64,000 nt of DNA, from the NCBI RefSeq assembly GCF_003614185.1, contig NZ_KZ987724.1, positions 664,679 through 728,678 of the forward strand. Reading direction: 5' to 3'. Each line of letters begins with the position of its first letter. Within the stretch, counting starts at the first letter, position 1. Positions 1 through 64,000 of this stretch are shown here, in pieces. Under the pieces are notes generated by a model. It saw nothing but the letters and a program-made list of their open reading frames with translations, ran no database searches and was not told the origin of the DNA. Both the position numbers and the translations under genes were made by a program. The stretch is from Paenibacillus aceti (GTDB lineage: Bacteria > Bacillota > Bacilli > Paenibacillales > Paenibacillaceae).

Positions 1-1
1 T

Positions 2-1108
2 CCCGTCATGTACTACTCGCATAGGGCGCTTGCTAAAATGATATATGCTTCCAATTCTGCTGATGAAGGGATTACAGGTACGATCAGAGAGTATTTCGGT
101 TCTAAGGCAAGTGTAATTTTTAACATCGTTTTTTTCTGCTCTATATATATTATCGTGCTGATGTATTCGGTTGCCCTAACAAATACTGCAAGTAGTTTTA
201 TCGTGAATCAGTTGCATATGAATGAGCCGCCAAGAGCCATTTTATCGCTTGTATTAGTACTCGGTCTCATCGCTATACTGAATTTTGGTCAGGACATTAC
301 TGTAAAGGTAATGAGCATGCTGGTATATCCTTTCATAGCTTCACTGCTCTTTATCGCAATATCTTTAATTCCACAGTGGAATACGTCGATGCTTAGTTTC
401 TCAAGTGCTTCTACAGCTTCAACAGGATTAGGAGGATATCTCAGCATGATATGGTTGATTTTGCCGATCATCGTATTCTCATTTAATCATTCTCCTATGA
501 TCTCGTCATTTGTGATTAAACAGAAACAAACTTACGGACTACAAGCTGTTGACGCCAAATGTGCACAAATACAAAAAGTTTGTTATATCATGACATTCGT
601 CGTAGTGATGTTCTTTGTTTGGAGCAGTGTCTTGAGTTTGACTCCAAATGATATTGTTATGGCTAAAGAACAGAATTTATCGATTCTTTCATACCTGGCC
701 AATCGACTTAATTCACCTTTAATCGCTGTTGCCGCTCCTATTATTGCTTTTGTGGCGATAACAAAGTCCTTTCTGGGTCATTATATAGGAGCATATGAAG
801 TGATGCGTGATATGATCATCTCGGCCGGTAAAGCGCGCGGAAAAAACCTGAAAGAGAAAACAGTTAAGAGAGCGATCCTTGTTTTTGTAGTATTAACATG
901 CTGGTATGCCGCTTATGCCAATCCAAGCATTCTTGAAATTATAGATACGCTCAGCGGTCCACTAGTTGCTGCTATCTTATGTGTTCTGCCAATGTATGCG
1001 ATCCGTAAAGTTCCTGCACTAGCTAAATACAAAGGAAAACTTAGCAATGTATTCGTCATTATTGTAGGTGTTCTAACTGTCCTGGCAAGCTTGAAATCAT
1101 TATTCTAG
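2..1108 (+). CDS. Serine/threonine-type amino acid permease (SdaC/HAAAP family), 5' end cut by window
   Basis: Integral membrane amino acid:cation symporter of the HAAAP (SdaC/TdcC) family, likely importing serine or a related amino acid. The reading frame is open to the window edge, so the N-terminus (about 50 residues of a usual ~420) lies outside. The visible part has about nine hydrophobic segments. Family-like stretches are GQDITVKVMSMLVYPF (about residue 97) and FNHSPMISSFVIKQK (about residue 159). The gene is followed by a stem-loop terminator and then, in the same direction, by a YheO/DauR-type regulator that may control it. The substrate is inferred from the family only. Confidence 0.8.
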   Translation, partial: PVMYYSHRALAKMIYASNSADEGITGTIREYFGSKASVIFNIVFFCSIYIIVLMYSVALTNTASSFIVNQLHMNEPPRAILSLVLVLGLIAILNFGQDITVKVMSMLVYPFIASLLFIAISLIPQWNTSMLSFSSASTASTGLGGYLSMIWLILPIIVFSFNHSPMISSFVIKQKQTYGLQAVDAKCAQIQKVCYIMTFVVVMFFVWSSVLSLTPNDIVMAKEQNLSILSYLANRLNSPLIAVAAPIIAFVAITKSFLGHYIGAYEVMRDMIISAGKARGKNLKEKTVKRAILVFVVLTCWYAAYANPSILEIIDTLSGPLVAAILCVLPMYAIRKVPALAKYKGKLSNVFVIIVGVLTVLASLKSLF

Positions 1109-1152
1109 TTTAAAGCATTATCTCTAATTAAATAATTTAATCTAGATCTATT

Positions 1153-1204
1153 GAGCTTGATCAGGTGACTTGTCATTGGCATCTGAAAAAGCTCTCTTTT
1201 TATT
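1153..1204 (+). terminator. Stem-loop terminator after the permease
   Basis: GAGCTT (1153-1158) pairs with AAGCTC (1189-1194), with an inner CAGGTG/CATCTG pairing, followed by a T-rich tail (TCTTTTTATT). It sits between the permease stop and the next gene. Confidence 0.6.
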
Positions 1205-1254
1205 CAATTAGGGCTTCAAGCAAGAGTTATCCATAGAAGGGAGGAAGAACAATT

Positions 1255-1962
1255 ATGAAGCATATGAATTTTACGGAATGTGATCGGGCGATATTGCAAT
1301 CCTATGATTCTATCGTGGAAGGTCTGGCCGATTATTTGGGAGATGCCTGCGAGATTGTGCTGCATAGCTTGGAGGACTATCAAAGCACCGTCATCAAAAT
1401 CGCGAACGGGCATCATACGGGCCGAGAATTAGGAGTCCCGATTACGAATGAGGCTTTGCAGATGTTGAGTGAGATCAAGGATTCAAACTCGAAGCAAGCG
1501 ATCCATTATTTTACCAAAAGTAAGAAGAACTGCTCGATGAAATCAAGCACGATAGCCATTCGTGGTGAAGCTGGAAAAATGATTGGCTTTCTGTGTATTA
1601 ATATAAACTTGGATGAATCGTTTTCCGGATTTCTTCAGAGTTTTTTACCACAGCCGGGCCTTGAAACAAGAGCACAGAAGGGAAATTGTGCATCATCCAT
1701 TGAGGATATGATTCTTGAAACGATCGAGCGGACGATTGAAGCGGTGGATGCTTCTCCTGACATAACGTATGCAAATCGAAATAAGCATATTATCGGTCTT
1801 TTGTATGATCGGGGGGTGTTTAATATGAGAAATGCGGTGACAATCGTGGCAAATACGTTGAAAATCACGAAACATACCGTTTATTTGCATTTGCGCAAAT
1901 CTACTCCCAGAAACGAGCAGGGAAACTGTAAAAGCGGTAAACAGGCCTTATACGATGCTTAG
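1255..1962 (+). CDS. YheO/DauR-type transcriptional regulator (PAS-like + HTH)
   Basis: A 235-residue DNA-binding regulator. Residues about 10-120 look like the YheO-type PAS domain (LADYLGDACEIVLHSL near the start, GKMIGFLCININLD near the end). The C-terminus (about 170-225) holds a helix-turn-helix of the DauR type, with the segment GVFNMRNAVTIVANTLKITK. DauR-like proteins control amino acid use (D-arginine in Pseudomonas), and the permease just upstream makes an amino acid-responsive role plausible. Start ATG at 1255 follows GGGAGGAAGAACAATT. The effector is unknown. Confidence 0.8.
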   Translation: MKHMNFTECDRAILQSYDSIVEGLADYLGDACEIVLHSLEDYQSTVIKIANGHHTGRELGVPITNEALQMLSEIKDSNSKQAIHYFTKSKKNCSMKSSTIAIRGEAGKMIGFLCININLDESFSGFLQSFLPQPGLETRAQKGNCASSIEDMILETIERTIEAVDASPDITYANRNKHIIGLLYDRGVFNMRNAVTIVANTLKITKHTVYLHLRKSTPRNEQGNCKSGKQALYDA

Positions 1963-2013
1963 AATTTAAGTGATTCTATCGGCAATTGTAATAGTTAGGC
2001 CTTTCCAGCTTCT

Positions 2014-2194
2014 AAGTGCAAATATGCAACTATATCGGTGCTTTTCTCGCTCTACCTGAGATATAACTGCTTTTATACAACTATCCGGACGGATTTTTCC
2101 GCAAACGAGGCTTTGGTCTGGAAATAGTTGTATTTACGCAGTTATTTCTGATTTCAGGGTTATTTTCCGAAAAATAAGTGTATTTTAGCAGCTA
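2014..2194. repeat. Mirrored palindrome array, dialect i, copy 1
   Basis: Four related ~20-bp units lie at 2014-2033, 2063-2084, 2123-2145 and 2173-2194. The first two are in one orientation and the last two are inverted. The central pair (ATAACTGC..TACAACTAT and ATAGTTGTA..GCAGTTAT) can form a long stem with an internal loop. Copies at 13834 and 17887 share the units and part of the spacers. The array fills most of the gap between the YheO-like gene and tetR; no gene is seen in 1963-2353. Confidence 0.75.
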
Positions 2195-2280
2195 CTAGCG
2201 ACCCAGCCCCCATAGGTGAGTAAACTTGTGCCTTACCATTATCGTTCTGGTATTCTTGTTCGAAGGGTAAGAAAAAGTGG

Positions 2281-2334
2281 TTGAAAGTGGAAAGTAGGAT
2301 ATGTTACTATATTACCGACAGACAGTCGGTCTGT
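2281..2334 (+). promoter_or_regulatory. tetR-operon promoter with TetR-type operator
   Basis: TTGAAA (2281-2286), an 18-bp spacer and TACTAT (2305-2310) form a sigma-A promoter. Directly downstream, ACAGAC-AGTCG-GTCTGT (2318-2334) and the overlapping CCGAC-AGACA-GTCGG (2315-2329) form a nested palindrome typical of TetR operators. Its position over the transcription start suggests autorepression of the TetR, MFS, FtsX and ATPase operon. Confidence 0.75.
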
Positions 2335-2353
2335 AAAAGAAGGAGGTGGAACA

Positions 2354-2980
2354 ATGAGAGTTGTTAAGGATGCGGATGAGCGCAGGAATGAGATACTTGA
2401 TGCGGCGGATGAACTGTTCGCGCAGAAAGGCTTCGATGGTACGAGTACGAACGATATTCTGGAGAAAGTCGGGATTGCGAGGGGGACGCTGTATTATCAC
2501 TTCAAGTCGAAGGAGGATATTATGGATGCGCTGATCGAACGGTATAGTGCGCGTCTATTAGGGGCGGCGCAGGAAATTGCCGCAGACAAGAGCATTCCTA
2601 TCGTTGAGCGGATTATGCGTGCTGTTATGGCACTTAGTATTAGCGGCGGAAGCAGCGAGGAGATCATGGAGCATATCCATAGGCCGCAAAACGCACTGAT
2701 GCATCAGAAGCTGCAAAAGGTCATCATCAACGGCGTTACGCCGATCCTGGCGGAGATGATCCGCGAGGGGATCGATGAGGGGCTGTTCAACACGCCCTTT
2801 CCATATGAATGCATGGAGATGGTTGTGATCTACGCCAATGCCATCTTCGATGATGATCTGGTTCCGCTGACGCAGGAGGAGCTTGCCCAGCGGGCGCAGG
2901 CATTTATTTACAACATTGAGAGGCTGCTTGGCGCGGAGAGTGGAAGTCTGATGCATGTGATGCGGATGTTTGGCGGCTGA
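2354..2980 (+). CDS. TetR family transcriptional regulator
   Basis: A 208-residue TetR-type repressor. The N-terminal helix-turn-helix (about residues 12-58) has the family pattern ILDAADELFAQKGFDGTS followed by IARGTLYYHFKSKEDI. The rest is a ligand-binding helical domain. Start ATG follows AGAAGGAGGTGGAACA. It is the first gene of an operon with an MFS exporter, an FtsX-type permease and an ABC ATPase, whose promoter carries a TetR-like palindrome. Its ligand is probably a compound exported by these pumps (inference). Confidence 0.9.
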   Translation: MRVVKDADERRNEILDAADELFAQKGFDGTSTNDILEKVGIARGTLYYHFKSKEDIMDALIERYSARLLGAAQEIAADKSIPIVERIMRAVMALSISGGSSEEIMEHIHRPQNALMHQKLQKVIINGVTPILAEMIREGIDEGLFNTPFPYECMEMVVIYANAIFDDDLVPLTQEELAQRAQAFIYNIERLLGAESGSLMHVMRMFGG

Positions 2981-2993
2981 AATGGAGGCAGTG

Positions 2994-4292
2994 ATGGATA
3001 ATTCGAACAAGCTTTTTGGAAAATTTCTTATTTTATGGTCAGGACAGTTTGTATCCGCGATCGGGAACGGACTTACTTCGTTCGGGCTGGGGATCTATGT
3101 GTTCCAGATGACCGGAAAGGCATCCGCGATGGGCCTCGTCACCTTGCTTGCTTTCATGCCCTCGCTCTTGCTAAGCGCCTTTGCGGGCGTGCTGGCGGAC
3201 CGTTATGATCGCAGACTGCTTATGGTGTTAGGCGACAGCCTCTCTGCCATCGGCCTAGTATTCATCTTGCTTTGCATGCTTCGCGGAGAGGCGCAGTTAT
3301 GGCAGATTTGCGTAGGGGTAACGATAAGCTCGGTGTTCTCGTCGCTGCTTGATCCGGCCTACAAAGCTACGGTTACAGATCTACTTACGAAGGAGCAGTA
3401 CACCAAGGCAAGTGGTCTTGTCCAGATAGCGGGCACGTCTAAATTTTTGATTTCTCCGATTATTGCCGGATATTTGCTTATGATCTGGGATATCAAGCTG
3501 CTGCTGATCATCGATATCTGCACTTTTTTTGTCACCGTTACGACGACACTCGTCGTGCGCAGCGGTCTGGCTGCCAAGACCTATGAGCGGGCCAATTCGT
3601 TCATTCGGGACTTCAAGGATGGCTGGAGTGCCATATCCGGGAATAGAGGGGTACTTGTCCTGATCTTCATGACATCCTTGCTAACCTTTCTACTTGGAAT
3701 TATTGAGACCCTTTCAATTCCGATGCTGTTGGCCTTTTCGGATAGCTCCGTAATAGGAACGGTCGAGACCATTGTAGCTTCGGGTATGCTCGTAACGAGT
3801 GTGGTCATCGGATTCCTTCCGATCAAGAAGGATTATGTAAAAATATTATCATTCTCTATGTTCATGGTAGGGATATTTATGGCTATGTTCGGATTGCGTG
3901 AAAATATTATCTTGATATGTGTCGCAGGTTTTCTCTTTTTTGCCATGATCCCTTTTGCCAATGTAAGTCTCGATTATCTTATCCGCACCAATATTGATAA
4001 TTCCGCTCAAGGACGGGCATGGGCGCTGATCGGTGTCATTTCCCAATTTGGCTATGTGGCTGCATATGCGCTGGCGGGGCTGATGGCGGATTACCTGTTC
4101 ACTCCTTTATTAGTGGAAGGGGGCGTGCTAGCTGATAGTGTTGGTAGAGTGATCGGTACAGGCAGCGGCAGAGGAACGGGACTACTCATTATCGTTGCTG
4201 GGATGCTGTTAAGTATAATCTCGGTCATTCTGTATCAACTGAAATCGGTTAGAGAACTGGAACACAGGGGGTACCTATGTATTCAAGAATAA
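2994..4292 (+). CDS. MFS efflux transporter (macrolide-efflux/MFS_3-like)
   Basis: A 432-residue membrane exporter with about 12 hydrophobic segments. The MFS loop 2-3 signature appears as GVLADRYDRRLLM at about residue 62. The opening LILWSGQFVSAIGNGLTSFGLG is typical of Mef-like drug exporters. I chose ATG 2994 because GGAGG (2984-2988) lies 5 bases upstream; an in-frame TTG at 2970 inside tetR has no ribosome site. Its 3' end overlaps the FtsX gene by 16 bases, so translation is probably coupled. The substrate cannot be read from the sequence. Confidence 0.85.
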   Translation: MDNSNKLFGKFLILWSGQFVSAIGNGLTSFGLGIYVFQMTGKASAMGLVTLLAFMPSLLLSAFAGVLADRYDRRLLMVLGDSLSAIGLVFILLCMLRGEAQLWQICVGVTISSVFSSLLDPAYKATVTDLLTKEQYTKASGLVQIAGTSKFLISPIIAGYLLMIWDIKLLLIIDICTFFVTVTTTLVVRSGLAAKTYERANSFIRDFKDGWSAISGNRGVLVLIFMTSLLTFLLGIIETLSIPMLLAFSDSSVIGTVETIVASGMLVTSVVIGFLPIKKDYVKILSFSMFMVGIFMAMFGLRENIILICVAGFLFFAMIPFANVSLDYLIRTNIDNSAQGRAWALIGVISQFGYVAAYALAGLMADYLFTPLLVEGGVLADSVGRVIGTGSGRGTGLLIIVAGMLLSIISVILYQLKSVRELEHRGYLCIQE

Positions 4293-6595
4293 TCCGCAAT
4301 GATATCTCGAAGAGCAAGCTGATTACACTCACCACTGCGATCTTCGTCGCGGCTGCTGCTATGCTAGTTTCTCTTGCGGCGATACTGATCGTCAACCTGT
4401 CGGGTGCGCTGGATACGCTGATGACGCAAGCCCAGACTCCGCATTTTATGCAGATGCATTCAGGAGATGTCGATACAGAACGGCTTACAACCTTTGCGGA
4501 GCAGAATAGTAATGTAGATCAATTCCAGGTGCTTGAATTTCTCAATATGGACGGTTCACAAATTCGGCTTGGCGCTCATTCCCTTGTGAATAGTGTCCAG
4601 GACAATGGCTTCAGCACACAGAGTGAGAAGTTCGATTATCTTCTTGATCTGGACGGGCAGATCATAGACATATCCGATGGCGAACTCTATGTTCCTATCA
4701 ATTATCTGAAAGACCAAACTGTTGGGGTCGGTGATAAGGCGGTCATAGGCGGGAAAGAGTTTACTGTTACGGGCTTTCTTCGCGATTCACAGATGAATTC
4801 GATGCTCTCTTCTTCCAAGCGGTTTCTTATAAGCAAAAATGATTACGATGAAATCAAAAATCTGGGAAGTGTGGAGTATCTGATCGAGTTCAGATTGAAG
4901 GATTTGTCGGCGCTCGGTGCGTTTGAAACCGCCTATGCTGCGGCAGGTCTTGAAGCCAATGGCCCAACGATTACATATCCGCTGTTCAAAATGATTAACG
5001 CTCTGTCTGATGGCATCATGATTGCCGTAATCCTCCTGGTAAGCGCGCTTGTCGTGGCTATCGCATTTCTGTGCATTCGCTTTACGCTACTGGCGAAGAT
5101 CGAAGACGATTACCGGGAAATCGGCGTCATGAAGGCGCTCGGACTGCGTGTTTCCGACATCAGGAAGCTTTATCTGGCCAAGTATGCTGCGATTGCGGCG
5201 GTGGGCAGTATTCTCGGCTTTGCGCTATCTTTTCTGTTCAAAGGCAAGCTGCTTGAGAATATACGGCTCTATATGGGGGAGAGCGAAAACGCCTCTTTTG
5301 CCACGGCATTAGGAGTCATCGGTGTACTGCTGGTATTCCTGGCGATTCTTGCGTATGTAAACGGAGTGCTAAGGCGGTTCCGGACCATTTCCGCTGCGGA
5401 AGCGGTGCGGTTCGGCATTTCCCGGGACAAAAGTACGGGCGCCAAGCGGTTTTGTCTGCATCGAAACAGGCTGTTGAATACGAATGTCTTTCTGGGGATT
5501 AAGGATGTACTTGCTAGGAAAAGATTGTATGCTACCATGCTGGTGGTCCTGGTATTTTCCGTATTCATCATGATTGTTCCACAGAATCTCCACAACACGA
5601 TTGCTTCATCAAGCTTCATCCAATACATGGGGATTGGTAGCTATGATTTACGCCTGGATATTCAACAGACCGATCATTTATCGGAGAAGGCTGCTGAAAT
5701 TGTGAGGGTGATGAGCACGGACCCTGCTATTACCCAGTATGCTGCTCTTACGACGAAAACATTTAAGATAAAGACAGAGAAGGGAACGGAGGAAAATATA
5801 AAAGTCGAGCTCGGCGATCATTCGGTCTTTCCGATAGAGTATTCCAAGGGCAGGGTCCCCGTTGCAGAGGATGAAATTGCTCTTTCTGTCTTAAATGCCG
5901 ATGAGCTGGGCAAAAAGGTCGGCGATGCTATCATTTTGGTGATTAAGGGGCAGGAAACTCAATTCACGGTAAGTGGAATCTATTCCGATATTACGAATGG
6001 TGGCAAGACGGCGAAGGCGATTTTTAAGGACGATGCTGCGGATGTGATGTGGTATGTCATTTGCGTGGAGCTGGTGAATGCGGCTCATATTGACGAGACG
6101 ATTGCAAAATATGCGGACAGCTACGCTTATGCCAAAGTATCCGGTATTGATGAATTTGTGGCGCAGACCTTCGGATCGACAATCAGTTCAGTACGACAGG
6201 CTTCTCATGTCTCCATTGCTGTTGCGCTGATCATTGCTGTGCTAGTTACGCTACTGTTTATGAAAATGCTTATCGCCAAGGATAGATATTCTATCGCCGT
6301 TATGAAAGCACTCGGTCACACAGACTCGGATATTACGGTACAGTATATTTCGCGCTCCGTGTTCATTCTGATCGCAGGCATCGTTCTCGGTACACTTCTA
6401 GCAAACACATTAGGCGAGAGATTAGCGGGGGCGATGATTTCGTCGTTTGGAGCGTCGACCTTTCATTTTGCCGTCAATCCGCTCTCAGCTTACCTGCTTA
6501 ATCCGCTGCTGATGATAGGTTCGGTTCTGATTGCCACGATTCTCGGCAGCTTGGGCGCGGGACGAATACAAATTTCCGACAATATAAAGGAGTAG
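4277..6595 (+). CDS. ABC transporter permease with two FtsX domains
   Basis: A 772-residue membrane protein of the FtsX/MacB-like type: one N-terminal membrane segment (about 15-40), a large extracytoplasmic region, a first FtsX domain with three helices (about 245-370), then a second copy with segments near residues 415-435 and 640-760. Both copies contain the family pattern (I/V)xVMKALG (EIGVMKALGL and SIAVMKALGH). Such permeases pair with the ATPase encoded 5 bases downstream and move lipids, peptides or antibiotics, or act as mechanotransmitters. It belongs to the TetR-led operon. Confidence 0.85.
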   Translation: MYSRIIRNDISKSKLITLTTAIFVAAAAMLVSLAAILIVNLSGALDTLMTQAQTPHFMQMHSGDVDTERLTTFAEQNSNVDQFQVLEFLNMDGSQIRLGAHSLVNSVQDNGFSTQSEKFDYLLDLDGQIIDISDGELYVPINYLKDQTVGVGDKAVIGGKEFTVTGFLRDSQMNSMLSSSKRFLISKNDYDEIKNLGSVEYLIEFRLKDLSALGAFETAYAAAGLEANGPTITYPLFKMINALSDGIMIAVILLVSALVVAIAFLCIRFTLLAKIEDDYREIGVMKALGLRVSDIRKLYLAKYAAIAAVGSILGFALSFLFKGKLLENIRLYMGESENASFATALGVIGVLLVFLAILAYVNGVLRRFRTISAAEAVRFGISRDKSTGAKRFCLHRNRLLNTNVFLGIKDVLARKRLYATMLVVLVFSVFIMIVPQNLHNTIASSSFIQYMGIGSYDLRLDIQQTDHLSEKAAEIVRVMSTDPAITQYAALTTKTFKIKTEKGTEENIKVELGDHSVFPIEYSKGRVPVAEDEIALSVLNADELGKKVGDAIILVIKGQETQFTVSGIYSDITNGGKTAKAIFKDDAADVMWYVICVELVNAAHIDETIAKYADSYAYAKVSGIDEFVAQTFGSTISSVRQASHVSIAVALIIAVLVTLLFMKMLIAKDRYSIAVMKALGHTDSDITVQYISRSVFILIAGIVLGTLLANTLGERLAGAMISSFGASTFHFAVNPLSAYLLNPLLMIGSVLIATILGSLGAGRIQISDNIKE

Positions 6596-6600
6596 CATAT

Positions 6601-7359
6601 ATGAAGAGGATGATAATCGGTGAACATATCGTAAAATCTTTTGGCGAGGGCGATGAGAAGCACCATGTTCTTGACGGGGTGTCCCTGGAGATCCGCGAAG
6701 GCGAGTTCGTTGCTGTGATGGGGCCATCCGGCTCGGGGAAATCGACGCTGATGTTTGCACTGAGTGGAACGGATCGTATTAATGAAGGAAAAGTCGTGTT
6801 TGAGGGCAGAAATCTGGCGGAGGCGAGTGAAAATGAGCTCTCGGATCTGCGTAGAACCCAAATGGGCTTTGTCTTTCAGCAGCCGACGATGCTGAAAAAT
6901 CTAAATATTCTCGATAACATCATCCTGCCGTCGATGCGCGATCATCGCAAGAAGCGAGTGGAAATAGTAGAGAAAGCGCGAGCACTTATGAAAAGGGTAG
7001 GTATCGCCGGGCTTGAACAGCGCGACATTACACAGGTGTCGGGCGGGCAATTGCAGCGTGCGGGCATATGCCGCGCACTGATGAACAGCCCGAGGGTCAT
7101 CTTTGGTGACGAGCCTACGGGCGCGCTCAACTCCATATCGGCCCAGGAGATTATGGAGCTCCTGGGCGAGATCAACGCGGACGGAACGGCGGTGATGCTC
7201 GTCACCCATGACGCGATGGTGGCCGCGCGGACGGAACGCATCCTGTTCATGCGTGATGGTAAAATCGCCAGCGAGCTGAAGCTCCCGAGGTATAGAGGAG
7301 CCGATCTCGATGAGAGGATCGAGAAAGTCAATGAGAAAATGCGGGAGATCGGGGTATAA
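6601..7359 (+). CDS. ABC transporter ATP-binding protein (LolD/MacB type)
   Basis: A 252-residue ATPase. Walker A GPSGSGKST is at about residue 41, the signature VSGGQLQRAGI at about 141, Walker B VIFGDEPTGALN at about 160, and the switch histidine follows in LVTHD. It is the energy subunit for the FtsX permease encoded immediately upstream and ends the TetR-controlled operon. Confidence 0.9.
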   Translation: MKRMIIGEHIVKSFGEGDEKHHVLDGVSLEIREGEFVAVMGPSGSGKSTLMFALSGTDRINEGKVVFEGRNLAEASENELSDLRRTQMGFVFQQPTMLKNLNILDNIILPSMRDHRKKRVEIVEKARALMKRVGIAGLEQRDITQVSGGQLQRAGICRALMNSPRVIFGDEPTGALNSISAQEIMELLGEINADGTAVMLVTHDAMVAARTERILFMRDGKIASELKLPRYRGADLDERIEKVNEKMREIGV

Positions 7360-7398
7360 TATTTAGTTGTTAATAAAATGAAGAACAAAAGTAAAAAG

Positions 7399-7438
7399 AC
7401 TGTCTCTACCAATCTGTTGAATTCGAGACAGTATTTTT
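7399..7438. terminator. Bidirectional terminator
   Basis: ACTGTCTC (7399-7406) pairs with GAGACAGT (7425-7432); a T run follows on the plus strand and an A run precedes it, so it can serve both convergent operons. Confidence 0.8.
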
Positions 7439-7439
7439 A

Positions 7440-8306
7440 TTATTCAAAATGATACAAGTATACATCCTCTAAGTTAGGCTCAACTTTTCTGGATAGTCTG
7501 TCCTTTAACGGTTCATCATGTATAATTCTAGTCCAGATACCTTCTGTGCCTCGGGTAATTTGACTCACACGATACTGGCTTTGAATTTGAATGAGTTCTT
7601 GTTCCGACAACAGATATTCATACACTTTGTCTTGCAGTCCGGCAACAATCCGATGAGGTTCGTCCTTTAGGACAAGTCGCCCTTGTTTCAATAAAATGAT
7701 TTCTTTAGATATAAATTCAATATCAGGCACGACATGTGTAGCAATCAGAACAATCTTGTCTGCAGCAATTGTGGATATAAAGTTTCGGATTCTAATCCGT
7801 TCTTTTGGATCTAATCCAGCCGTTGGCTCATCAAGAATGAGAAGCTGCGGGTCATTGAGCAGAGCCTGAGCAATCAGAATTCGTTGCTTCATGCCACCGG
7901 AATAGGCTCCGAGCTTCTTATCCGCATCATCCTCCAAATTAACAGTGTTCAGTAGTAGTTGGATTCGTTCTTTAGCCAGTGAGGAGCGCATTCCTTTTAA
8001 GGATGCAATATACCATAGGAATCGCCTCCCTGTAAAATCTTCATAGAGCCTTTGCTGCTGTGGCATATAGCCTAGTATACTACGGAAGGATTTCCCTAGT
8101 TTGGAGATGTTTTTCCCTCCATAGAGAATTTCTCCTTCATCGGGCTGAATCTGATCCGTGATCAGATTCATGAGTGTTGATTTTCCAGCTCCATTGGGCC
8201 CTAATAAACCATATATTCCGGGAGTTAGTTCTGCTGTGAATTGATCAATCGCTGTCTTGCGCCCGCCCTGGTATCGCTTCGTAACGGAATGAATCTTGAG
8301 TTTCAT
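7440..8306 (-). CDS. ABC transporter ATP-binding protein of the secreted-peptide locus
   Basis: A 288-residue ABC-2-type ATPase: Walker A GLLGPNGAGKST (about 34), Q-loop YMPQQQ, signature YSGGMKQRI (about 136) and Walker B LLILDEPTAGLD (about 155). Its start overlaps the stop of the large permease gene by 4 bases, a sign of coupled translation. It is the last gene of a minus-strand unit: small secreted protein, lipoprotein, permease, ATPase. It probably powers the permease. Confidence 0.88.
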   Translation of the reverse strand: MKLKIHSVTKRYQGGRKTAIDQFTAELTPGIYGLLGPNGAGKSTLMNLITDQIQPDEGEILYGGKNISKLGKSFRSILGYMPQQQRLYEDFTGRRFLWYIASLKGMRSSLAKERIQLLLNTVNLEDDADKKLGAYSGGMKQRILIAQALLNDPQLLILDEPTAGLDPKERIRIRNFISTIAADKIVLIATHVVPDIEFISKEIILLKQGRLVLKDEPHRIVAGLQDKVYEYLLSEQELIQIQSQYRVSQITRGTEGIWTRIIHDEPLKDRLSRKVEPNLEDVYLYHFE

Positions 8307-10723
8307 TTACTAAAGCCCCCTTTGCAATAGATACGCCAGCTTGCCCAATTTGCAATAATTCCAGCTAGTAAAAGTCCGAAGAAATAAATTGATATTCCCG
8401 TAGAATAAGGATACTCTTGGAAAGCATAGTAGAGCTGGAATACGAGATTGAATGTGAAGGGAGAAATCCAAGTTGCTCCCAACAGATGAAGACCTATAGG
8501 CAGGGCGAAAAAAAGGGTTGAAATTAACAAGAAATATGCCTGTTTACGAATAATCACCGCCCAAAAAACAGCTATCTGAACGATTACAAATAGACCAAAG
8601 ATTTGTAGCAGATTGGTTAATATGACATAGTCCAAGATAGATATCTTCCAGCTTACCCTTTCTAACAACTTAATGCTCTGAACGGGAGAATTCCAATCCC
8701 ATCCGGGATATCGCTTTAGGACATTAATATATTTCGGGAACTGCAACAGAATGAGTAGGAGTGTGGCATATATATTTGCTACTAACTGTTTACTCTTAAA
8801 AAGACTACTCCTACCTTGCGGTGTACTCCTTAATAGTTGAGTCATACCAAAGCGTTCGTCCATTGCGATTAATGGGCTGATCCCCGTGAGGACTAATAAG
8901 ATCAAGAGCAAGCCGTCGAATAAATCTTCTTGCTGTCGTTGAAATAATTGATTGCTCGAATTTTCATTTACAAAACTTCCGGTAATGCCTTGGCCTTCTT
9001 TTAGATGAAGCAAATAATCTCTTTGCTCTTCAATAAATCTAAATGCTTTTTCTTGCTTGCTATACTCTTGTAATTGTAGAAGTTTGCGATAATATACAGA
9101 CAAGGAAACCTCTTCTTGTTTATACCGCTGATAGATTTCCGTAACTTGGTCAGGTATCGAATCAAATCGCGCTCTCTCAGTTTGTAGAAATTGTAATTTT
9201 TCATTTGTAAGCAAGCCGTCTACTTCAGAAATGTATCGATTATATGTAGCTGTATCAAAGTCAAATCTTCGCTCCTGCTTATCAACCATTTGATATGCTA
9301 ACACAATAGCTAGTATTAGAATAAATAAGGCTTTACCGCTATACATAAGCTTATATAACTCATGAGGAAATAGAGAGTTGTAACGGTTGATTGCAAAGGG
9401 AAGCCGTCTCCACCAATGAATTAAGCGAATACCGAAAGCTCTTATTGTCAGGCTGTATCCAGTGGCAGTTAACCAGACACATATCAAGGGAAGTATAAGC
9501 AGGAGGATGCCCATCCCCCATAGGGTCACCTGTATCTTTTGAATAGGAGTCCCGAATAAATTCAGATTCCGATAATCAGTCAGAAGCTGAAAGGTGTCAT
9601 AGAAAGCAGCTATGTTCAAATATTTAATAGTGTTCCATTCCCCGTTGGGGTGGATCGAGAAGTAACAGTATAAGCCTAAGCCAATTAATAGAGAGAGGCT
9701 AAGATAGATGGCGCCGGCATTTTGGAACAGTAGGAATAGAACGGCCATAATGAAACCTAACAATAGATTGACAGCAAGCTTTAGCATAATGAAATAGATG
9801 AGGAACTGTTCAACGTTGATTGGAATAGCGGCGTTAGCAAATGCAGGCATGGATTGAATGTACCTGGACATCTCGCCGAATCCATATAATCTTTGCATAT
9901 CCCATAGCACCGTTCCATAGGCTAATAAAGTAAACAAACTAATGAGTATAGCAAGTATAATTAGTTTGCATGCTAGCAGATCAAGTCTTCCAAGGGGAGT
10001 CGCACGGTAAAGCTTAATTAGACCTTGTTCTTTCTCGAATTGAAATAATAGGGTGCATAGCAGAAAAATGAGCAATATTAATATCAGGTCAGTAGAACCT
10101 GATTTGGTGCCGGCTGTCAGCCCTTCCTCGAGTCCTAGACGGAGAGGCAAATCTTGGAGTGGTTTGAAGTCTTGTACGGTCTTTTCTATATTTCGATAGG
10201 AGGAGGTCCCGTTATGTGCAAAAATAGAGACCGATTTCATTTCGGCGGCTCTCTGTTCCATTGACGTGATTTGCTGCTTGTGTTGTTCAAAATAAGTGTA
10301 TTGCTCTTTTATACGGGAGACAACAAGCAAGTCATGATCTATGAGCTTTGAATTCGCGTAGTATGGACTTTCAGTATACTGAGAATATGCCTCAGGATCA
10401 TCGGCCCGTGCTTCTTCTGCCATCGTTCTCCATATTCCATTCTGTGATTCAAGCTCTTCCAGAGCGAATATACTGTATTTAGACAGCAATTCTTCATCTT
10501 GCATGGCACGTTGGCTTCCAGTGGCCGGATCAAGATGCTTGAAGTTTGCTTCTTTACTGTAATATTCAGCTTTAATATTTATCAAGTCATCATGTTGTTT
10601 GATTTCCTCGGTATGAATAAACCAGATGTTACTGATCAGAAGCAGAATAACTAACAGGAAGAACCATTTTCGATTCCATAATTTGTTGCATTCATAAATA
10701 ATTAATCCCCACATATCGATCAC
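8303..10723 (-). CDS. Large ABC-2-like permease with internal duplication
   Basis: An 806-residue membrane protein with two related halves. Each half starts with a cytosolic cue and a membrane helix (YECNKLWNRKWFFLLVILL at about residue 10, HELYKLMYSGKALFILILA at about 450). Then comes a charged, coil-rich extracytoplasmic loop (residues 40-200 and 480-600) and a cluster of about five helices. This looks like a fused pair of ABC-2 permease subunits, so one polypeptide could form the whole membrane channel for the ATPase encoded next. Its start overlaps the lipoprotein stop by 4 bases. Neither substrate nor direction of transport is known. Confidence 0.75.
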   Translation of the reverse strand: MIDMWGLIIYECNKLWNRKWFFLLVILLLISNIWFIHTEEIKQHDDLINIKAEYYSKEANFKHLDPATGSQRAMQDEELLSKYSIFALEELESQNGIWRTMAEEARADDPEAYSQYTESPYYANSKLIDHDLLVVSRIKEQYTYFEQHKQQITSMEQRAAEMKSVSIFAHNGTSSYRNIEKTVQDFKPLQDLPLRLGLEEGLTAGTKSGSTDLILILLIFLLCTLLFQFEKEQGLIKLYRATPLGRLDLLACKLIILAILISLFTLLAYGTVLWDMQRLYGFGEMSRYIQSMPAFANAAIPINVEQFLIYFIMLKLAVNLLLGFIMAVLFLLFQNAGAIYLSLSLLIGLGLYCYFSIHPNGEWNTIKYLNIAAFYDTFQLLTDYRNLNLFGTPIQKIQVTLWGMGILLLILPLICVWLTATGYSLTIRAFGIRLIHWWRRLPFAINRYNSLFPHELYKLMYSGKALFILILAIVLAYQMVDKQERRFDFDTATYNRYISEVDGLLTNEKLQFLQTERARFDSIPDQVTEIYQRYKQEEVSLSVYYRKLLQLQEYSKQEKAFRFIEEQRDYLLHLKEGQGITGSFVNENSSNQLFQRQQEDLFDGLLLILLVLTGISPLIAMDERFGMTQLLRSTPQGRSSLFKSKQLVANIYATLLLILLQFPKYINVLKRYPGWDWNSPVQSIKLLERVSWKISILDYVILTNLLQIFGLFVIVQIAVFWAVIIRKQAYFLLISTLFFALPIGLHLLGATWISPFTFNLVFQLYYAFQEYPYSTGISIYFFGLLLAGIIANWASWRIYCKGGFSK

Positions 10724-11937
10724 TTCTGCTTCGTCTCGAGCAGCGTTTGAAATTTAGCACTACCTGTTGAGATGAGATCTTTGTCCAAATAGAGAATTCC
10801 ACTATCATCCTTAGGGAGCCCATAAATTATAAACATATAACGATCATCTCCGATAACCATATCATAAGGAGTAATAACCCCATTCATGTCTATTTCTATT
10901 ATTTTGGGACTAATTTGTTCCTTTGAGTAAATAGCCATTTTGTGGGGGATATCTGTTCTATCCCGTATATATTCGTAAATTGGAAGGACATAGGAATAAC
11001 GTGAATCTTGATAGAAATAGGACATAACCGGCGGGAATTCCAACTTAACGGATTGGATGTTACCCCCCTTCAGATCGCTCGAATATTTACTGAATACTCG
11101 TGTATCCGAAGGATCGCCGTAGAAATAACTGAAAAATAACTTGTTATCAGAAATACTCAGAATTCTGGAGAAACTCGTCTCTTCCTGAGCCCATAGCCTA
11201 TTAATTTGCCCGGTTGTGAAATCATAACGTATCGTATTATAACCTTGATCGTCTATATAGATCCAATACATTTGATTTCCATAGGGAAGCAGGTCACCTA
11301 TGCGTTCATTCTTTCCTGTACTTAAATATATTTCTTTTCCTTCCTGGTTAAGATCGTTTATAGGGATTTTACGAACACTGGCATGCAATACCCCATTTTT
11401 ATCACTGTCTGTAACGGAATAATATAGATAACCACGGTGAATAGCCAAAGAATTTGGCGCTGTTTCAAATTTTTTTACAGTTTTTCGGTTCTTTCCGTCC
11501 GCGTCCATTCGCGATAGAATCCAGGAAGTATGGAACATTTCTTCATGCTCTTTATCCTGATAGCTCTCTAGAACATAGAGCTTGGAATCATAAAATTGCA
11601 GAAAATTGGCTCTACGACTACTATCAGATTGTACATAGGCGTAACAATTTTGAGTGGTTGGTTCTTGAAGACATCCATGATTAGGGCGATTATCGAGAAG
11701 GACAGGTTTCATCGTGGCCTTATCTGCATAATAAATCAAGTTCTGATCGAGAAAGTAATAGCCTTGATCAGAAGGAGCAATTGGCGACCCAAGTCCCTGT
11801 TGGTAAAACATATACGGATAATCGGTGTCAATATGATAGCTGTTATCTCGGGGGTTGTCAGAGGATGAGCACCCTGTAATGACAATGAATAGAGCCATAG
11901 TCAGGCATAAATAAGAAGGTTTAATAAGATTCTTCAT
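10720..11937 (-). CDS. Lipoprotein, probable beta-propeller
   Basis: A 405-residue exported lipoprotein. A short positively charged N-terminus and hydrophobic stretch end in the lipobox VITGCSSS, with the lipid cysteine at about residue 23. The body is rich in repeated aromatic/aspartate strand patterns (YYFLDQNLIYYAD, GYLYYSVTDSDKNG, NQMYWIYIDDQGYN), as in DUF5050-like beta-propellers. AAAGGAA precedes the ATG. It lies between the small secreted protein and the permease, and a surface receptor or immunity role is possible but is inference. Confidence 0.7.
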   Translation of the reverse strand: MKNLIKPSYLCLTMALFIVITGCSSSDNPRDNSYHIDTDYPYMFYQQGLGSPIAPSDQGYYFLDQNLIYYADKATMKPVLLDNRPNHGCLQEPTTQNCYAYVQSDSSRRANFLQFYDSKLYVLESYQDKEHEEMFHTSWILSRMDADGKNRKTVKKFETAPNSLAIHRGYLYYSVTDSDKNGVLHASVRKIPINDLNQEGKEIYLSTGKNERIGDLLPYGNQMYWIYIDDQGYNTIRYDFTTGQINRLWAQEETSFSRILSISDNKLFFSYFYGDPSDTRVFSKYSSDLKGGNIQSVKLEFPPVMSYFYQDSRYSYVLPIYEYIRDRTDIPHKMAIYSKEQISPKIIEIDMNGVITPYDMVIGDDRYMFIIYGLPKDDSGILYLDKDLISTGSAKFQTLLETKQK

Positions 11938-11970
11938 TATGGATTCCTTTCATTACAAATAAATCTGATT

Positions 11971-12006
11971 ACTGTCTTCCGGAGAAGCTTCTCTCCGGAA
12001 GACAGT
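11971..12006 (-). other. 15-bp perfect intergenic hairpin
   Basis: ACTGTCTTCCGGAGA (11971-11985) and TCTCCGGAAGACAGT (11992-12006) form a perfect stem with a 6-base loop between the small secreted protein and the lipoprotein. On the minus-strand RNA no clear U run follows, so it looks more like a 3' stabiliser or leaky attenuator than a full terminator. Confidence 0.75.
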
Positions 12007-12010
12007 TTGA

Positions 12011-12403
12011 TTAATAGCTAATGTTGGTATAATCTGTCCATGTAGCGGTTCCCACTTGAACTTTATGAGTAGCTGTAGCATTAACCGACAATGGATTTGC
12101 ATATTGTGATGATGCTGTTACAGAAACTGCTGGTTGATTTCCATTATTGGATTTAGTTACGCTATAGGAATCCTTTAGATCCCCCCATTTATAATTGTAA
12201 GTAACTTCAACATAAGTAAAGGCACTGCCACCTGCGCTAGTATTTGCAGTAGCACTATTAGAGTTAATTGATATGCTTCCTGAAGTGTCGTAACCGCCTG
12301 CTTTACCTTTTACAGAAGAAGCGGCAAATGCACTATTAGTGGCCATTAATGACGCAACTGCGAATATAGTGATGAGTGCTAGCTTTGACTTTTTAAAATT
12401 CAA
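12011..12403 (-). CDS. Small secreted protein, candidate bacteriocin or signal
   Basis: A predicted 130-residue exported protein. I chose TTG (first base 12403) because GGAGG lies 7-8 bases upstream and because the protein then opens with a typical signal peptide (KKSK, hydrophobic core, cleavage after SAFA at about residue 28). The mature part (~100 residues) has no cysteine, is rich in Ser, Thr, Asn and Ala, and ends in TWTDYTNISY. No family is recognised with confidence. Its place at the head of a lipoprotein/ABC unit resembles the order of lactococcin 972-type loci, but the Trp-rich pattern of that family is absent. Confidence 0.65.
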   Translation of the reverse strand: MNFKKSKLALITIFAVASLMATNSAFAASSVKGKAGGYDTSGSISINSNSATANTSAGGSAFTYVEVTYNYKWGDLKDSYSVTKSNNGNQPAVSVTASSQYANPLSVNATATHKVQVGTATWTDYTNISY

Positions 12404-12760
12404 ATTAATCCCTCCGATTAGCATAGTTCTCTTACCGGCCGGTAGAGTAGTGAATGAACATTCAAATGTATAATACCATATATTTGAATATAATGTAATC
12501 GTTTTCCTTATTAAATGAATCATATACTATCGTTTGACACTATTTTACTAGGTTGTATCCTGGTGGAGTTTTGAAGAGATAAGATAGATTTTAAGAGGAA
12601 AGATATATGTTCAACTCTATTCTACATTATTTTTACATAGTATTCCTTTATTAGTTTTTTTGTATAATTGTAGGGTAGTAGTTTAAAGTATTGCATTGCT
12701 TCATATCGTGCATTAAGATGGGATAAATCATCGAAAGTAATAGATCTGAGGTGAATGCTG
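12404..12760. promoter_or_regulatory. Divergent promoter region
   Basis: An AT-rich gap between the small secreted protein (minus) and the LD-carboxypeptidase (plus). On the minus strand a TATTAT -10 with a weak TTACAT -35 lies near 12465-12495. The leader then contains the perfect palindrome TACCGGCCGGTA (12433-12444), possibly an operator or leader stem. On the plus strand TTGCAT (12691-12696), 17 bp and TAAGAT (12714-12719) is a possible promoter. No gene is seen. Confidence 0.45.
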
Positions 12761-13777
12761 ATGATTAAATACCCATCTCTGCATTCGGGTGCCACGATTG
12801 GCGTAACTGCGCCTTCATCGGGAGTTCCTGTCGAATTGCATGAGTTGCTTAGGCAAGCAAGCAGCCGTATGGAGGCGAAGGGCTACAGCATCGTCTGTGG
12901 GGAGACGGCCTGGATGCAGGATAAAGCGAAATCAGCTCCGGCCCGGGTTCGTGCTGCTGAGTTTAATGAAATGATGTGTGATGAGAGAATCGATTTAATA
13001 ATTCCTCCCTGGGGCGGAGAGCTGTTGCTTGAAATTCTGGAGTTGATCGATTTAGACAACGTTCAGAATAAGTGGATTCTAGGCTACTCAGACATCAGTG
13101 TTCTGCTGCTGGCCCTGACCTTGAAGACAGGAATCGCTACCGCACATGGAGTGAATCTGGTCGATTTACGCGGAGAATACTCGGATGAGACAACCGCGAT
13201 GTGGGAGAAGGTGTTGAGCACAAAGCTGGGAGAATCTGTTCTTCAGCACTCCTCACCGTACTATCAGAAGGAATGGCAGCATAGCAACCCATCACCATGT
13301 GTCTATCATTTAACGGAGCCGACGTCATGGAAGACCGTCTCTGGAGAGAAAGTGAAGCTGGAAGGACGGTTATTGGGTGGCTGTGTTGATGTGATCAGGC
13401 ATCTGATCGGCACTCCATTCGGGGATGTTCGGCAGTTTCAGAAGTCCTACATTCATGATGAACCGATTCTGTGGTATTTAGAAAATTGTGAGCTGAACAC
13501 CGCCGATCTGCGCAGATCGCTGGTGCATATGAAATTAGCCGGTTGGTTTGAGAGCTGCTCCGGCATTATGTTTGGTCGAAGCAGTGCGAATCGGCCAGTC
13601 GATAATTATACCGCTCTAGATGTCTATCAAGAGCTCGCTGAAGAATTAGGGCTAGCGATTATCTATGATATGGACTTCGGCCATGTTCCGCCGCAGATTA
13701 CGCTGATCAATGGGGCGTATGCCGAAGTGGAGACTGCGGATGGCAAGGGGAGTATCAGGCAGACTTTCAAGGATTAA
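12761..13777 (+). CDS. LD-carboxypeptidase (peptidase family S66, MccF-like)
   Basis: A 338-residue S66 serine peptidase. The opening GATIGVTAPSSGV and the nucleophile motif GYSDIS (about residue 110) are diagnostic; later WYLENCE and DFGHVPPQ would supply the catalytic Glu and His. The family includes murein LD-carboxypeptidases and MccF, which cleaves microcin C-type toxic peptide nucleotides. ATG 12761 is preferred over ATG 12755, which lies too close to the GAGGTGA ribosome site. The neighbours do not decide between the wall and resistance roles. Confidence 0.85.
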   Translation: MIKYPSLHSGATIGVTAPSSGVPVELHELLRQASSRMEAKGYSIVCGETAWMQDKAKSAPARVRAAEFNEMMCDERIDLIIPPWGGELLLEILELIDLDNVQNKWILGYSDISVLLLALTLKTGIATAHGVNLVDLRGEYSDETTAMWEKVLSTKLGESVLQHSSPYYQKEWQHSNPSPCVYHLTEPTSWKTVSGEKVKLEGRLLGGCVDVIRHLIGTPFGDVRQFQKSYIHDEPILWYLENCELNTADLRRSLVHMKLAGWFESCSGIMFGRSSANRPVDNYTALDVYQELAEELGLAIIYDMDFGHVPPQITLINGAYAEVETADGKGSIRQTFKD

Positions 13778-13782
13778 ATGGA

Positions 13783-13818
13783 AACCGTCAGGGAAGCTTG
13801 TCCCTGACGGTTTTTTCT
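13783..13818 (+). terminator. Rho-independent terminator
   Basis: AACCGTCAGGGA (13783-13794) pairs perfectly with TCCCTGACGGTT (13801-13812), followed by T6. The same stem core (ACCGTCAGG) recurs in the terminator at 32625. Confidence 0.92.
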
Positions 13819-13833
13819 GGGGGGAGGAGATAT

Positions 13834-14015
13834 AAGTGCATATATGCAACTAAATATTCCGTTTATCCCCTCAATAGGAAATGTAAGTGCCGTTGTACAA
13901 CTATTCGGACGATTTTCTACTTAATCGAGATTAGGTCGGGAAACAGTTGCATTTTCGCATCTATTTTCTGATCTCAAGCCGTTTTCCAGCGGAATAAGTG
14001 TATTTTTGCAACTAA
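13834..14015. repeat. Mirrored palindrome array, dialect i, copy 2
   Basis: Four units (ATAAGTGCATATATGCAACTA, AAGTGCCGTTGTACAACTAT, ACAGTTGCATTTTCGCATCT, AATAAGTGTATTTTTGCAAC) in mirrored order between two convergent genes. The spacers keep the TCGGAC..GGTCGGGAAA arms seen in the other copies. Confidence 0.75.
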
Positions 14016-14065
14016 GCGTAGTCGCAGTTCGGAGCAGCAGTCGCCAGAATTAGCTGGCAGTATGA

Positions 14066-14701
14066 TTATTGCTTGCCAAATTCGTTATAGCTTACAAATT
14101 CGCCGACCGGCTTGCGATAGCCGCGTGGACGCTGGCTGGATGGATCGGATTTGCCGATGGTAATCAGCATGGTCGGAATATAATTGTCAGGAATGTTCAG
14201 CAGCTCCAGCACGGCGTCAGGATCGAAGCCGATCATCGGGCAAGTATCCCAGCCTCTGTCCTTGGCAACTAACATGAATAATTGTGCTGACAGACTGGAG
14301 TTACGAATCGCCTCATCACGCATGAATTGCGGTCCGCCATTTTCGTAGAAGCTAGTTACGGATTGAACCTCCATATCATATTCCTGTTTGCTGAGCACAC
14401 CCAAATTCAAGAAGCCTTCATTGATCCGTGCCACATCTTTATACGCTTCCAAATTACCGAGAACGAGGACGACTGCAGATGCGGTAAGCACTTTGTATTG
14501 CTTATAGGCCGCCGCGTATAGCTTCTCGATCGTATCCCGGTCATTGACTACGATATAATGCGCATGCTGCAGATTGAACGCAGACGGAGTTAATTTAACC
14601 AGCTTGAATATTTCCTCTAATTCTTCGGTTGGTAGCTGTACGCCTTTGATAAATTTATTGGCGGAACGTCGGTTTTCAACTATGGATACAAAGTCATTCA
14701 T
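14066..14701 (-). CDS. Nitroreductase family protein
   Basis: A 211-residue FMN-dependent NAD(P)H oxidoreductase. The N-terminus NRRSANKFIKGVQLPTEEL and TPSAFNLQHAHYIVV are the classic FMN-binding opening and Ser/Asn region. GWDTCPMIGFDPDAV near residue 155 and the C-terminal KSDPSSQRPRGYRKP fit the YodC/YdgI/MhqN group. ATG 14701 is chosen because AAGGAG lies 8 bases upstream. The substrate is unknown (nitro compounds or quinones in relatives). Confidence 0.88.
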   Translation of the reverse strand: MNDFVSIVENRRSANKFIKGVQLPTEELEEIFKLVKLTPSAFNLQHAHYIVVNDRDTIEKLYAAAYKQYKVLTASAVVLVLGNLEAYKDVARINEGFLNLGVLSKQEYDMEVQSVTSFYENGGPQFMRDEAIRNSSLSAQLFMLVAKDRGWDTCPMIGFDPDAVLELLNIPDNYIPTMLITIGKSDPSSQRPRGYRKPVGEFVSYNEFGKQ

Positions 14702-14914
14702 GGGTAACACTCCTTATGTAAAATAATTATTATTTAAATATTGTTTCTTTAATTCATAATATAATTATATGTTATTTGCTTACTTTTTGAAAGTATATTT
14801 TTTGTGAAAAGTTAAATTTCTATGAAAATAGCTGCTCTACTAGCACTTGAATGGTGTTAATATGAACTAAATTAGGTTAGATGAGCGTCATCTACAAAGA
14901 CTGGAGCTGATGAA

Positions 14915-15382
14915 ATGAACATCGAATATAGATTGCTTGATCTGCAAGAAGGGGAGGAGATCCCCTATAAACTACTACTGCTTGCTGATCCTTCCAAAAC
15001 GTTAGTAGACGAATATGTAGCAAGGGGAGTCTGTTATCTAGCATATATTGAGGATGAGCTGGTCGGGGAATTCGTTCTGATTCATACTCACCCGAGAACG
15101 ATTGAAATTGTAAATATCGCTGTAGCCGAGCAGCATCAAGGGCGCGGGATTGGCAAAGCGCTGGTACGGCATGCGATTGAAGAGGCGAAGCGCCTGAATG
15201 CGGCTTCAGTTGAGATTGGCACGGGCAATACGAGCTTGCTTCAGCTTAGATTGTATCAGCAATGCGGGTTCCGGATCACGGGGGTCGATCAGGATTTCTT
15301 CGTCAGGAACTATGATGAGGAGATTTTTGAGGATGGGCTTCAATGCCGCGATATGATCCGGCTTAGACTGGATTTCTTGTAA
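14915..15382 (+). CDS. GNAT family N-acetyltransferase
   Basis: A 155-residue acyl-CoA-dependent acetyltransferase. Motif A reads VAEQHQGRGIGKALVRHAIEEA (about residues 71-92), with the Q-G-x-G-x-G/A acetyl-CoA loop. LRLYQQCGFRITGV follows as motif B. The 3' end overlaps the 3' end of the convergent LysR gene by 20 bases. The acceptor is unknown. Confidence 0.87.
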   Translation: MNIEYRLLDLQEGEEIPYKLLLLADPSKTLVDEYVARGVCYLAYIEDELVGEFVLIHTHPRTIEIVNIAVAEQHQGRGIGKALVRHAIEEAKRLNAASVEIGTGNTSLLQLRLYQQCGFRITGVDQDFFVRNYDEEIFEDGLQCRDMIRLRLDFL

Positions 15383-16274
15383 GGTGGAGTTTTTTGTAAA
15401 AATCCTCAACGATGGAGACGAATATTTGCATTTGCGGAGTTACCCATTTGTTCTTGTGATAGATGAGCTGACTCCACATGCGAACAGCGGGGATATCCGT
15501 CTGAATTCGGGATAATGAGCCATTCCTGATCGCCTGTTCTACAGCAAACAAGGGCAGGAAGGATACCCCCATGCCTTCCTCCAGCAGGTGAATGATCGTT
15601 TCGGTATTACCGATTTCCAGCACAGGTCGAATCTCCATCTCCTGTTCCGCCAATAGCTTTTCTAGCTCATAGCGGTAGCTGCCTCCTTTCTCCGTCAATA
15701 TAAAAGGCTCGTCCATAATGGTCTGCAGGTCAAATTGCGCTCCATCTGTTATGGCATGACCACTTGAAGTCACGAATACAATATCTTCCTCTTCCAGCAC
15801 AGGTCGCACCCATTCTGAACCGTAAACCTTCTGGTCCAATGTGAACAACAGATCGATCTCATTGCTCTTGAGCATATCGATCAGTTCATCGGTGGTGGCG
15901 GTTTTTATAGTAGTCTCCACCATAGGACATACATGATGAAATTGCAGCAGCAGCTTCGGAAGCATCGCGGTGCAGATTGACTCTACACTCCCTATATGCA
16001 GTGTCCCTCTGGGAATATCACTGTCCACGGCAAAGGTTCTGGCCGCATTAGTGACCCTCATAATTTCGTTGGCATGGAAAATAAAGGCCTCTCCCTGTTC
16101 CGTCAAACTCGCCCGTCTACCGATTCTTTCAAATAGTTGTGTTCCCAGCTCCCGCTCTAATTGTTGTATCTGAATCGTTACAGCGGATTGAGAATAACCT
16201 AGCTGCTCCGCCGCTTTAGAGAAATTCTGGGTGGCGGCGACCCGCAAGAAGGTTACAATATTCCGGAGTTCCAT
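15363..16274 (-). CDS. LysR family transcriptional regulator
   Basis: A 303-residue LTTR. The winged HTH is at residues 1-60 (LRNIVTFLRVAATQNFSKAA, then YSQSAVTIQIQQLERELG). The rest is the effector-binding domain. ATG 16274 is chosen; AGGTG lies 6 bases upstream. It is divergent from the PLP-dependent decarboxylase gene, and a T-N11-A palindrome sits in the shared gap, so it probably regulates that gene and itself. Confidence 0.9.
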   Translation of the reverse strand: MELRNIVTFLRVAATQNFSKAAEQLGYSQSAVTIQIQQLERELGTQLFERIGRRASLTEQGEAFIFHANEIMRVTNAARTFAVDSDIPRGTLHIGSVESICTAMLPKLLLQFHHVCPMVETTIKTATTDELIDMLKSNEIDLLFTLDQKVYGSEWVRPVLEEEDIVFVTSSGHAITDGAQFDLQTIMDEPFILTEKGGSYRYELEKLLAEQEMEIRPVLEIGNTETIIHLLEEGMGVSFLPLFAVEQAIRNGSLSRIQTDIPAVRMWSQLIYHKNKWVTPQMQIFVSIVEDFYKKLHLTRNPV

Positions 16275-16333
16275 AATGATCACCTATTATTATTTTTCAT
16301 ATATATGATTAAATCTATGAATTTAGCGAATAT

Positions 16334-16348
16334 ATAGCTGCATGCTAT
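16334..16348. promoter_or_regulatory. LysR-type binding site
   Basis: ATAGC-TGCAT-GCTAT, a 5-bp-arm palindrome containing the T-N11-A pattern (T16335 to A16347), lies in the gap between lysR and the divergent decarboxylase gene. Confidence 0.6.
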
Positions 16349-16413
16349 TATAGTGGGTAATAATTGTCAAGGTTCGACCGGACATTATAATACATCATGC
16401 GAGGTACATTAGA

Positions 16414-17856
16414 ATGGATATGCAGAAAATGGAACTCAATATGGAATTCAATAATGAAGTGCAACGTACAATGGAAGATTTCATTCGCATCTTTTGCGCT
16501 GAGAAGCAGGAATTGGCAGCTCAACGAATTGCCAATGAAGCGGATGATCGCCAAATTGCCAAGCTGGAGAAGATCGGTATTCCTGTCGAGGGGCGTTCTG
16601 CAGGGGCGGTGGCAGCAGAAATGATGGAAGATATATATTCATATAGATCCAGATTGAATCATCCTCGGTATTTTGGATTTATTCCCGGGCCAGCGTCCAT
16701 GGTGTCCTGGCTCGGCGATGTGATGACAACGGCGTATAATCTTCATTGCGCGACTTGGGCGACAAGTCCTGCGGCTAGCTGCATTGAACGGGAATTGATC
16801 GGCTGGCTATGCGCTCAGGCGGGATTTGGCGAGAAGTCGGGAGGAGTATTCGTATCTGGTGGCTCTATGGCTAACTTGACCGCATTGACCGCTGCGCGCG
16901 ATGCGAAATTAAGCGAGGAGCAACAGTACTTAGGCGTCGCTTACGTCTCGGACCAGACTCACAGCTCTGTAGCAAAGGGCTTGCGTGTTATCGGCATTCC
17001 GAACTCTAGAATCAGGAAAGTCCCCGTCGATTCCCGGTTTCGGATGGATATGAAGCAGCTTGAAGCCGCTATTGAGGCGGATATAGCTGCAGGGCTTATG
17101 CCTTTTGTCGTGATCGCGAGTGCCGGGACGACCAATACGGGCAGTATTGACCGATTACCGGAAATCGCTACATTATGCCGCAGCTATAATATGTGGATGC
17201 ATGTGGACGGTGCATACGGTGCTTCGGTTCTGTTGTCTAAGAAATACAAGCATTTGCTCACAGGGATTGAATTTGCGGACAGCATTAGCTGGGATGCGCA
17301 TAAATGGCTATTTCAAACCTATGGCTGCGGTATGGTTCTGGTGAAGGATAAGGCGAATCTACTCAATAGCTTCCATGTCCATCCGGAGTATCTTCGAGAT
17401 GTGGAAGCCAGGCAGGACCAGGTTAATTACGGGGGCATGGGAATCGAACTGACGCGGCCAGCCCGGAGTCTGAAGCTATGGCTTACGCTGCAGGTGATGG
17501 GATCGGCAGCACTCGGTGAAGCTATAGAGCATGGGTTCCAGTTAGCGGAATGGGCCGAGGATGAATTGAACAAGCAGCAGGATTGGGAGATCATTTCATC
17601 TGCGCAGCTTGCGATTGTGAATTTCCGGTATGCTCCGTCTGGATTTACGGATCAGCAGATCGATGAGCTGAATCGGAAAATCTCTGAAGCGATACTCGCG
17701 GATGGCTATGCCGGCATATATACTACCGAGCTGGCTGGCAAGAAGGTGCTGCGTATTTGTGCGATCCATCCGGAAGCTACGGAGGATGATATGAGAAGCA
17801 GTATCCGCTTGTTGGACAAATATGCTCATGAGCTATGTCAACCTGCACTGGTTTAG
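16414..17856 (+). CDS. Group II PLP-dependent decarboxylase (aromatic amino acid/glutamate type)
   Basis: A 480-residue cytosolic PLP enzyme. [16 protein letters not shown] (about 76) and [20 protein letters not shown] (about 145) are typical of aromatic-L-amino-acid decarboxylases. The cofactor Asp is in HVDGAYGAS (about 267) and the Schiff-base lysine in [12 protein letters not shown] (about 297). It would decarboxylate an amino acid to an amine (Trp, Tyr, Phe, DOPA or Glu), but the substrate cannot be fixed here. It is divergent from lysR. Confidence 0.88.
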
Positions 17857-17886
17857 GCTTTTCAATTTTTGATCATGGTAGATGCT

Positions 17887-18163
17887 AGTTGCAGAAATAC
17901 ACTTATTTTCTGGGAATTCACCTTGAAATAGAATATAACTGCGTAAATACAACTATTTCCTGACCAAAGTCTCGTTTTATAAAAAAATCCGTGCGAATAG
18001 TTGTATAAGCGCAGTTATACCTCAGGTGGCGAGTAAAAAGTTCCGATATAGTTGCATTTTCGCACTTATGTAGCTGGCTTGCGCTGGTTAATTGCAGAAG
18101 ATACACTTATTTCCTTTAGAAACCTATTAATCCCTTCTTGTAAATGTATTTTGTGCACTTAAT
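17887..18163. repeat. Mirrored palindrome array, dialect i, copy 3 (expanded)
   Basis: The unit AGTTGCAGAAATACACTTAT (17887-17906) is followed by ATAACTGC..TACAACTAT, the mirrored AATAGTTGTA..GCAGTTAT, AGTTGCATTTTCGCACTTAT and two further degenerate units (near 18095 and 18140). The order and the TCCTGACCAAAGTCTCGTTT spacer are the inverse of copy 1, so the whole element lies in the opposite orientation. Confidence 0.75.
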
Positions 18164-18499
18164 AAGCTTGTTGCTGGGAGTGTCCTCGAAAATCGGTATT
18201 CTACATGTACTTTTTGCAGTTAAAGTGATACCGTGGGCGAATGGTGATGATTTAGCTGTACGTTATGCAATTAGTCGGTGGTTAGGTGCGGACCATCGGG
18301 TCAATAGTTTCCGGAAAGGGCCATCTGCCATTAGGTTATTGCTCATTCCAGCCATATTTAACGTCCGGTAGGTGGAATGATGTGCAACAGATGCTTTTTA
18401 CTGTCACAAAAAAACGAAAAAATATCCCCCAAAGCTTGGTTTTTCACATATAATAGGGCCAGAGCTGTAAGAAAACGATAATAGTGGGAGGAATTATTC
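18164..18499. other. Intergenic region upstream of GH20 gene
   Basis: No convincing gene. A possible -10 (TATAAT, 18449-18454) precedes the GH20 gene, without a good -35. A 75-codon frame at 18144-18371 lacks a ribosome site and starts inside the repeat. Confidence 0.4.
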
Positions 18500-20416
18500 G
18501 TGAAACTTCGTTTTGAAGGGGATATTGCTGACCTGCTACCAGGAATTCAGACATTATCTCATGAACTGGCATTTACATTGGCTGATGATGGCGGTAAAGT
18601 TCAGGTTGGACCGTCCTCAGCCGCGGATGTACTCGAGGTCGGATTGGAAGAGGGAAATGCATACATACGTTACGGACAGAAACATCAATTCTTTCGCGGC
18701 CTAGGTTTACTAATTCAGCAAGGGCAGACAGGAAGACCTTTTCATACGAAGGAGACGCAACAATTCGGGACGATCGGTCCGATGTTTGATTTGTCACGAA
18801 ATGGCGTGCTGACACTGGATACCTTTAAGTATATGCTGCGCAAAATGGCTCTGATGGGCCTGAATACGGTCATGCTATATATGGAGGATACTTACGAGAT
18901 TGCCGGGGAACCGTATTTTGGATATATGCGGGGACGTTATTCGGCTGCGGAATTGAAGGAGATTGATGACTATGCGGATCAGTTCGGCATTGAGGCTTTC
19001 CCGAGCATCCAGACATTAGCCCATCTGGAGGAGTTCCTGAAATGGGAGCCAGTGGCTGAGTATAAGGATACGAAGGGGGCTCTGCTGGTTGGGGATGAGA
19101 AGGTAGATCAGTTGGTCGAGAATATGCTGCAGAGCGTCAGCGCGCCTTTTAGAAGTAAGCGGATTCATATTGGTATGGATGAGGCAGAGGAACTGGGCCG
19201 CGGCAAATATCTGGACCGCAATGGGTACCAAGCGCGCTTCGATATTATGATCGAGCATTTGGAGAGAATCCTGCAAGTGACCTCCCGCCTTGAGCTTGAG
19301 CCGATGATGTGGAGCGATATGTTCCTGAAGCTCGCCTCGGAGGACGGCAGACAATATTACGATAAGCAGACAGAGATTCCAGAGGAAATGGCTCGTCGAA
19401 TTCCCAAAAATGTAGAAATGGTATATTGGGACTACAATCATACCGAGATGGAAGACTATGAGAAGCTAATCGCTAGTCATCGTCCGCTAGGCTGTAAGCT
19501 GGCATTTGCGGGGGCCGTATGGGTCTTCAATACCTTCGGAGTCAACTATGGCTTGTCCTTACGCGCTACGGATTCGGCACTGAAAGTATGTAAGCGGGAA
19601 GGCATCCGTGATATATACGCGACGATGTGGGGCGATGACGGTATGGAAGGGAACCCGGTTGCCGCTCTGCTCGGGCTGCAGTTCTACGCGGAGCATGCCT
19701 ATACAGATGGAAGCCTCGCTTGGGAGCAGGTGGCGGAGCGTGTGAAGTTCTGCACGGGCATTGAAGCGGATGCATTCCTGAAGTTCAAGGATCTGGATGA
19801 AGTTCCAGGATCGGAGCCGCATAATACGAAGCAGAGCAATCCGTCGAAGTTTTTGTTATATCAAGACGTATTGCTGGGCTTGTTCGATAAGCAGATCGAA
19901 GGGCTGGAGCTTAACAAGCATTATGCTGAGCTGGAGCAGTCACTTCGGGAAATCCGCGACCCTGAGGCCGAGCTTGACTATATCTTCGAATTGCCTGAGA
20001 AATTAAGCGGGGTGCTGAAGCAAAAGAGTGAAATCGGCATTCAGTTGAAACAGGCCTATGATGCGGATGATAAGGACGCCTTGCGGCAGATCGCGACGCA
20101 GGTGATTCCGGCGGTCTCCAGCTCCGTTCAGGAGCTGCGGCGTGCACATCGCAGCCAATGGATGCGCATTTACAAGCCGTTCGGCTGGGAAGTGATCGAT
20201 ATCCGCTACGGTGGAGTGATCAGCCGACTGGATACCGCTTCTGCAAGGCTGCTTGATTATATCGAAGGTCGGCTGGAGCGGATTGAAGAGCTGGAGCAAG
20301 AGCGTCTGATATACAGCTCGTCCAATCGCTTCAATCATAAAGGAGCAGGCTGGTGCAGCTATTACTACCGGATGGCCTCTCCGAACGTATTCTTCCATGT
20401 GTTAAATCCTTTCTAA
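18500..20416 (+). CDS. GH20 family beta-N-acetylhexosaminidase
   Basis: A 638-residue glycosidase. The TIM barrel shows LSRNGVLTLDTFKYMLRKMA (about 99), FPSIQTLAHL (about 170) and the catalytic Asp-Glu pair in HIGMDEAEELGRGKYL (about 222), as in GH20 enzymes using substrate-assisted catalysis. No signal peptide is seen, so it probably acts in the cytosol on imported N-acetylglucosaminides. The start is GTG 18500, with GGGAGG 8 bases upstream. A terminator and a palindrome array follow. Confidence 0.85.
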   Translation: MKLRFEGDIADLLPGIQTLSHELAFTLADDGGKVQVGPSSAADVLEVGLEEGNAYIRYGQKHQFFRGLGLLIQQGQTGRPFHTKETQQFGTIGPMFDLSRNGVLTLDTFKYMLRKMALMGLNTVMLYMEDTYEIAGEPYFGYMRGRYSAAELKEIDDYADQFGIEAFPSIQTLAHLEEFLKWEPVAEYKDTKGALLVGDEKVDQLVENMLQSVSAPFRSKRIHIGMDEAEELGRGKYLDRNGYQARFDIMIEHLERILQVTSRLELEPMMWSDMFLKLASEDGRQYYDKQTEIPEEMARRIPKNVEMVYWDYNHTEMEDYEKLIASHRPLGCKLAFAGAVWVFNTFGVNYGLSLRATDSALKVCKREGIRDIYATMWGDDGMEGNPVAALLGLQFYAEHAYTDGSLAWEQVAERVKFCTGIEADAFLKFKDLDEVPGSEPHNTKQSNPSKFLLYQDVLLGLFDKQIEGLELNKHYAELEQSLREIRDPEAELDYIFELPEKLSGVLKQKSEIGIQLKQAYDADDKDALRQIATQVIPAVSSSVQELRRAHRSQWMRIYKPFGWEVIDIRYGGVISRLDTASARLLDYIEGRLERIEELEQERLIYSSSNRFNHKGAGWCSYYYRMASPNVFFHVLNPF

Positions 20417-20429
20417 GCATACAGATGCT

Positions 20430-20466
20430 GCGGCTCCCTCCAATTCCAGGACGGGGCCGCTTTTTT
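20430..20466 (+). terminator. Rho-independent terminator after GH20 gene
   Basis: GCGGCTCC (20430-20437) pairs with GGGGCCGC (20453-20460), followed by T6. Confidence 0.85.
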
Positions 20467-20507
20467 ATACCGCATTATGCAATATACGATTGGGGACTGC
20501 TGCAACT

Positions 20508-20712
20508 CAAAACTGCAAAGATGCAAAAATGCAGGCTTTTTGCCTAAAATCACCTGTTCTCCGTAAATTCCTGCAGATATGCAGGTATTTCGATCGTTTT
20601 CCGTAGAATCGGGCTCGTCCGAAAGAAATACCTGCATTTTAGCAGGAATTTACTGCCACGGGTCGAAATATTTAGAAAATTCCTGCATAATCGCAGGCAT
20701 TTCGGTAAACGC
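20508..20712. repeat. Mirrored palindrome array, dialect ii, copy 1
   Basis: Four CCTGCA..GCAGG units. The central two are perfect mirror images: AAATTCCTGC (20565-20574) and GCAGGTATTTC (20581-20591) pair with GAAATACCTGC (20625-20635) and GCAGGAATTT (20642-20651). Outer units lie near 20514-20535 and 20675-20703. Confidence 0.8.
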
Positions 20713-20830
20713 ACCTTTTCACAAATCAAACTCTTAATTATGGTTATATCCCCCACGCCGCACATATATTAGCTCATTAACAACTAGGAACAGGGAGGAA
20801 GATTAGTAGTTTAAAAGGAGCTGGGACCAG

Positions 20831-20920
20831 ATGAGCGAGGTCGTTAGAAGTTACTATGATGGGCATTTAAAACAGTCAGAACATCTTATATTCGTGGCGG
20901 TTAAGCGGCATGGCGATTAA
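20831..20920 (+). CDS. Short leader ORF overlapping amj
   Basis: A 29-codon frame starting with ATG 20831 behind AAAAGGAGCTGGGACCAG and ending at TAA 20918-20920. It overlaps the start of amj (ATG 20910) by 11 bases. The amj start itself has no good ribosome site, so translation of the leader may deliver ribosomes to it. The peptide MSEVVRSYYDGHL resembles the opening of some SAM-methyltransferases, so it could also be the stub of a deleted gene. Confidence 0.45.
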   Translation: MSEVVRSYYDGHLKQSEHLIFVAVKRHGD

Positions 20921-21701
20921 TTTAACGATAGTATTCGTGTTGACGATGATTATTCACACGTCGGAGACGTTGTCCTATTCGATCCGTTATGCCGGAGTGA
21001 AGCTGAACAAAATTGCCGTCGCCCTCTCTCTGACCGGGATGGTTGTGTTGGTCTCAAGGACGGCGAACATGATTCAAGCCCCGCTCACCGCCAAATTTAT
21101 CGACTATGCCAGGATCGACGCATCCTTCGATGTATTATGGTGTCTGCGAATTATACTGTTTGCGGCCTCGGCGGGAACGCTGGTCGCTTTATTCCTGTTT
21201 CCCACTTTCGTGGGCGTCTTCGAGCGGATCATTGCCAAGTTCGAGGTGGTAGGCTCTTTGCCGAAGTTAATTGCCAGTGTAACGATCGGACAGATCAAAA
21301 ACTCACGGCATTATTTGAAGAAGCCCCGCTTCAATTTACGTCATTTTCGAATTCTCGGAATTCCGAAGCGCTTTATTCTGCTCAATACGATTGTTACAGG
21401 CATTTACACAGTAGGTGTGCTGTCATCGCTCTATGCGGCTTACCTCTCACCAAACTTAAGCACGACGGCATCGCAGGCCTCCGGGATTATCAACGGGGTC
21501 GCCACCATTATCCTGACGATATTTATCGATCCGCAGCTGGGGCTCATTACCGACCGGGCCATCCATGATGAAGGTTCCAAGCACCAACTTGGCAAAATAT
21601 ATGTTATGCTGATGCTATCCCGATTCTTGGGTACATTACTGGCACAGCTCTTCATTGTTCCGGCTGCTTACCTGATAGCTTGGCTGGTACAAGTGATCTA
21701 G
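20910..21701 (+). CDS. amj: Lipid II flippase Amj (YdaH family)
   Basis: A 263-residue membrane protein with about six hydrophobic segments. The opening VFVLTMIIHTSETLSYSIRY and then VVLVSRTANMIQAPLTAKFI match the Amj/YdaH (DUF2837) family. Amj is the alternate lipid II flippase that can replace MurJ in Bacillus subtilis during wall stress. Family length (~270) agrees. ATG 20910 lacks an obvious Shine-Dalgarno but overlaps a leader frame with a good one. The HAD gene follows after 56 bases. Confidence 0.78.
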   Translation: MAINLTIVFVLTMIIHTSETLSYSIRYAGVKLNKIAVALSLTGMVVLVSRTANMIQAPLTAKFIDYARIDASFDVLWCLRIILFAASAGTLVALFLFPTFVGVFERIIAKFEVVGSLPKLIASVTIGQIKNSRHYLKKPRFNLRHFRILGIPKRFILLNTIVTGIYTVGVLSSLYAAYLSPNLSTTASQASGIINGVATIILTIFIDPQLGLITDRAIHDEGSKHQLGKIYVMLMLSRFLGTLLAQLFIVPAAYLIAWLVQVI

Positions 21702-21757
21702 TGTCTTCTAATGGCAGTATTATATTCATCTGAATAGAACTAACGGGAGGGAGAACC

Positions 21758-22408
21758 ATCGATAAGCAAGCTTTCTTATTTGATATGGACGGAGTCATTA
21801 TTGATAGCGAACCGATTCATTTCGCTGTTGATATGGAGACGATGGAGCATTTTGGATATGTCGTTACGAAGGAACAATTTGAGAAATATGTTGGGATGAC
21901 CAATCCGGAGATGTGGGCGGATGTCAAGCGTGAATTTGGACTAAGTCATAGTGTGGATGAGATTATTGAATATCAGTTAGCTCGAAAAATTGATATCATC
22001 CGTCATGAAGCGTTCGAACCGATCGCAGGCATCAGGTCATTGATCGCGGAGTTGAAGCAGCGTGATTTTGCAATTGGGCTTGCGTCTTCCTCGCCCAGGG
22101 TGTTTATTGAAGCGGTTCTAACACGCTTTGAGATGCTGGGTATCTTTGATTGTATCGTGAGCGGTGAGGAAGTACCTAGAGGCAAGCCAGCACCAGATGT
22201 CTATCTGGAGGCGGCGAAGCAATTAGGCGTCGATTCTCATAGCTGCGTTGTGTTGGAGGATGCGAGACACGGTGTCGCTGCGGCGAAAGCGGCGGGGATG
22301 AAGTGTATCGGCTATATGAACCCGAATTCCGGAGAGCAGGATCTGTCCCAAGCGGATTGGATCATACGCGATATGAAGGAAATTTCGTTAGATGAGTTAT
22401 TCAATTAG
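21758..22408 (+). CDS. HAD superfamily phosphatase (beta-phosphoglucomutase-like) with apparent ATC start
   Basis: A 216-residue hydrolase of HAD subfamily I. Motif I is FLFDMDGVIIDSEP, motif II LASSSP, the conserved Lys lies in PRGKPAPDVY and the acidic motif in VLEDARHGV. The first ATG (21785) lies inside motif I and would remove the nucleophile Asp, so translation must begin earlier. The frame upstream has no ATG, GTG or TTG before the stop at 21731. The codon at the ideal distance from GGGAGG (21745-21750) is ATC 21758. The physiological substrate is unknown. Confidence 0.8.
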   Translation: MDKQAFLFDMDGVIIDSEPIHFAVDMETMEHFGYVVTKEQFEKYVGMTNPEMWADVKREFGLSHSVDEIIEYQLARKIDIIRHEAFEPIAGIRSLIAELKQRDFAIGLASSSPRVFIEAVLTRFEMLGIFDCIVSGEEVPRGKPAPDVYLEAAKQLGVDSHSCVVLEDARHGVAAAKAAGMKCIGYMNPNSGEQDLSQADWIIRDMKEISLDELFN

Positions 22409-22445
22409 ATTTGTACATTAGTGAACAAGAAAGGGGGGAGTCCTT

Positions 22446-22982
22446 ATGCCACATATTATAGGTGAGCGGATTATACTTCGAGAATACCGGCAGGAGGACC
22501 TGCCCAGTATACGGGAGTGGGTGAACGACCCGGAGATTACGGGGACGCTCAGCCATATTTTTACGTTTCCGCAGTCGGTTTATGATAGTGAGTCGTTTCT
22601 GAAGATGATGATCGAAGGCAGAGGGAATGAAATAAGAGGGTTCGTCATTGCCGAGAAAGACACCCTCGATTATATGGGCCAGATTGACCTGATCCGGATC
22701 GATTGGTTGAACCGTTCGGCTACGCTCGGGATCGTGATCGGACGCAAGGATAAGCTGGGCCAAGGTTACGGCCGTGAGGCAATTCATTTGCTCAAGACCT
22801 TTGTATTCCAGTCATTGAACCTGAACAGGCTGGAGCTTGAGGTCTATGATTACAATGAGCGGGCATACCGTTGCTACATAAGCTGCGGATTTAAGGAAGA
22901 AGGCCGACTGCGGCAAAAAATATTCAAAAACGGCAAATACCACGACGTCATCGTGATGAGCGTGCTGGCTGATGAAGCTTGA
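22446..22982 (+). CDS. RimJ/RimL-type GNAT acetyltransferase
   Basis: A 178-residue acetyltransferase. It opens with GERIILREYRQEDL and contains LGIVIGRKDKLGQGYGREAI (acetyl-CoA loop) and LNRLELEVYDYNERAYRCYI, the pattern of RimL-like and drug or protein N-acetyltransferases. AAGGGGGGAG precedes the ATG. It is 37 bases after the HAD gene, so the two may be co-transcribed. Confidence 0.85.
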   Translation: MPHIIGERIILREYRQEDLPSIREWVNDPEITGTLSHIFTFPQSVYDSESFLKMMIEGRGNEIRGFVIAEKDTLDYMGQIDLIRIDWLNRSATLGIVIGRKDKLGQGYGREAIHLLKTFVFQSLNLNRLELEVYDYNERAYRCYISCGFKEEGRLRQKIFKNGKYHDVIVMSVLADEA

Positions 22983-23000
22983 TCGGAGTAAAAGGGAAAA

Positions 23001-23276
23001 GGGGCTGTCTTAGAAGTCGATCTTCGACTTGGAGACGCCCCTTTTGCGTGTCCAAAAATGTGTACATCCCCATATTCTGCGGATCACTCGGACATTATTG
23101 TCCGTTAGCGTTGATGCTGTGGCACCCTGCCCGTGTAACGGACAATGATGTCCATTACACGGGAAATTGTCGCGAAAAATTGCATTTTTCGCTTCTAAGG
23201 GTCAAAAGTGTCCGTTAGAGGAGCGTAGTCGTTATTTTCATGCTCTAACGGACATTTCTGACCGCTGGACGGCCCC
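23001..23276. repeat. Dispersed 276-bp element, dialect iii, copy A (begins with terminator)
   Basis: It begins with a strong hairpin (GGGGC.. AAGTCG/CGACTT ..GCCCC, TTTT; 23001-23045) that can end the acetyltransferase transcript. GGACATTATTGTCC, the long stem CCCGTGTAA/TTACACGGG enclosing GGACA/TGTCC (23130-23163), and TGTCCGTTAGAG/CTCTAACGGACA follow. A close full-length copy lies at 43879 and the first ~100 bp recur at 26297. Confidence 0.85.
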
Positions 23277-23307
23277 TTTTTTCATGCCTTACTATCGTGC
23301 AAACTCG

Positions 23308-23330
23308 AAAACTGCAAATATGCAGGCTTT
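23308..23330. repeat. Single dialect ii palindrome unit
   Basis: AAAACTGCAAATATGCAGGC followed by TTT, matching the outer units of the arrays at 20508 and 43668. It sits just beyond the stop of the AraC gene. Confidence 0.6.
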
Positions 23331-23356
23331 CCAAGCTATCGGCACAGGGTGCCTGC

Positions 23357-24268
23357 TTATGGATTTCTCTGAGCCAGATGGTGGCGCTCGTTCAGATCAT
23401 TCTTACGGAACATGCTCGGGGTGCAGCCTGCCCAGGCCGTAAATTGCCGGCTGAAGCTCTGCACATTCTCGTAACCAATCCGATGGGCAATTCGTTCTAT
23501 CGAGTCATTGCTGGTCACGAGCATCTGCATCGCCTCCTGCTGCTTCAGGACCATCAAGTATTCCCGCGGCGGTATCCCGAAGGCCTGCCTGAAGACGCGG
23601 TGGCAATGCCGCCTGCTGATGCCGAGCTTACGCGAAATCTCCTCCAGCCAATCCCCGCCTGTATCCTGAATCAAGGTTATTTTGGCCTCTGCCTCTTCAT
23701 TATTTTGCAGAACGAGTCGTTGAATCTCCTTGGCGATCTGTGTTGACAATTCCGCATCGAAGGGGAGCGGACTCGTCTGCTGCTGAACGGAGAAATATCG
23801 CTCCATCTCCTCCAGAATCGTGTAGACCTCACGCATTAAGCCCATTTTTGCCCCCTGATCATGGAAGAGTCGGTCGATAATCGATTGAATCGAGGGCTTG
23901 AGGGTTTGATTCAAAGGATGCTCGGCAGGATAGAAGCCTTGATTGCAGGCGCCCATGAAATGGAGCAGCTCCGTATCCTCAATATGGATATGCACCGTGA
24001 AGAAAGAAACCGGCTCCGCCTGGCGCACTTGAAAGTCATGCACCATCATGGGCGAGACGATAATGATATCCCCCGCATGCTGCTCATATTCCGTGCAACC
24101 CAGTATAGAGGTCAGTTGGCCCTCCAGCACCAGCAATACTTCAAACATCGTATGGTGAACATGCCGTCCGCTGCTCCAGCCATTCTCGACGATTCTAGTA
24201 TGGGGCGAGAACAGACAGATCTCTGAACGGTAATGGGGAAAGTATACTTCCGGATAATCGGGGACCAT
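23357..24268 (-). CDS. AraC family regulator with cupin sensor domain
   Basis: A 303-residue transcription factor. The N-terminal cupin (about 15-110) has GRHVHHTMFEVLLVLEG, and the C-terminal two HTH motifs (about 200-295) include LGISRRHCHRVFRQAFGIPP and IAHRIGYENVQSFSRQF. ATG 24268 is chosen: the ligand domain starts there, with AAGGAG 12 bases upstream. The frame remains open further upstream but that stretch looks non-coding. It is divergent from the ABC exporter gene, its likely target. Confidence 0.87.
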   Translation of the reverse strand: MVPDYPEVYFPHYRSEICLFSPHTRIVENGWSSGRHVHHTMFEVLLVLEGQLTSILGCTEYEQHAGDIIIVSPMMVHDFQVRQAEPVSFFTVHIHIEDTELLHFMGACNQGFYPAEHPLNQTLKPSIQSIIDRLFHDQGAKMGLMREVYTILEEMERYFSVQQQTSPLPFDAELSTQIAKEIQRLVLQNNEEAEAKITLIQDTGGDWLEEISRKLGISRRHCHRVFRQAFGIPPREYLMVLKQQEAMQMLVTSNDSIERIAHRIGYENVQSFSRQFTAWAGCTPSMFRKNDLNERHHLAQRNP

Positions 24269-24441
24269 AGTTGAAATCAACTCCTTGATGTCCGATTTAG
24301 TTAAACAATCTCTAAAAAAGAGACCGATCATGTTATAGAGAAACGAAACCAGTAGTTCTATACTAATCACTGGTGTTCCCCTTGATTCAAAAGGTCCAAG
24401 TCCATTACTAACTATCATAATCTAAAAAGCAGGTGAATCCT

Positions 24442-26220
24442 ATGGCTAGACCCGAGTTTTCTTTGGATTATTCCGAAGTATTTGAAACGGACCAAGGAAC
24501 TAAAATTAAACCCTTTAGTTTGCTTGCGCGCTTATATCGTAATCATGTTGGAAAGATCGCCCTATCGGCACTTTTTTATACGATTAAGTCTTCTCCGACC
24601 TGGATTCTGTCGATCGTAACAGCCAACATCATCAACATTGTAAGCTATCCTGAACGCCACACGATGCACGAGTTCTGGATGAATCTTATTCTGATCGTCA
24701 TCGTCATCGCTCAGAATATCCCTACTCATACCCTGCATGTGAGCTACATCAGTAAGGCGGTCCGTCATGTAGAGGCTGGCCTGCGCAGTACGCTCGTGCG
24801 GAAGATGCAGCAGCTGTCCCTGAGCTATCATGGGGAGATGAACGCAGGGAAGCTGCAGGCCAAAGTGCTGCGTGATGTCGAAGCAGTTGACTTCCTGTCT
24901 CGTCAGATGCTAATGACGATCATTCCGGCGGCCATTAACCTGGCGATCGTTGTCGTACTTACGCTGTACAATAGCTGGATGGTGGCTCTGTTCTTCTTGC
25001 TTATGGCACCAACAGCGATCTATCTGGTCCGTTTCTTCAGTACCAAGATGTCGCAGCGGAACCGGGAGGTCCGTAAAAATATTGAGGAAATGTCCGGGAA
25101 AGTTTCCGAGACGGTAGAGATGATCCCGGTAACAAGGGCCCATGGCCTGGAGGAAGTAGAAATCCGCAAGGTGGACGCCGCGCTGGAGAATATTCGTGAT
25201 CGCGGATATCGTCTGGATGTATTGGAGGCCTATTTCGGTTCCTCCAGCTGGGTTATTTTTCAGTTGTTTCAAGTGGGCTGCTTGTTCTTTACCGCTTACC
25301 TCGCCTATTTAGGGTACATGGAGATCGGTGATATTGTGATGTATCAGAGCTTCTTCAATATGATCATCGGCTCAGTTACTTCCATTCTGAACGTATACCC
25401 TAACATCGTTAAGGGCTTTGAATCGCTGCATTCTGTGACCGAGGTCCTGCTCTCCAAGGAGACCGAGGAGTATAAGGGGAGAATGAAGCCGGAGAAATTC
25501 GCTGGCGGATATCAATTCAAGGGCGTCAGCTTCAGCTATAAAGACTCGGACCGACATGTGCTGGATGATTTCAGCCTGGAGGTGAAGCCGGGCGAGACGG
25601 TTGCTTTTGTGGGTGAATCGGGCTCCGGTAAATCTACCATCCTGAATCTGATCATCGGCTTCTACAAGCCGCAATCCGGTAGCATCCTGATCGACGGCAT
25701 GCCGATGAGCGAGCTGAGTATGTCACGCTATCGCCAATCCCTGGCGATCGTGCTCCAGAACAATATTCTATTCTCAGGGTCGATTCGGGAGAACATCACC
25801 TATGGATTGCCTCATATCTCGGAGGAAAAATTGCAGCGAGCGATCTGGATGGCCAACTTACAGGATGTGATCGACAGCCTGCCGGAAGGCCTGGAGACAT
25901 CGGTCGGTGAACATGGCGGTAAGCTGTCTGGCGGACAAAGGCAGAGAATCGCAATTGCTCGCGCGCTGGTTCGCGATCCGAAGATTATTATTCTGGATGA
26001 AGCCACCTCGGCGCTGGACAATGCCTCTGAACGGCATGTTCAGAATGCGATGGAGCAGCTGATGCAGGGCAGGACGACGTTCATCGTTGCCCACCGTCTC
26101 TCCACGGTCAAGAACGCGGACCGGATCATCGTGATGAAGAAGGGCAGAATCGTCGAATCCGGCACATATGAGCAACTGCTGGATATGAAGGGCGAATTCT
26201 ATAAGCTGAAGAATATGTAG
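24442..26220 (+). CDS. ABC exporter, fused membrane and ATPase domains
   Basis: A 592-residue half-transporter that would work as a dimer. Six membrane helices occupy about residues 35-320. The ATPase domain holds Walker A VGESGSGKST (about 393), signature LSGGQRQRIAIARAL (about 493), Walker B IIILDEATSALDN (about 513) and the VAHRLST switch. AGGTGA sits 5 bases before ATG 24442. It is divergent from an AraC-type cupin regulator, which suggests induction by its substrate or a sugar-like ligand. The substrate is unknown. Confidence 0.9.
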   Translation: MARPEFSLDYSEVFETDQGTKIKPFSLLARLYRNHVGKIALSALFYTIKSSPTWILSIVTANIINIVSYPERHTMHEFWMNLILIVIVIAQNIPTHTLHVSYISKAVRHVEAGLRSTLVRKMQQLSLSYHGEMNAGKLQAKVLRDVEAVDFLSRQMLMTIIPAAINLAIVVVLTLYNSWMVALFFLLMAPTAIYLVRFFSTKMSQRNREVRKNIEEMSGKVSETVEMIPVTRAHGLEEVEIRKVDAALENIRDRGYRLDVLEAYFGSSSWVIFQLFQVGCLFFTAYLAYLGYMEIGDIVMYQSFFNMIIGSVTSILNVYPNIVKGFESLHSVTEVLLSKETEEYKGRMKPEKFAGGYQFKGVSFSYKDSDRHVLDDFSLEVKPGETVAFVGESGSGKSTILNLIIGFYKPQSGSILIDGMPMSELSMSRYRQSLAIVLQNNILFSGSIRENITYGLPHISEEKLQRAIWMANLQDVIDSLPEGLETSVGEHGGKLSGGQRQRIAIARALVRDPKIIILDEATSALDNASERHVQNAMEQLMQGRTTFIVAHRLSTVKNADRIIVMKKGRIVESGTYEQLLDMKGEFYKLKNM

Positions 26221-26296
26221 AAACCGTGAATTGTACGTTGGTTCTAGTTTAGTTCAATAAACCGAATCATTGATTGCAGAGGTTTATCTTGTTCAA

Positions 26297-26396
26297 GGGG
26301 CTGTCTCAAAAGTCGATCTTCCGACTTGGAGACGCCCCTTTTGCGTGCCCTAAAATGTGAACATCCTCCTGTTCTGGCCGGATCACTAGGACACGC
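26297..26396. repeat. Dispersed element, dialect iii, copy B (truncated)
   Basis: The first ~100 bp of the element at 23001 and 43879, including its terminator hairpin (26297-26342), which ends the ABC exporter transcript. Similarity stops at GGACAC, where an unrelated hairpin begins. Confidence 0.85.
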
Positions 26397-26428
26397 ATTA
26401 TAAATGCGCATAATTCATGCGTGTTTTT
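26391..26428 (+). terminator. Second terminator-like hairpin
   Basis: ACACGCAT (26391-26398) pairs with ATGCGTGT (26417-26424), with a T7 tail; it lies directly after the truncated repeat. Confidence 0.7.
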
Positions 26429-26518
26429 TTCAAGGTTGGAATGTCGAGAATTTGTATAGCTATCCTAAGTATTATAAATTATTGTTAGTGTTTAGATAAG
26501 CTTAAGGGAGTGAAAGTA

Positions 26519-27151
26519 GTGCGCAAGTTATGGTGGTTGTTTATTCTGCTCGGAGTCTTGGTGATCGCTGCTCCTACAATAATGGAGTGGTATGCGGATC
26601 GTGAACAGGATAGGCTGCTGCAGGTCATAGAACATCAGGAAGCCGGGGTTGACCGGCAATTGGCGTCCAGCTACAGTCGCTTGTCGGACTATTTGCAGGA
26701 GGGGGAGTCGGCGGAGGATCCCTTGCCTGAAGCACGTCCGCTTGCCTTGCCCGATGAAGAAGGGCTGCTTGGCATGATTGAAATTGATTCGATCGATGTG
26801 AAGCTACCGATTCTGGAGGGGGCGACGAAGGAGAATATGCGGTCTTCGGCCGTGCATATGTCCGAGACGGCTTCGATCGGCATGCCGGGCAACGCAGCGA
26901 TCGCTGCGCACCGGGCAAGGACGACCGGACGTCTGTTCAACCGTCTCGATGAGGTCGAGCTTGGCGATACGATCGCGATTCATACGAGAGACGGTCTATA
27001 TCAATATGAAGTGTATGAAATATTAGTGGTTGAGCCGACAGACTTGTCTGTATTAGATCATGACGGATCAGAGAGCTTGTTAACGCTCATTACCTGTACC
27101 CCGCTTAATGTATCGTCCCATCGGCTGATTGTGCACGCCAAATTGATATGA
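26519..27151 (+). CDS. Sortase, class D-like
   Basis: A 210-residue membrane-anchored transpeptidase. One N-terminal helix (about 4-22) is followed by the sortase beta-barrel. The catalytic His is in NAAIAAHRARTTGRLFN (about 126), the catalytic Cys in LTLITCTPLN (about 190) and the Arg in SSHRLIVHAK. Start GTG 26519 has GGGAG 8 bases upstream. No LPxTG-type substrate is seen nearby, so it is an orphan or serves distant genes. A terminator follows. Confidence 0.87.
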   Translation: MRKLWWLFILLGVLVIAAPTIMEWYADREQDRLLQVIEHQEAGVDRQLASSYSRLSDYLQEGESAEDPLPEARPLALPDEEGLLGMIEIDSIDVKLPILEGATKENMRSSAVHMSETASIGMPGNAAIAAHRARTTGRLFNRLDEVELGDTIAIHTRDGLYQYEVYEILVVEPTDLSVLDHDGSESLLTLITCTPLNVSSHRLIVHAKLI

Positions 27152-27182
27152 ATATTTTACAATTTAGATACGAAATGATGCA

Positions 27183-27208
27183 AAACGCCCGTATGAGGCG
27201 TTTTTTTA
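27183..27208 (+). terminator. Rho-independent terminator after sortase gene
   Basis: AAACGCC (27183-27189) pairs with GGCGTTT (27197-27203), followed by more T. Confidence 0.85.
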
Positions 27209-27253
27209 ATTTTAATGAGCAACTTTCAGACGCATTTAGCGTTAATATGAAAT

Positions 27254-27300
27254 ATATCAACATTATGTTTGATATTTGATGCCAGTTGTTATGCTATACT
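27254..27300 (+). promoter_or_regulatory. Promoter with upstream inverted repeat
   Basis: ATATCAA (27254-27260) and TTGATAT (27269-27275) form an inverted repeat. TGCTATACT (27292-27300) is an extended -10 for the response regulator gene. Confidence 0.5.
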
Positions 27301-27348
27301 TTGCGTTAGAACAACGTTAATTCAACCAGTAAGGAGCTTGATCTTACT

Positions 27349-28491
27349 ATGAGAATAATCCTCGTGGATGATGAGAAGCTGGCTCTGGATTTCCTGGAGC
27401 GGCAATTATCCAAAGTCGGTGATATTGAAATCGTTGGCAAATATACAGATCCACTGATTGCCCGGGATGAGATTCTACATCGTGAGGTCGATGCTGTATT
27501 CCTGGATATCAGCCTGCCTGAGCTGGATGGGATCAGGCTGGCGGATCAGCTGCTTGAGCAAAAGCCAGGACTAAACATCATCTTCGCCACGGCCTATAAC
27601 GAGTACGCTGTACAGGCCTTCGATCTGAATGCGCTCGATTATATCGTGAAGCCGGTTCGGACCGAGCGGCTGATCAAGACGCTGGACAGAATCCGACGGC
27701 GCCTTAATTTGTTGGCAGAAGCAGAGATCGTTCATCATGGGGAGATCCACCTGAATGTATTCCGCCAAGTGAGCGTGGGGACAGCGGGGAATATGTCTAT
27801 ATTGCAATGGCGCACCTCCAAGGCCCAGGAATTATTCCTGTATCTAGTGCAGCATCGCGAACAGCTAGTCAGAAAATCAGTACTGATCGATCTGCTCTGG
27901 CAGGACCATGATCCCGAGAAAATATATTCCCAGCTATACACTACGGTATACCATATCCGCAAAGCGCTTGAGCCCTATAAGGATTGTTTTCAGATTGCAA
28001 ATACGACCGATGGTTATGTGCTTCATCTGAATAGAATCGTGCTGGATATCGGCGAATGGGATCGTAAGTTTGCTTCATTGCCGCCGCTATCTGCTGGCTC
28101 CATCACGGCATATGAAGAGCTGATCAAGCTATATACCGGAGACTATTTGCAGGAATATGATTATTGGTGGGCGGAGAGCGAACGACAGCGGTATAAGGGA
28201 CAATGGCTTAAGCTCAGCTATGATATAGCGGACTGGTATGACCAGAACGGACAGCCGGATCGGGCCAAGGCCAGGTATCTGAATATTATCAGCCAGGATT
28301 CCCTGGAGGAGCGGGCTTATTTTCGGCTGATGCTCATCTATTCAGACCAGCAACCGGCCATGGTACATCGTCAATATCAGATGCTGGATTCCTTGCTTGA
28401 AGAGGAGCTTGGTGAAGCGCCCAGCGAATACATAACAATCTGGTATAAGAATTGGCAAAATAGCATTTGTCACCCCATTGAGAAGATTTAA
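27349..28491 (+). CDS. Response regulator with SARP-type output (receiver, HTH, BTAD)
   Basis: A 380-residue regulator. The receiver domain (1-120) has the acidic pocket VDDEK, the phospho-acceptor Asp in AVFLDISLPELDG (about 54) and the Lys in DYIVKPV. Next is an OmpR-like winged HTH (about 140-225, KAQELFLYLVQHREQLVRKS) and a C-terminal bacterial transcriptional activator (BTAD) domain rich in TPR-like helices. This layout is known in Paenibacillus and Bacillus. No histidine kinase is adjacent, so the partner is elsewhere. Confidence 0.85.
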   Translation: MRIILVDDEKLALDFLERQLSKVGDIEIVGKYTDPLIARDEILHREVDAVFLDISLPELDGIRLADQLLEQKPGLNIIFATAYNEYAVQAFDLNALDYIVKPVRTERLIKTLDRIRRRLNLLAEAEIVHHGEIHLNVFRQVSVGTAGNMSILQWRTSKAQELFLYLVQHREQLVRKSVLIDLLWQDHDPEKIYSQLYTTVYHIRKALEPYKDCFQIANTTDGYVLHLNRIVLDIGEWDRKFASLPPLSAGSITAYEELIKLYTGDYLQEYDYWWAESERQRYKGQWLKLSYDIADWYDQNGQPDRAKARYLNIISQDSLEERAYFRLMLIYSDQQPAMVHRQYQMLDSLLEEELGEAPSEYITIWYKNWQNSICHPIEKI

Positions 28492-28514
28492 GTGATTTTA
28501 TGATTCAAAATCGC

Positions 28515-28558
28515 AGCGAGGTCTTACTTCATCTCAGGAGTAAATCTCGCTTTTTTTT
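28515..28558 (+). terminator. Rho-independent terminator
   Basis: AGCGAG (28515-28520) with inner TTACT pairs with AGTAA and CTCGCT (28546-28551), followed by a T run. Confidence 0.85.
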
Positions 28559-28665
28559 CATCGTCCATGCATGTTAAGAAATTGTATAGGTGAGAACTAT
28601 ATACTTCTGACATAGGGCTCGGGTTGTATGAATAACTGCTTATAGAGGAGGAGAGTCCGAATACT

Positions 28666-29178
28666 ATGAATATCATCAGAAATTTCAGGGACGAGTCTGT
28701 AGGTCTTGACCTTGACACTTTGACGGAAATCAAATTATTCAAAAGCATGAGCAGAACCACGATCCATTACTACAGGGGATTCTATATAAACTGTCAGAAT
28801 AATCTGGTCGGTGTCATTGCCACCGGGAGAGGGCCGGCTTTTTTTCTAAATCTCGATATTTACTTTCTGCGTGAAAGACCGTTCCGATTTACATTGGAGT
28901 CCGATCATCAGAGCAATACGATCCATTTCATGTGGGGCGGACAGCAGAAGATGAATATCACCTATTCAAGAGAGCTTTATTTTCATAGAGGTATTTGGTT
29001 TGATGATGAGAAGCATGATTTCTTCATCTGGTTAATCCGGGCAGTTGATAATCGCAAATTCTACGAGTTCTACACCTTGAATAGAGATGAGCCCTTGGCC
29101 TGCTCGCTATCCGGGAGAGGTAGGAAGAGTATGATAAACATGGAGCATCCATCTCGAAACGCCGCAGGTCTTGAATGA
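28666..29178 (+). CDS. Protein of unknown function, 170 residues
   Basis: Not recognised. The start is supported by GGAGGAGAG about 10 bases before ATG 28666. The protein is soluble-looking, with no signal peptide or membrane segment. It is rich in aromatic and basic residues (HYYRGFYINCQ, PFRFTLESDH, YSRELYFHRGIWF), perhaps a beta-rich fold. It stands alone between a terminator and a gap, near a SARP-type regulator and a GGDEF protein. Confidence 0.6.
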   Translation: MNIIRNFRDESVGLDLDTLTEIKLFKSMSRTTIHYYRGFYINCQNNLVGVIATGRGPAFFLNLDIYFLRERPFRFTLESDHQSNTIHFMWGGQQKMNITYSRELYFHRGIWFDDEKHDFFIWLIRAVDNRKFYEFYTLNRDEPLACSLSGRGRKSMINMEHPSRNAAGLE

Positions 29179-29548
29179 CGATCTAACCGCGTTAATCACA
29201 CATCATGAACTATTGTTATGACACCACATTTACCTACCCCTCTAGCCTCTTGATTTATGCTCCTTCGAACTTGAGCAAATCCGCTGCTGTTAAATCAGGC
29301 CTTGGATACGGGACGGACTACCTAGTACAGACTATAAGCTGTGTATGCTAAATCTAAATTGCAAGCCAGTTTCGACTCGCTATTTGCAGCGGCTTGTTCG
29401 ACTGCAACTTAAGCTTGAGTTGATTCGTTCTTATCTGTATATTGAAAAAGGAAAGATTCGGCGACCGCTTGAGTGTGCGTTGGGAGGGTCCTCCTGTTCA
29501 TGAATGAATTATTTTCATTGGAAAATAGATTTGGTTGGTGATGAGCGA
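29179..29548. other. Intergenic region
   Basis: No gene or convincing promoter. A 13-codon frame (29500-29541) behind GGGAGG ends 8 bases before the chosen GGDEF start and could act as a leader; the support is weak. Confidence 0.35.
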
Positions 29549-30211
29549 ATGAATACTCTATTAGATAATCTACAAGGCTGGATGTACGGCGTGATCGCTA
29601 TAGTCTTGATCGGAATGGGAATCATCCTGCACGCTACCTTCAGTGAGCGCTCCAGACTAAGGAGGCTTGCTTACCGTGATACGGTGACCGGATTATACAA
29701 TCGTAATGGATTGGACCGGTTCTGGAAGAAGTATAATGGTAAGGGAAATCTGGCGGTGATGAGCCTGGATCTCGACTATTTCAAGGAGGTCAATGATACA
29801 TTCGGACATCATATGGGCGATATGCTACTTAGAGCGGTCAGCAAAGACCTGAGAAGGGTGACCAATAAGAATCAGCAGGCATACCGGATCGGCGGCGATG
29901 AATTCCTGATTATTCTCAAAAATTGCGAGCCGGACACTGTCGAGATTCTGGCCGGTCTGATCCTGGGCAAAATATGCAGACCCTACTATATTGAAGGCCA
30001 GGACATAGCGATTACAGGAAGTATCGGAATCAGCATCTCTGACGGAGAGCATGCCGAGCAGCGGCGGATGCAGGAGGAAGCAGATATCGCCATGTACCGG
30101 GCGAAGAAGCTGGGTAAGAATCGGTATACCGTTTATAAGGGCAGCGTAAAAAGAGAAATTAGCAAGGTCGAGCCGCTCCGATTCCCTAAAAAAAGAACTA
30201 CGGCGAACTAA
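29549..30211 (+). CDS. GGDEF diguanylate cyclase
   Basis: A 220-residue membrane-anchored enzyme making cyclic di-GMP from two GTP. One helix at about 12-30 is followed directly by the GGDEF domain (DTVTGLYNRNGLDRF at about 45, VMSLDLDYFKEVNDTFGH at about 72, the active site RIGGDEFLIIL at about 115). No RxxD inhibitory site is visible before GGDEF. ATG 29549 is preferred over ATG 29504, which has no ribosome site. No sensor domain is present, so input must come from outside partners or expression level. Confidence 0.85.
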   Translation: MNTLLDNLQGWMYGVIAIVLIGMGIILHATFSERSRLRRLAYRDTVTGLYNRNGLDRFWKKYNGKGNLAVMSLDLDYFKEVNDTFGHHMGDMLLRAVSKDLRRVTNKNQQAYRIGGDEFLIILKNCEPDTVEILAGLILGKICRPYYIEGQDIAITGSIGISISDGEHAEQRRMQEEADIAMYRAKKLGKNRYTVYKGSVKREISKVEPLRFPKKRTTAN

Positions 30212-30230
30212 CGATAATCAATCTTAACAT

Positions 30231-30265
30231 AAAGACGGGACTTTCCAAGTTCTGTCTTTATTTTT
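30231..30265 (+). terminator. Rho-independent terminator
   Basis: AAAGACGGGACTT (30231-30243) pairs, with two G-U pairs, with AAGTTCTGTCTTT (30247-30259), followed by ATTTTTG. Confidence 0.8.
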
Positions 30266-30385
30266 GTGAAATAACACAAAAGTCCATATACTAGATCACT
30301 TTATTAACGTTACGGCAACTAGCGAGCATAGTAGAATAGAGGGAGTACGCACTTTACCATCGAATCATGCTTAGGAGGATCGGAC

Positions 30386-32578
30386 ATGCCAATTTTTTAT
30401 GATGAAGCAACAGGGATCTTTCATTTACAAACCGTGAATTCAAGTTATTTAATTCAATTAGTGCGAGGTTATGCGGCCCATGTCTACTACGGAAAGAGGC
30501 TTCGCCAGGGGAGCAATTTGGAGGGGATGCTCGCTTTTATGGGGCGGTCTTCCTTCAGTCCAAGCCTGTCCGGGGATATGGAAAAATCACTAGATTCGCT
30601 GCCTCAGGAATACCCGCAGTACGGAACCGGCGACTTCCGTTATCCGGCCTATCAGGTCAAGCTATCTGACGGATCACGTATTACGGAGCTGCTGTACCGA
30701 TCACATCGGATCGTCCAGGGGAAGGCGGGACTGGAAGGGCTGCCCGCTGTCTATGTGGAGCAGCCGGAGGAGGCACAGACGCTTGAGCTTGAGCTGTATG
30801 ACAGCTACTCAGGCCTCGCGGTCATGCTAAGTTACAGCGTTTTTGCCGATGTCGACGCGATTGCAAGATCCGTCAGATTCGCGAACCAGGGCGAGGCAGC
30901 GATCACTCTGCAGCAGGCGATGTGCGTCTCTATCGATTTCCCCGATGATCAATTTGATAGCTTGTATTTGCACGGGGCTTGGGCGAGGGAACGTCATGTG
31001 GAGAGACGACCGCTTGCCCCGGGCATTACAGCGATCGGCAGTCGCCGGGGGTCCAGCTCGCATAATATGAATCCGTTCTTCGCACTGCTGCGTCCCGATG
31101 CGAATGAGCGTCAGGGCGAGGTGTACGGCTTCAGCCTCGTGTATAGCGGGGGCTTCCTGGCCCAGGCCGAGGTCGATCAGTATGGAACGACTCGCTTCTC
31201 GATGGGCATTCAACCGTTCGACTTTGGCTGGACGCTGCAGCCGGGCGAGAGCTTCCAGACGCCGGAGACGGTCATGGTCTATTCCGCCGAAGGGCTCGGC
31301 GGGATGTCGCGGACTTATCATAAATTGTATCGCACTCGCTTGTGTAGAGGACAGTACCGCGATGCAGAAAGGCCAGTTCTCGTCAACAATTGGGAAGCGA
31401 CTTATTTCAATTTCAATGCGGACAAGATCGAGGAAATTGCCAAGGCAGGGGCTGAACTGGGAATAGAGCTGTTCGTGCTGGATGATGGCTGGTTCGGACG
31501 CCGGGATGCGGATAATAGCTCACTGGGGGATTGGTACGCTGATCGCCGCAAGCTGCCTCAAGGTCTTGATGAGCTGGCGGCACGTGTCAAGGCCTGTGGT
31601 CTGCAATTCGGCCTATGGTTCGAGCCGGAGATGGTATCGCCGGATAGTGATCTGTACCGCGCGCATCCAGACTGGTGTCTACATGTGGCCGGACGACGCC
31701 GGACGGAGGCGAGACAGCAGCTTATTCTCGATATGTCCAGAGAGGATGTACAGCAGTATTTATACGAACGGCTGAGTGAAATATTGTCGAGCGTACCAAT
31801 TTCCTATGTGAAATGGGATATGAACCGAAATATGACGGAGATCGGCTCGGCAGCATTGCCGGCGGAGCAGCAAGCAGAGACGGCACATCGGTATATGCTG
31901 GGGCTATATGCGCTGCTTGAGCGGATTACGAGCGAATTCCCGCATGTATTATTCGAGAGCTGCTCGGGCGGTGGCGGACGGTTCGATCCCGGTATGCTCT
32001 ACTATATGCCGCAGACCTGGACCAGCGATGATACAGATGCTGTAGAACGGCTGAAGATCCAATATGGTACAAGCATGGTGTATCCAGTCTCGACGATGGG
32101 GGCGCATGTCTCGGCTGTACCGAATCATCAGGTCGGACGGACTACCTCGCTTGAATTTCGTGGCGATGTCGCCATGTCCGGGAATTTCGGATATGAGCTG
32201 GATCTGAGCAAATTTACGGATGAGGAAAAGGAGATCGCCAAGGGGCAGATCGCTGCTTACAAGCAGATCCGCAAGCTTGTTCAACAGGGCGATCTATTCA
32301 GACTGAGCAGCCCATTCGAGGGGAATGTGACGGCCTGGATGTTCGTAAATGAGCAGAAGTCTGAGGCTTTGTTATTCTATTATCAAGTATTGGCTGAGCC
32401 CAACGGACCGATCCGCTTCATTAAGCTGGAGGGATTAGATCCAGAGCGGGATTATCGTCTGGAGCTGAATGGCGGTGGTTCGGAGATTTATGGCGGGGAC
32501 CGCTTAATGGCGGCAGGGCTGCCGGTGATGCTGCAAGGGGATTTCTCCAGCAGAGTCATTCATTTGCAGAGCTGTTAG
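30386..32578 (+). CDS. GH36 alpha-galactosidase
   Basis: A 730-residue glycosidase that removes terminal alpha-1,6-galactose from melibiose or raffinose-type sugars. An N-terminal beta-domain precedes the TIM barrel. Key motifs: FVLDDGWFGRRDADNSSLGD (about 364), the nucleophile Asp in YVKWDMNRNMTE (about 474), and the acid/base region ESCSGGGGRFDPGM plus WTSDDTDA (about 530-553). No signal peptide is seen, so it is cytosolic. AGGAGG lies 7 bases before the ATG. Confidence 0.92.
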   Translation: MPIFYDEATGIFHLQTVNSSYLIQLVRGYAAHVYYGKRLRQGSNLEGMLAFMGRSSFSPSLSGDMEKSLDSLPQEYPQYGTGDFRYPAYQVKLSDGSRITELLYRSHRIVQGKAGLEGLPAVYVEQPEEAQTLELELYDSYSGLAVMLSYSVFADVDAIARSVRFANQGEAAITLQQAMCVSIDFPDDQFDSLYLHGAWARERHVERRPLAPGITAIGSRRGSSSHNMNPFFALLRPDANERQGEVYGFSLVYSGGFLAQAEVDQYGTTRFSMGIQPFDFGWTLQPGESFQTPETVMVYSAEGLGGMSRTYHKLYRTRLCRGQYRDAERPVLVNNWEATYFNFNADKIEEIAKAGAELGIELFVLDDGWFGRRDADNSSLGDWYADRRKLPQGLDELAARVKACGLQFGLWFEPEMVSPDSDLYRAHPDWCLHVAGRRRTEARQQLILDMSREDVQQYLYERLSEILSSVPISYVKWDMNRNMTEIGSAALPAEQQAETAHRYMLGLYALLERITSEFPHVLFESCSGGGGRFDPGMLYYMPQTWTSDDTDAVERLKIQYGTSMVYPVSTMGAHVSAVPNHQVGRTTSLEFRGDVAMSGNFGYELDLSKFTDEEKEIAKGQIAAYKQIRKLVQQGDLFRLSSPFEGNVTAWMFVNEQKSEALLFYYQVLAEPNGPIRFIKLEGLDPERDYRLELNGGGSEIYGGDRLMAAGLPVMLQGDFSSRVIHLQSC

Positions 32579-32582
32579 GGGG

Positions 32583-32609
32583 ATATAGCTGCATATAAGC
32601 ACTTATATT
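32583..32609. repeat. Single dialect i unit
   Basis: ATATAGCTGCATATAAGCAC followed by TTATATT, one unit of the palindrome family, directly before the terminator. Confidence 0.55.
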
Positions 32610-32624
32610 CCTCAAACTCCAAAA

Positions 32625-32657
32625 AACCGTCAGGCTGATCATCCCTGACGGTTTCTT
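32625..32657. terminator. Terminator between convergent genes
   Basis: AACCGTCAGG (32625-32634) pairs with CCTGACGGTT (32643-32652), with flanking A and T runs on each side. Confidence 0.85.
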
Positions 32658-32702
32658 CTATTAATATTAGTAAACGATTCATCCAGTGCTTATTGATTGT
32701 TC

Positions 32703-33953
32703 TTAGAATTTGAAGATATGTATGGTCTTCTGCAGTTGGAACACCGCGTTCTTCATTTCTTCAATATCCTTCGCCAGCGCCTGGATCGAATTGATCTGTT
32801 CATTCATCGAGGCAGATACCTGCTCGGTTCCTGCGGCGGATTGTTGCGTAATGGCGGATATATTCTGGATCGAAGAAGAGATGTTGTGAGCACTTTCGAG
32901 CATAGCTTCACTCTCTTCCGAGAAAGCGGCGATCTGTTCAGATATGTACTGAACACTTTGCACGATCTGCAGGAAGATCTCTTCTGCTTCACGGATCATC
33001 GCGCTCTGCTGACGCACGACCTCTTCGTTGATCTTGATGTTCTGGCTGGCCCGTTGAACGTCTTGCTCGATGCCTCTGACCAGGTTAAATACTTCCTTGG
33101 TGGAAGTCGTCGATTCCTCCGCTAATTTACGTACCTCCTGAGCAACTACAGCGAAGCCTGCTCCATGCTCTCCGGCTCTGGCCGCTTCGATGGAAGCATT
33201 CAGCGAGAGGAGGTTGGTCTGCTCGGCGATCTCGGAGATCGTCGCTGTAATCTTGGTGATGCCCTTGGCGTTGAGAGCCAGCGCATCGATCGATTCAGCA
33301 ACCTTCTCGGTGGCCTCAATATTCTTCTTCATGCCATCTGCCTGCTTGGCTACAGAATCGCGGCCTTTCTCCACAAGCTGCAGCATTTCAGAAGAACGAT
33401 TATTCATGACATAAGTCGATTCTGCATAATTGCTCACTTTATTCTCGATTTCACCGATGGAGTCCTTCATATTGCCTACATCTTCAGAGATTTCATTTGC
33501 TCCGAGAGCCAGTTCATTGGAGGATTGGGCGACCTGAGTCATAACCTCAACCAACTCCTCATTTCTGTCGGAGATGGATCTGCTGGAGTCCATCACCTTG
33601 CGGGTAATATCCGAGGTTTCCTGCAATATCTTGCGCAGCTTGTCCACCATGCTGTTGAAGGAGCGATTTAGGTTCTCCATTCCCCCTGATTCCATAATCC
33701 GGCTGGTGAAATCCCCTTTGGCGATCTTTGCCGAAGCATTGGAGATGTCGTCAAAGGAACTGGTAAGCGCCGTTTGCAGATAGCGGGTAAATGGATAAGT
33801 GAGCGCAGCCAAGACGGCGATTACGCAGATTCCGACTATAATCTTGCCAACCAATATAAAGGCGATGAGCGTAGGTACAGCAAAAAGTGCGGCTACCATA
33901 TAGCAGGCTGCGGTAATCTTCCTCGTAAGGGGTAGTCTGTTGAACCATGACAT
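32703..33953 (-). CDS. Methyl-accepting chemotaxis protein without ligand domain
   Basis: A 416-residue signal transducer. Two adjacent hydrophobic segments (about 12-32 and 36-52) leave no room for an extracellular sensor. A HAMP-like helix follows (about 58-110), then a long coiled coil with the conserved hairpin tip [22 protein letters not shown] (split here: [12 protein letters not shown], then [12 protein letters not shown]). ATG 33953 is chosen, with AAGGAGG about 10 bases upstream. It may sense membrane or cytosolic cues or work with a partner protein. It lies downstream of the sugar uptake genes but has its own terminator context. Confidence 0.87.
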
Positions 33954-34113
33954 AGGGATGATGACCTCCTTGTAAATTAGGATAATCCTACCACTGATTA
34001 TATCATCGAGTTGTGAAAGGGGATACAACGAATTCTATGTTTTCTCCCAATCTTTCGAGAAGTTTGGAGAATCGTGGAATATTACGGCCATTAAATTACA
34101 AAATATTACAAGA

Positions 34114-34163
34114 AAGGACCTTGCTGATCCGCTCTGATGAATATAGGTGGTTCGAAGGTCCTT
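34114..34163 (-). terminator. Probable terminator of sugar permease operon
   Basis: AAGGACCTT (34114-34122) pairs with AAGGTCCTT (34155-34163); on the minus strand it lies just after the MalG-type gene, but the following U tract is short. Confidence 0.5.
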
Positions 34164-34185
34164 CACATTGACGTGGCCTGAACTT

Positions 34186-35007
34186 TTATCCTTTGATCGA
34201 GCCGGCGAGCAGTCCACGGATGAAATAGCGTCCGAGCAAAATATAGACCAGCAGGGTCGGAAGCGCGGCCAGTAAAGCGCCGGCCATCTGGACATTCCAT
34301 TGCACGATCTGGCTGCCGGACAGATTCTGGAGGGCAACCATAATCGGCTGCTGCTTCTGCGTTGTCATCGTTACAGCGAACAGGAACTCATTCCAAATAT
34401 TCGTGAATTGCCAGATCCCGACGACGACAAAGCCGGTGATCGACAGCGGTACTATGATATGGCGATAGATGCCGAAGAAGCCGGTACCATCGATCTTCGC
34501 CGCCTCCAGCACCTCGGTTGGAATCGCCACATAGAAATTCCGGAACATGAGCGTACAGATCGGCAGGCCGTAGATGACGTGGATGAGGATCAGCCCGGGA
34601 ATCGAATTATACAGATGGATGTCCTGCATAAATTGAATGAGCGGGATCAGAATGCTCTGGTAAGGGATGAACATGCCGAATAGCATAAGTCCGAACAGAG
34701 TGTTCGAGCCCCGGAAGGCCCATTTTGACAGTACATAGCCATTCATCGAGCCCAGTAATGCGGATAAGATCGTCGCCGGTATCGTTAACAGGAAGCTATT
34801 GCCCAGGTGCGGAAATAGCTTGCTGAACGCCAGCTTATAGCCGGATAGATCGATCTGCGACGGGAAGGCCCACATTTGATCCAGTGTCACCTCGTTATTT
34901 CCTTTGAGGCTGGTCGTTAATAGAACATAGATCGGCACGAGAAAAAGCAAAGCGAACGAGATCAGAACGAGATATAGCAAAGCACGCTTAACAAGCTTGG
35001 TGGTCAC
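34186..35007 (-). CDS. Carbohydrate ABC transporter permease (MalG type)
   Basis: A 273-residue inner permease subunit with six hydrophobic segments. The EAA loop is [22 protein letters not shown] (about 180). It opens with a membrane helix at about 14-32 and [12 protein letters not shown], typical of CUT1 permeases. It overlaps the MalF-type gene by 4 bases. Together with that gene and the lipoprotein SBP upstream it forms a sugar importer; no ATPase is encoded here, so a shared MsmX-type ATPase is expected. Confidence 0.92.
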
Positions 35008-35948
35008 GATGCTCCCTCCTTCAGACTTGACTTAAGATAGGGAATGATCAGGAGAGAGACGAGCAGCAGCATGATCATGGCGATCGCCGCCCCTTGCGCA
35101 TAATGGTTGCCGCGGAAGGTTGTCTCGAACATATAGACCCCGGGAACATCTGTGACGAACATCGCGCCGGGGCCCGTCATCGCATAGATTAGATCGAAGA
35201 TCTTAAGTGAAATATGCGTCAGCATGATGACCAGACTGCCGGTAATCGGATGAAGCTGGGGCAGGATAATCCGGCGGAAGACGGTCCATTCCGAAGCGCC
35301 ATCTACACGTGCGGCCTCCTTCAGCTCATCGGAGATTCCGCGCAATCCGGCCAAATACATGGCCATGGCGAAGCCGGACATCTGCCACACCGTCGCTATG
35401 ACGACAGCGATCAAGGCAATCGGAATGCCGAGCTCAATCTGTCCGCCAGATATGCCGGGAACGATGGAGGTACTTATATACCATTTAGGTAAATGCCCTT
35501 TAGCGGCTCCAAGGGCTTGCAGGATCAGATTGACGCCCGTAGTCGGGTTCAGAATCCATTGCCAGACTACACCGGTTACGATGAAGGATAGGGCCATCGG
35601 GAAGATGAAGATGTTCCGGAACAAGGCCTCTGCACGAATTCTCCGGTCAACCAGCATCGCGAGTAATAATCCGAAGCCTATTGTAGCGACGATGAACAGA
35701 ATCGTGAAGACGACGGTGTTCCGCAGGTCGGATTGGAAGCGGAAGTCCTGGAACAGGAAGGCATAGTTGCTAAGGCCGACGAAGTCCAGATTACGAACTA
35801 GTGTATTCCAATCCGTTAAGGAGATATATCCGGTCCAGGCGATAAACCCGTAGACGAAGATAGCAATCGCGATGAGGGAGGGCAGGATCATCAGCACCGG
35901 GATCAAAGCATCTGATTTTGGTAATCGGCTGTGTTTTGTACGGGTCAT
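35004..35948 (-). CDS. Carbohydrate ABC transporter permease (MalF type)
   Basis: A 314-residue CUT1 permease with six hydrophobic segments. The EAA loop is [20 protein letters not shown] (about 213). The partner of the MalG-type subunit encoded with a 4-base overlap downstream. A strong hairpin lies between this gene and the SBP gene. Confidence 0.92.
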
Positions 35949-35971
35949 TTTTGCTTCACACTCCTATGTAA

Positions 35972-36021
35972 TAGGGTCAGAATCATGCGGTTGATTCAAC
36001 CTTGAGCATGCTCTGACCCTA
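35972..36021 (-). other. Two-tier hairpin between SBP and permease genes
   Basis: TAGGGTCAGA (35972-35981) pairs with TCTGACCCTA (36012-36021); inside, GGTTGA/TCAACC forms a second stem. On the minus strand it follows the SBP stop without a U run. Such hairpins often protect the SBP part of the mRNA and lower permease output. Confidence 0.8.
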
Positions 36022-36028
36022 CTAAATA

Positions 36029-37381
36029 CTATTTGACGATGCCGCTGGAAACCTGTGCGTCCCTTAGAGATTTCGCAGCCTGATCGACATCCCCTTTGGT
36101 GACGAAGATCGTCATCACTTGATTGACCTGGGTCAGGAAGCCCTCTGCGGCCGCTGATCCGTGGGCTAGACTCGGTGTCAGGCTGGACTGCTTGAAGTCG
36201 GCAATCGTCGACTGTCCATACACATCGTATTTACTCGAATCCGCATCCACTCGTGCCGGGATCGAGCCTTTAAGCGGATTGAAAATATCCTGCCCTTCGA
36301 CGGAGCCGAGCACCTTCAGCCATTCATCGACTGAATTGGCATCCTTGACTCCCTTGGGCAATCCGAACGTATCTGTAATGACCATGAAGCTGCCGCCGGT
36401 ATCCGGTGTGGCAATCCAGCCGAAATCGACATTGGGCTGCAGCTTCAAATCTGTAGTGAAATAGCCCTTCGCCCAATCTCCCATAATATTCATCGCAGCC
36501 TGGCCGTTGGCAACGAGTTGAGCGGCATCCTGCCAGTTTCGGGCGGCATGATCTTCATTAATATAGGAGAACATCCGCTTCGTCTTCTCCAGTGCATCCT
36601 TCACCTTCGCATCATCGAAGGCGATTTCTCCAGTGAACAGCTGCTTGTAATCCTCAGGGCCGAGCACGCCGAGCAGCGCATCCTCGAACACCATCGTCGC
36701 TGTCCAAGGCTCCTTATCGCCCAGGGCAAGCGGGATGATCCCCTGCGCTTGGAGCGCATCCGCAGCCTTGAAGAACTCCTCGAACGTAGTCGGTGGCGTC
36801 AGATGATTATCATCGAATATTTTTTTGTTGTAGAAAAGCACATTACCGCGGTGGATGTTGACCGGAACGGAATAGATCGTCCCGTCGTGACTGACCATAT
36901 CGATCAGATCCTTCGGAAATTTATCCATCCAGCCTTCGCTCTCGTAGAGGGCATTCAGGCTTTCCATCTTGCCAGCCGCAACCCAGCCGGTGTTCAGCTC
37001 CGCTCCGCCATGCACCTGGAATGTTCCAGGAGGGTCTCCGCCTTGCATTCGGCTGGCGAGCACGGCCTTGGCATTTGTGCCAGCACCGCCGGCTACCGCA
37101 GCATTAATCACCTCGATGTCAGGGTGCTTCTGGTTGAATAGATCGATTAGACCGAGCAATCCAGCTTCCTCGCCGGCTCCTGTCCACCAGCTGAAGATCT
37201 CAACCGACTTCTTGGCTGTATCAGCGTCGCTGCTATCTGCACTATCTTTTGAGTTCGAGTCGGAATTGGTTTGTGGTTGATTCTCCAGTGCCGTTTTGTC
37301 ATTTGTGCCGGAGCTGCCACAGGCGGCCGTAAGCAGGCTTAGAACGAGGAAGACGGCCAGCAGCATCATTCTTTTATTCAT
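36029..37381 (-). CDS. Sugar-binding lipoprotein of ABC importer
   Basis: A 450-residue extracellular solute-binding protein (family 1). Signal peptide and lipobox LLTAACGSS put the lipid cysteine at about residue 20. A Ser/Asp/Asn-rich linker leads to the binding domain (VEIFSWWTGAGEE at about 62, LASRMQGGDPPGTFQVHGG at about 110). ATG 37381 is chosen with AAGGGGG 8 bases upstream. A near-perfect cre site lies upstream. The ligand is an oligosaccharide, unidentified. Confidence 0.92.
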   Translation of the reverse strand: MNKRMMLLAVFLVLSLLTAACGSSGTNDKTALENQPQTNSDSNSKDSADSSDADTAKKSVEIFSWWTGAGEEAGLLGLIDLFNQKHPDIEVINAAVAGGAGTNAKAVLASRMQGGDPPGTFQVHGGAELNTGWVAAGKMESLNALYESEGWMDKFPKDLIDMVSHDGTIYSVPVNIHRGNVLFYNKKIFDDNHLTPPTTFEEFFKAADALQAQGIIPLALGDKEPWTATMVFEDALLGVLGPEDYKQLFTGEIAFDDAKVKDALEKTKRMFSYINEDHAARNWQDAAQLVANGQAAMNIMGDWAKGYFTTDLKLQPNVDFGWIATPDTGGSFMVITDTFGLPKGVKDANSVDEWLKVLGSVEGQDIFNPLKGSIPARVDADSSKYDVYGQSTIADFKQSSLTPSLAHGSAAAEGFLTQVNQVMTIFVTKGDVDQAAKSLRDAQVSSGIVK

Positions 37382-37425
37382 TTGCTTTCCCCCTTGCAAG
37401 TATTGAAATTGTATTCGATTCCTGG

Positions 37426-37441
37426 AAGAAATCGCTTACAA
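37426..37441 (-). promoter_or_regulatory. cre (CcpA) site upstream of sugar SBP gene
   Basis: On the minus strand TTGTAAGCGATTTCTT fits WTGNAANCGNWNNCAW except at one position (A15 is T). It lies 45 bases upstream of the SBP start codon, so CcpA probably represses the importer when glucose is present. Confidence 0.65.
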
Positions 37442-37599
37442 GTAGAAGATAGCATAGCGTACCTGTACGCAGCCTGCCGAAGATCAGCACTGGTTTAAGC
37501 AATGACAGGATTTATTTGCTTTTTATATATTTTTCATTGGAAATTTCATGGTTTAGCATTTATATGTCCTGTTCAGTGCATGAGAATCCATGCAGAGCT

Positions 37600-38970
37600 T
37601 CACTTGATATAGCAATTACGATATTCCGTAGGCGCCAGTCCTGTAACCTTCTTGAAGACGCGGCTGAAATAATTCGGATCCTTGTACCCAACCTGGTAGC
37701 TAATCTCCTTAAGAGATAGGTCGTTCTCTTCCAGAAGGCTTCTGGCTAATGTAATACGAGACTGGGTCACATAGTCGGTGAAGGTCTGTCCGATATGCTG
37801 CTTGAATAATTTACTGAAATAAAAAGGATTTAAATGCACCTGTTCGGCAACCTCCTCCATGGACAATTCATCGACAAAATGCGTGTCAATATAGGACTTG
37901 GCCTGTTCGATCAGGGAATTTGCCGCCTGCTCGCGTGCATGATGAGCCTGTTCCATGGCGGTATGCAGCAGGGAGCTGCTACTCACAGTGCCCCATCTTC
38001 TGTGATAGGCCTTCTCCAGGGCTGCGGGCTCAAGCAGGTCGGCGATATCCGAATAAATAACACAGGACGCAGGAGGCTGCTTTGTACTTGCATAATCCGC
38101 GGCACAGAGCGCTTCACGGTAGGATTCACGCAATTGTCTGATATTTGACTTCAAAGCGCCGAATCCGGCATATAACTTCAATGCATAGCTGCGCTGCAAG
38201 TCTTCGATCAACCGGATGCCCCAGGCGTTAATATCCGCCTTTGTGAACAGTGTATGTTCAGGAAAGGGGATGAAGAGTGCTATATGCTGTTGGATAATCG
38301 GACTGGAAAAAGAAGAAGGGTATTTATCCAGCGCCCGTTTGATATCCTGATATACTAGCTCCAGCTGCTCGCGCTGTTGTTCCTCAGAGAAGGAGGAGGT
38401 CTCCTGCTCATTGAAGATGATTACTGCAGAAAGGCAGCGATCCATATGGAAATCAGCATATTCCGCCATCTGCTCCAGAGACAGCTCCTGAATCTGATCG
38501 GTGATCACCATCATCGACAATTCATTCTCGATCAAGGGCATTAATTGCGTATAGCGATCTTGCCTCCTTAGCTCTGCGAATCTATGATCCTTCTCCTGCT
38601 CGAGTTCACGGAGCAGCTTGGTTAAGGTGGACAGGATCTGTTCCGGTTTGGCTGGCTTGACGATATAGTCCTTAACTCCGAGCACCAGAGCCTGCTTCGC
38701 ATAGGCGAAATAATCATAGGCCGTCACGAGCACCATCTTCACAGAGGGATTCATCGCTCCAATGTCTCTAAGCGCATCCAGTCCTTGAATACCGGGCATC
38801 TTGACGTCCATCAGCACGATATCGGGCCGACATTCCTTGGCTAGCTGAATGGCCATACGGCCGTTCTCGGCGTGCATAATCTCGAATATGCCAGGCATGG
38901 CCCGGGAAATAATCAGCTCCAGCCCTTCCCGTTCCAGCGCTTCATCATCTGCTATTAACATCCGGTACAT
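37600..38970 (-). CDS. YesN-type response regulator (receiver + AraC HTH)
   Basis: A 456-residue regulator. The receiver (1-125) has ADDEALE, the phospho-Asp in DIVLMDVKMPGIQG (about 55) and the Lys in YIVKPAKPEQ. A middle linker domain is followed by two AraC helix-turn-helix motifs (about 350-455; MEEVAEQVHLNPFYFSKLFK and LKEISYQVGYKDPNYFSRVF). Its start overlaps the kinase stop by 26 bases. It likely activates the sugar SBP-permease operon located just downstream on the same strand. Confidence 0.92.
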   Translation of the reverse strand: MYRMLIADDEALEREGLELIISRAMPGIFEIMHAENGRMAIQLAKECRPDIVLMDVKMPGIQGLDALRDIGAMNPSVKMVLVTAYDYFAYAKQALVLGVKDYIVKPAKPEQILSTLTKLLRELEQEKDHRFAELRRQDRYTQLMPLIENELSMMVITDQIQELSLEQMAEYADFHMDRCLSAVIIFNEQETSSFSEEQQREQLELVYQDIKRALDKYPSSFSSPIIQQHIALFIPFPEHTLFTKADINAWGIRLIEDLQRSYALKLYAGFGALKSNIRQLRESYREALCAADYASTKQPPASCVIYSDIADLLEPAALEKAYHRRWGTVSSSSLLHTAMEQAHHAREQAANSLIEQAKSYIDTHFVDELSMEEVAEQVHLNPFYFSKLFKQHIGQTFTDYVTQSRITLARSLLEENDLSLKEISYQVGYKDPNYFSRVFKKVTGLAPTEYRNCYIK

Positions 38971-40408
38971 GGGTTAAGCCTCCTTTCAGAATGGGCAATC
39001 GCAGTGTTACAGTTGCTCCTTGACCTAATTGGCTCTCGATTCCGATGATGTCATCGGCTCCATAGAAGAGACGCAGCCGTTTGAACACATTGTGCAAGCC
39101 GAGTCCTGTGGAACGGCTATTCGCTTCAATGGAGAAGGGGGCGACGCGGTCGACATCGAGCAGGGAGCGGCGGATCTCATCCGTCATACCGGCTCCATTG
39201 TCAGCAATTATAATGACGGTGCGATCGGGTGCCTGGCGGATTGTTAGGCTGACCTTGGCCCCGATCTCCATTCCTTCGACGCCGTGGACGAATGCATTCT
39301 CAATAATCGGCTGCAGTGAGAGACAAGGTATTTGCTGTTCCAATGCCGCTTCATCGATATGAAGCTCGAAGTGAATCCGTTCCCGGAAGCGGGCATGCTG
39401 AATGGCGAAGTATTCCTTGGTATGCTCCACTTCTTCATGGAGGGTTACGGGTTGATCAAGCTTGCGCAGATTATAGCGCAGCAGATTGGAGACCGAGATG
39501 GTCAAATTGCTTGTTTTATCAGCACCTTCAATGAGAGCCAGCTTCGACAGGACATTCAAGGTATTGAACAGAAAATGAGGGTTAATCTGACTCTGTAATG
39601 CTTTGAGCTCCAGCTCTTTAACGAGACGATCCCGCTCTAGATTCTCCTTGTCCTTGGCGATTAGCTCGCGAATGTTGGCCAGCATTTGATGGAAGGCATC
39701 GGACAGAATGCGGAATTCATCGTCATGCCGGAACTGTGGTGGAGTAATATGCAGATTTCCTTTGGAGATCTGCTTGGCCATACGGACGAGGGCATTGATC
39801 GGCCTTGTAATGCTGCGCGACAGCCAAATCACAAATACGATGCACATGAGAATATTGACGATGAACAAGGAGAGACCGAGTGAATTCATGCGCTGTGAAT
39901 TGACGAGAATTTGCTTGTAATAGGGCTGATAATTCGTCAGTTCCAGATCGACGAGGGATTGGCCTTGCTCCCGGATCATGCCGGCGATTTTCTCCGTCTC
40001 TTCATATAGGGCGACATAGGATTGCAGCCCCTGTACATCGGAAGCTTCCAGCACTTCGATTTCCTTCTCCAGGAAGGAGTCGAGCATATTCTCATAGTTC
40101 GTAATCTGGGTCAGATTGATGCTCGTGTGCATCTTGCTCCTAAGCGTACGCTGGAGAGCCTGCAATTCCCCCCGCTGCTTCAGAATATCGTGATACGTCG
40201 ATTCCTCCTGATTGATCAAGTAGTTGCTCAGTGTACGCAGATTGTCCTGGGTCTGGCTAGAGATCGCTTTATAGACGAGAATTCGCTCCATCATCAGGTT
40301 ATAGCTCTCTTGAATGGTCTTGCTGCTATGAAAAATAAAATAAGTGACACTGCTGACTAGAATGACCAAGATCGGAATGAATACGAATAATTTCGTGCGG
40401 ATATTCAT
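38945..40408 (-). CDS. YesM-type sensor histidine kinase
   Basis: A 487-residue membrane kinase. Two membrane helices (about 8-28 and 178-198) frame an extracellular helical region. HAMP (about 200-255), the His_kinase domain with the phospho-His in QSQINPHFLFNTLN (about 272) and an HATPase with DNGAGM and STGLGLHNVFKRL follow. Overlaps the next gene by 26 bases and the preceding anchored sugar-binding protein gene by 4, so the three form one signalling unit. Confidence 0.92.
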   Translation of the reverse strand: MNIRTKLFVFIPILVILVSSVTYFIFHSSKTIQESYNLMMERILVYKAISSQTQDNLRTLSNYLINQEESTYHDILKQRGELQALQRTLRSKMHTSINLTQITNYENMLDSFLEKEIEVLEASDVQGLQSYVALYEETEKIAGMIREQGQSLVDLELTNYQPYYKQILVNSQRMNSLGLSLFIVNILMCIVFVIWLSRSITRPINALVRMAKQISKGNLHITPPQFRHDDEFRILSDAFHQMLANIRELIAKDKENLERDRLVKELELKALQSQINPHFLFNTLNVLSKLALIEGADKTSNLTISVSNLLRYNLRKLDQPVTLHEEVEHTKEYFAIQHARFRERIHFELHIDEAALEQQIPCLSLQPIIENAFVHGVEGMEIGAKVSLTIRQAPDRTVIIIADNGAGMTDEIRRSLLDVDRVAPFSIEANSRSTGLGLHNVFKRLRLFYGADDIIGIESQLGQGATVTLRLPILKGGLTHVPDVNSR

Positions 40409-41400
40409 GGCTGCTGCTCCTTCAGGAGCGGTGGTGCGCTCAATACCTCATAGCTGGTGTAGTGGTTCCCGGCAGGATGTTCGCCCTGTAGTACCAGGTG
40501 CAGCAAGCTGAGTGCTTCATGGCCCATCTGATAGGGCTTCTGCACGATAGTCGCCCGAATCTCGCCACGCTGAAGGGCCTCCTTCGTTCCTTCGGAATCA
40601 TCGAAGCCGAAGATATCGATCTTGCCTTCCAAGCCGGAGTTGCGGACGGCCTGCAGGATACCGCCGGCGTCCAGTTCGCTTAAGCCGACGATAATATTAA
40701 TGTCTGCATGCATGAATAGCATCTCGGCCGTCTTCTGTGCAGCTTCGATGCGGGATAGGTTCGAAGCACGTATATCTACGATTTGTAAATCCCGCTGTGT
40801 GCTGATGACCGAGCGGAAGCCCTCCAGCCGCAGCATTTGATTCTCGGCAAGATTGCTGCCGAGAATGATGCCGATCTTGCCCGGACCAGTATGGGTATCC
40901 TTGACCAGGCGTCCGAGCCTCGCTCCTGAAGCGATATTGTCGGAGCCGACATAGGCGATTCTCTTGCTATCCGGTGAGTCGGTATCGACCGTAATGACGG
41001 GAATTCCTTGCTCGACAGCTTTATTGATCAAACGGCTGTAGGCGATACTGCGGACACCCTGGAGCAGGATCGCATCGACCTTAGCGGCGATGGCCTTCTC
41101 GAGCAGCTTCGTCTGTTCATCCTGATTCAAGCGTAACGGGCCGACGTATTCCAGGGCGATGCCGAGCTGATCGGCTGCGTCCCGAGCGCCCTTCTCCACA
41201 GTCCGCCAATAAGGATTGTCAAGCTCCTGGGAGATTAACATGACATGAGGTCTGGAGCGCGGGTTCGTTTCATTCTCGATCAATCTCTGAACAAGAGCTT
41301 GGTTCTTATAATTCGACATCATAAATTGTACTAGTAAATAGATGAAGGCCATGAACAGAACGGCTAGAGCCAAGGCCCATTTCTTGTCTGACATTACCAT
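40405..41400 (-). CDS. Membrane-anchored sugar-binding sensor protein (periplasmic-binding family 4-like)
   Basis: A 331-residue extracellular binding protein tethered by an uncleaved N-terminal helix (about residues 7-28). The body is a ribose-binding-like fold (RPHVMLISQELDNPYWRTVE at about 51, VDAILLQGVRS, PVITVDTDSPDSKRIAYVGS). No lipobox and no transporter partner of its own. It is translationally coupled (4-base overlap) to the YesM kinase, the order seen in XylFII-LytS-YesN three-component sugar sensors of Clostridium. GGAGGG precedes the ATG; the promoter carries a perfect cre site. Confidence 0.87.
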   Translation of the reverse strand: MVMSDKKWALALAVLFMAFIYLLVQFMMSNYKNQALVQRLIENETNPRSRPHVMLISQELDNPYWRTVEKGARDAADQLGIALEYVGPLRLNQDEQTKLLEKAIAAKVDAILLQGVRSIAYSRLINKAVEQGIPVITVDTDSPDSKRIAYVGSDNIASGARLGRLVKDTHTGPGKIGIILGSNLAENQMLRLEGFRSVISTQRDLQIVDIRASNLSRIEAAQKTAEMLFMHADINIIVGLSELDAGGILQAVRNSGLEGKIDIFGFDDSEGTKEALQRGEIRATIVQKPYQMGHEALSLLHLVLQGEHPAGNHYTSYEVLSAPPLLKEQQP

Positions 41401-41416
41401 TTTCCCTCCCTCTAAT

Positions 41417-41444
41417 TTGTATGCGTTTTCAAAGATGTATTATA
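41417..41444 (-). promoter_or_regulatory. Promoter and perfect cre site of the sugar sensor operon
   Basis: Minus-strand TATAAT (41439-41444) is followed 6 bases later by TTGAAAACGCATACAA (41417-41432), which matches every fixed position of the CcpA consensus WTGNAANCGNWNNCAW. The location over the transcription start predicts repression by CcpA. Confidence 0.82.
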
Positions 41445-41555
41445 ACGCTGAATACTACAGATTTTAAGTACTTACGTGGACAAGCAGAAATAAAAGGAAA
41501 TTAGCAAAATATGTTAGAAGTATGAAAATCAATCGAGAAATTTCAGAAAAAACTA

Positions 41556-41616
41556 TTGACAATTGGACTTTAAAAAAGTTAAATATGTAATGCAAGATAT
41601 TTCGTATACGAAATAT
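41556..41616 (+). promoter_or_regulatory. marR promoter and 20-bp palindromic operator
   Basis: TTGACA (41556-41561), 17 bp and TTAAAT (41579-41584) form the promoter. The perfect palindrome ATATTTCGTATACGAAATAT (41597-41616) lies just after it, where a MarR dimer could block transcription. Confidence 0.82.
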
Positions 41617-41646
41617 TAATTTATATAAATAAAATTAAAAGGATGG

Positions 41647-42108
41647 TTGAAGTTGGAGGAGAGAAGCATAATACAGGAGGTCCTGGACTCTTTTCGCGAG
41701 ATTAAACGGGGCTCTTATCAATTATTGTCCTCGCAGGCGGATCAGCAGGGAATTACAGCGATTCAATATATGACATTGCGGGCAATCATCAAGCATCCGA
41801 ATATCGGCATTACAGAACTTGCGGAACGAATGAAGCTGGGCAACAGCACGGTGAGCGGGATTATCGATCGGCTGGTGAAGGCGGGGATGGTGGAGCGCAC
41901 CCGTTCAGAGACGGACCGAAGATCCGTGATTCTATGCGTCACAGAGAAGGGGAGAGAGGCAGAATTTCAGATAGAAATGAAATATACAGAAGCCGTTTCT
42001 GGCATCCTAGATATAGGAGAGGATGATTTGAGGCAGATGTTAAGCACGCATCGCAGGATTATAGAAATTTTTGACAAAATGAGAGAAGGAGCTATAGATG
42101 AACAATAA
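41647..42108 (+). CDS. MarR family transcriptional regulator
   Basis: A 153-residue winged-helix repressor. The recognition region is IGITELAERMKLGNSTVSGI (about 57-76), and the wing follows in MVERTRSETDRRSVILCVTEKG. The TTG start at 41647 follows AAAAGGA; a second TTG two codons later is possible. Its stop overlaps the start of the exporter gene by 11 bases. It probably represses itself and the exporter through the 20-bp palindrome. Confidence 0.9.
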   Translation: MKLEERSIIQEVLDSFREIKRGSYQLLSSQADQQGITAIQYMTLRAIIKHPNIGITELAERMKLGNSTVSGIIDRLVKAGMVERTRSETDRRSVILCVTEKGREAEFQIEMKYTEAVSGILDIGEDDLRQMLSTHRRIIEIFDKMREGAIDEQ

Positions 42109-43618
42109 ATCAAATACTTCAAATACATCAGGATTACCCTTTAAAAGATGGCCCATCGTCATGGCCTTGATGATCGGGGCATTTGTTGCTATTTTGAATC
42201 AAACCTTAATGAATGTGGCACTTCCTAAAATGATGGCGGATCTAAATGTCTCAACGACCACGATCCAATGGCTGACGACCGGCTTCATGCTGGTCAATGG
42301 GGTGCTGATTCCGGTCAGTGCTTATTTAATGGAGCGCTTTACGACGCGCGCCTTATTCATTTCAGCGATGAGCTTGTTTGCACTAGGGACGCTGGTGTGC
42401 GGGATCGGCTCGAATTTCACCATCGTATTGATCGGACGTCTTATTCAGGCTGCGGGCGCCGGGATTTTAATGCCGATGATGGCGGTCGTCTTTCTGACCA
42501 TCTTCCCGATTGAGAAGCGCGGACAGGCGATGGGGACGATGGGGATTGCGCTGAACTTCGCTCCAGCCATCGGTCCGACTCTATCCGGTTGGGTCATCCA
42601 GCATCAGTCCTGGCATACTTTATTCTGGATTATCTTGCCGTTTGCCATCCTGTCGATTATCCTAGGCATGATCTTCATGAAGAATGTGACGGAGGTTTCT
42701 CGTCCCAAGCTGGATAAGATGTCAGTCATTCTGTCGACGCTGGGCTTCGGCGGAGTGCTGTATGGATTTAGCGAGGCGGGAAGCAAGGGCTGGGGATCGC
42801 AAATTGTTATTATTACTCTAGTGATTGGCATCGTTGCCCTGGCATTGTTCCTGCTGCGTCAACTTCGAAGCGAGCATCCGATGCTCGAATTCAGGGTATT
42901 CAAGTACGATATGTTCTCTCTAACGACGGTGATCAATGTGGTGGTGACGATGGCGCTATATGCGGCTATGATATTGCTGCCGATTTACTTGCAGAATATT
43001 CGCGGCTTCACACCGCTGCAGGCGGGGTTGCTGCTCATGCCCGGCGCTTTACTGATGGGGCTGATGTCACCGATTACCGGTATGATTTTTGATAAAATCG
43101 GGGCCAGATGGCTGGCAGTTGTCGGTCTGGGAATTACGATCGTGACGACTTGGGAATTCAGCCGATTGACGGATAGCACAAGCTATCTTCATCTGCTGAT
43201 GATGTATACGGTGCGGATGTTCGGGATGTCGCTGTTGATGATGCCGATTCAGACGGCTGGGCTGAATCAGCTTCCGGCGAAGCTGAACGCCCATGGTACC
43301 GCGATGTCCAACACCTTGCGAACCATCGCCGGCGCCTTGGGTACAGCGCTGCTCGTGTCGGTGATGACCGCACGGACGAAGAGCGAGGCGACAGCACAGG
43401 TTATCGCTGCAGGCATCGATCCGCAGGATCCGGCGAATGCGCAGCAGCTGGCGCATATTACGAAGGAAGCGACGATTGTCGGCATCGATTATGCCTTCGT
43501 AATTGCGACCGGAATTACCGCAGTGGCCTTCATCCTGTCCTTCTTCATCCGCAAGGTGAAGATTGACCGTGGGCAGAAGGGTGCGGAAGGCGTTGCCGCG
43601 AAGCCGGCGAGGGCGTAA
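42098..43618 (+). CDS. DHA2-family MFS drug exporter (EmrB/QacA type)
   Basis: A 506-residue exporter with about 14 hydrophobic segments. The opening VAILNQTLMNVALPKMMADL (about 31) and the motif C-like GIALNFAPAIGPTLSGWVIQ (about 148) are the DHA2 signatures for proton-driven drug antiport. Co-transcribed with MarR (11-base overlap). The substrate is not evident. Confidence 0.9.
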   Translation: MNNKSNTSNTSGLPFKRWPIVMALMIGAFVAILNQTLMNVALPKMMADLNVSTTTIQWLTTGFMLVNGVLIPVSAYLMERFTTRALFISAMSLFALGTLVCGIGSNFTIVLIGRLIQAAGAGILMPMMAVVFLTIFPIEKRGQAMGTMGIALNFAPAIGPTLSGWVIQHQSWHTLFWIILPFAILSIILGMIFMKNVTEVSRPKLDKMSVILSTLGFGGVLYGFSEAGSKGWGSQIVIITLVIGIVALALFLLRQLRSEHPMLEFRVFKYDMFSLTTVINVVVTMALYAAMILLPIYLQNIRGFTPLQAGLLLMPGALLMGLMSPITGMIFDKIGARWLAVVGLGITIVTTWEFSRLTDSTSYLHLLMMYTVRMFGMSLLMMPIQTAGLNQLPAKLNAHGTAMSNTLRTIAGALGTALLVSVMTARTKSEATAQVIAAGIDPQDPANAQQLAHITKEATIVGIDYAFVIATGITAVAFILSFFIRKVKIDRGQKGAEGVAAKPARA

Positions 43619-43667
43619 TCGAGCGCCAGATCAATTGGCTCGGCGCGTTTGGATCACGTGGCCCGAT

Positions 43668-43860
43668 AATTCCTGCAAAAATGCAGCTTTTTGCCCGTGG
43701 TGAGCGGGTGAAATAGGAAATTCCTGCAGAAATGCAGGCTTTTCATAAAATGGAGCTCGATTCTGGCTGAAAGTGACTAAAAGCCTGCATATTAGCAGGA
43801 ATTTCATAAAAATAGGCGGTTTGGTGCTCAAAAGCCTGCATATTTGCATCCTTTGGGCTC
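43668..43860. repeat. Mirrored palindrome array, dialect ii, copy 2
   Basis: AAATTCCTGC (43718-43727) and GCAGGCTTTT (43734-43743) pair perfectly with AAAAGCCTGC (43779-43788) and GCAGGAATTT (43795-43804). Outer units at 43668-43693 and 43827-43850 also mirror each other. It lies directly before the dialect iii element in the gap between convergent genes. Confidence 0.82.
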
Positions 43861-43878
43861 AGCGAGCGATAAGCAAAT

Positions 43879-44155
43879 GGGGCTGTCTCAAAAGTCGAGT
43901 TTCCGACTTGAAAGGCGCCCCTTTTGCGTGCCCTAAAATGTGAACATCCCCCTGTTCTGGCCGGATCACTCGGACACGGACATCATTGTCCGTTAGCGTT
44001 GATCCTGTGGCATCCTTTCCCTTGTAACGGACAATGATGTCCATTACAAGGGGATTTGTCGCGAGAAATTGCATTTTGTGCTTCTAAGGGTCAAAAGTGT
44101 CCGTTAGAAGAGCGTAGTTGTTGTTTTCATGCTCTAACGGTCATTTTTGACCGCT
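43879..44155. repeat. Dispersed element, dialect iii, copy C
   Basis: A full-length copy of the element at 23001: terminator hairpin (43879-43927), GGACATCATTGTCC, the stem CCCTTGTAA/TTACAAGGG around GGACA/TGTCC (44019-44052), then TGTCCGTTAGA and CTCTAACGG. The hairpin can terminate the exporter transcript. With the preceding array it fills most of the 645-bp gap 43619-44263, in which no gene is seen. Confidence 0.85.
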
Positions 44156-44263
44156 TGTCAGTGGAAAGTCCTGGCTCGTTCCGTCGGTTCTCCTTGCGGG
44201 GGCTAGAGAAGGTTCATACTGAGTTTGGGATTGTGGCTTTGGCCCACAGAAAAGTTACCCCTA

Positions 44264-47200
44264 TTACTCCATAAACTGCAGCATGCGCAAAATCATCACG
44301 ACAGCCTCTGCGCGAGTAGCACTTTCATTCGGAGCGAAGGTCTGATCGGCTCTGCCCTGAACGATGCCCGCGTGATACGCGGCAGCTACATATGGACGGG
44401 CCCATGCTGGAATGGATTTCTCGTCAGTGAATGGCAGCTCTTGCTCTGCCTTCGCATCAGGCTCGATCCCTAATGCCCGAACGATCATAGTCGCCAATTC
44501 CGCGCGGTTGATCGCTTGATTCGGCCTGAAGGTATGGTCTTGATAGCCGTTAATAATGCTGGCCTCGATCACTCTGGCTATATGCGGCTTTGCCCAGGCC
44601 GCTATTTTGCCCGAATCGGCAAATGAGATATCGGCTCCAGCACCCTCCAGCTTCAAGGCTCGGCTCAGCATAACAGCGAATTCTCCGCGATTGACGCTCT
44701 GATCAGGCCTGAAGCTTCCATCATCATAGCCGTTGATCAGTCTCCGTTGAATCGCTTGTTGGATGTACTTCTCAGCCCAGTGGCCAGAAATATCGGATAA
44801 GGTGACGCTCGGAGACTCTGGGGACTCACTATCTGGAGATGTGCTATTGTCAGTATCCTCTCCCTCAGGGGGACTTGTAGGCGGATTGGTTGATGGACTG
44901 CTTCCAGAGTTATTACCTGAACCTCCTGAACCTCCCGAATTTCCCGAGCCGCCAGAACCGCCGGAATCTCCGCCATCGGTGCCGCTACTTAAGACAGTGA
45001 GCTCATAGGAGGCAGACCATGATTGATATTTCACGGTAAGTGTCGTTTTACCTGCGGCGATCGCCTTGACCAATCCGCTCTGGTCGATGGTCGCCACATT
45101 CGTATGGCTGCTGGAGAACTCTACATCAGCACTGATCGGCAGCAGCTCTGTTCTATCCTCATATACCGCCTTAATGGATGCTTGATGGGTATTGCCTGGA
45201 TACAATGCAGGTATCTTTTCAAACTCGACGGATTGAATCGGTTCCTGCTCCTTGGCCTCAACAGTAACAGGCTGGCTTGCGGCGCTTTCCTGATGCGCGC
45301 GATTGAGCGATGTAATCCTGTAAGTATAGCTCTTGCCTTGTTCCACTTTATGATCGATAAATTGCTGTTTCTGACTATCGGCTCTATGCACCTGTTGATA
45401 AATATGACTCGGATTATCGATATCTGGAGCTTGATCTCCAATACTTCGGTAGATCACATAGTAATTCGCTTCCTCCTGCGTCTCCGGCCAGCTCAGCTGA
45501 ATTCCTGAGGCTACAGGGGTTCCTGTCACTTCCGTCGGCGCTTCCGGCTTGCCTAGCTTAAGCCAGTTCATCTCGGGAATCAGCGCCGGGGCAGCATAGA
45601 GGTCTTCCCGCAGCTTATCCTGGAAGCCTAACGGATTATTGCGCAGGCTTTGCGTCGAGAAGAAGATGCTGCCTTTTACATTGTCAAAATTCCGGTTGAA
45701 TAGAATCTGATTCGGCATCTGCTCTGGATCGAGCCAGTTCGGATCATCCGCCCCGATTCGATAGGCGGCATGACCGATGTATAAGTGCACATTCTTGCCC
45801 TCTACCTGCTGCGCCCACCAATCCGCCAGATTCTCATAGGCGGCAGGCCCATAATTGAAGTACCAGTAAATCTGCGGAGCAATATAGTCAATCCATTCCT
45901 CCTGTACCCATTTACGTGTATCCGCATAGATCGCATGGTAGCTCTCGGTGCCTTTAGTATCCGAGCCTTCCGGATCAGAGGACATATTCTTCCAGATGCC
46001 AAATGGGCTGATCCCGAATTGTACATAAGGCTTCTCGGCTTTGATCGCTTTGGATAAATGCTCGATCAGCGTATTGACGTTATTCCTGCGCCAATCGTCG
46101 CGGTTCATCCCGTTTCCATACTTACTATAGGAAGCATCGTCGGGGAAATTGACCCCTGCGACCGGATAGGGGTAGAAGTAATCGTCGAAGTGCACGGCAT
46201 CAATATCATAGTTGTGCACGACTTCCAGGATGCTATCGATAATATATTGCTGGGTCTCAGGCAGGCCAGGATCCATAATGAGCTTACCGCCATAGGTAAG
46301 CAGCCAATCCTCATGCTGGCGCAGCGGATGCTCCGGAATCAGGCTATTGATATCCGGCTCCATGCTTGCCCGGTACGGATTGAACCAGGCGTGAAATTCC
46401 AAATTCCGCTGATGTGCCTCTTCGATCATGAAGGCGAGTGGATCATAGCCAGGGTCCTGGCCTTGCTTGCCCGTCAGCCATTTCGACCATGGCGCATATT
46501 GCGAAGGATAGAAAGCATCGGCCGTCGGCTTAACTTGCATGACGATGGCATTCATCCCGTCTGCCTTCAATTCATCGAGGATTTTGATGAAATCCGCCTT
46601 CTGCTGCTCAGCATCGAACGCTCCTTTGGCCGGCCAGTCGATATTCTCGACCGTAGCGATCCAGGCGGCTCGAAGCTCCCGCTTTGGTGTCTCCGTCTCT
46701 CCATTTACGACCAATACATAGCTGTGGGATTTCCCCTGATAAGTTGATGTAATCATCGTCGCTCCTATACTTTTGGCCATGACCATTCCTTGGGCATTGA
46801 TGTCCGCCACCGCTGGTTTGCTGCTTTTATAAGTAGTCTCCGCAGTTACGTCCTTATCCAAGTCCTCGCGATATTGATCAAGCACGGTATATTTGGCCGT
46901 GACTTTTGCCTGTTGTTCTTCACCTAGCATCATGGCACTCAATTCTGATAGCACAATCTTGTCAAGCACAGGCATAGGCTCGATAACTTCTATAGAATAT
47001 TGCGCCTGCTGCCCGTTATATTCCGCCGTAATTGTGGTGGTCCCTGGGAGATGTCCCGTCACCTTCCCGCCAGGCTCTATACTGGCAATTTGCGTGTCCA
47101 AGCTATTGAACTGCACTTCATCGGTCACATCGATATTCCCAGGATAATTGCTATATCTCGCCAAAACCTGGACATCATCCGTACGACCTTGCTCGATCTG

Positions 47201-48706
47201 CTCAGGTCCATAGATCTCAATCGTCTCGAGAGGCGGAGTTTCTTCCGTGACGGAGAGCTCGAATAGAGCCGGCTGTCCACTGCCATATAGCGCTACAATG
47301 GTCGTCTGCCCAGCGCGATGGGCCTGAACCCGTCCGTTATCATCGATGGATGCCACTTCAGGATGACTGCTCAGGAAGGTAATGCCGCTATCTACTCGTT
47401 CCGGCGCGGTACTACCATTTTTCGTAATATAGACCTTAGCTTGCTTCGACTCATTCGTTGTCATGGGTGTCAGACCTTTCAGATCTATGCCCAGGATATC
47501 TGTATCAGAATAGAAGGCGCTAAGCCGATCAAAATACAGAACACCGGCATTTTTATTCTCATTTTTCGTCTCTACCAGGTATATGTCGCTGATCTTGAAT
47601 GGTTCTGTCAGATCATTTGGCAAGATGGCCGTAACATACTTCCATCCTGCCCAAGTGAAGCTAGAAGTCGAAGTAAAGTCAATCGTCGCCACCAATTTAT
47701 CGCTAACATCGCGAATTCTGGCCCGGAGCCAATGCGCACTCTCATCTCCATATACCCACAGGCCAAGCTTGATCGGATAACCTTCCAGTGGTCGATACAG
47801 CGTATCCGTTTCCAGGTTATGCAGGCTGACATAGGCGGCAGAGGTTCCCGAGGTGCCCGACATATCGTATGTAAACCTCGCTGCATGCTCACCGTGCATT
47901 ACCGGATCAGGCCGGGTGGACAATTCGACGCTGGACGGGTTGCTATTAATGACGCCCGTGGACAAACTTGTTACTCCGTTATGGCTCATCGTCTCGAAAT
48001 CTTCAATGACGACAGCCACTTTGCCGACCAGGACGAGGGCTTGAGCGGATAGCTCACCATATTTTGCCGTCACATAGCCGTAGTTCACCTGCCCTAACAG
48101 GTTATTTGCGGAAAAGAGACCGTCACCCGTGATGTGGCCAATGGCTGGATCAGCGCTCCACTCTAGTCCTTCAGCTACTTGTACTTCCTCACCGTTCTCA
48201 TCATAGAAGCTTGCTGCAAATTGCTGCTCTGCGCCAGGCTCCATCATGAGCTGATGCGACGAAATCGCGATGTCGCTTACTTCTGCTAAAATCTCGGCGG
48301 GTTCTTTCTGTATGTTCCCATCTCCATCATTGCTAGTCTCGGTTTCTGGAGGCAGGGGAGCTTCCTCCGGGGCTTGCGCTTCGGGATCAGGACTTTCCGG
48401 GTCGGGCTGAGCAGGGGAGGGGGCTGTGATATCTACGTCGGGATCTTCCTGCTCTGGTGGGGTTCCTGCTTGATCTGTATCTCCCGGGGGTGTTTCGTGA
48501 TCAACGGGTTCCAGTGCTTCTGGTGTTTCCGGTGTTTCTGCGACGGCAGAATCGGTTTCAGAGATGTCTTGGGCAGCCGTCACTCGTGGGGCAGAATTCG
48601 ACCTTATTGGTGAAGCGCTTACAAGAAGACTCGTAAACATACTCAGCAATAACAATAAGACAATGATCATGGCCAGTTTACTTTTTAATCGCGGGTAATT
48701 GAACAA
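44264..48706 (-). CDS. S-layer-anchored multidomain GHL10-type glycosidase
   Basis: A 1480-residue exported surface protein. In order: signal peptide (1-34); Pro/Glu/Asp-rich stretch (about 45-150); Big2-like region; a carbohydrate-binding-like module (about 235-400); several Big2-like repeats (to about 660); the GHL10/DUF187 glycosidase barrel (about 674-1025; RELRAAWIATVENIDWPAKG, EFHAWFNPYRASM, AVHFDDYFYPYPVAG); FN3 (about 1056-1150); another Big2; a Ser/Gly-rich linker; and three SLH domains (about 1300-1480). It probably binds secondary cell wall polymer and acts on wall or external glycans. The start is TTG 48706 behind AAGGAGGG. Confidence 0.9.
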   Translation of the reverse strand: MFNYPRLKSKLAMIIVLLLLLSMFTSLLVSASPIRSNSAPRVTAAQDISETDSAVAETPETPEALEPVDHETPPGDTDQAGTPPEQEDPDVDITAPSPAQPDPESPDPEAQAPEEAPLPPETETSNDGDGNIQKEPAEILAEVSDIAISSHQLMMEPGAEQQFAASFYDENGEEVQVAEGLEWSADPAIGHITGDGLFSANNLLGQVNYGYVTAKYGELSAQALVLVGKVAVVIEDFETMSHNGVTSLSTGVINSNPSSVELSTRPDPVMHGEHAARFTYDMSGTSGTSAAYVSLHNLETDTLYRPLEGYPIKLGLWVYGDESAHWLRARIRDVSDKLVATIDFTSTSSFTWAGWKYVTAILPNDLTEPFKISDIYLVETKNENKNAGVLYFDRLSAFYSDTDILGIDLKGLTPMTTNESKQAKVYITKNGSTAPERVDSGITFLSSHPEVASIDDNGRVQAHRAGQTTIVALYGSGQPALFELSVTEETPPLETIEIYGPEQIEQGRTDDVQVLARYSNYPGNIDVTDEVQFNSLDTQIASIEPGGKVTGHLPGTTTITAEYNGQQAQYSIEVIEPMPVLDKIVLSELSAMMLGEEQQAKVTAKYTVLDQYREDLDKDVTAETTYKSSKPAVADINAQGMVMAKSIGATMITSTYQGKSHSYVLVVNGETETPKRELRAAWIATVENIDWPAKGAFDAEQQKADFIKILDELKADGMNAIVMQVKPTADAFYPSQYAPWSKWLTGKQGQDPGYDPLAFMIEEAHQRNLEFHAWFNPYRASMEPDINSLIPEHPLRQHEDWLLTYGGKLIMDPGLPETQQYIIDSILEVVHNYDIDAVHFDDYFYPYPVAGVNFPDDASYSKYGNGMNRDDWRRNNVNTLIEHLSKAIKAEKPYVQFGISPFGIWKNMSSDPEGSDTKGTESYHAIYADTRKWVQEEWIDYIAPQIYWYFNYGPAAYENLADWWAQQVEGKNVHLYIGHAAYRIGADDPNWLDPEQMPNQILFNRNFDNVKGSIFFSTQSLRNNPLGFQDKLREDLYAAPALIPEMNWLKLGKPEAPTEVTGTPVASGIQLSWPETQEEANYYVIYRSIGDQAPDIDNPSHIYQQVHRADSQKQQFIDHKVEQGKSYTYRITSLNRAHQESAASQPVTVEAKEQEPIQSVEFEKIPALYPGNTHQASIKAVYEDRTELLPISADVEFSSSHTNVATIDQSGLVKAIAAGKTTLTVKYQSWSASYELTVLSSGTDGGDSGGSGGSGNSGGSGGSGNNSGSSPSTNPPTSPPEGEDTDNSTSPDSESPESPSVTLSDISGHWAEKYIQQAIQRRLINGYDDGSFRPDQSVNRGEFAVMLSRALKLEGAGADISFADSGKIAAWAKPHIARVIEASIINGYQDHTFRPNQAINRAELATMIVRALGIEPDAKAEQELPFTDEKSIPAWARPYVAAAYHAGIVQGRADQTFAPNESATRAEAVVMILRMLQFME

Positions 48707-49000
48707 TGAATTCCCTCCTTCATTCTACTGGATAACTGAAAGCTAGCCCTGGTAGCCCTGTAAGTAAAAATCACCCCCTTGCTATAATGAAAAAAGCAGT
48801 TCAACACAACGAAGAGAGGAACATATGGCGGTCTAATCCAGCTGTAGAATAGAAGTATAGGTTGTAAATTAATTTCGAATTAAAATATTATATTGAAAAT
48901 ATATTATACAATGAAATTTCATTTCGAATTATACCAGAAGCGTTTAATCTCATCAATATCAAATTTAAATTTTACGGGGACTCCAGCGATAAGAACAATC
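48707..49000. other. Intergenic region between SLH gene and IS200 element
   Basis: AT-rich, no gene. A TATAAT (48783-48788), a GAGAGGA and an ATG at 48825 followed by a stop after three codons look like a gene head without a gene; this may be a remnant. Confidence 0.35.
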
Positions 49001-49004
49001 ATGA

Positions 49005-49709
49005 CCACCCGTCCAACGGGTGGTTTGCACTTGGGGTATAACCCCCTGTTGCCAAACTGCGCCTAAAGACGCTAGCCTGACCACAAATCTGTTCAGGCTC
49101 AGTGTAATTTGTCACTTTCACTAACCAGTTAAACTGGTTTATTTCTTTTTGCTCCTGTTACTGCTAAACGGATCTTCGTACTCTTTTACACTCAACTTAT
49201 CTATTGCTTGGTCATGTGCTTCTTGTTCACGAATGTATTTTGCTACGGTTGCTTCATTTAGGCCCACTGTACTTACATAATAGCCTTCTGCCCAAAATTT
49301 TCGATTCCCATATTTATACTTTAGTTGCGCGTGCTTTTCAAAGATCATTAGCGAACTTTTCCCCTTCAGATATCCCATGAATGTGGACACGGCTATCTTT
49401 GGGGGGATCGCTACCAGCATGTGTACATGATCTGGCATCATATGACCTTCCAGGATGTCCACTCCCTTATACTTACATAAACGTTTGAAAATTTCGATTA
49501 AGTCTTTCCTCACTTGATTATAGATCTCTTTCCGTCTATACTTCGGGGTGAACACAATGTGGTATTTGCACATCCACTTCGTGTGAGCTAGACTATAGCT
49601 CTTGTTTGCCATCTAAGACCATTCCTTTCAATTGAGCCTGAACATCTCAATTCTATCGGGATGGTCTTATTGGTCAAACCCTCGATCCCTCCACCCGCAT
49701 AGCGGGTGG
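49005..49709 (-). mobile_element. IS200/IS605-family insertion sequence (tnpA only)
   Basis: A single-gene element bounded by two related subterminal hairpins: CCACCCG/CGGGTGG at 49005-49023 and CCACCCGC/GCGGGTGG at 49691-49709. Another pair (GTTCAGGCTC near 49092 and GAGCCTGAAC near 49635) lies inside. As in IS200, there are no terminal inverted repeats and no tnpB. Exact ends are uncertain by several bases. It sits between genes and interrupts no frame that I can recognise. Confidence 0.8.
49139..49612 (-). CDS. tnpA: IS200-type Y1 transposase TnpA
   Basis: A 157-residue HUH transposase. The metal-binding HUH motif is in MPDHVHMLVAI (about 59-69), and the catalytic Tyr probably lies in YYVSTVGLNEATVAKYI (about 113). 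KYHIVFTPKYRRKEIY is the usual N-terminal stretch. Length and motifs look intact, so the element may be active. AAGGAA precedes ATG 49612. Confidence 0.93.
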   Translation of the reverse strand: MANKSYSLAHTKWMCKYHIVFTPKYRRKEIYNQVRKDLIEIFKRLCKYKGVDILEGHMMPDHVHMLVAIPPKIAVSTFMGYLKGKSSLMIFEKHAQLKYKYGNRKFWAEGYYVSTVGLNEATVAKYIREQEAHDQAIDKLSVKEYEDPFSSNRSKKK

Positions 49710-49760
49710 TTTTTTGTTTCGCGCGTTTCACGCACTCAACTGGCTAAAGCCATAATAAAA

Positions 49761-49782
49761 AAACCTGCATGCCTGCAGGTTT
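49761..49782 (-). terminator. Terminator after J-like protein gene
   Basis: AAACCTGCA (49761-49769) pairs with TGCAGGTTT (49774-49782); the minus strand continues into a T run. The core resembles a dialect ii unit. Confidence 0.75.
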
Positions 49783-49810
49783 CCTCTATATTGCTATTCA
49801 AATATATTTT

Positions 49811-50713
49811 TTACTCAGTTTTTGACTCTTGCAGATAGCGCTCGATGAATTGAATCGCCTTGTCGCGATTTTCAGAATCTACCCGCAGTCCCACATACAT
49901 TTGCTGTTTAGCGAGTGGAAGCGCGTCGGCAAGCTTGCTGTTTGTCACATCGATCGCATAGATATGATCTTCGGTATCATCCGGGCTACGGCCGAGAATC
50001 TTGTTATTCTCCTGCAATAGCGGCTTCAGATCACCGTCCGCATCCGCATCGAGTTTGTCCAGAACACCGCTGCCATCGACCCAATCATAAGAGCCCTGAT
50101 CCATAATATAAATATCCGGCTTCTCGGTCGCCAGCATAGCCATCGCTTTCTGCTGATAGGCCACCTCGGAACCGCCCATGCTCTGATCGCCTAAAGGCAG
50201 ATAAGTCATAATCAGCTTGATCCGCTTCCAATCCGGGAATTGATCCAGCATCGCTTGCTCCAAGGCAGCATCGCCGTCATTGCTCATATCAGTCATGAAA
50301 TTGCCCAGATACATGATCGACAGGTCGATTGGAGGAAGGGCAGCCAGACGCTTCTGCTCCTGACGGTGATTAATGAAGGTGATGGAAGCTGCAGTAAGAA
50401 CAAGGACTGCAATAATGCCAACAATAATATGGGTACGATAGATTCGGAAGAAATCATCAGCTTTCTCGGCGGTCCCCGCAAACCGACCCCACTTCTGGAA
50501 CCGTTCGCGGCTCATCTCCTCGATCCTCTTGCGATCCTCAGCCTCGGTAATCAGCTTATAAGCTCTCAATTTCATATCGAACTCATTCTCGCCGTCCTCT
50601 GAAGATTTGACGCGCGATTTCCTCAGTTCAATATCGAATACACGCTCAACTTCCTCCCGTGAGGCATCTTCGGGGAGACCCAGCAATTCATAAGCTTTTT
50701 TCAAATCACTCAT
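49811..50713 (-). CDS. J-domain-like membrane protein with extracellular binding-protein-like region
   Basis: A 300-residue protein. Residues 4-65 follow the J-domain helix pattern (KAYELLGLPEDASREEVERV) but lack the HPD triplet needed to stimulate Hsp70. One membrane helix (about 95-115, IIVGIIAVLVLTAASITFI) is followed by an extracellular part that recalls the end of solute-binding proteins (MAMLATEKPDIYIMDQGSYD, VLDKLDADADGDLKPLL). Its function is unknown. It is not obviously in an operon with the NlpC/P60 gene, which lies 230 bases upstream with a terminator between. Confidence 0.65.
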   Translation of the reverse strand: MSDLKKAYELLGLPEDASREEVERVFDIELRKSRVKSSEDGENEFDMKLRAYKLITEAEDRKRIEEMSRERFQKWGRFAGTAEKADDFFRIYRTHIIVGIIAVLVLTAASITFINHRQEQKRLAALPPIDLSIMYLGNFMTDMSNDGDAALEQAMLDQFPDWKRIKLIMTYLPLGDQSMGGSEVAYQQKAMAMLATEKPDIYIMDQGSYDWVDGSGVLDKLDADADGDLKPLLQENNKILGRSPDDTEDHIYAIDVTNSKLADALPLAKQQMYVGLRVDSENRDKAIQFIERYLQESKTE

Positions 50714-50885
50714 TATTATCTCCTCTAACTTAACTATTATTATGTAGAAACTAGATTAACTCTATTAATTTATTATACTGTGAATCATGGTTGAATGGAA
50801 TTGTTGGCCCTGATTATCGTAATATGATCTGCTCTGAATGTTCATCGAAAAGTCGTAATTGGCGCAAAATGTAGGCAAAAAATAG

Positions 50886-50918
50886 CCGGGGATCGATGAA
50901 ACCTTCGCCGATCCCCGG
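50886..50918 (-). terminator. Rho-independent terminator of NlpC/P60 gene
   Basis: CCGGGGATCG (50886-50895) pairs with CGATCCCCGG (50909-50918); TATTTTTTG follows on the minus strand. Confidence 0.9.
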
Positions 50919-50943
50919 ATAAGAAGTGAATCGTATGATCTTT

Positions 50944-51867
50944 CTAGGATATTCTGCGCATCGACAATAAATGCTCTTTCCAGTAGCCTTGATCGACCGA
51001 GCTGATCTGAACGCCGGGGTCCCCCCAGGTGTGAATCATCTCGCCATTGCCGATGTATATCCCGACATGGCCCACGATCTTATCACTCTCGAATCGTCCC
51101 GGGACGCTGAAGAAGAGCAGATCACCGGGCTGAAGCTGACTTCGAGATACGGAGCTTCCCCGCTGGGCCTGTTCTCTGGCCAATCTTGGCAAGGATTCAC
51201 CGAACTGCTTGAATACATGCTGGGTGAAGGAGGAACAGTCGAAGGTCTTCGATTGCTCGTAGGGCTTGGCCCCAAATTCATAGGGGACACCCATGAATCG
51301 CTTGGCATAAGAGATCAGCTCATCCTTATTCTCCGAAATACTGAGGATATTGACACGGTTGAATCTCTCCGGTTCCGTATTTTCTGCATTCGATGAATGC
51401 AGGCGGGAAGCATCGTTGCCCAGCGCACCAAGCTTGACATAACGTCCATCCTGACCGTCCGTCCGTACATTAGTGCCGAGCAGCTTGGCCAAGGATTTGG
51501 CGGTGACATAGATTTTCCCGTCCTGGCGGATCGGAGCATTCGGCAGGGAGACCGTCTCGCCGTAGGACTGCGCCTGATCATGATCCGCCTCAAGCTCATA
51601 CATGACATCGGTATAGCCGAGCTTGATCTTGCCGTCAGTCTCTTGCATGCGCAGGCCGAGATCCTTGGCTACCTGCTGCAGTGGAATCCAGTGGATGCCA
51701 TTCGTATCTTTGACTAGATCAGCCTGGATCCGATGTTCATTTGCGCCATGATCTTGTACTGAGGAAGCCTTTGGCCCGGCAGGTTGTCTCAAACAGCCAA
51801 TGCTGGCCGTAAGCAAGAGCAATATCGCTGCCGATAGCATCATTTTTTGACTTATGGATCTCTTCAT
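50944..51867 (-). CDS. NlpC/P60 cell wall peptidase lipoprotein
   Basis: A 307-residue exported D,L-endopeptidase-type protein. A lipobox TASIGCLRQ puts the lipid Cys at about residue 25. A copper-amine-oxidase-N-like stalk (about 55-150, WIPLQQVAKDLGLRMQET, IYVTAKSLAKLLG) binds or spaces. The NlpC/P60 domain (about 185-305) has the catalytic Cys in KTFDCSSFTQHV and His in GHVGIYIGNGEMIHT. ATG 51867 is chosen because the signal peptide starts there. It would cleave peptidoglycan stem peptides. Confidence 0.88.
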   Translation of the reverse strand: MKRSISQKMMLSAAILLLLTASIGCLRQPAGPKASSVQDHGANEHRIQADLVKDTNGIHWIPLQQVAKDLGLRMQETDGKIKLGYTDVMYELEADHDQAQSYGETVSLPNAPIRQDGKIYVTAKSLAKLLGTNVRTDGQDGRYVKLGALGNDASRLHSSNAENTEPERFNRVNILSISENKDELISYAKRFMGVPYEFGAKPYEQSKTFDCSSFTQHVFKQFGESLPRLAREQAQRGSSVSRSQLQPGDLLFFSVPGRFESDKIVGHVGIYIGNGEMIHTWGDPGVQISSVDQGYWKEHLLSMRRIS

Positions 51868-52056
51868 GATTTGCAACACTCCATTCATTGAATGTTTTAT
51901 CGAGCAGAACAGTGGTGCTTGGCAGGGGGAAAATTCAGTCATTTGAAGTATGTAATTATTGATGACTTTTATGCGCATTGTGGGTGACTTTTAAAGTTTG
52001 ATTCTGTATAATCCTTACCAGTCAGACTTGTTATCAGCGAAGGAGGATGCATTCAA

Positions 52057-53064
52057 GTGACGAAGAATCAGGCCTTTAGAGGAGATTATCAAGGTGAGCC
52101 AGCGGTTTGGCTTAGATATGGAAAATATGAAGCAGCCTTATTGCCGGGAATTGGCGGCAACTTAATCGCTTTTCGAGATATAGAGCATGGTTACCGGTTC
52201 TTGCGTGAGCCAGCAGAGGGGGAGATGGAAGATTTCAAGAGCAATCCCGGCGCTCACGGGATTCCGATACTTTTTCCGCCGAATCGCTATGAAGATGGTA
52301 AATTTCCTTGGAAGGGCAAGGTGTATCAGCTTCCGATTAATGAACCGGCGACAGGCAATCACCTGCATGGCTACTTACATACTAGCGCTTGGGAAGTAGT
52401 TGATCTGGGACAGACGGCGGAGGAGAGCTATGCGGTTGTGAGAATCACGGTGGATGAGCAGCATTTCATGTATCAATACCTGCCGTTTAAATTCACAGTG
52501 AAGCTGAAATATTCGCTGAGTGATGCAGGCTTATCACAGCAGCTATTCGTGAGGAATGAGGGGGAGGCCGAAATGCCTTGCTTATTCGCCTTCCATACGG
52601 CGGTGAATGCACCGTTCGCGCCGAACAGCGCAGAGAGCGATTGTTCTATGAAGCTGACGATCGGGGAACGCTGGGAATTGAATGAGCGCCAGCTGCCAAC
52701 CGGGAGATACCAGGTGTTGACCGAGGGAGAGCAGTTGATGAGAACGAGCGGAGTATTCCCTTATTTCACCTCGTTGGACAATCATTATACGGCAGTGCCG
52801 CAGAACGGCAGAAATCGCATGGAGCTGAGCGATGCGAGGCAGGGAGTTACCTTGGTATATGATGTAGGAACCTCCTATAAGCAATGGATGATCTGGAATA
52901 ATGGGGCCGGCGGGGGCTTCTTCTGCCCGGAACCGCAGATCAACCTGGTCAATGCGCCTAATATGAATTTACCTGCCGATGAAATCGGCCTGTTCAGTCT
53001 TGCTCCGGGGGAGATTTGGGAGGAGACAGCGAGATTCTATTTGAAGTCAAATACAGCTCACTAG
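52057..53064 (+). CDS. Aldose 1-epimerase family protein
   Basis: A 335-residue mutarotase-fold protein. GNHLHGYLHTSAWEVVD (about 104-120) holds the conserved substrate-binding His, and FAFHTAVNAPF (about 178) the second. A C-terminal Glu region FFCPEPQINLVNAPN would give the catalytic base. GTG 52057 has GGAGG 9 bases upstream. It may interconvert sugar anomers; which sugar is not clear. Confidence 0.85.
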   Translation: MTKNQAFRGDYQGEPAVWLRYGKYEAALLPGIGGNLIAFRDIEHGYRFLREPAEGEMEDFKSNPGAHGIPILFPPNRYEDGKFPWKGKVYQLPINEPATGNHLHGYLHTSAWEVVDLGQTAEESYAVVRITVDEQHFMYQYLPFKFTVKLKYSLSDAGLSQQLFVRNEGEAEMPCLFAFHTAVNAPFAPNSAESDCSMKLTIGERWELNERQLPTGRYQVLTEGEQLMRTSGVFPYFTSLDNHYTAVPQNGRNRMELSDARQGVTLVYDVGTSYKQWMIWNNGAGGGFFCPEPQINLVNAPNMNLPADEIGLFSLAPGEIWEETARFYLKSNTAH

Positions 53065-53078
53065 AGCTGTGAAACGTG

Positions 53079-53122
53079 AAAACAGCCGGATCACGTCTAA
53101 GCTGACGCTTTCCGGCTGTTTT
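53079..53122. terminator. Bidirectional terminator
   Basis: AAAACAGCCGGA (53079-53090) pairs with TCCGGCTGTTTT (53111-53122), between two convergent genes. Confidence 0.9.
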
Positions 53123-53152
53123 GCTGTCCGTTCCGCTAAGACGGGAACACAT

Positions 53153-53524
53153 TCATCCGACCTGATGGACCGGATCAGTCTCTACGTCTTTGCTGTGGTT
53201 ACGAGGGATTAGCCGCCTGATCTGTTCCAGATTTCTGCGGGGAACATTAATCGTCTTGATCCCGTGAATTTCATCGCGGAATAACAAGGTGTTATCCCGG
53301 ATTTCAGAAATCTTGAACAGGTTGACGTAGCAGTTCGTGCTAATCCGATAAAACGAAGAGTCCGAGATCATCGTTGAGGTTTGTTCGGCAGTAAGTCTCT
53401 TTTTTATACTGTAGTTTCTGCCATGAAAGCAAACTAAGCCATGACCTCCAATTTTGAAGAAATATGTATCATGGGGATCCAGATCCTCATATACATTCCT
53501 TTCTTCCAGTCCGACAGTCATCAT
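53153..53524 (-). CDS. LytTR DNA-binding domain protein
   Basis: A 123-residue stand-alone LytTR protein. FYRISTNCYVNLFKISEIRD and INVPRRNLEQIRRLI are the beta-rich DNA-contact segments. It lacks a receiver domain, so it is not a classical response regulator. ATG 53524 (AAGGGGG 8 bases upstream) is preferred; a longer frame upstream crosses a cre site and -10 region. Probably CcpA-repressed (see cre at 53551). Confidence 0.82.
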   Translation of the reverse strand: MMTVGLEERNVYEDLDPHDTYFFKIGGHGLVCFHGRNYSIKKRLTAEQTSTMISDSSFYRISTNCYVNLFKISEIRDNTLLFRDEIHGIKTINVPRRNLEQIRRLIPRNHSKDVETDPVHQVG

Positions 53525-53550
53525 TCTAAAACCCCCTTCAGAAGATGTTG

Positions 53551-53569
53551 TGGAAGCGCTTACAGTATA
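53551..53569 (-). promoter_or_regulatory. cre site overlapping the LytTR gene promoter
   Basis: TGGAAGCGCTTACA (53551-53564) fits every fixed inner position of the cre consensus (TGNAANCGNWNNCA) and is almost palindromic. A minus-strand -10 (TATACT, 53564-53569) adjoins it, so CcpA would block initiation. Confidence 0.7.
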
Positions 53570-53682
53570 CCATATTTTCAAGCTTTTGAACAGGAAATTT
53601 TTTCGGGCAGGACTGGACTTTTTGACCAAAGTGAGAAAAAATAAGAAGATATGTAGGATGATTAAAAGGAGGCGTGTTCTTG

Positions 53683-54762
53683 ATGTCAGAGAAATTATCG
53701 TTATTCATAGGTTCATATGCCGAGGCAGCGGACCCCGGAATATATATGTATGAGCTGGACTTGGCTACTGGGGAGATGAAGTACCTCGATAGTGCGTCGG
53801 GGTTGAAGAATCCGACTTTTGTCAGTGTGGACAAGCCAGGTAAGAAGCTCTATGCCATTTCGGAGACGAAGAATGAGCATGGAGAGAGAATCGGGGAAGT
53901 AGCTGCTTACTCCATTGATCCAGAGCAGGGCAAGCTGACCGAGCTTAATCGGGCTCTTACTATTCAGCCTTCGAGCTCCCATATTCAGATCGATCATCAT
54001 CATAAGTACTTGGCCGTATCCGGCTATCATGGCGGCAATATCGGCCTGGTTCAGATCGCTGAAGATGGTACAGTCGCCGGGCTGGTCGATGTGCAGCAGC
54101 ATACAGGCCATGGCGCTGATCCGGTTCGTCAGGATCGCCCGCATCCGCATTCCGTCCAATTTAGTCCGCATAACCGGTTTGCTCTCGTTGCCGATTTGGG
54201 TCTGGATTTGATTCGTATCTATGAACTGGACCAGGAGCAGGGCAAGCTGATATACCGCAGTGAGGCAGTCATGAAGCCAGCAAGCGGACCGCGTCATCTG
54301 GCTTTTCACCCTAACGGGAAATGGCTGTATTCCATTAATGAGGTAGGTTCTACGATTACCGCCTTTGCCTTTGATGCTGAGCAAGGCAGTTTGACGGAGC
54401 TGGAGACCCTCTCATCGCTGCCCGCCGATTTTGCAGGCGAGAATACGACGGCGGAGGTGGCGGTTTCCCAGGATGGTCGATTCCTCTACGGCTCCAACCG
54501 TGGACATGACAGCATCGTGCAATTTGCCATTGATCCGGCGAGCGGAAGATTATCCCTCGTGCAATTTGTCTCGTCCGAGGGAGGGCATCCGCGTCATTTC
54601 ACCATCACACCGGACGGTGAGCATTTGCTTGCCGCTAACCGTGATTCTAACAATCTGGCATTGTTCCGAATTGATCGGGACAGCGGCAAGCTGACGTTCA
54701 CCGGGCATACAACTGAAGTATCTAAGCCCGTCTACGTAAAAGCGGAATTATTCCGTAAATAA
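53683..54762 (+). CDS. Lactonase family protein (YkgB/6-phosphogluconolactonase-like propeller)
   Basis: A 359-residue seven-bladed beta-propeller. Repeated blades show [59 protein letters not shown] and [20 protein letters not shown]. The conserved RPHPHS, GPRH and GHPRH motifs are those of the PF10282 family (6-phosphogluconolactonase or muconate-cycloisomerase type). ATG 53683 is chosen, GGAGG 10 bases upstream. The 3' end overlaps the convergent DAHP synthase gene by 15 bases. Reaction not proven. Confidence 0.87.
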
Positions 54763-55821
54763 ACCGGATTTCCGGATTCCATCCCAGAGCTGTTGGAATT
54801 GCGGAATGTCAAGCTGCTGGGCGGCATCGGACAAGGCGGTCTGTGGATCGGGGTGAACCTCGACCATCACACCGTCGGCACCGGCCGCCAGAGCTGCTTT
54901 GGCGCATGGGAGCAGTATATCCTTGCGTCCAGTGGAGTGGCTGACATCGACGAGAACCGGCAGATGAGTCTCCTGCTTAAGCAGCGGAACAGCAGAAATG
55001 TCCAATGTGTTGCGGGTCCATTTCTCGTAAGTCCGGATGCCGCGTTCGATCAGCATAAGCTGGCTATTGCCTTTAACGGCGATGTATTCAGCGGCATGGA
55101 CGAATTCCTCCAGCGTCGCGGCGATACCTCTTTTCAGCAGCACCGGGATTTTAGCTTCGCCAGCCGCTTTCAGCAGCTCGAAGTTCTGCATATTGCGTGC
55201 GCCGATCTGGATAACATCGATGTATTGCTCAGCAAGCTCGATATGAGCCGGATGCACAATTTCGCTGATCGTCACGAGACCGAATTCATCGGCGACTTCC
55301 TTGAGCATCTTCAATCCTTCGACACCAAGCCCTTGGAAATCATAAGGCGAGGTTCTCGGCTTGAAGGCGCCGCCTCTCATGATTTTAATGCCCGCTTCTT
55401 TTAGCGCTGCAGCTACGGTTCTCAGTTGCTCGTAAGATTCCACGGAACATGGTCCGGCGATCATGACCTGCGCAGAGCCACCGATCAGCGTCCCTTTGAT
55501 ATCGATTACAGTATTCTCAGGCTGCTTCTTGCGGCTGACCAGCAATTGACGCTTATGCTCCTCCTCTTGCAGATTCAGGGACGCTTTGAATATTTCCTTG
55601 AAAATATGCTTGATAGAAGCATCTCTGAATGGTCCAGGATTGAGTTCAGCCAGTTCATCCAGCATTTTTCTTTCCCGTACCGGATCGAATTTAGGCACGC
55701 CTTGCTTCTCTTTGATTTCTCCAATCGCCTGAACGACCTCAGCCCGCTCATTAAGCAGTCTTAACAGCTCCTTATTCACAGTATCCAGCTTGGTGCGCAG
55801 TTCCTCCAAATTTGTGTTCAT
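54748..55821 (-). CDS. aroA: Bifunctional chorismate mutase-DAHP synthase
   Basis: A 357-residue fusion. Residues 1-85 are an AroQ-type chorismate mutase ([29 protein letters not shown]). Residues about 115-350 are a type I-beta DAHP synthase ([65 protein letters not shown]). It condenses PEP and erythrose 4-phosphate, the first step to aromatic amino acids; the fused mutase domain gives feedback control in Bacillus. The symbol follows B. subtilis (not EPSP synthase). A T-box leader precedes it. Confidence 0.93.
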
Positions 55822-55905
55822 GCCTCAACACTCCTTAAATTTTTGTATTTTTACACAGCGTATTTCTAAGAATGATAGGATGCAAGTTGTTCGACAGGCC
55901 TCTCT

Positions 55906-56155
55906 AAAACAAAAAAAGGCAGTCCATCAAGGGACGGATTTCTCCGCGGTACCACCCTTGTTAGACAACCTTATTGTTTCTCAGCTTAGGACACAGATAA
56001 CGGTGTGCGGCCGGAATTCCCTACTGTCCGAGCATGTCGGTGTTCAGGAACCAACTCCAGAGTGAACTTCAGCAGCGCGGCTCCCGCGGGGTGCTCTCAA
56101 TCTTCGGCACCACCGTCCCTGTCAGGACGCATCCACTTACTTTTCTCCATCATTG
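55906..56155 (-). promoter_or_regulatory. T-box riboswitch leader of the DAHP synthase gene
   Basis: On the minus strand, Stem I material begins near 56155 (GATGGAGAAAAGTAAG), an AGAG-containing arm follows, and the conserved T-box AAGGGTGGTACCGCGG lies at 55944-55959. It ends with GTCC..GGAC and a U7 run (to about 55913). The possible specifier sits in CTCTGGAGTTGGTTCCTGAAC as TGG (Trp), with TTG or GTT as other readings. Uncharged tRNA would relieve termination. A TATACT -10 lies near 56164-56169. Confidence 0.9.
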
Positions 56156-56378
56156 TCAATTAACAGTATATTCTAAAAAGTTATTGTACGAAATTATATG
56201 CCTCGGACTATAAAATGGCAAGTACCTACGGTGTCGCGTTATAACTTTATAGTTTTACTTCAATAAATTAAAGGAATGTAAAATTTGCAGCTAAGTTCTT
56301 GCTTTGTCGCAGTCGCTGGCTTAAGATTAGTCATATATATTCGCTTTAGTTTACTGGTGAAGGAGCAGGTTGCTTATA

Positions 56379-57446
56379 ATGACGTTCTTTAGAGAATTAT
56401 TTCAACTCCCCGGATTTCGCAGAGTGATGGCCTTGCTTGTGGCCGTGTTCATCCTCTATTCAGCTCGCAGTATGTTAAATATGATTCTGATTACTTTTAT
56501 CCTAACATATTTAATTAACCGCCTGCACCGATTCATAACGAGACATGTTGACAAACTGTTCAGAATTAATCGGAAAATTACCGTATTACTTATATATGTA
56601 CTCATGGTGGGCGGTCTAGCAACCGCAATCTACTATTACTTGCCTGTCTTCATCGAAGAGTTGACGGATTTAGTCAATCAGGTGATCTCTTTCTACAGTA
56701 ACCCGCCGACCAATCTGCCGGATAATATTATTCTTAATTTGCTGGTGGAATCGATCAGGGACATCGATATTACGAAATATATCGGGCAAGGCTTTGATTT
56801 TCTATTAAAGACGGCTACAGATATCGGGCAGTGGAGCCTCAATTTATTCATTGCGATCATATTAAGCTTGTTCTTCCTGCTTGAAAAAGAGAAGGTCACG
56901 AAATTTACGTCCAAATTCAAGGAAAGCCGCTTAGCCGGACTGTTCATTGAGCTTGAGTTCTTCGGCAAAAAATTCGTACATTCCTTCGGCAAGGTGATCG
57001 AGGTTCAATTTCTGATCGCGCTGGTTAATGCCTCGATCTCTACGGTATTCCTGTGGATCTTCGGGTTTCCGAACTTGTTCGCCCTCGGTATCATGATCTT
57101 CCTGCTCGGTCTGATTCCGGTCATGGGGGTCATTATATCGCTGATTCCACTATGTGCGATCGCTTTTAAGATCGGCGGATTGATCAAGATTGTCTACGTG
57201 CTGATTATGATCGCTATCGTTCATGCGGCCGAGACGTATGTATTGAATCCGAAATTCATGTCTAACAAGACGCATCTGCCTATCTTCTATACCTTCCTTA
57301 TCCTGCTCATTTCTGAGCATTTCTTCGGAGTATGGGGGCTCATTGTCGGAGTTCCAATCTTCATGTTCCTGCTTGATGTACTAGAAGTCCCGGTGGAGGG
57401 GATATCACCGAAGCGGCTAAGACGCAAGGTCGCAAAGGCGGATTAA
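56379..57446 (+). CDS. AI-2E family transporter
   Basis: A 355-residue membrane protein of the AI-2E/PerM (UPF0118) family. Helices are at about 10-50 and 65-85, an extracellular loop follows, and then a C-terminal bundle containing FGFPNLFALGIMIFLLGLIP (about 225) and HLPIFYTFLILLISEHFFG. The family includes Na+/H+ antiporters and exporters; here the substrate is unclear. ATG 56379 (or TTG 56370) is the start; the AGGAG is at 56361-56365. It lies divergently from the DAHP synthase leader. Confidence 0.82.
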   Translation: MTFFRELFQLPGFRRVMALLVAVFILYSARSMLNMILITFILTYLINRLHRFITRHVDKLFRINRKITVLLIYVLMVGGLATAIYYYLPVFIEELTDLVNQVISFYSNPPTNLPDNIILNLLVESIRDIDITKYIGQGFDFLLKTATDIGQWSLNLFIAIILSLFFLLEKEKVTKFTSKFKESRLAGLFIELEFFGKKFVHSFGKVIEVQFLIALVNASISTVFLWIFGFPNLFALGIMIFLLGLIPVMGVIISLIPLCAIAFKIGGLIKIVYVLIMIAIVHAAETYVLNPKFMSNKTHLPIFYTFLILLISEHFFGVWGLIVGVPIFMFLLDVLEVPVEGISPKRLRRKVAKAD

Positions 57447-57460
57447 AATATAAAATTTGA

Positions 57461-57497
57461 ACAGGGTGCCGATGCTAAATGTCGGCACCCTGTTTTC
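57461..57497. terminator. Bidirectional terminator
   Basis: ACAGGGTGCCGA (57461-57472) pairs with TCGGCACCCTGT (57482-57493), followed by TTTT; between convergent genes. Confidence 0.92.
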
Positions 57498-57502
57498 ATG
57501 AC

Positions 57503-58012
57503 TCAAGCCTGTGGCGGAATCCAGTTAATTTTGTTATTCTGATAATCTGTGGTCGGCTTGCTGCGAAGCTTGTCCTTCCAGTTGCGATGGACGGCCCTCT
57601 TCAACTTGTCAGGCAGCTCCGCCTTAATCCTGTTGGCCTTCTCCTGATTTATTCTGCCTTCGGCCAGAGCTTGATCGATACGAAGCGTTGCCGATTCCGT
57701 CAGCCTCTTGACGAGTTCTGCTTCACTCCAGCCTTTGCTGGAATGGGCGATCTGCAATAAGGTCTTGCCCTGCTTAAGCTGTTGAACAAGAGCCTTAGGC
57801 TCTAAACCAAGCAGCTTGGCGGCATCCCTCATGATAGAACCGCTATGGCAGCGGCCATGCCGATGAGCATGCGGGCCATGATCCACTCCGGTCAGCGTCT
57901 TGCTCTGCCCAACGGCTCCTTCTGGAGCAGCGGCGGATACAGACGGCAGGGAGATGCTCAGCAGTAATAAGCAGACCAACCCGCTCAGCAGCATTGTATG
58001 CAGTTGTTTCAT
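57503..58012 (-). CDS. Secreted helical protein of unknown function
   Basis: A 169-residue exported protein. A signal peptide (1-29, cleavage near VSAAAP) is followed by a His-rich stretch (GPHAHRHGRCHSG, about 46-58) that might bind metal. A helical domain with repeated short motifs (ALVQQLKQGKTLLQIAHS, RIDQALAEGRINQEKANRIK) recurs in many secreted Firmicute proteins of unknown role. It ends with KINWIPPQA. Confidence 0.65.
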   Translation of the reverse strand: MKQLHTMLLSGLVCLLLLSISLPSVSAAAPEGAVGQSKTLTGVDHGPHAHRHGRCHSGSIMRDAAKLLGLEPKALVQQLKQGKTLLQIAHSSKGWSEAELVKRLTESATLRIDQALAEGRINQEKANRIKAELPDKLKRAVHRNWKDKLRSKPTTDYQNNKINWIPPQA

Positions 58013-58166
58013 AGACTTTTTTCACCCCTTCGTTTAGAATATTTTGGGCCTTACCATTGTTCAGTCTTGACCAAATTGATGAATGATATCTGAAAATTAG
58101 CTTAATATCAGCTAAAAATTTGCAGCACACTATATTGGGGTTATGCGTTCGTTAGGAGGAATGTAG

Positions 58167-59201
58167 ATGACATTTGGCGCAAGGATGCTGAAGACAGGAC
58201 TCGCGGTTACATTGGCGCTATATGTGGTCATGTGGCTTGATTTATCTCCGCCACTAATGGCAGGGATCGCCGCTATTTTCGCTATGCAGCCCTCCATATA
58301 CCGCTCCTGGAGATATTTAATCGATCAACTGCAGACGAATGTTCTCGGTGCCGTCTTGGCTATGCTCGGGGGGATGCTATTCTCGAATGCACCGATTGCA
58401 GTGGGACTAGTCTGTATTATCGTCATTATGATCTGTCTTAAGCTGAAAATGGGAGAGACAATCGGCGTTACCCTGGTAACCGTAATTTCTGTGATGGAAG
58501 CTTCAGGACAATGGGCGTTTGCTCTCAACCGCCTGTCGCTCAGCTTGATCGGGATTTTATCCGCATTTATTATCAATATCATCATTTTCCCGCCGAAACC
58601 ACAGGTTCAGTATGAGGATCAGGTCAAGAAGACCTTCGGGCAATTATCCTTGCTGCTGCGGACTGCGGTCTCGGATGAGATGAAGGAGACGGTCTCCCAT
58701 CAGGAGAAACGTTCGCTTGAGGATGCGATTAATTCACTCAGTGAGAAGTACAAGCTAATGGAAGAGGATCAGAAGCGACTAAGGACGCCGAAGTTTAGCG
58801 AGAGCCGCCAGTTGGTCATTTATAAGCAAATGCTGAAGACCTTGCATAAAGGGTATGAAGCATTGGATGCTATTGAGCAGCATTATTTCCAGGCGGTTCG
58901 TTCTCCAGAGCTGAATCAGGAATTCGATACCCATCTGGAGCGCATGATAAAATTTCATGAACATATTATGTTGAAGTTTGAGAATAAATTGAAACCGAAT
59001 GTGCTGGAGGCGCAGAGATTTGAAGAGCAGAATGACCGCTTCCTCGCCACCATGCTGGAGCATTATGCTGACCATACGGATGGAACACTACGGTTGTCGA
59101 TCGTATCGGCGGAAATTTATGAATATGGCTATCAATTGCAGAGGCTAAACCGCCTTGCGGAGCATTCTCCGTCTCTGGAGAGTAAAGAGGAAGACAAATA
59201 G
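58167..59201 (+). CDS. Aromatic acid exporter family (FUSC/DUF939) membrane protein
   Basis: A 344-residue protein. The N-terminal half has about four to five membrane segments (TGLAVTLALYVVMWL, PPLMAGIAAIFAMQPSIYRS, IGVTLVTVISVM, LSLIGILSAFIINIIIFPP). The C-terminal half (about 165-335) is cytosolic and coiled. The layout fits ArAE_1/FUSC-like exporters. GGAGGAATGTAG precedes the ATG. The HelD gene starts 25 bases after its stop. Confidence 0.8.
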   Translation: MTFGARMLKTGLAVTLALYVVMWLDLSPPLMAGIAAIFAMQPSIYRSWRYLIDQLQTNVLGAVLAMLGGMLFSNAPIAVGLVCIIVIMICLKLKMGETIGVTLVTVISVMEASGQWAFALNRLSLSLIGILSAFIINIIIFPPKPQVQYEDQVKKTFGQLSLLLRTAVSDEMKETVSHQEKRSLEDAINSLSEKYKLMEEDQKRLRTPKFSESRQLVIYKQMLKTLHKGYEALDAIEQHYFQAVRSPELNQEFDTHLERMIKFHEHIMLKFENKLKPNVLEAQRFEEQNDRFLATMLEHYADHTDGTLRLSIVSAEIYEYGYQLQRLNRLAEHSPSLESKEEDK

Positions 59202-59226
59202 ATATTTCACAAAAGGGGCGACTATT

Positions 59227-61566
59227 TTGAATAATGATAAGGAATGGCAGGAGGAGCAGCGCCGGGTAGATTATGTTGAAGATCTGATCGAATCTAGAAT
59301 TTCCCGACTAGAGGCGGAGGTCGGCGCGATCCGTGGCGATGTGGTCTCGATGCGGAAGGACTTCTGGGATGAGGTTACGGTCAATTTCAGTGAAGCGGAT
59401 GATGTAGGAGAGACCTCGACCAGCTTAAGGCAGCAATCCGAAGTGCTGTCCGAGCGTGAGAAGCGTCACCAGCATGCGTATAATTCGCTGGTTAAGCTAA
59501 AGCGGCTGCAGCAGTCGCCCTACTTCGGCCGTATCGACTTTGCCGAGCATGGGGAGAAGAGCGAAGCGATCTATTTAGGAATTGCTTCATTGCTGGACAA
59601 GGGGGAGGACGCCTTCCTGATTTATGACTGGCGGGCTCCGATTTCCAATCTGTATTATGACAGCGTTCCCGGCCCCGCCTCTTATGAGACGCCTTCCGGC
59701 ACGATTGAAGGGGATATGACGCTCAAACGGCAATTTGTCATCCGGGGCCGCAAGCTGAAGGTGATGTTCGATACCGGTGTGACCATCGGTGATGAATTGC
59801 TGCAGCAGGTGCTGGGGCGCAGCTCTGACGCGCAAATGAAGAGCATTGTCGCGACGATCCAGAAGGAACAGAATCGCATTATCCGTAACGATACCTCACG
59901 CATGCTGATCGTTCAGGGGGCGGCTGGCAGTGGCAAGACATCTGCGGCGCTGCAGCGAGTAGCCTATCTGCTCTATAAGCATCGTGATACACTGCGCGCG
60001 GATCAAATGATCCTGTTCTCGCCGAATCCGATGTTCAACAGCTATGTCTCGACCGTATTGCCTGAGCTGGGCGAAGAGAATATGCTGCAGACGACATTCC
60101 AGGAATACCTGGAGCGGCGTCTTGGCCGGGAGTTCCAGCTGGAGGACCCTTTTGTACAGATCGAATATGTATTGACGGCGGAAGAGGATGCGTCCTATCA
60201 AGGGCGCATGAATGGGATTCGCTATAAGTCTTCTCTGTTGTTCTTTGAGGCCATAGGCCGATATAAGCTGCTCCTCGAGCAGAAGGGAATGAAGTTCAAG
60301 CCGCTGCGTTTTATGGGCCGGGAGATCATCAGCGCCGAGGCTATATCCGAGCGGTTCTATCAATATGATTCAGCGATTACCCTCGCTAACCGCTGTGATT
60401 TGCTCAAGGAATGGCTACTGAAGCAAATTGCCGTCTTTAGCAAGGAAGAGCTTCAGCAGCCTTGGGTAGATGAGCAAATTCAACTGCTGGATACCGAGGA
60501 TTATCAGCGTGCCTATCAGCGGATGCGGCGTCAGCAGCAGCGGGGCGACAGCCAGTTCAGTGAATATGAAGAAGAGCGGACCATCCTGGGACGAATGGTG
60601 GTCAGCGATCGTCTGAAGCCGCTAAGGAAATGGATCAAGTCTTTGCGCTTTGTCGATGTGACCCAGCTCTACCGTCAATTATTCGAGCAGACCGACATCG
60701 CTTCGGAGGTACATATGGATGATTTGCCAGCGGACTGGGCGCTCGTATGCGAGCAGACGCTCGCCAAGATCAAGGCGGGTGAGCTGTTCTATGAGGACAT
60801 TACACCTTATCTGTATCTAAAAGAAATGATCCTTGGCTTCCACTCCAACCATGCGATCCGCCATGTCATCATTGACGAGGCTCAGGATTATTCACCATTT
60901 CAGCTGTTCTTCCTGAAACGGCTTTTCCCGCGTGCCAGAATGACGGCGCTTGGTGATCTGAATCAGGCGATATATGCTCATTCCTCGGTATTGCAGCAAT
61001 CGGCTGTATTGACCGAGCTGTATGGGCCGGACAATAATGAGCAGATCATCCTGCAGCAGAGCTACCGTTCGACCCGGGAAATCGTCCTGTTCACACGCGG
61101 TATGCTGCCAGGCGGAGAAGCGATCATTCCGTTCAACCGGGCTGGGGAGAAGCCTGAAGTTATTGAGGCATCGGATCAGGCGCAGCTCTACGCGCAGATC
61201 CGTCATGATATCGCTGCCCTCCAGCATGAAGGGTACGAATCGATCGCGGTGATCTGCAAGACGCAGGAGGAGAGCAGGCTGGTCCATGAACAGCTGTCAT
61301 CCGACTTGGCTGCCAGACTGATTAAGAAGACGACGCTCTCCTTTGAGAAGGGGGTTCATATTATCCCGGCTTATCTGGCCAAGGGGGTAGAATTCGACGC
61401 CGTACTCCTGTTTGACGGCTCCAATCATCAATATACCCGAGAATCGGAACGGAAGCTGTTCTATACCGCTTGTACCCGGGCCATGCACTTGCTGCATGTA
61501 TACTCCTTAGGCGAGCCTAGCCGCTTTATTACAGAGGCGGATCAGGCTACTTATATCAAGCGATAA
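59227..61566 (+). CDS. helD: RNA polymerase recycling helicase HelD
   Basis: A 779-residue UvrD/Rep-like ATPase. An N-terminal coiled arm (DYVEDLIESRISRLEAEVGA) would enter the RNA polymerase secondary channel. Walker A is GAAGSGKTSAALQRVAYLL (about 237), Walker B HVIIDEAQDYSPF (about 544), and C-terminal helicase motifs appear as GDLNQAIYAH and LFYTACTRAMHLLHV. HelD frees stalled RNA polymerase and can protect from rifampicin in relatives. TTG 59227 is preferred: AAGGGG lies upstream and the length then agrees with B. subtilis HelD (~774). Confidence 0.85.
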   Translation: MNNDKEWQEEQRRVDYVEDLIESRISRLEAEVGAIRGDVVSMRKDFWDEVTVNFSEADDVGETSTSLRQQSEVLSEREKRHQHAYNSLVKLKRLQQSPYFGRIDFAEHGEKSEAIYLGIASLLDKGEDAFLIYDWRAPISNLYYDSVPGPASYETPSGTIEGDMTLKRQFVIRGRKLKVMFDTGVTIGDELLQQVLGRSSDAQMKSIVATIQKEQNRIIRNDTSRMLIVQGAAGSGKTSAALQRVAYLLYKHRDTLRADQMILFSPNPMFNSYVSTVLPELGEENMLQTTFQEYLERRLGREFQLEDPFVQIEYVLTAEEDASYQGRMNGIRYKSSLLFFEAIGRYKLLLEQKGMKFKPLRFMGREIISAEAISERFYQYDSAITLANRCDLLKEWLLKQIAVFSKEELQQPWVDEQIQLLDTEDYQRAYQRMRRQQQRGDSQFSEYEEERTILGRMVVSDRLKPLRKWIKSLRFVDVTQLYRQLFEQTDIASEVHMDDLPADWALVCEQTLAKIKAGELFYEDITPYLYLKEMILGFHSNHAIRHVIIDEAQDYSPFQLFFLKRLFPRARMTALGDLNQAIYAHSSVLQQSAVLTELYGPDNNEQIILQQSYRSTREIVLFTRGMLPGGEAIIPFNRAGEKPEVIEASDQAQLYAQIRHDIAALQHEGYESIAVICKTQEESRLVHEQLSSDLAARLIKKTTLSFEKGVHIIPAYLAKGVEFDAVLLFDGSNHQYTRESERKLFYTACTRAMHLLHVYSLGEPSRFITEADQATYIKR

Positions 61567-61653
61567 GGAAACAAATGTATTCAGAATATTTTACGAAAAT
61601 AACTCCACACTAACCATGAATGTTGTTTACATGAATGGAAAGGGTGGCTAACC

Positions 61654-62892
61654 ATGGGTGACAAGAAGGGGGATCTGGCGGCTCTGGCCTCGATCCCGCT
61701 GATTATGACTTTGGGCAATTCCATGCTCATTCCGATCTTGCCGCTAATTTCACGTGAGCTGAAGATTTCTTCATTTCAAGTCAGTATGCTGATCACGGTC
61801 TATGCCGTAGTGGCCATCCTACTCATTCCCATCGCCGGTTATCTGTCAGATAAAATGGGTCGGAAGTCAGTCATTATCCCGAGTCTGATTATAGCGGGGA
61901 TCGGTGGGGCGGTTTGCGGTGTAGCCCCCTGGTTTGCTAGCGGGACGATGCTGTACTGGATCATCATCGGTGGCAGATTCCTACAGGGGATTGGAGCCTC
62001 GGGAGCGTTTCCAACCGTACTCCCGCTAGTGGGGGATATGTTTGATGATGATAAAGAGGTCAGTCGAAGCCTCGGCATTATCGAGACATCCAATACGTTC
62101 GGCAAGGTGCTTAGCCCGATTCTGGGCGCATTGTTAGGCGCTTGGCTATGGTATATGCCTTTTTTGGCTATACCTGTGCTATGTTTATGCTCCTTGCTGC
62201 TCGTGATCTTCCTGGTCAAGGAGCCTGAGCGCAAGCACAAGCCGAAGCCGCTGAAGGAATTCTGGGGCGCAGTCAAGGAGGTGCTTTCCTCCCAGGGACG
62301 CTGGCTGTATGCCATATTCGCGATCGGCGGAATTTCCATGTTTCTGTTGTTTGGCGTTCTTTTTTACTTATCCGAGCAATTAGAGAAGAAGCATGGCTTG
62401 GATGGCGTCCTCAAGGGCTTTGTTCTGGCGATTCCCCTCGCTTCTTTATGTCTCGCTTCTTATTTCACCGGCAAGAAGATCGGCAAGAATAAATTGCTGA
62501 TGAAATGGTGTGGCGTTATCGGCTTATTATTGTCCACGGGGGCACTATTTGGAATCGGCTTCTTCAACAATATTTATTTTGTTGTCGCTTGCCTTATCGT
62601 ATGCGGAGCGGGCATCGGGATGGTGCTGCCAAGCTCTGACGCGCTTATTACCGAAGGGATTGAGAAGGAGCTGCGCGGTACGATTACTTCACTCTATAGC
62701 AGCATGCGCTTTATCGGCGTGTCTCTGGGGCCGCCGGTCGTGTCATTGCTTGTGAAAGCGGGTCATATGACGTTATTCTTCGTGATTGCCGGTGTCTCTC
62801 TGGTAGCTATGATCCTGCTCTGGGTAATGGTTAAGCCAGAATCCGACAAGGGGAAGGGCGGTCTGACCGACGCGCTACGACCTCAAGGTTAG
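61654..62892 (+). CDS. MFS transporter (DHA1-like)
   Basis: A 412-residue membrane transporter with about 12 hydrophobic segments. The loop 2-3 signature is GYLSDKMGRKSVIIP (about 63) and the motif C-like region GRFLQGIGASGAFPTVLP (about 109). It resembles drug or metabolite exporters. AAAGGGTGG precedes the ATG. Transcribed on its own. Substrate unknown. Confidence 0.82.
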   Translation: MGDKKGDLAALASIPLIMTLGNSMLIPILPLISRELKISSFQVSMLITVYAVVAILLIPIAGYLSDKMGRKSVIIPSLIIAGIGGAVCGVAPWFASGTMLYWIIIGGRFLQGIGASGAFPTVLPLVGDMFDDDKEVSRSLGIIETSNTFGKVLSPILGALLGAWLWYMPFLAIPVLCLCSLLLVIFLVKEPERKHKPKPLKEFWGAVKEVLSSQGRWLYAIFAIGGISMFLLFGVLFYLSEQLEKKHGLDGVLKGFVLAIPLASLCLASYFTGKKIGKNKLLMKWCGVIGLLLSTGALFGIGFFNNIYFVVACLIVCGAGIGMVLPSSDALITEGIEKELRGTITSLYSSMRFIGVSLGPPVVSLLVKAGHMTLFFVIAGVSLVAMILLWVMVKPESDKGKGGLTDALRPQG

Positions 62893-63004
62893 GAAATAAT
62901 TAGCATAAAAAAGCGGACTAAGTGACATTTCTCCTAGTTATATTTCTCCGAAACAATTACAATCAGCACAAAATATTACTATTTTGTGTCCTGGGAGGAA
63001 GATT

Positions 63005-63682
63005 ATGAGAAATAAGAAGTGGGGATTATGGTTGCTGGCCGCTGCGGCGGTAATCCTGATCGTCGTGCTAGTGCTTATTCGCATAAATGGGAACAACTCA
63101 CAAAAAGCTGAATTTCCAGATTTAGAGCAGGTCGAGGCCGGACAAGTACCAGAGGGGTTCGATGAGGCTAATCAGCCGTATATCGGCAACCCGGATGCCG
63201 CGATTAAAATTGTGGAATTCGCCGATTACAAATGCCCTGCGTGCAAGCGCTGGGTCGAGGAGGTCTTCTCTAAGATCAAAAGCGAATATCTGGACACGGG
63301 CAAAGCCGTCTATTACTATGTGGATTTCCCGTTCCTGGCGCCTGATTCCACCTTGGCTGCATTGGCTGGCGAGACCTTATATCAACAGGATCAGCAATAT
63401 TTCTGGACCTACTATGATCTCATGATGGAGAAGCAGGGCAGCAAAGACTCGGCCTGGGCCAATAAGAAGTTTATAATGAATTTGGTCAAAGAGAATATCC
63501 CCGGGGTTGATCTGAAGCAATTCGAGCAGGATCTGGATGAACGGAAGTACATCGCCAACATCAAGCGCGATCTTCTCATCGGGGAGAATCAGGGTGTGGA
63601 TGGAACACCTTTCGTATTTGTGAATGGACAGGCTGTAGACGATATTTCCTGGGAAGGAATCCAGGCGGCAATCGAGCAATAG
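63005..63682 (+). CDS. DsbA-like thiol-disulfide oxidoreductase (BdbD-type)
   Basis: A 225-residue membrane-anchored extracellular oxidoreductase. The N-terminal helix is at about 5-26. The thioredoxin fold carries the redox pair in ADYKCPACKRWVEEVF (about 74-80) and the cis-Pro loop in GVDGTPFVFVNG (about 200-211). It would form disulfides in secreted proteins. ATG 63005 is chosen with GGGAGGAAGATT just upstream. A hairpin terminator follows. Confidence 0.87.
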   Translation: MRNKKWGLWLLAAAAVILIVVLVLIRINGNNSQKAEFPDLEQVEAGQVPEGFDEANQPYIGNPDAAIKIVEFADYKCPACKRWVEEVFSKIKSEYLDTGKAVYYYVDFPFLAPDSTLAALAGETLYQQDQQYFWTYYDLMMEKQGSKDSAWANKKFIMNLVKENIPGVDLKQFEQDLDERKYIANIKRDLLIGENQGVDGTPFVFVNGQAVDDISWEGIQAAIEQ

Positions 63683-63691
63683 CTTGTGGAG

Positions 63692-63749
63692 AAGAACGGT
63701 TGGCCTAAGGCTGCGAATAAGCGGAAGCCTGGGCTGTCCGTTCTTTTGT
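63692..63749 (+). terminator. Terminator after the DsbA-like gene
   Basis: AAGAACGG (63692-63699) pairs with CCGTTCTT (63738-63745), with AGGCT/AGCCT inside, then TTGTTTT. Confidence 0.75.
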
Positions 63750-63855
63750 TTTCTGCAGGTTTCGCCGGGGTCGAAGTGTTTTTCTGGCCACTTTTTTGAT
63801 ATGATATAAGCTGATTCGGGACGACTCGGACACACCATATAGGAGGGGAAAAGCA

Positions 63856-64000
63856 ATGAATGCCAAGCAAGCAGCAGGATACCGTGCAGCGGATTGGGTA
63901 GAAGATGGAATGATCGTCGGACTGGGGACAGGCTCGACAGCTTATTATGCGATAGAGAAGATCGGGGAGCGCGTAGGCCAGGGCTTGAAGATCAAAGCGA
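63856..64000 (+). CDS. rpiA: Ribose-5-phosphate isomerase A, N-terminal part (cut by window)
   Basis: The first 48 residues of RpiA, which interconverts ribose 5-phosphate and ribulose 5-phosphate in the pentose phosphate pathway. [20 protein letters not shown] and the phosphate-binding [17 protein letters not shown] are diagnostic. AGGAGGGG lies 8 bases before ATG 63856. The rest lies beyond the window. Confidence 0.93.

Follow-up and report, generated by a model that had tools for sequence, protein, structure and literature searches.

Palindrome arrays at fixed spacing in Paenibacillus aceti and a predicted DUF559-like nuclease family as their candidate partner

Seven arrays of short palindromes lie in the window, which is the whole 64,000-nucleotide stretch of Paenibacillus aceti DNA that was analyzed (Table 1). 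They belong to three dialects, A, B, and C, with nearly equal spacing and with the signatures CCTGCA..TGCAGG, GGACA..TGTCC, and TARNTGYA..TRCANYTA, respectively. The 190-nt element consists of four palindromes of 16–24 bp in the order →→←←, with centers about 51, 61, and 51 bp apart, and because of this order the 190-bp element as a whole has a dyad. Dialects A and C are related along their whole length, as the C profile matches A elements with E down to about 1e-6.

Table 1 Arrays and an array fragment in the window (feature, position, strand, and remarks)
Dialect A array (A1, noted earlier)	20510..20708	+	four palindromes, centers near 20527, 20577, 20638, 20689
Dialect A array (A2, noted earlier)	43661..43860	-	orientation opposite to A1
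Dialect B array (B1)	23083..23270	+	GGACA..TGTCC; spacing 50-60-50
Dialect B array (B2)	43969..44159	+	GGACA..TGTCC; spacing 51-60-50
Dialect C array (C1)	2006..2201	+	TARNTGYA..TRCANYTA; spacing 51-61-50
Dialect C array (C2)	13822..14028	+	full C pattern in 3/4 units
Dialect C array (C3)	17879..18084	+	spacing 50-62-51
Dialect A element fragment	23300..23332	+	degenerate A remnants between the corresponding genes of G003 and G008

The two A arrays were the subject of the original prediction, which placed them at 20508 and 43668. They are found there and head a list of ten inverted repeats in the window, with arms of 34 nt (85% complementary) and 30 nt (87%), and they are related copies rather than unrelated sequences, as a single profile matches both at full length. 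Their plan was described as two central units that are exact mirror images. The plan is real and beyond chance, but it comprises four palindromes at fixed spacing, not two; the quoted arms are correct, but the mirroring is inexact in the mismatched 6-nt loops. The accompanying statements that the arrays are not a simple terminator and that no named element has such a plan both stand, and Rfam gives no match within the window at gathering score.

Spacing was measured on 28 own-genome A elements, that is, 31 full-length elements from part of the genome minus three without a unit set. Units 2 and 3 are 61 bp apart in all 28, and the outer distances are 50 or 51 bp, when the unit finder allowed 60–62 and 49–52 bp, respectively. 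The spacer between units 2 and 3 is gap-free in the alignment of these elements, though weakly conserved in sequence. In other genomes the middle distance is 59–63 bp in 52 of 52 A elements (53 minus L154; finder windows of 56–65). In a survey of 80 loci (1.7 Mb, nearly all Paenibacillaceae), the nearest similar palindrome lies at 51 bp in 22 of 119 places and at the runner-up distance of 42 bp in 9, while shuffled sequence yields 10 places for all distances together. Arrays of other species have up to 12 units and different sequences. We infer that 51 and 61 bp correspond to 5 and 6 helical turns at 10.2 bp per turn.

The right end of dialect A is sharp, and its left end is weakly conserved for some further bases. 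Incidentally, shortened A elements (L040:2026-2089 and L030:2079-2147) resemble deletions between units, for example with unit 1 fused to the spacer between units 3 and 4. The own-genome DNA also contains stretches read as N (L022, about 1478-1590; L031, about 362-640).

Genome-wide, the + strand has 224 occurrences of the pattern CCTGCA-n4..6-GCAGG, compared with 6 of a reversed control pattern. The dialect A sequence model gives 154 own-genome matches with both strands counted, and 150 of these fall into 84 distinct places, a lower bound with 150 of 2211 first-look candidates scored. Across the order, dialect A is present in 74 of 296 genomes (E<=1e-6) under strict filters with eight candidates scored per genome, so that some negatives may be misses.

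By simple ORF calls, A elements are intergenic, with an ORF of at least 80 aa crossing the element in some rows. Their gene contexts (n = 32, the same simple calls) are ++ in 16, +- in 6, -- in 5, and -+ in 5. Sense bias is absent among the 21 co-directional contexts (10 same and 11 opposite by hand count). The convergent contexts, 6 of 32, are not enriched, and a terminator-type placement 3′ of genes was not found. No consistent target-site duplication appears among 28 dialect A elements, and no polymorphic array site within one species was found.

Compensatory stem change was the core of the original prediction, being read from the two window copies. It fails within the own genome: in 28 elements, pairing between the right arm of unit 2 and the left arm of unit 3 is 4.93 of 7 pairs, compared with 4.89 when shuffled (p = 0.40). 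Of the 16 arm pairs tested, 2L-2R and 3L-1R give p = 0.004. A small vocabulary of arm words can give the two-copy example. Across genomes, on the other hand, the palindrome arms do co-vary. When 28 genomes are represented by one element each, pairing within units exceeds all 4000 shuffles (z 4.2) and that between units 2 and 3 gives p = 0.0045, with no pairing signal for the unit pairs 1:2, 3:4, and 1:4. Use of all 52 elements weakens the signal within units (p = 0.022) and gives p = 0.0027 for units 2 and 3. With genome G038 removed, the pair 3L-2R falls to p = 0.06; the 11 elements of this genome, taken by themselves, pair within units as well as shuffles or less well. Compensatory change thus exists and keeps the units palindromic overall, which a dyad-symmetric DNA site fits as well as an RNA fold or hairpin.

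The sites were compared with 71–75 kb from each of three relatives, G003, G008, and G031, at 75–80% DNA identity. The relatives lack all seven window arrays at the corresponding sites. Both flanks align for C2, A1, B1, A2, and B2, and only the right flank for C1 and C3. At the A2/B2 site, the three relatives have a gap of 75–95 bp with a terminator-like hairpin. In these 71–75 kb, the B and C profiles have no match, and the A profile has only two, both degenerate remnants. The remnants, in G003 and G008, have the same two neighboring genes as the A fragment found at 23300 in the window, and dialect A therefore probably predates their split.

A screen for recurrent neighbors of A elements covered 397 proteins and gave four clusters found in at least three genomes. 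Two large clusters (sensor-like and ABC ATPase families) and an MFS cluster were set aside as partners. The partner gene encodes a product of about 225 aa, and lies beside A elements in three genera. In 13 aligned members, the D and E of a D..ExK motif are kept in all and the K in 12. Among 49 readable motifs from 68 sequences, K is kept in 43 and replaced by H or Q in 6. The A-type protein passes the gathering score of DUF559 (Pfam PF04480) with 22.9 bits against 20.6; the C-type protein scores 15.8, below the cut-off, and the B-type paralog (L363) has no match. Twelve of the 13 aligned members match DUF559 at E<=0.1, the best at 2e-6. Matches of the C-terminal part to helix-turn-helix models are weak. 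From these profile matches, the partner looks like a protein with a predicted DUF559/PD-(D/E)XK nuclease-like N-terminal region followed by a C-terminal (winged) helix-turn-helix. DUF559 itself we take to be a relative of the Vsr-type PD-(D/E)XK nucleases.

Of the 296 genomes of the order, 217 encode the protein family at E<=1e-10. Among 398 genomes sampled from the phylum, six do, five of them in the organism's own taxonomic family. The sixth is G452, a 1.6-Mb genome from another family of the phylum, and its gene (L397) is the sole one outside the own family in that sample; it may have come by horizontal transfer, or its contig may be misplaced. As many as 11 divergent paralogs occur in some genomes (L116, L319, and similar), where as many as 11 dialects might therefore be present together.

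Carriage of arrays by phages or plasmids was considered and rejected, as the phage and plasmid collections contain no match to the one dialect A element used as query, and no relative of the A-type protein turned up among the phages. In the plasmid collection the protein has one relative, on a 2.7-Mb Paenibacillus cellulosilyticus record. In viral contigs, the A pattern, which is too loose for this use, picks up at least 120 stretches with four weak profile matches (E 0.0009–0.005), and the B pattern picks up one single-palindrome match without a profile match.

In the own genome there are three partner paralogs, each adjoining arrays of one dialect. An A array lies 0.4 kb from the 3′ end of the A-type gene (L332), and the B-type gene (L363) ends inside the last palindrome of the adjoining B array (L363:1426-1450). 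The C-type gene (L362) has C-type arrays on both sides. Dialects were assigned by half-site counts rather than by the unit finder, which mis-centered some C and L362 units; the counts are 17 A, 0 B, and 0 C at L332, 15 B, 0 A, and 0 C at L363, and, on the two sides of L362, 8 and 6 C, 0 and 2 A, and 0 B. The window C profile does not reach E 0.01 at L362, as loops there are one base longer.

When the closest homologs of the A-type protein are taken, 27 of 30 loci have an A-profile match within 1.5 kb, or 24 of 27 without the three discovery loci. The protein family is present in all 74 A-positive genomes and in 143 of the 222 A-negative ones, and 79 genomes lack both. Of the 74 A-positive genomes, 36 have the A-type protein at E<=1e-100, a cut picked post hoc with the A-negative genomes G044 and G259 at about 1e-99, whereas none of the 222 A-negative genomes has it (p = 6e-26). 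A cut of E<=1e-80 gives 60 of 74 and 48 of 222; all association figures given here, above, and below ignore kinship.

Twelve further genomes, picked for holding other dialects, each have 2 to 11 family genes, which says little alone because the family is common. There, an array is present at 20 of the 30 family-gene loci examined (out of 61 gene places), compared with 22 of 540 background 3-kb tiles. In two of these genomes the gene locus carries the very dialect known from the other locus, with 20 and 21 of 22 bases matching; in the remaining ones, arrays at gene loci are of other dialects (best 8–16 of 22). Altogether, arrays adjoin 39 of 62 gene loci, 30 on the 3′ side and 10 on the 5′ side, with a few doubtful cases (L378, L357, and L333 among them). 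Similarity between proteins is correlated with similarity between units in Mantel tests ignoring kinship (rho 0.28, p = 0.004 for the 39 loci; rho 0.32, p = 0.003 for 35 loci, with four left out).

The A-type gene was predicted in advance to be present in G016 and G029, which have many exact A units (186 and 170), and absent in G003, G008, and G031, which have 19, 30, and 27. Stop-free A-type copies (64% and 68%) are present in G016 and G029 with A elements adjoining, on both sides in G029. In G003 only paralogs of 28–30% are found and the A-type gene is absent. In G008 an A-type copy of 80% has an in-frame stop at codon 170 of 223, and in G031 the copy is split by a non-matching stretch with two stops; each broken copy still adjoins an A element. 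A C-profile match lies beside the C-type paralog (53%) of G008. Thus, all five genomes turned out as predicted. Within the genus, and for a non-random choice of six genomes, the A-type gene is intact in three unit-rich genomes and broken (two) or missing (one) in three unit-poor genomes. The exact-unit count registers one arm spelling, and G013, G015, and G062 have low counts yet carry the A-type gene and model matches.

The fixed spacing, the pairing of dialects with paralogs, their co-occurrence, the breakage or absence of the gene in array-poor relatives, and the lineage-specific sites are direct observations. Alongside them, we consider it probable that the arrays are non-autonomous dispersed elements and, at the same time, the cognate DNA targets of the DUF559/PD-(D/E)XK-like, helix-turn-helix protein family, with one paralog per dialect. 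A dimer of the protein would bind each dyad of 20–24 bp. Dyads 5 or 6 turns apart would lie on one helix face, so that four dimers could assemble in the order →→←← into a symmetric complex. The nuclease would then nick or cut at the array, and repair or re-ligation could copy the array into other intergenic sites, as has been proposed for RAYT and REP. Once the gene dies, its arrays would decay.

The main rival supposes stationary sites: the protein, which may have ceased to be a nuclease, would be a DNA-binding organizer or regulator, and selection would keep the arrays in place as its binding sites. Spacing conserved over diverged spacers speaks for this, and the helix-turn-helix end of the protein and the substituted K in 6 of 49 motifs point the same way. 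Against it, all seven window arrays are missing at the corresponding sites of three relatives at 75–80% DNA identity; arrays also occur at many unrelated places without sense bias, and some relatives have lost the gene or carry a broken copy. We regard this explanation as rather unlikely. Still less probable is an element acting in RNA, with transcribed hairpins that terminate, attenuate, or stabilize messages. The original prediction favored selection on an RNA fold or cruciform, and the compensatory arm changes across genomes speak for an RNA element; some dialect A units also resemble two-way terminators. Against it, sense bias, enrichment between convergent genes, and Rfam matches in the window are all absent, the claimed pairing is lacking in 28 own copies, and unit 3 often forms just three pairs. 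The dyad symmetry of the whole element and a co-varying gene of DNA-binding or nuclease type likewise count against it, and an RNA role for the arrays is not favored.

Two further explanations are both very improbable in our judgment. Were the arrays conventional MITEs, they would derive from an ordinary DDE transposon by internal deletion, with the nuclease gene as a bystander. Dialect B fits this to some extent, as the repeat around it, about 450 bp long, has GGGGCTGTCTCAAAAGT-like ends by eye, but dialect A stops at the outer palindrome arms without target duplication, and the nuclease gene tracks the dialect in many genomes. If the system instead served defense or self-recognition, the nuclease would attack incoming DNA, and the arrays would label or shield the chromosome. 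Such a role is compatible with fast divergence and with a PD-(D/E)XK-like protein that has numerous cognate sites. However, PADLOC has no convincing match to the partner protein (the best, SoFic at E = 0.002, covers the last third of the profile), and the phage collection holds no relative.

The larger repeat of dialect B (window 23000-23290 and 43880-44240; L036, L040, and L044) begins by eye with GGGGCTGTCTCAAAAGTCGA..CGACTT, and some copies have an inverted-repeat-like end, GTTGGACAGCCCC, also by eye. It may be a MITE carrying the array, which suggests a separate mover for dialect B.

The system to which the arrays and their putative nuclease compare is that of REP, BIME, and REPIN sequences with RAYT (TnpA-REP), as described in PMC2817692, PMC6006769, and PMC3733652. 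In both cases, short intergenic palindromes occur at high copy, grouped in regular order, with several families per genome, and a single-copy gene adjoins its own repeats, co-varies with them, and is present where they are abundant. The enzymes differ, as RAYT is a Y1 (HUH) tyrosine transposase and the enzyme here is DUF559/PD-(D/E)XK-like with a helix-turn-helix. So does the layout, as REPs are single or paired with spacers of 20–100 bp, whereas here four dyads are phased (51-61-51) or run on at 51 bp. REP hairpins carry a GTAG/GTGG or CGTC tag at the foot; the feet here are AAA or TA(A/G) by eye, with GTAG/CGTC not seen. The array system is therefore not a member of the REP/RAYT family, its partner gene not being Y1, though it would work like one.

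A RAYT as driver was rejected, the own genome having 14 Y1_Tnp matches, all of 157 aa and of one score. The Y1_Tnp gene in the window (49139-49612), presumably IS200-like by its size and the one of the 14 whose position was compared with the arrays, sits 5 kb from the nearest array. Incidentally, a lone CCTGCATGCCTGCAGG palindrome lies at 49764, just upstream of this gene.

The partner shares the D..ExK motif with DUF559 proteins, and differs from them in the added C-terminal helix-turn-helix and in the arrays adjoining its gene. TnsA of Tn7 has a PD-(D/E)XK nuclease domain followed by a winged helix, and the partner is predicted to have the same domain order. For four partner proteins, the matches to Pfam at E<=1 include no TnsA model. 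The open-access literature searched gave no report of the arrays or of DUF559 with palindromic repeats. The passages on repeats in the Paenibacillus vortex genome paper (PMC3012674) tally tandem and inverted repeats without describing them.

By analogy, the pair of array and nuclease looks like a counterpart of REP/RAYT with an unrelated enzyme. With moderate confidence, we see in it an independently evolved class of repeat and nuclease, nearly confined to Paenibacillales, in which a DUF559-type nuclease with a helix-turn-helix reads helically phased four-dyad arrays by a paralog-specific arm code, and dialects fill genomes and turn over with gain, divergence, and death of the nuclease.

So far, the standing example of a nuclease gene that co-evolves with a bacterial repeat has been REP/RAYT. 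If an unrelated enzyme has entered into the same kind of partnership, such pairings of repeat and nuclease arise repeatedly, and the second case would supply a partner gene for many unexplained intergenic repeats of Paenibacillaceae. The phasing by 5 and 6 turns makes a testable prediction on the complex, and several paralog–dialect pairs per genome with readable half-sites would be a natural series for working out a protein–DNA recognition code.
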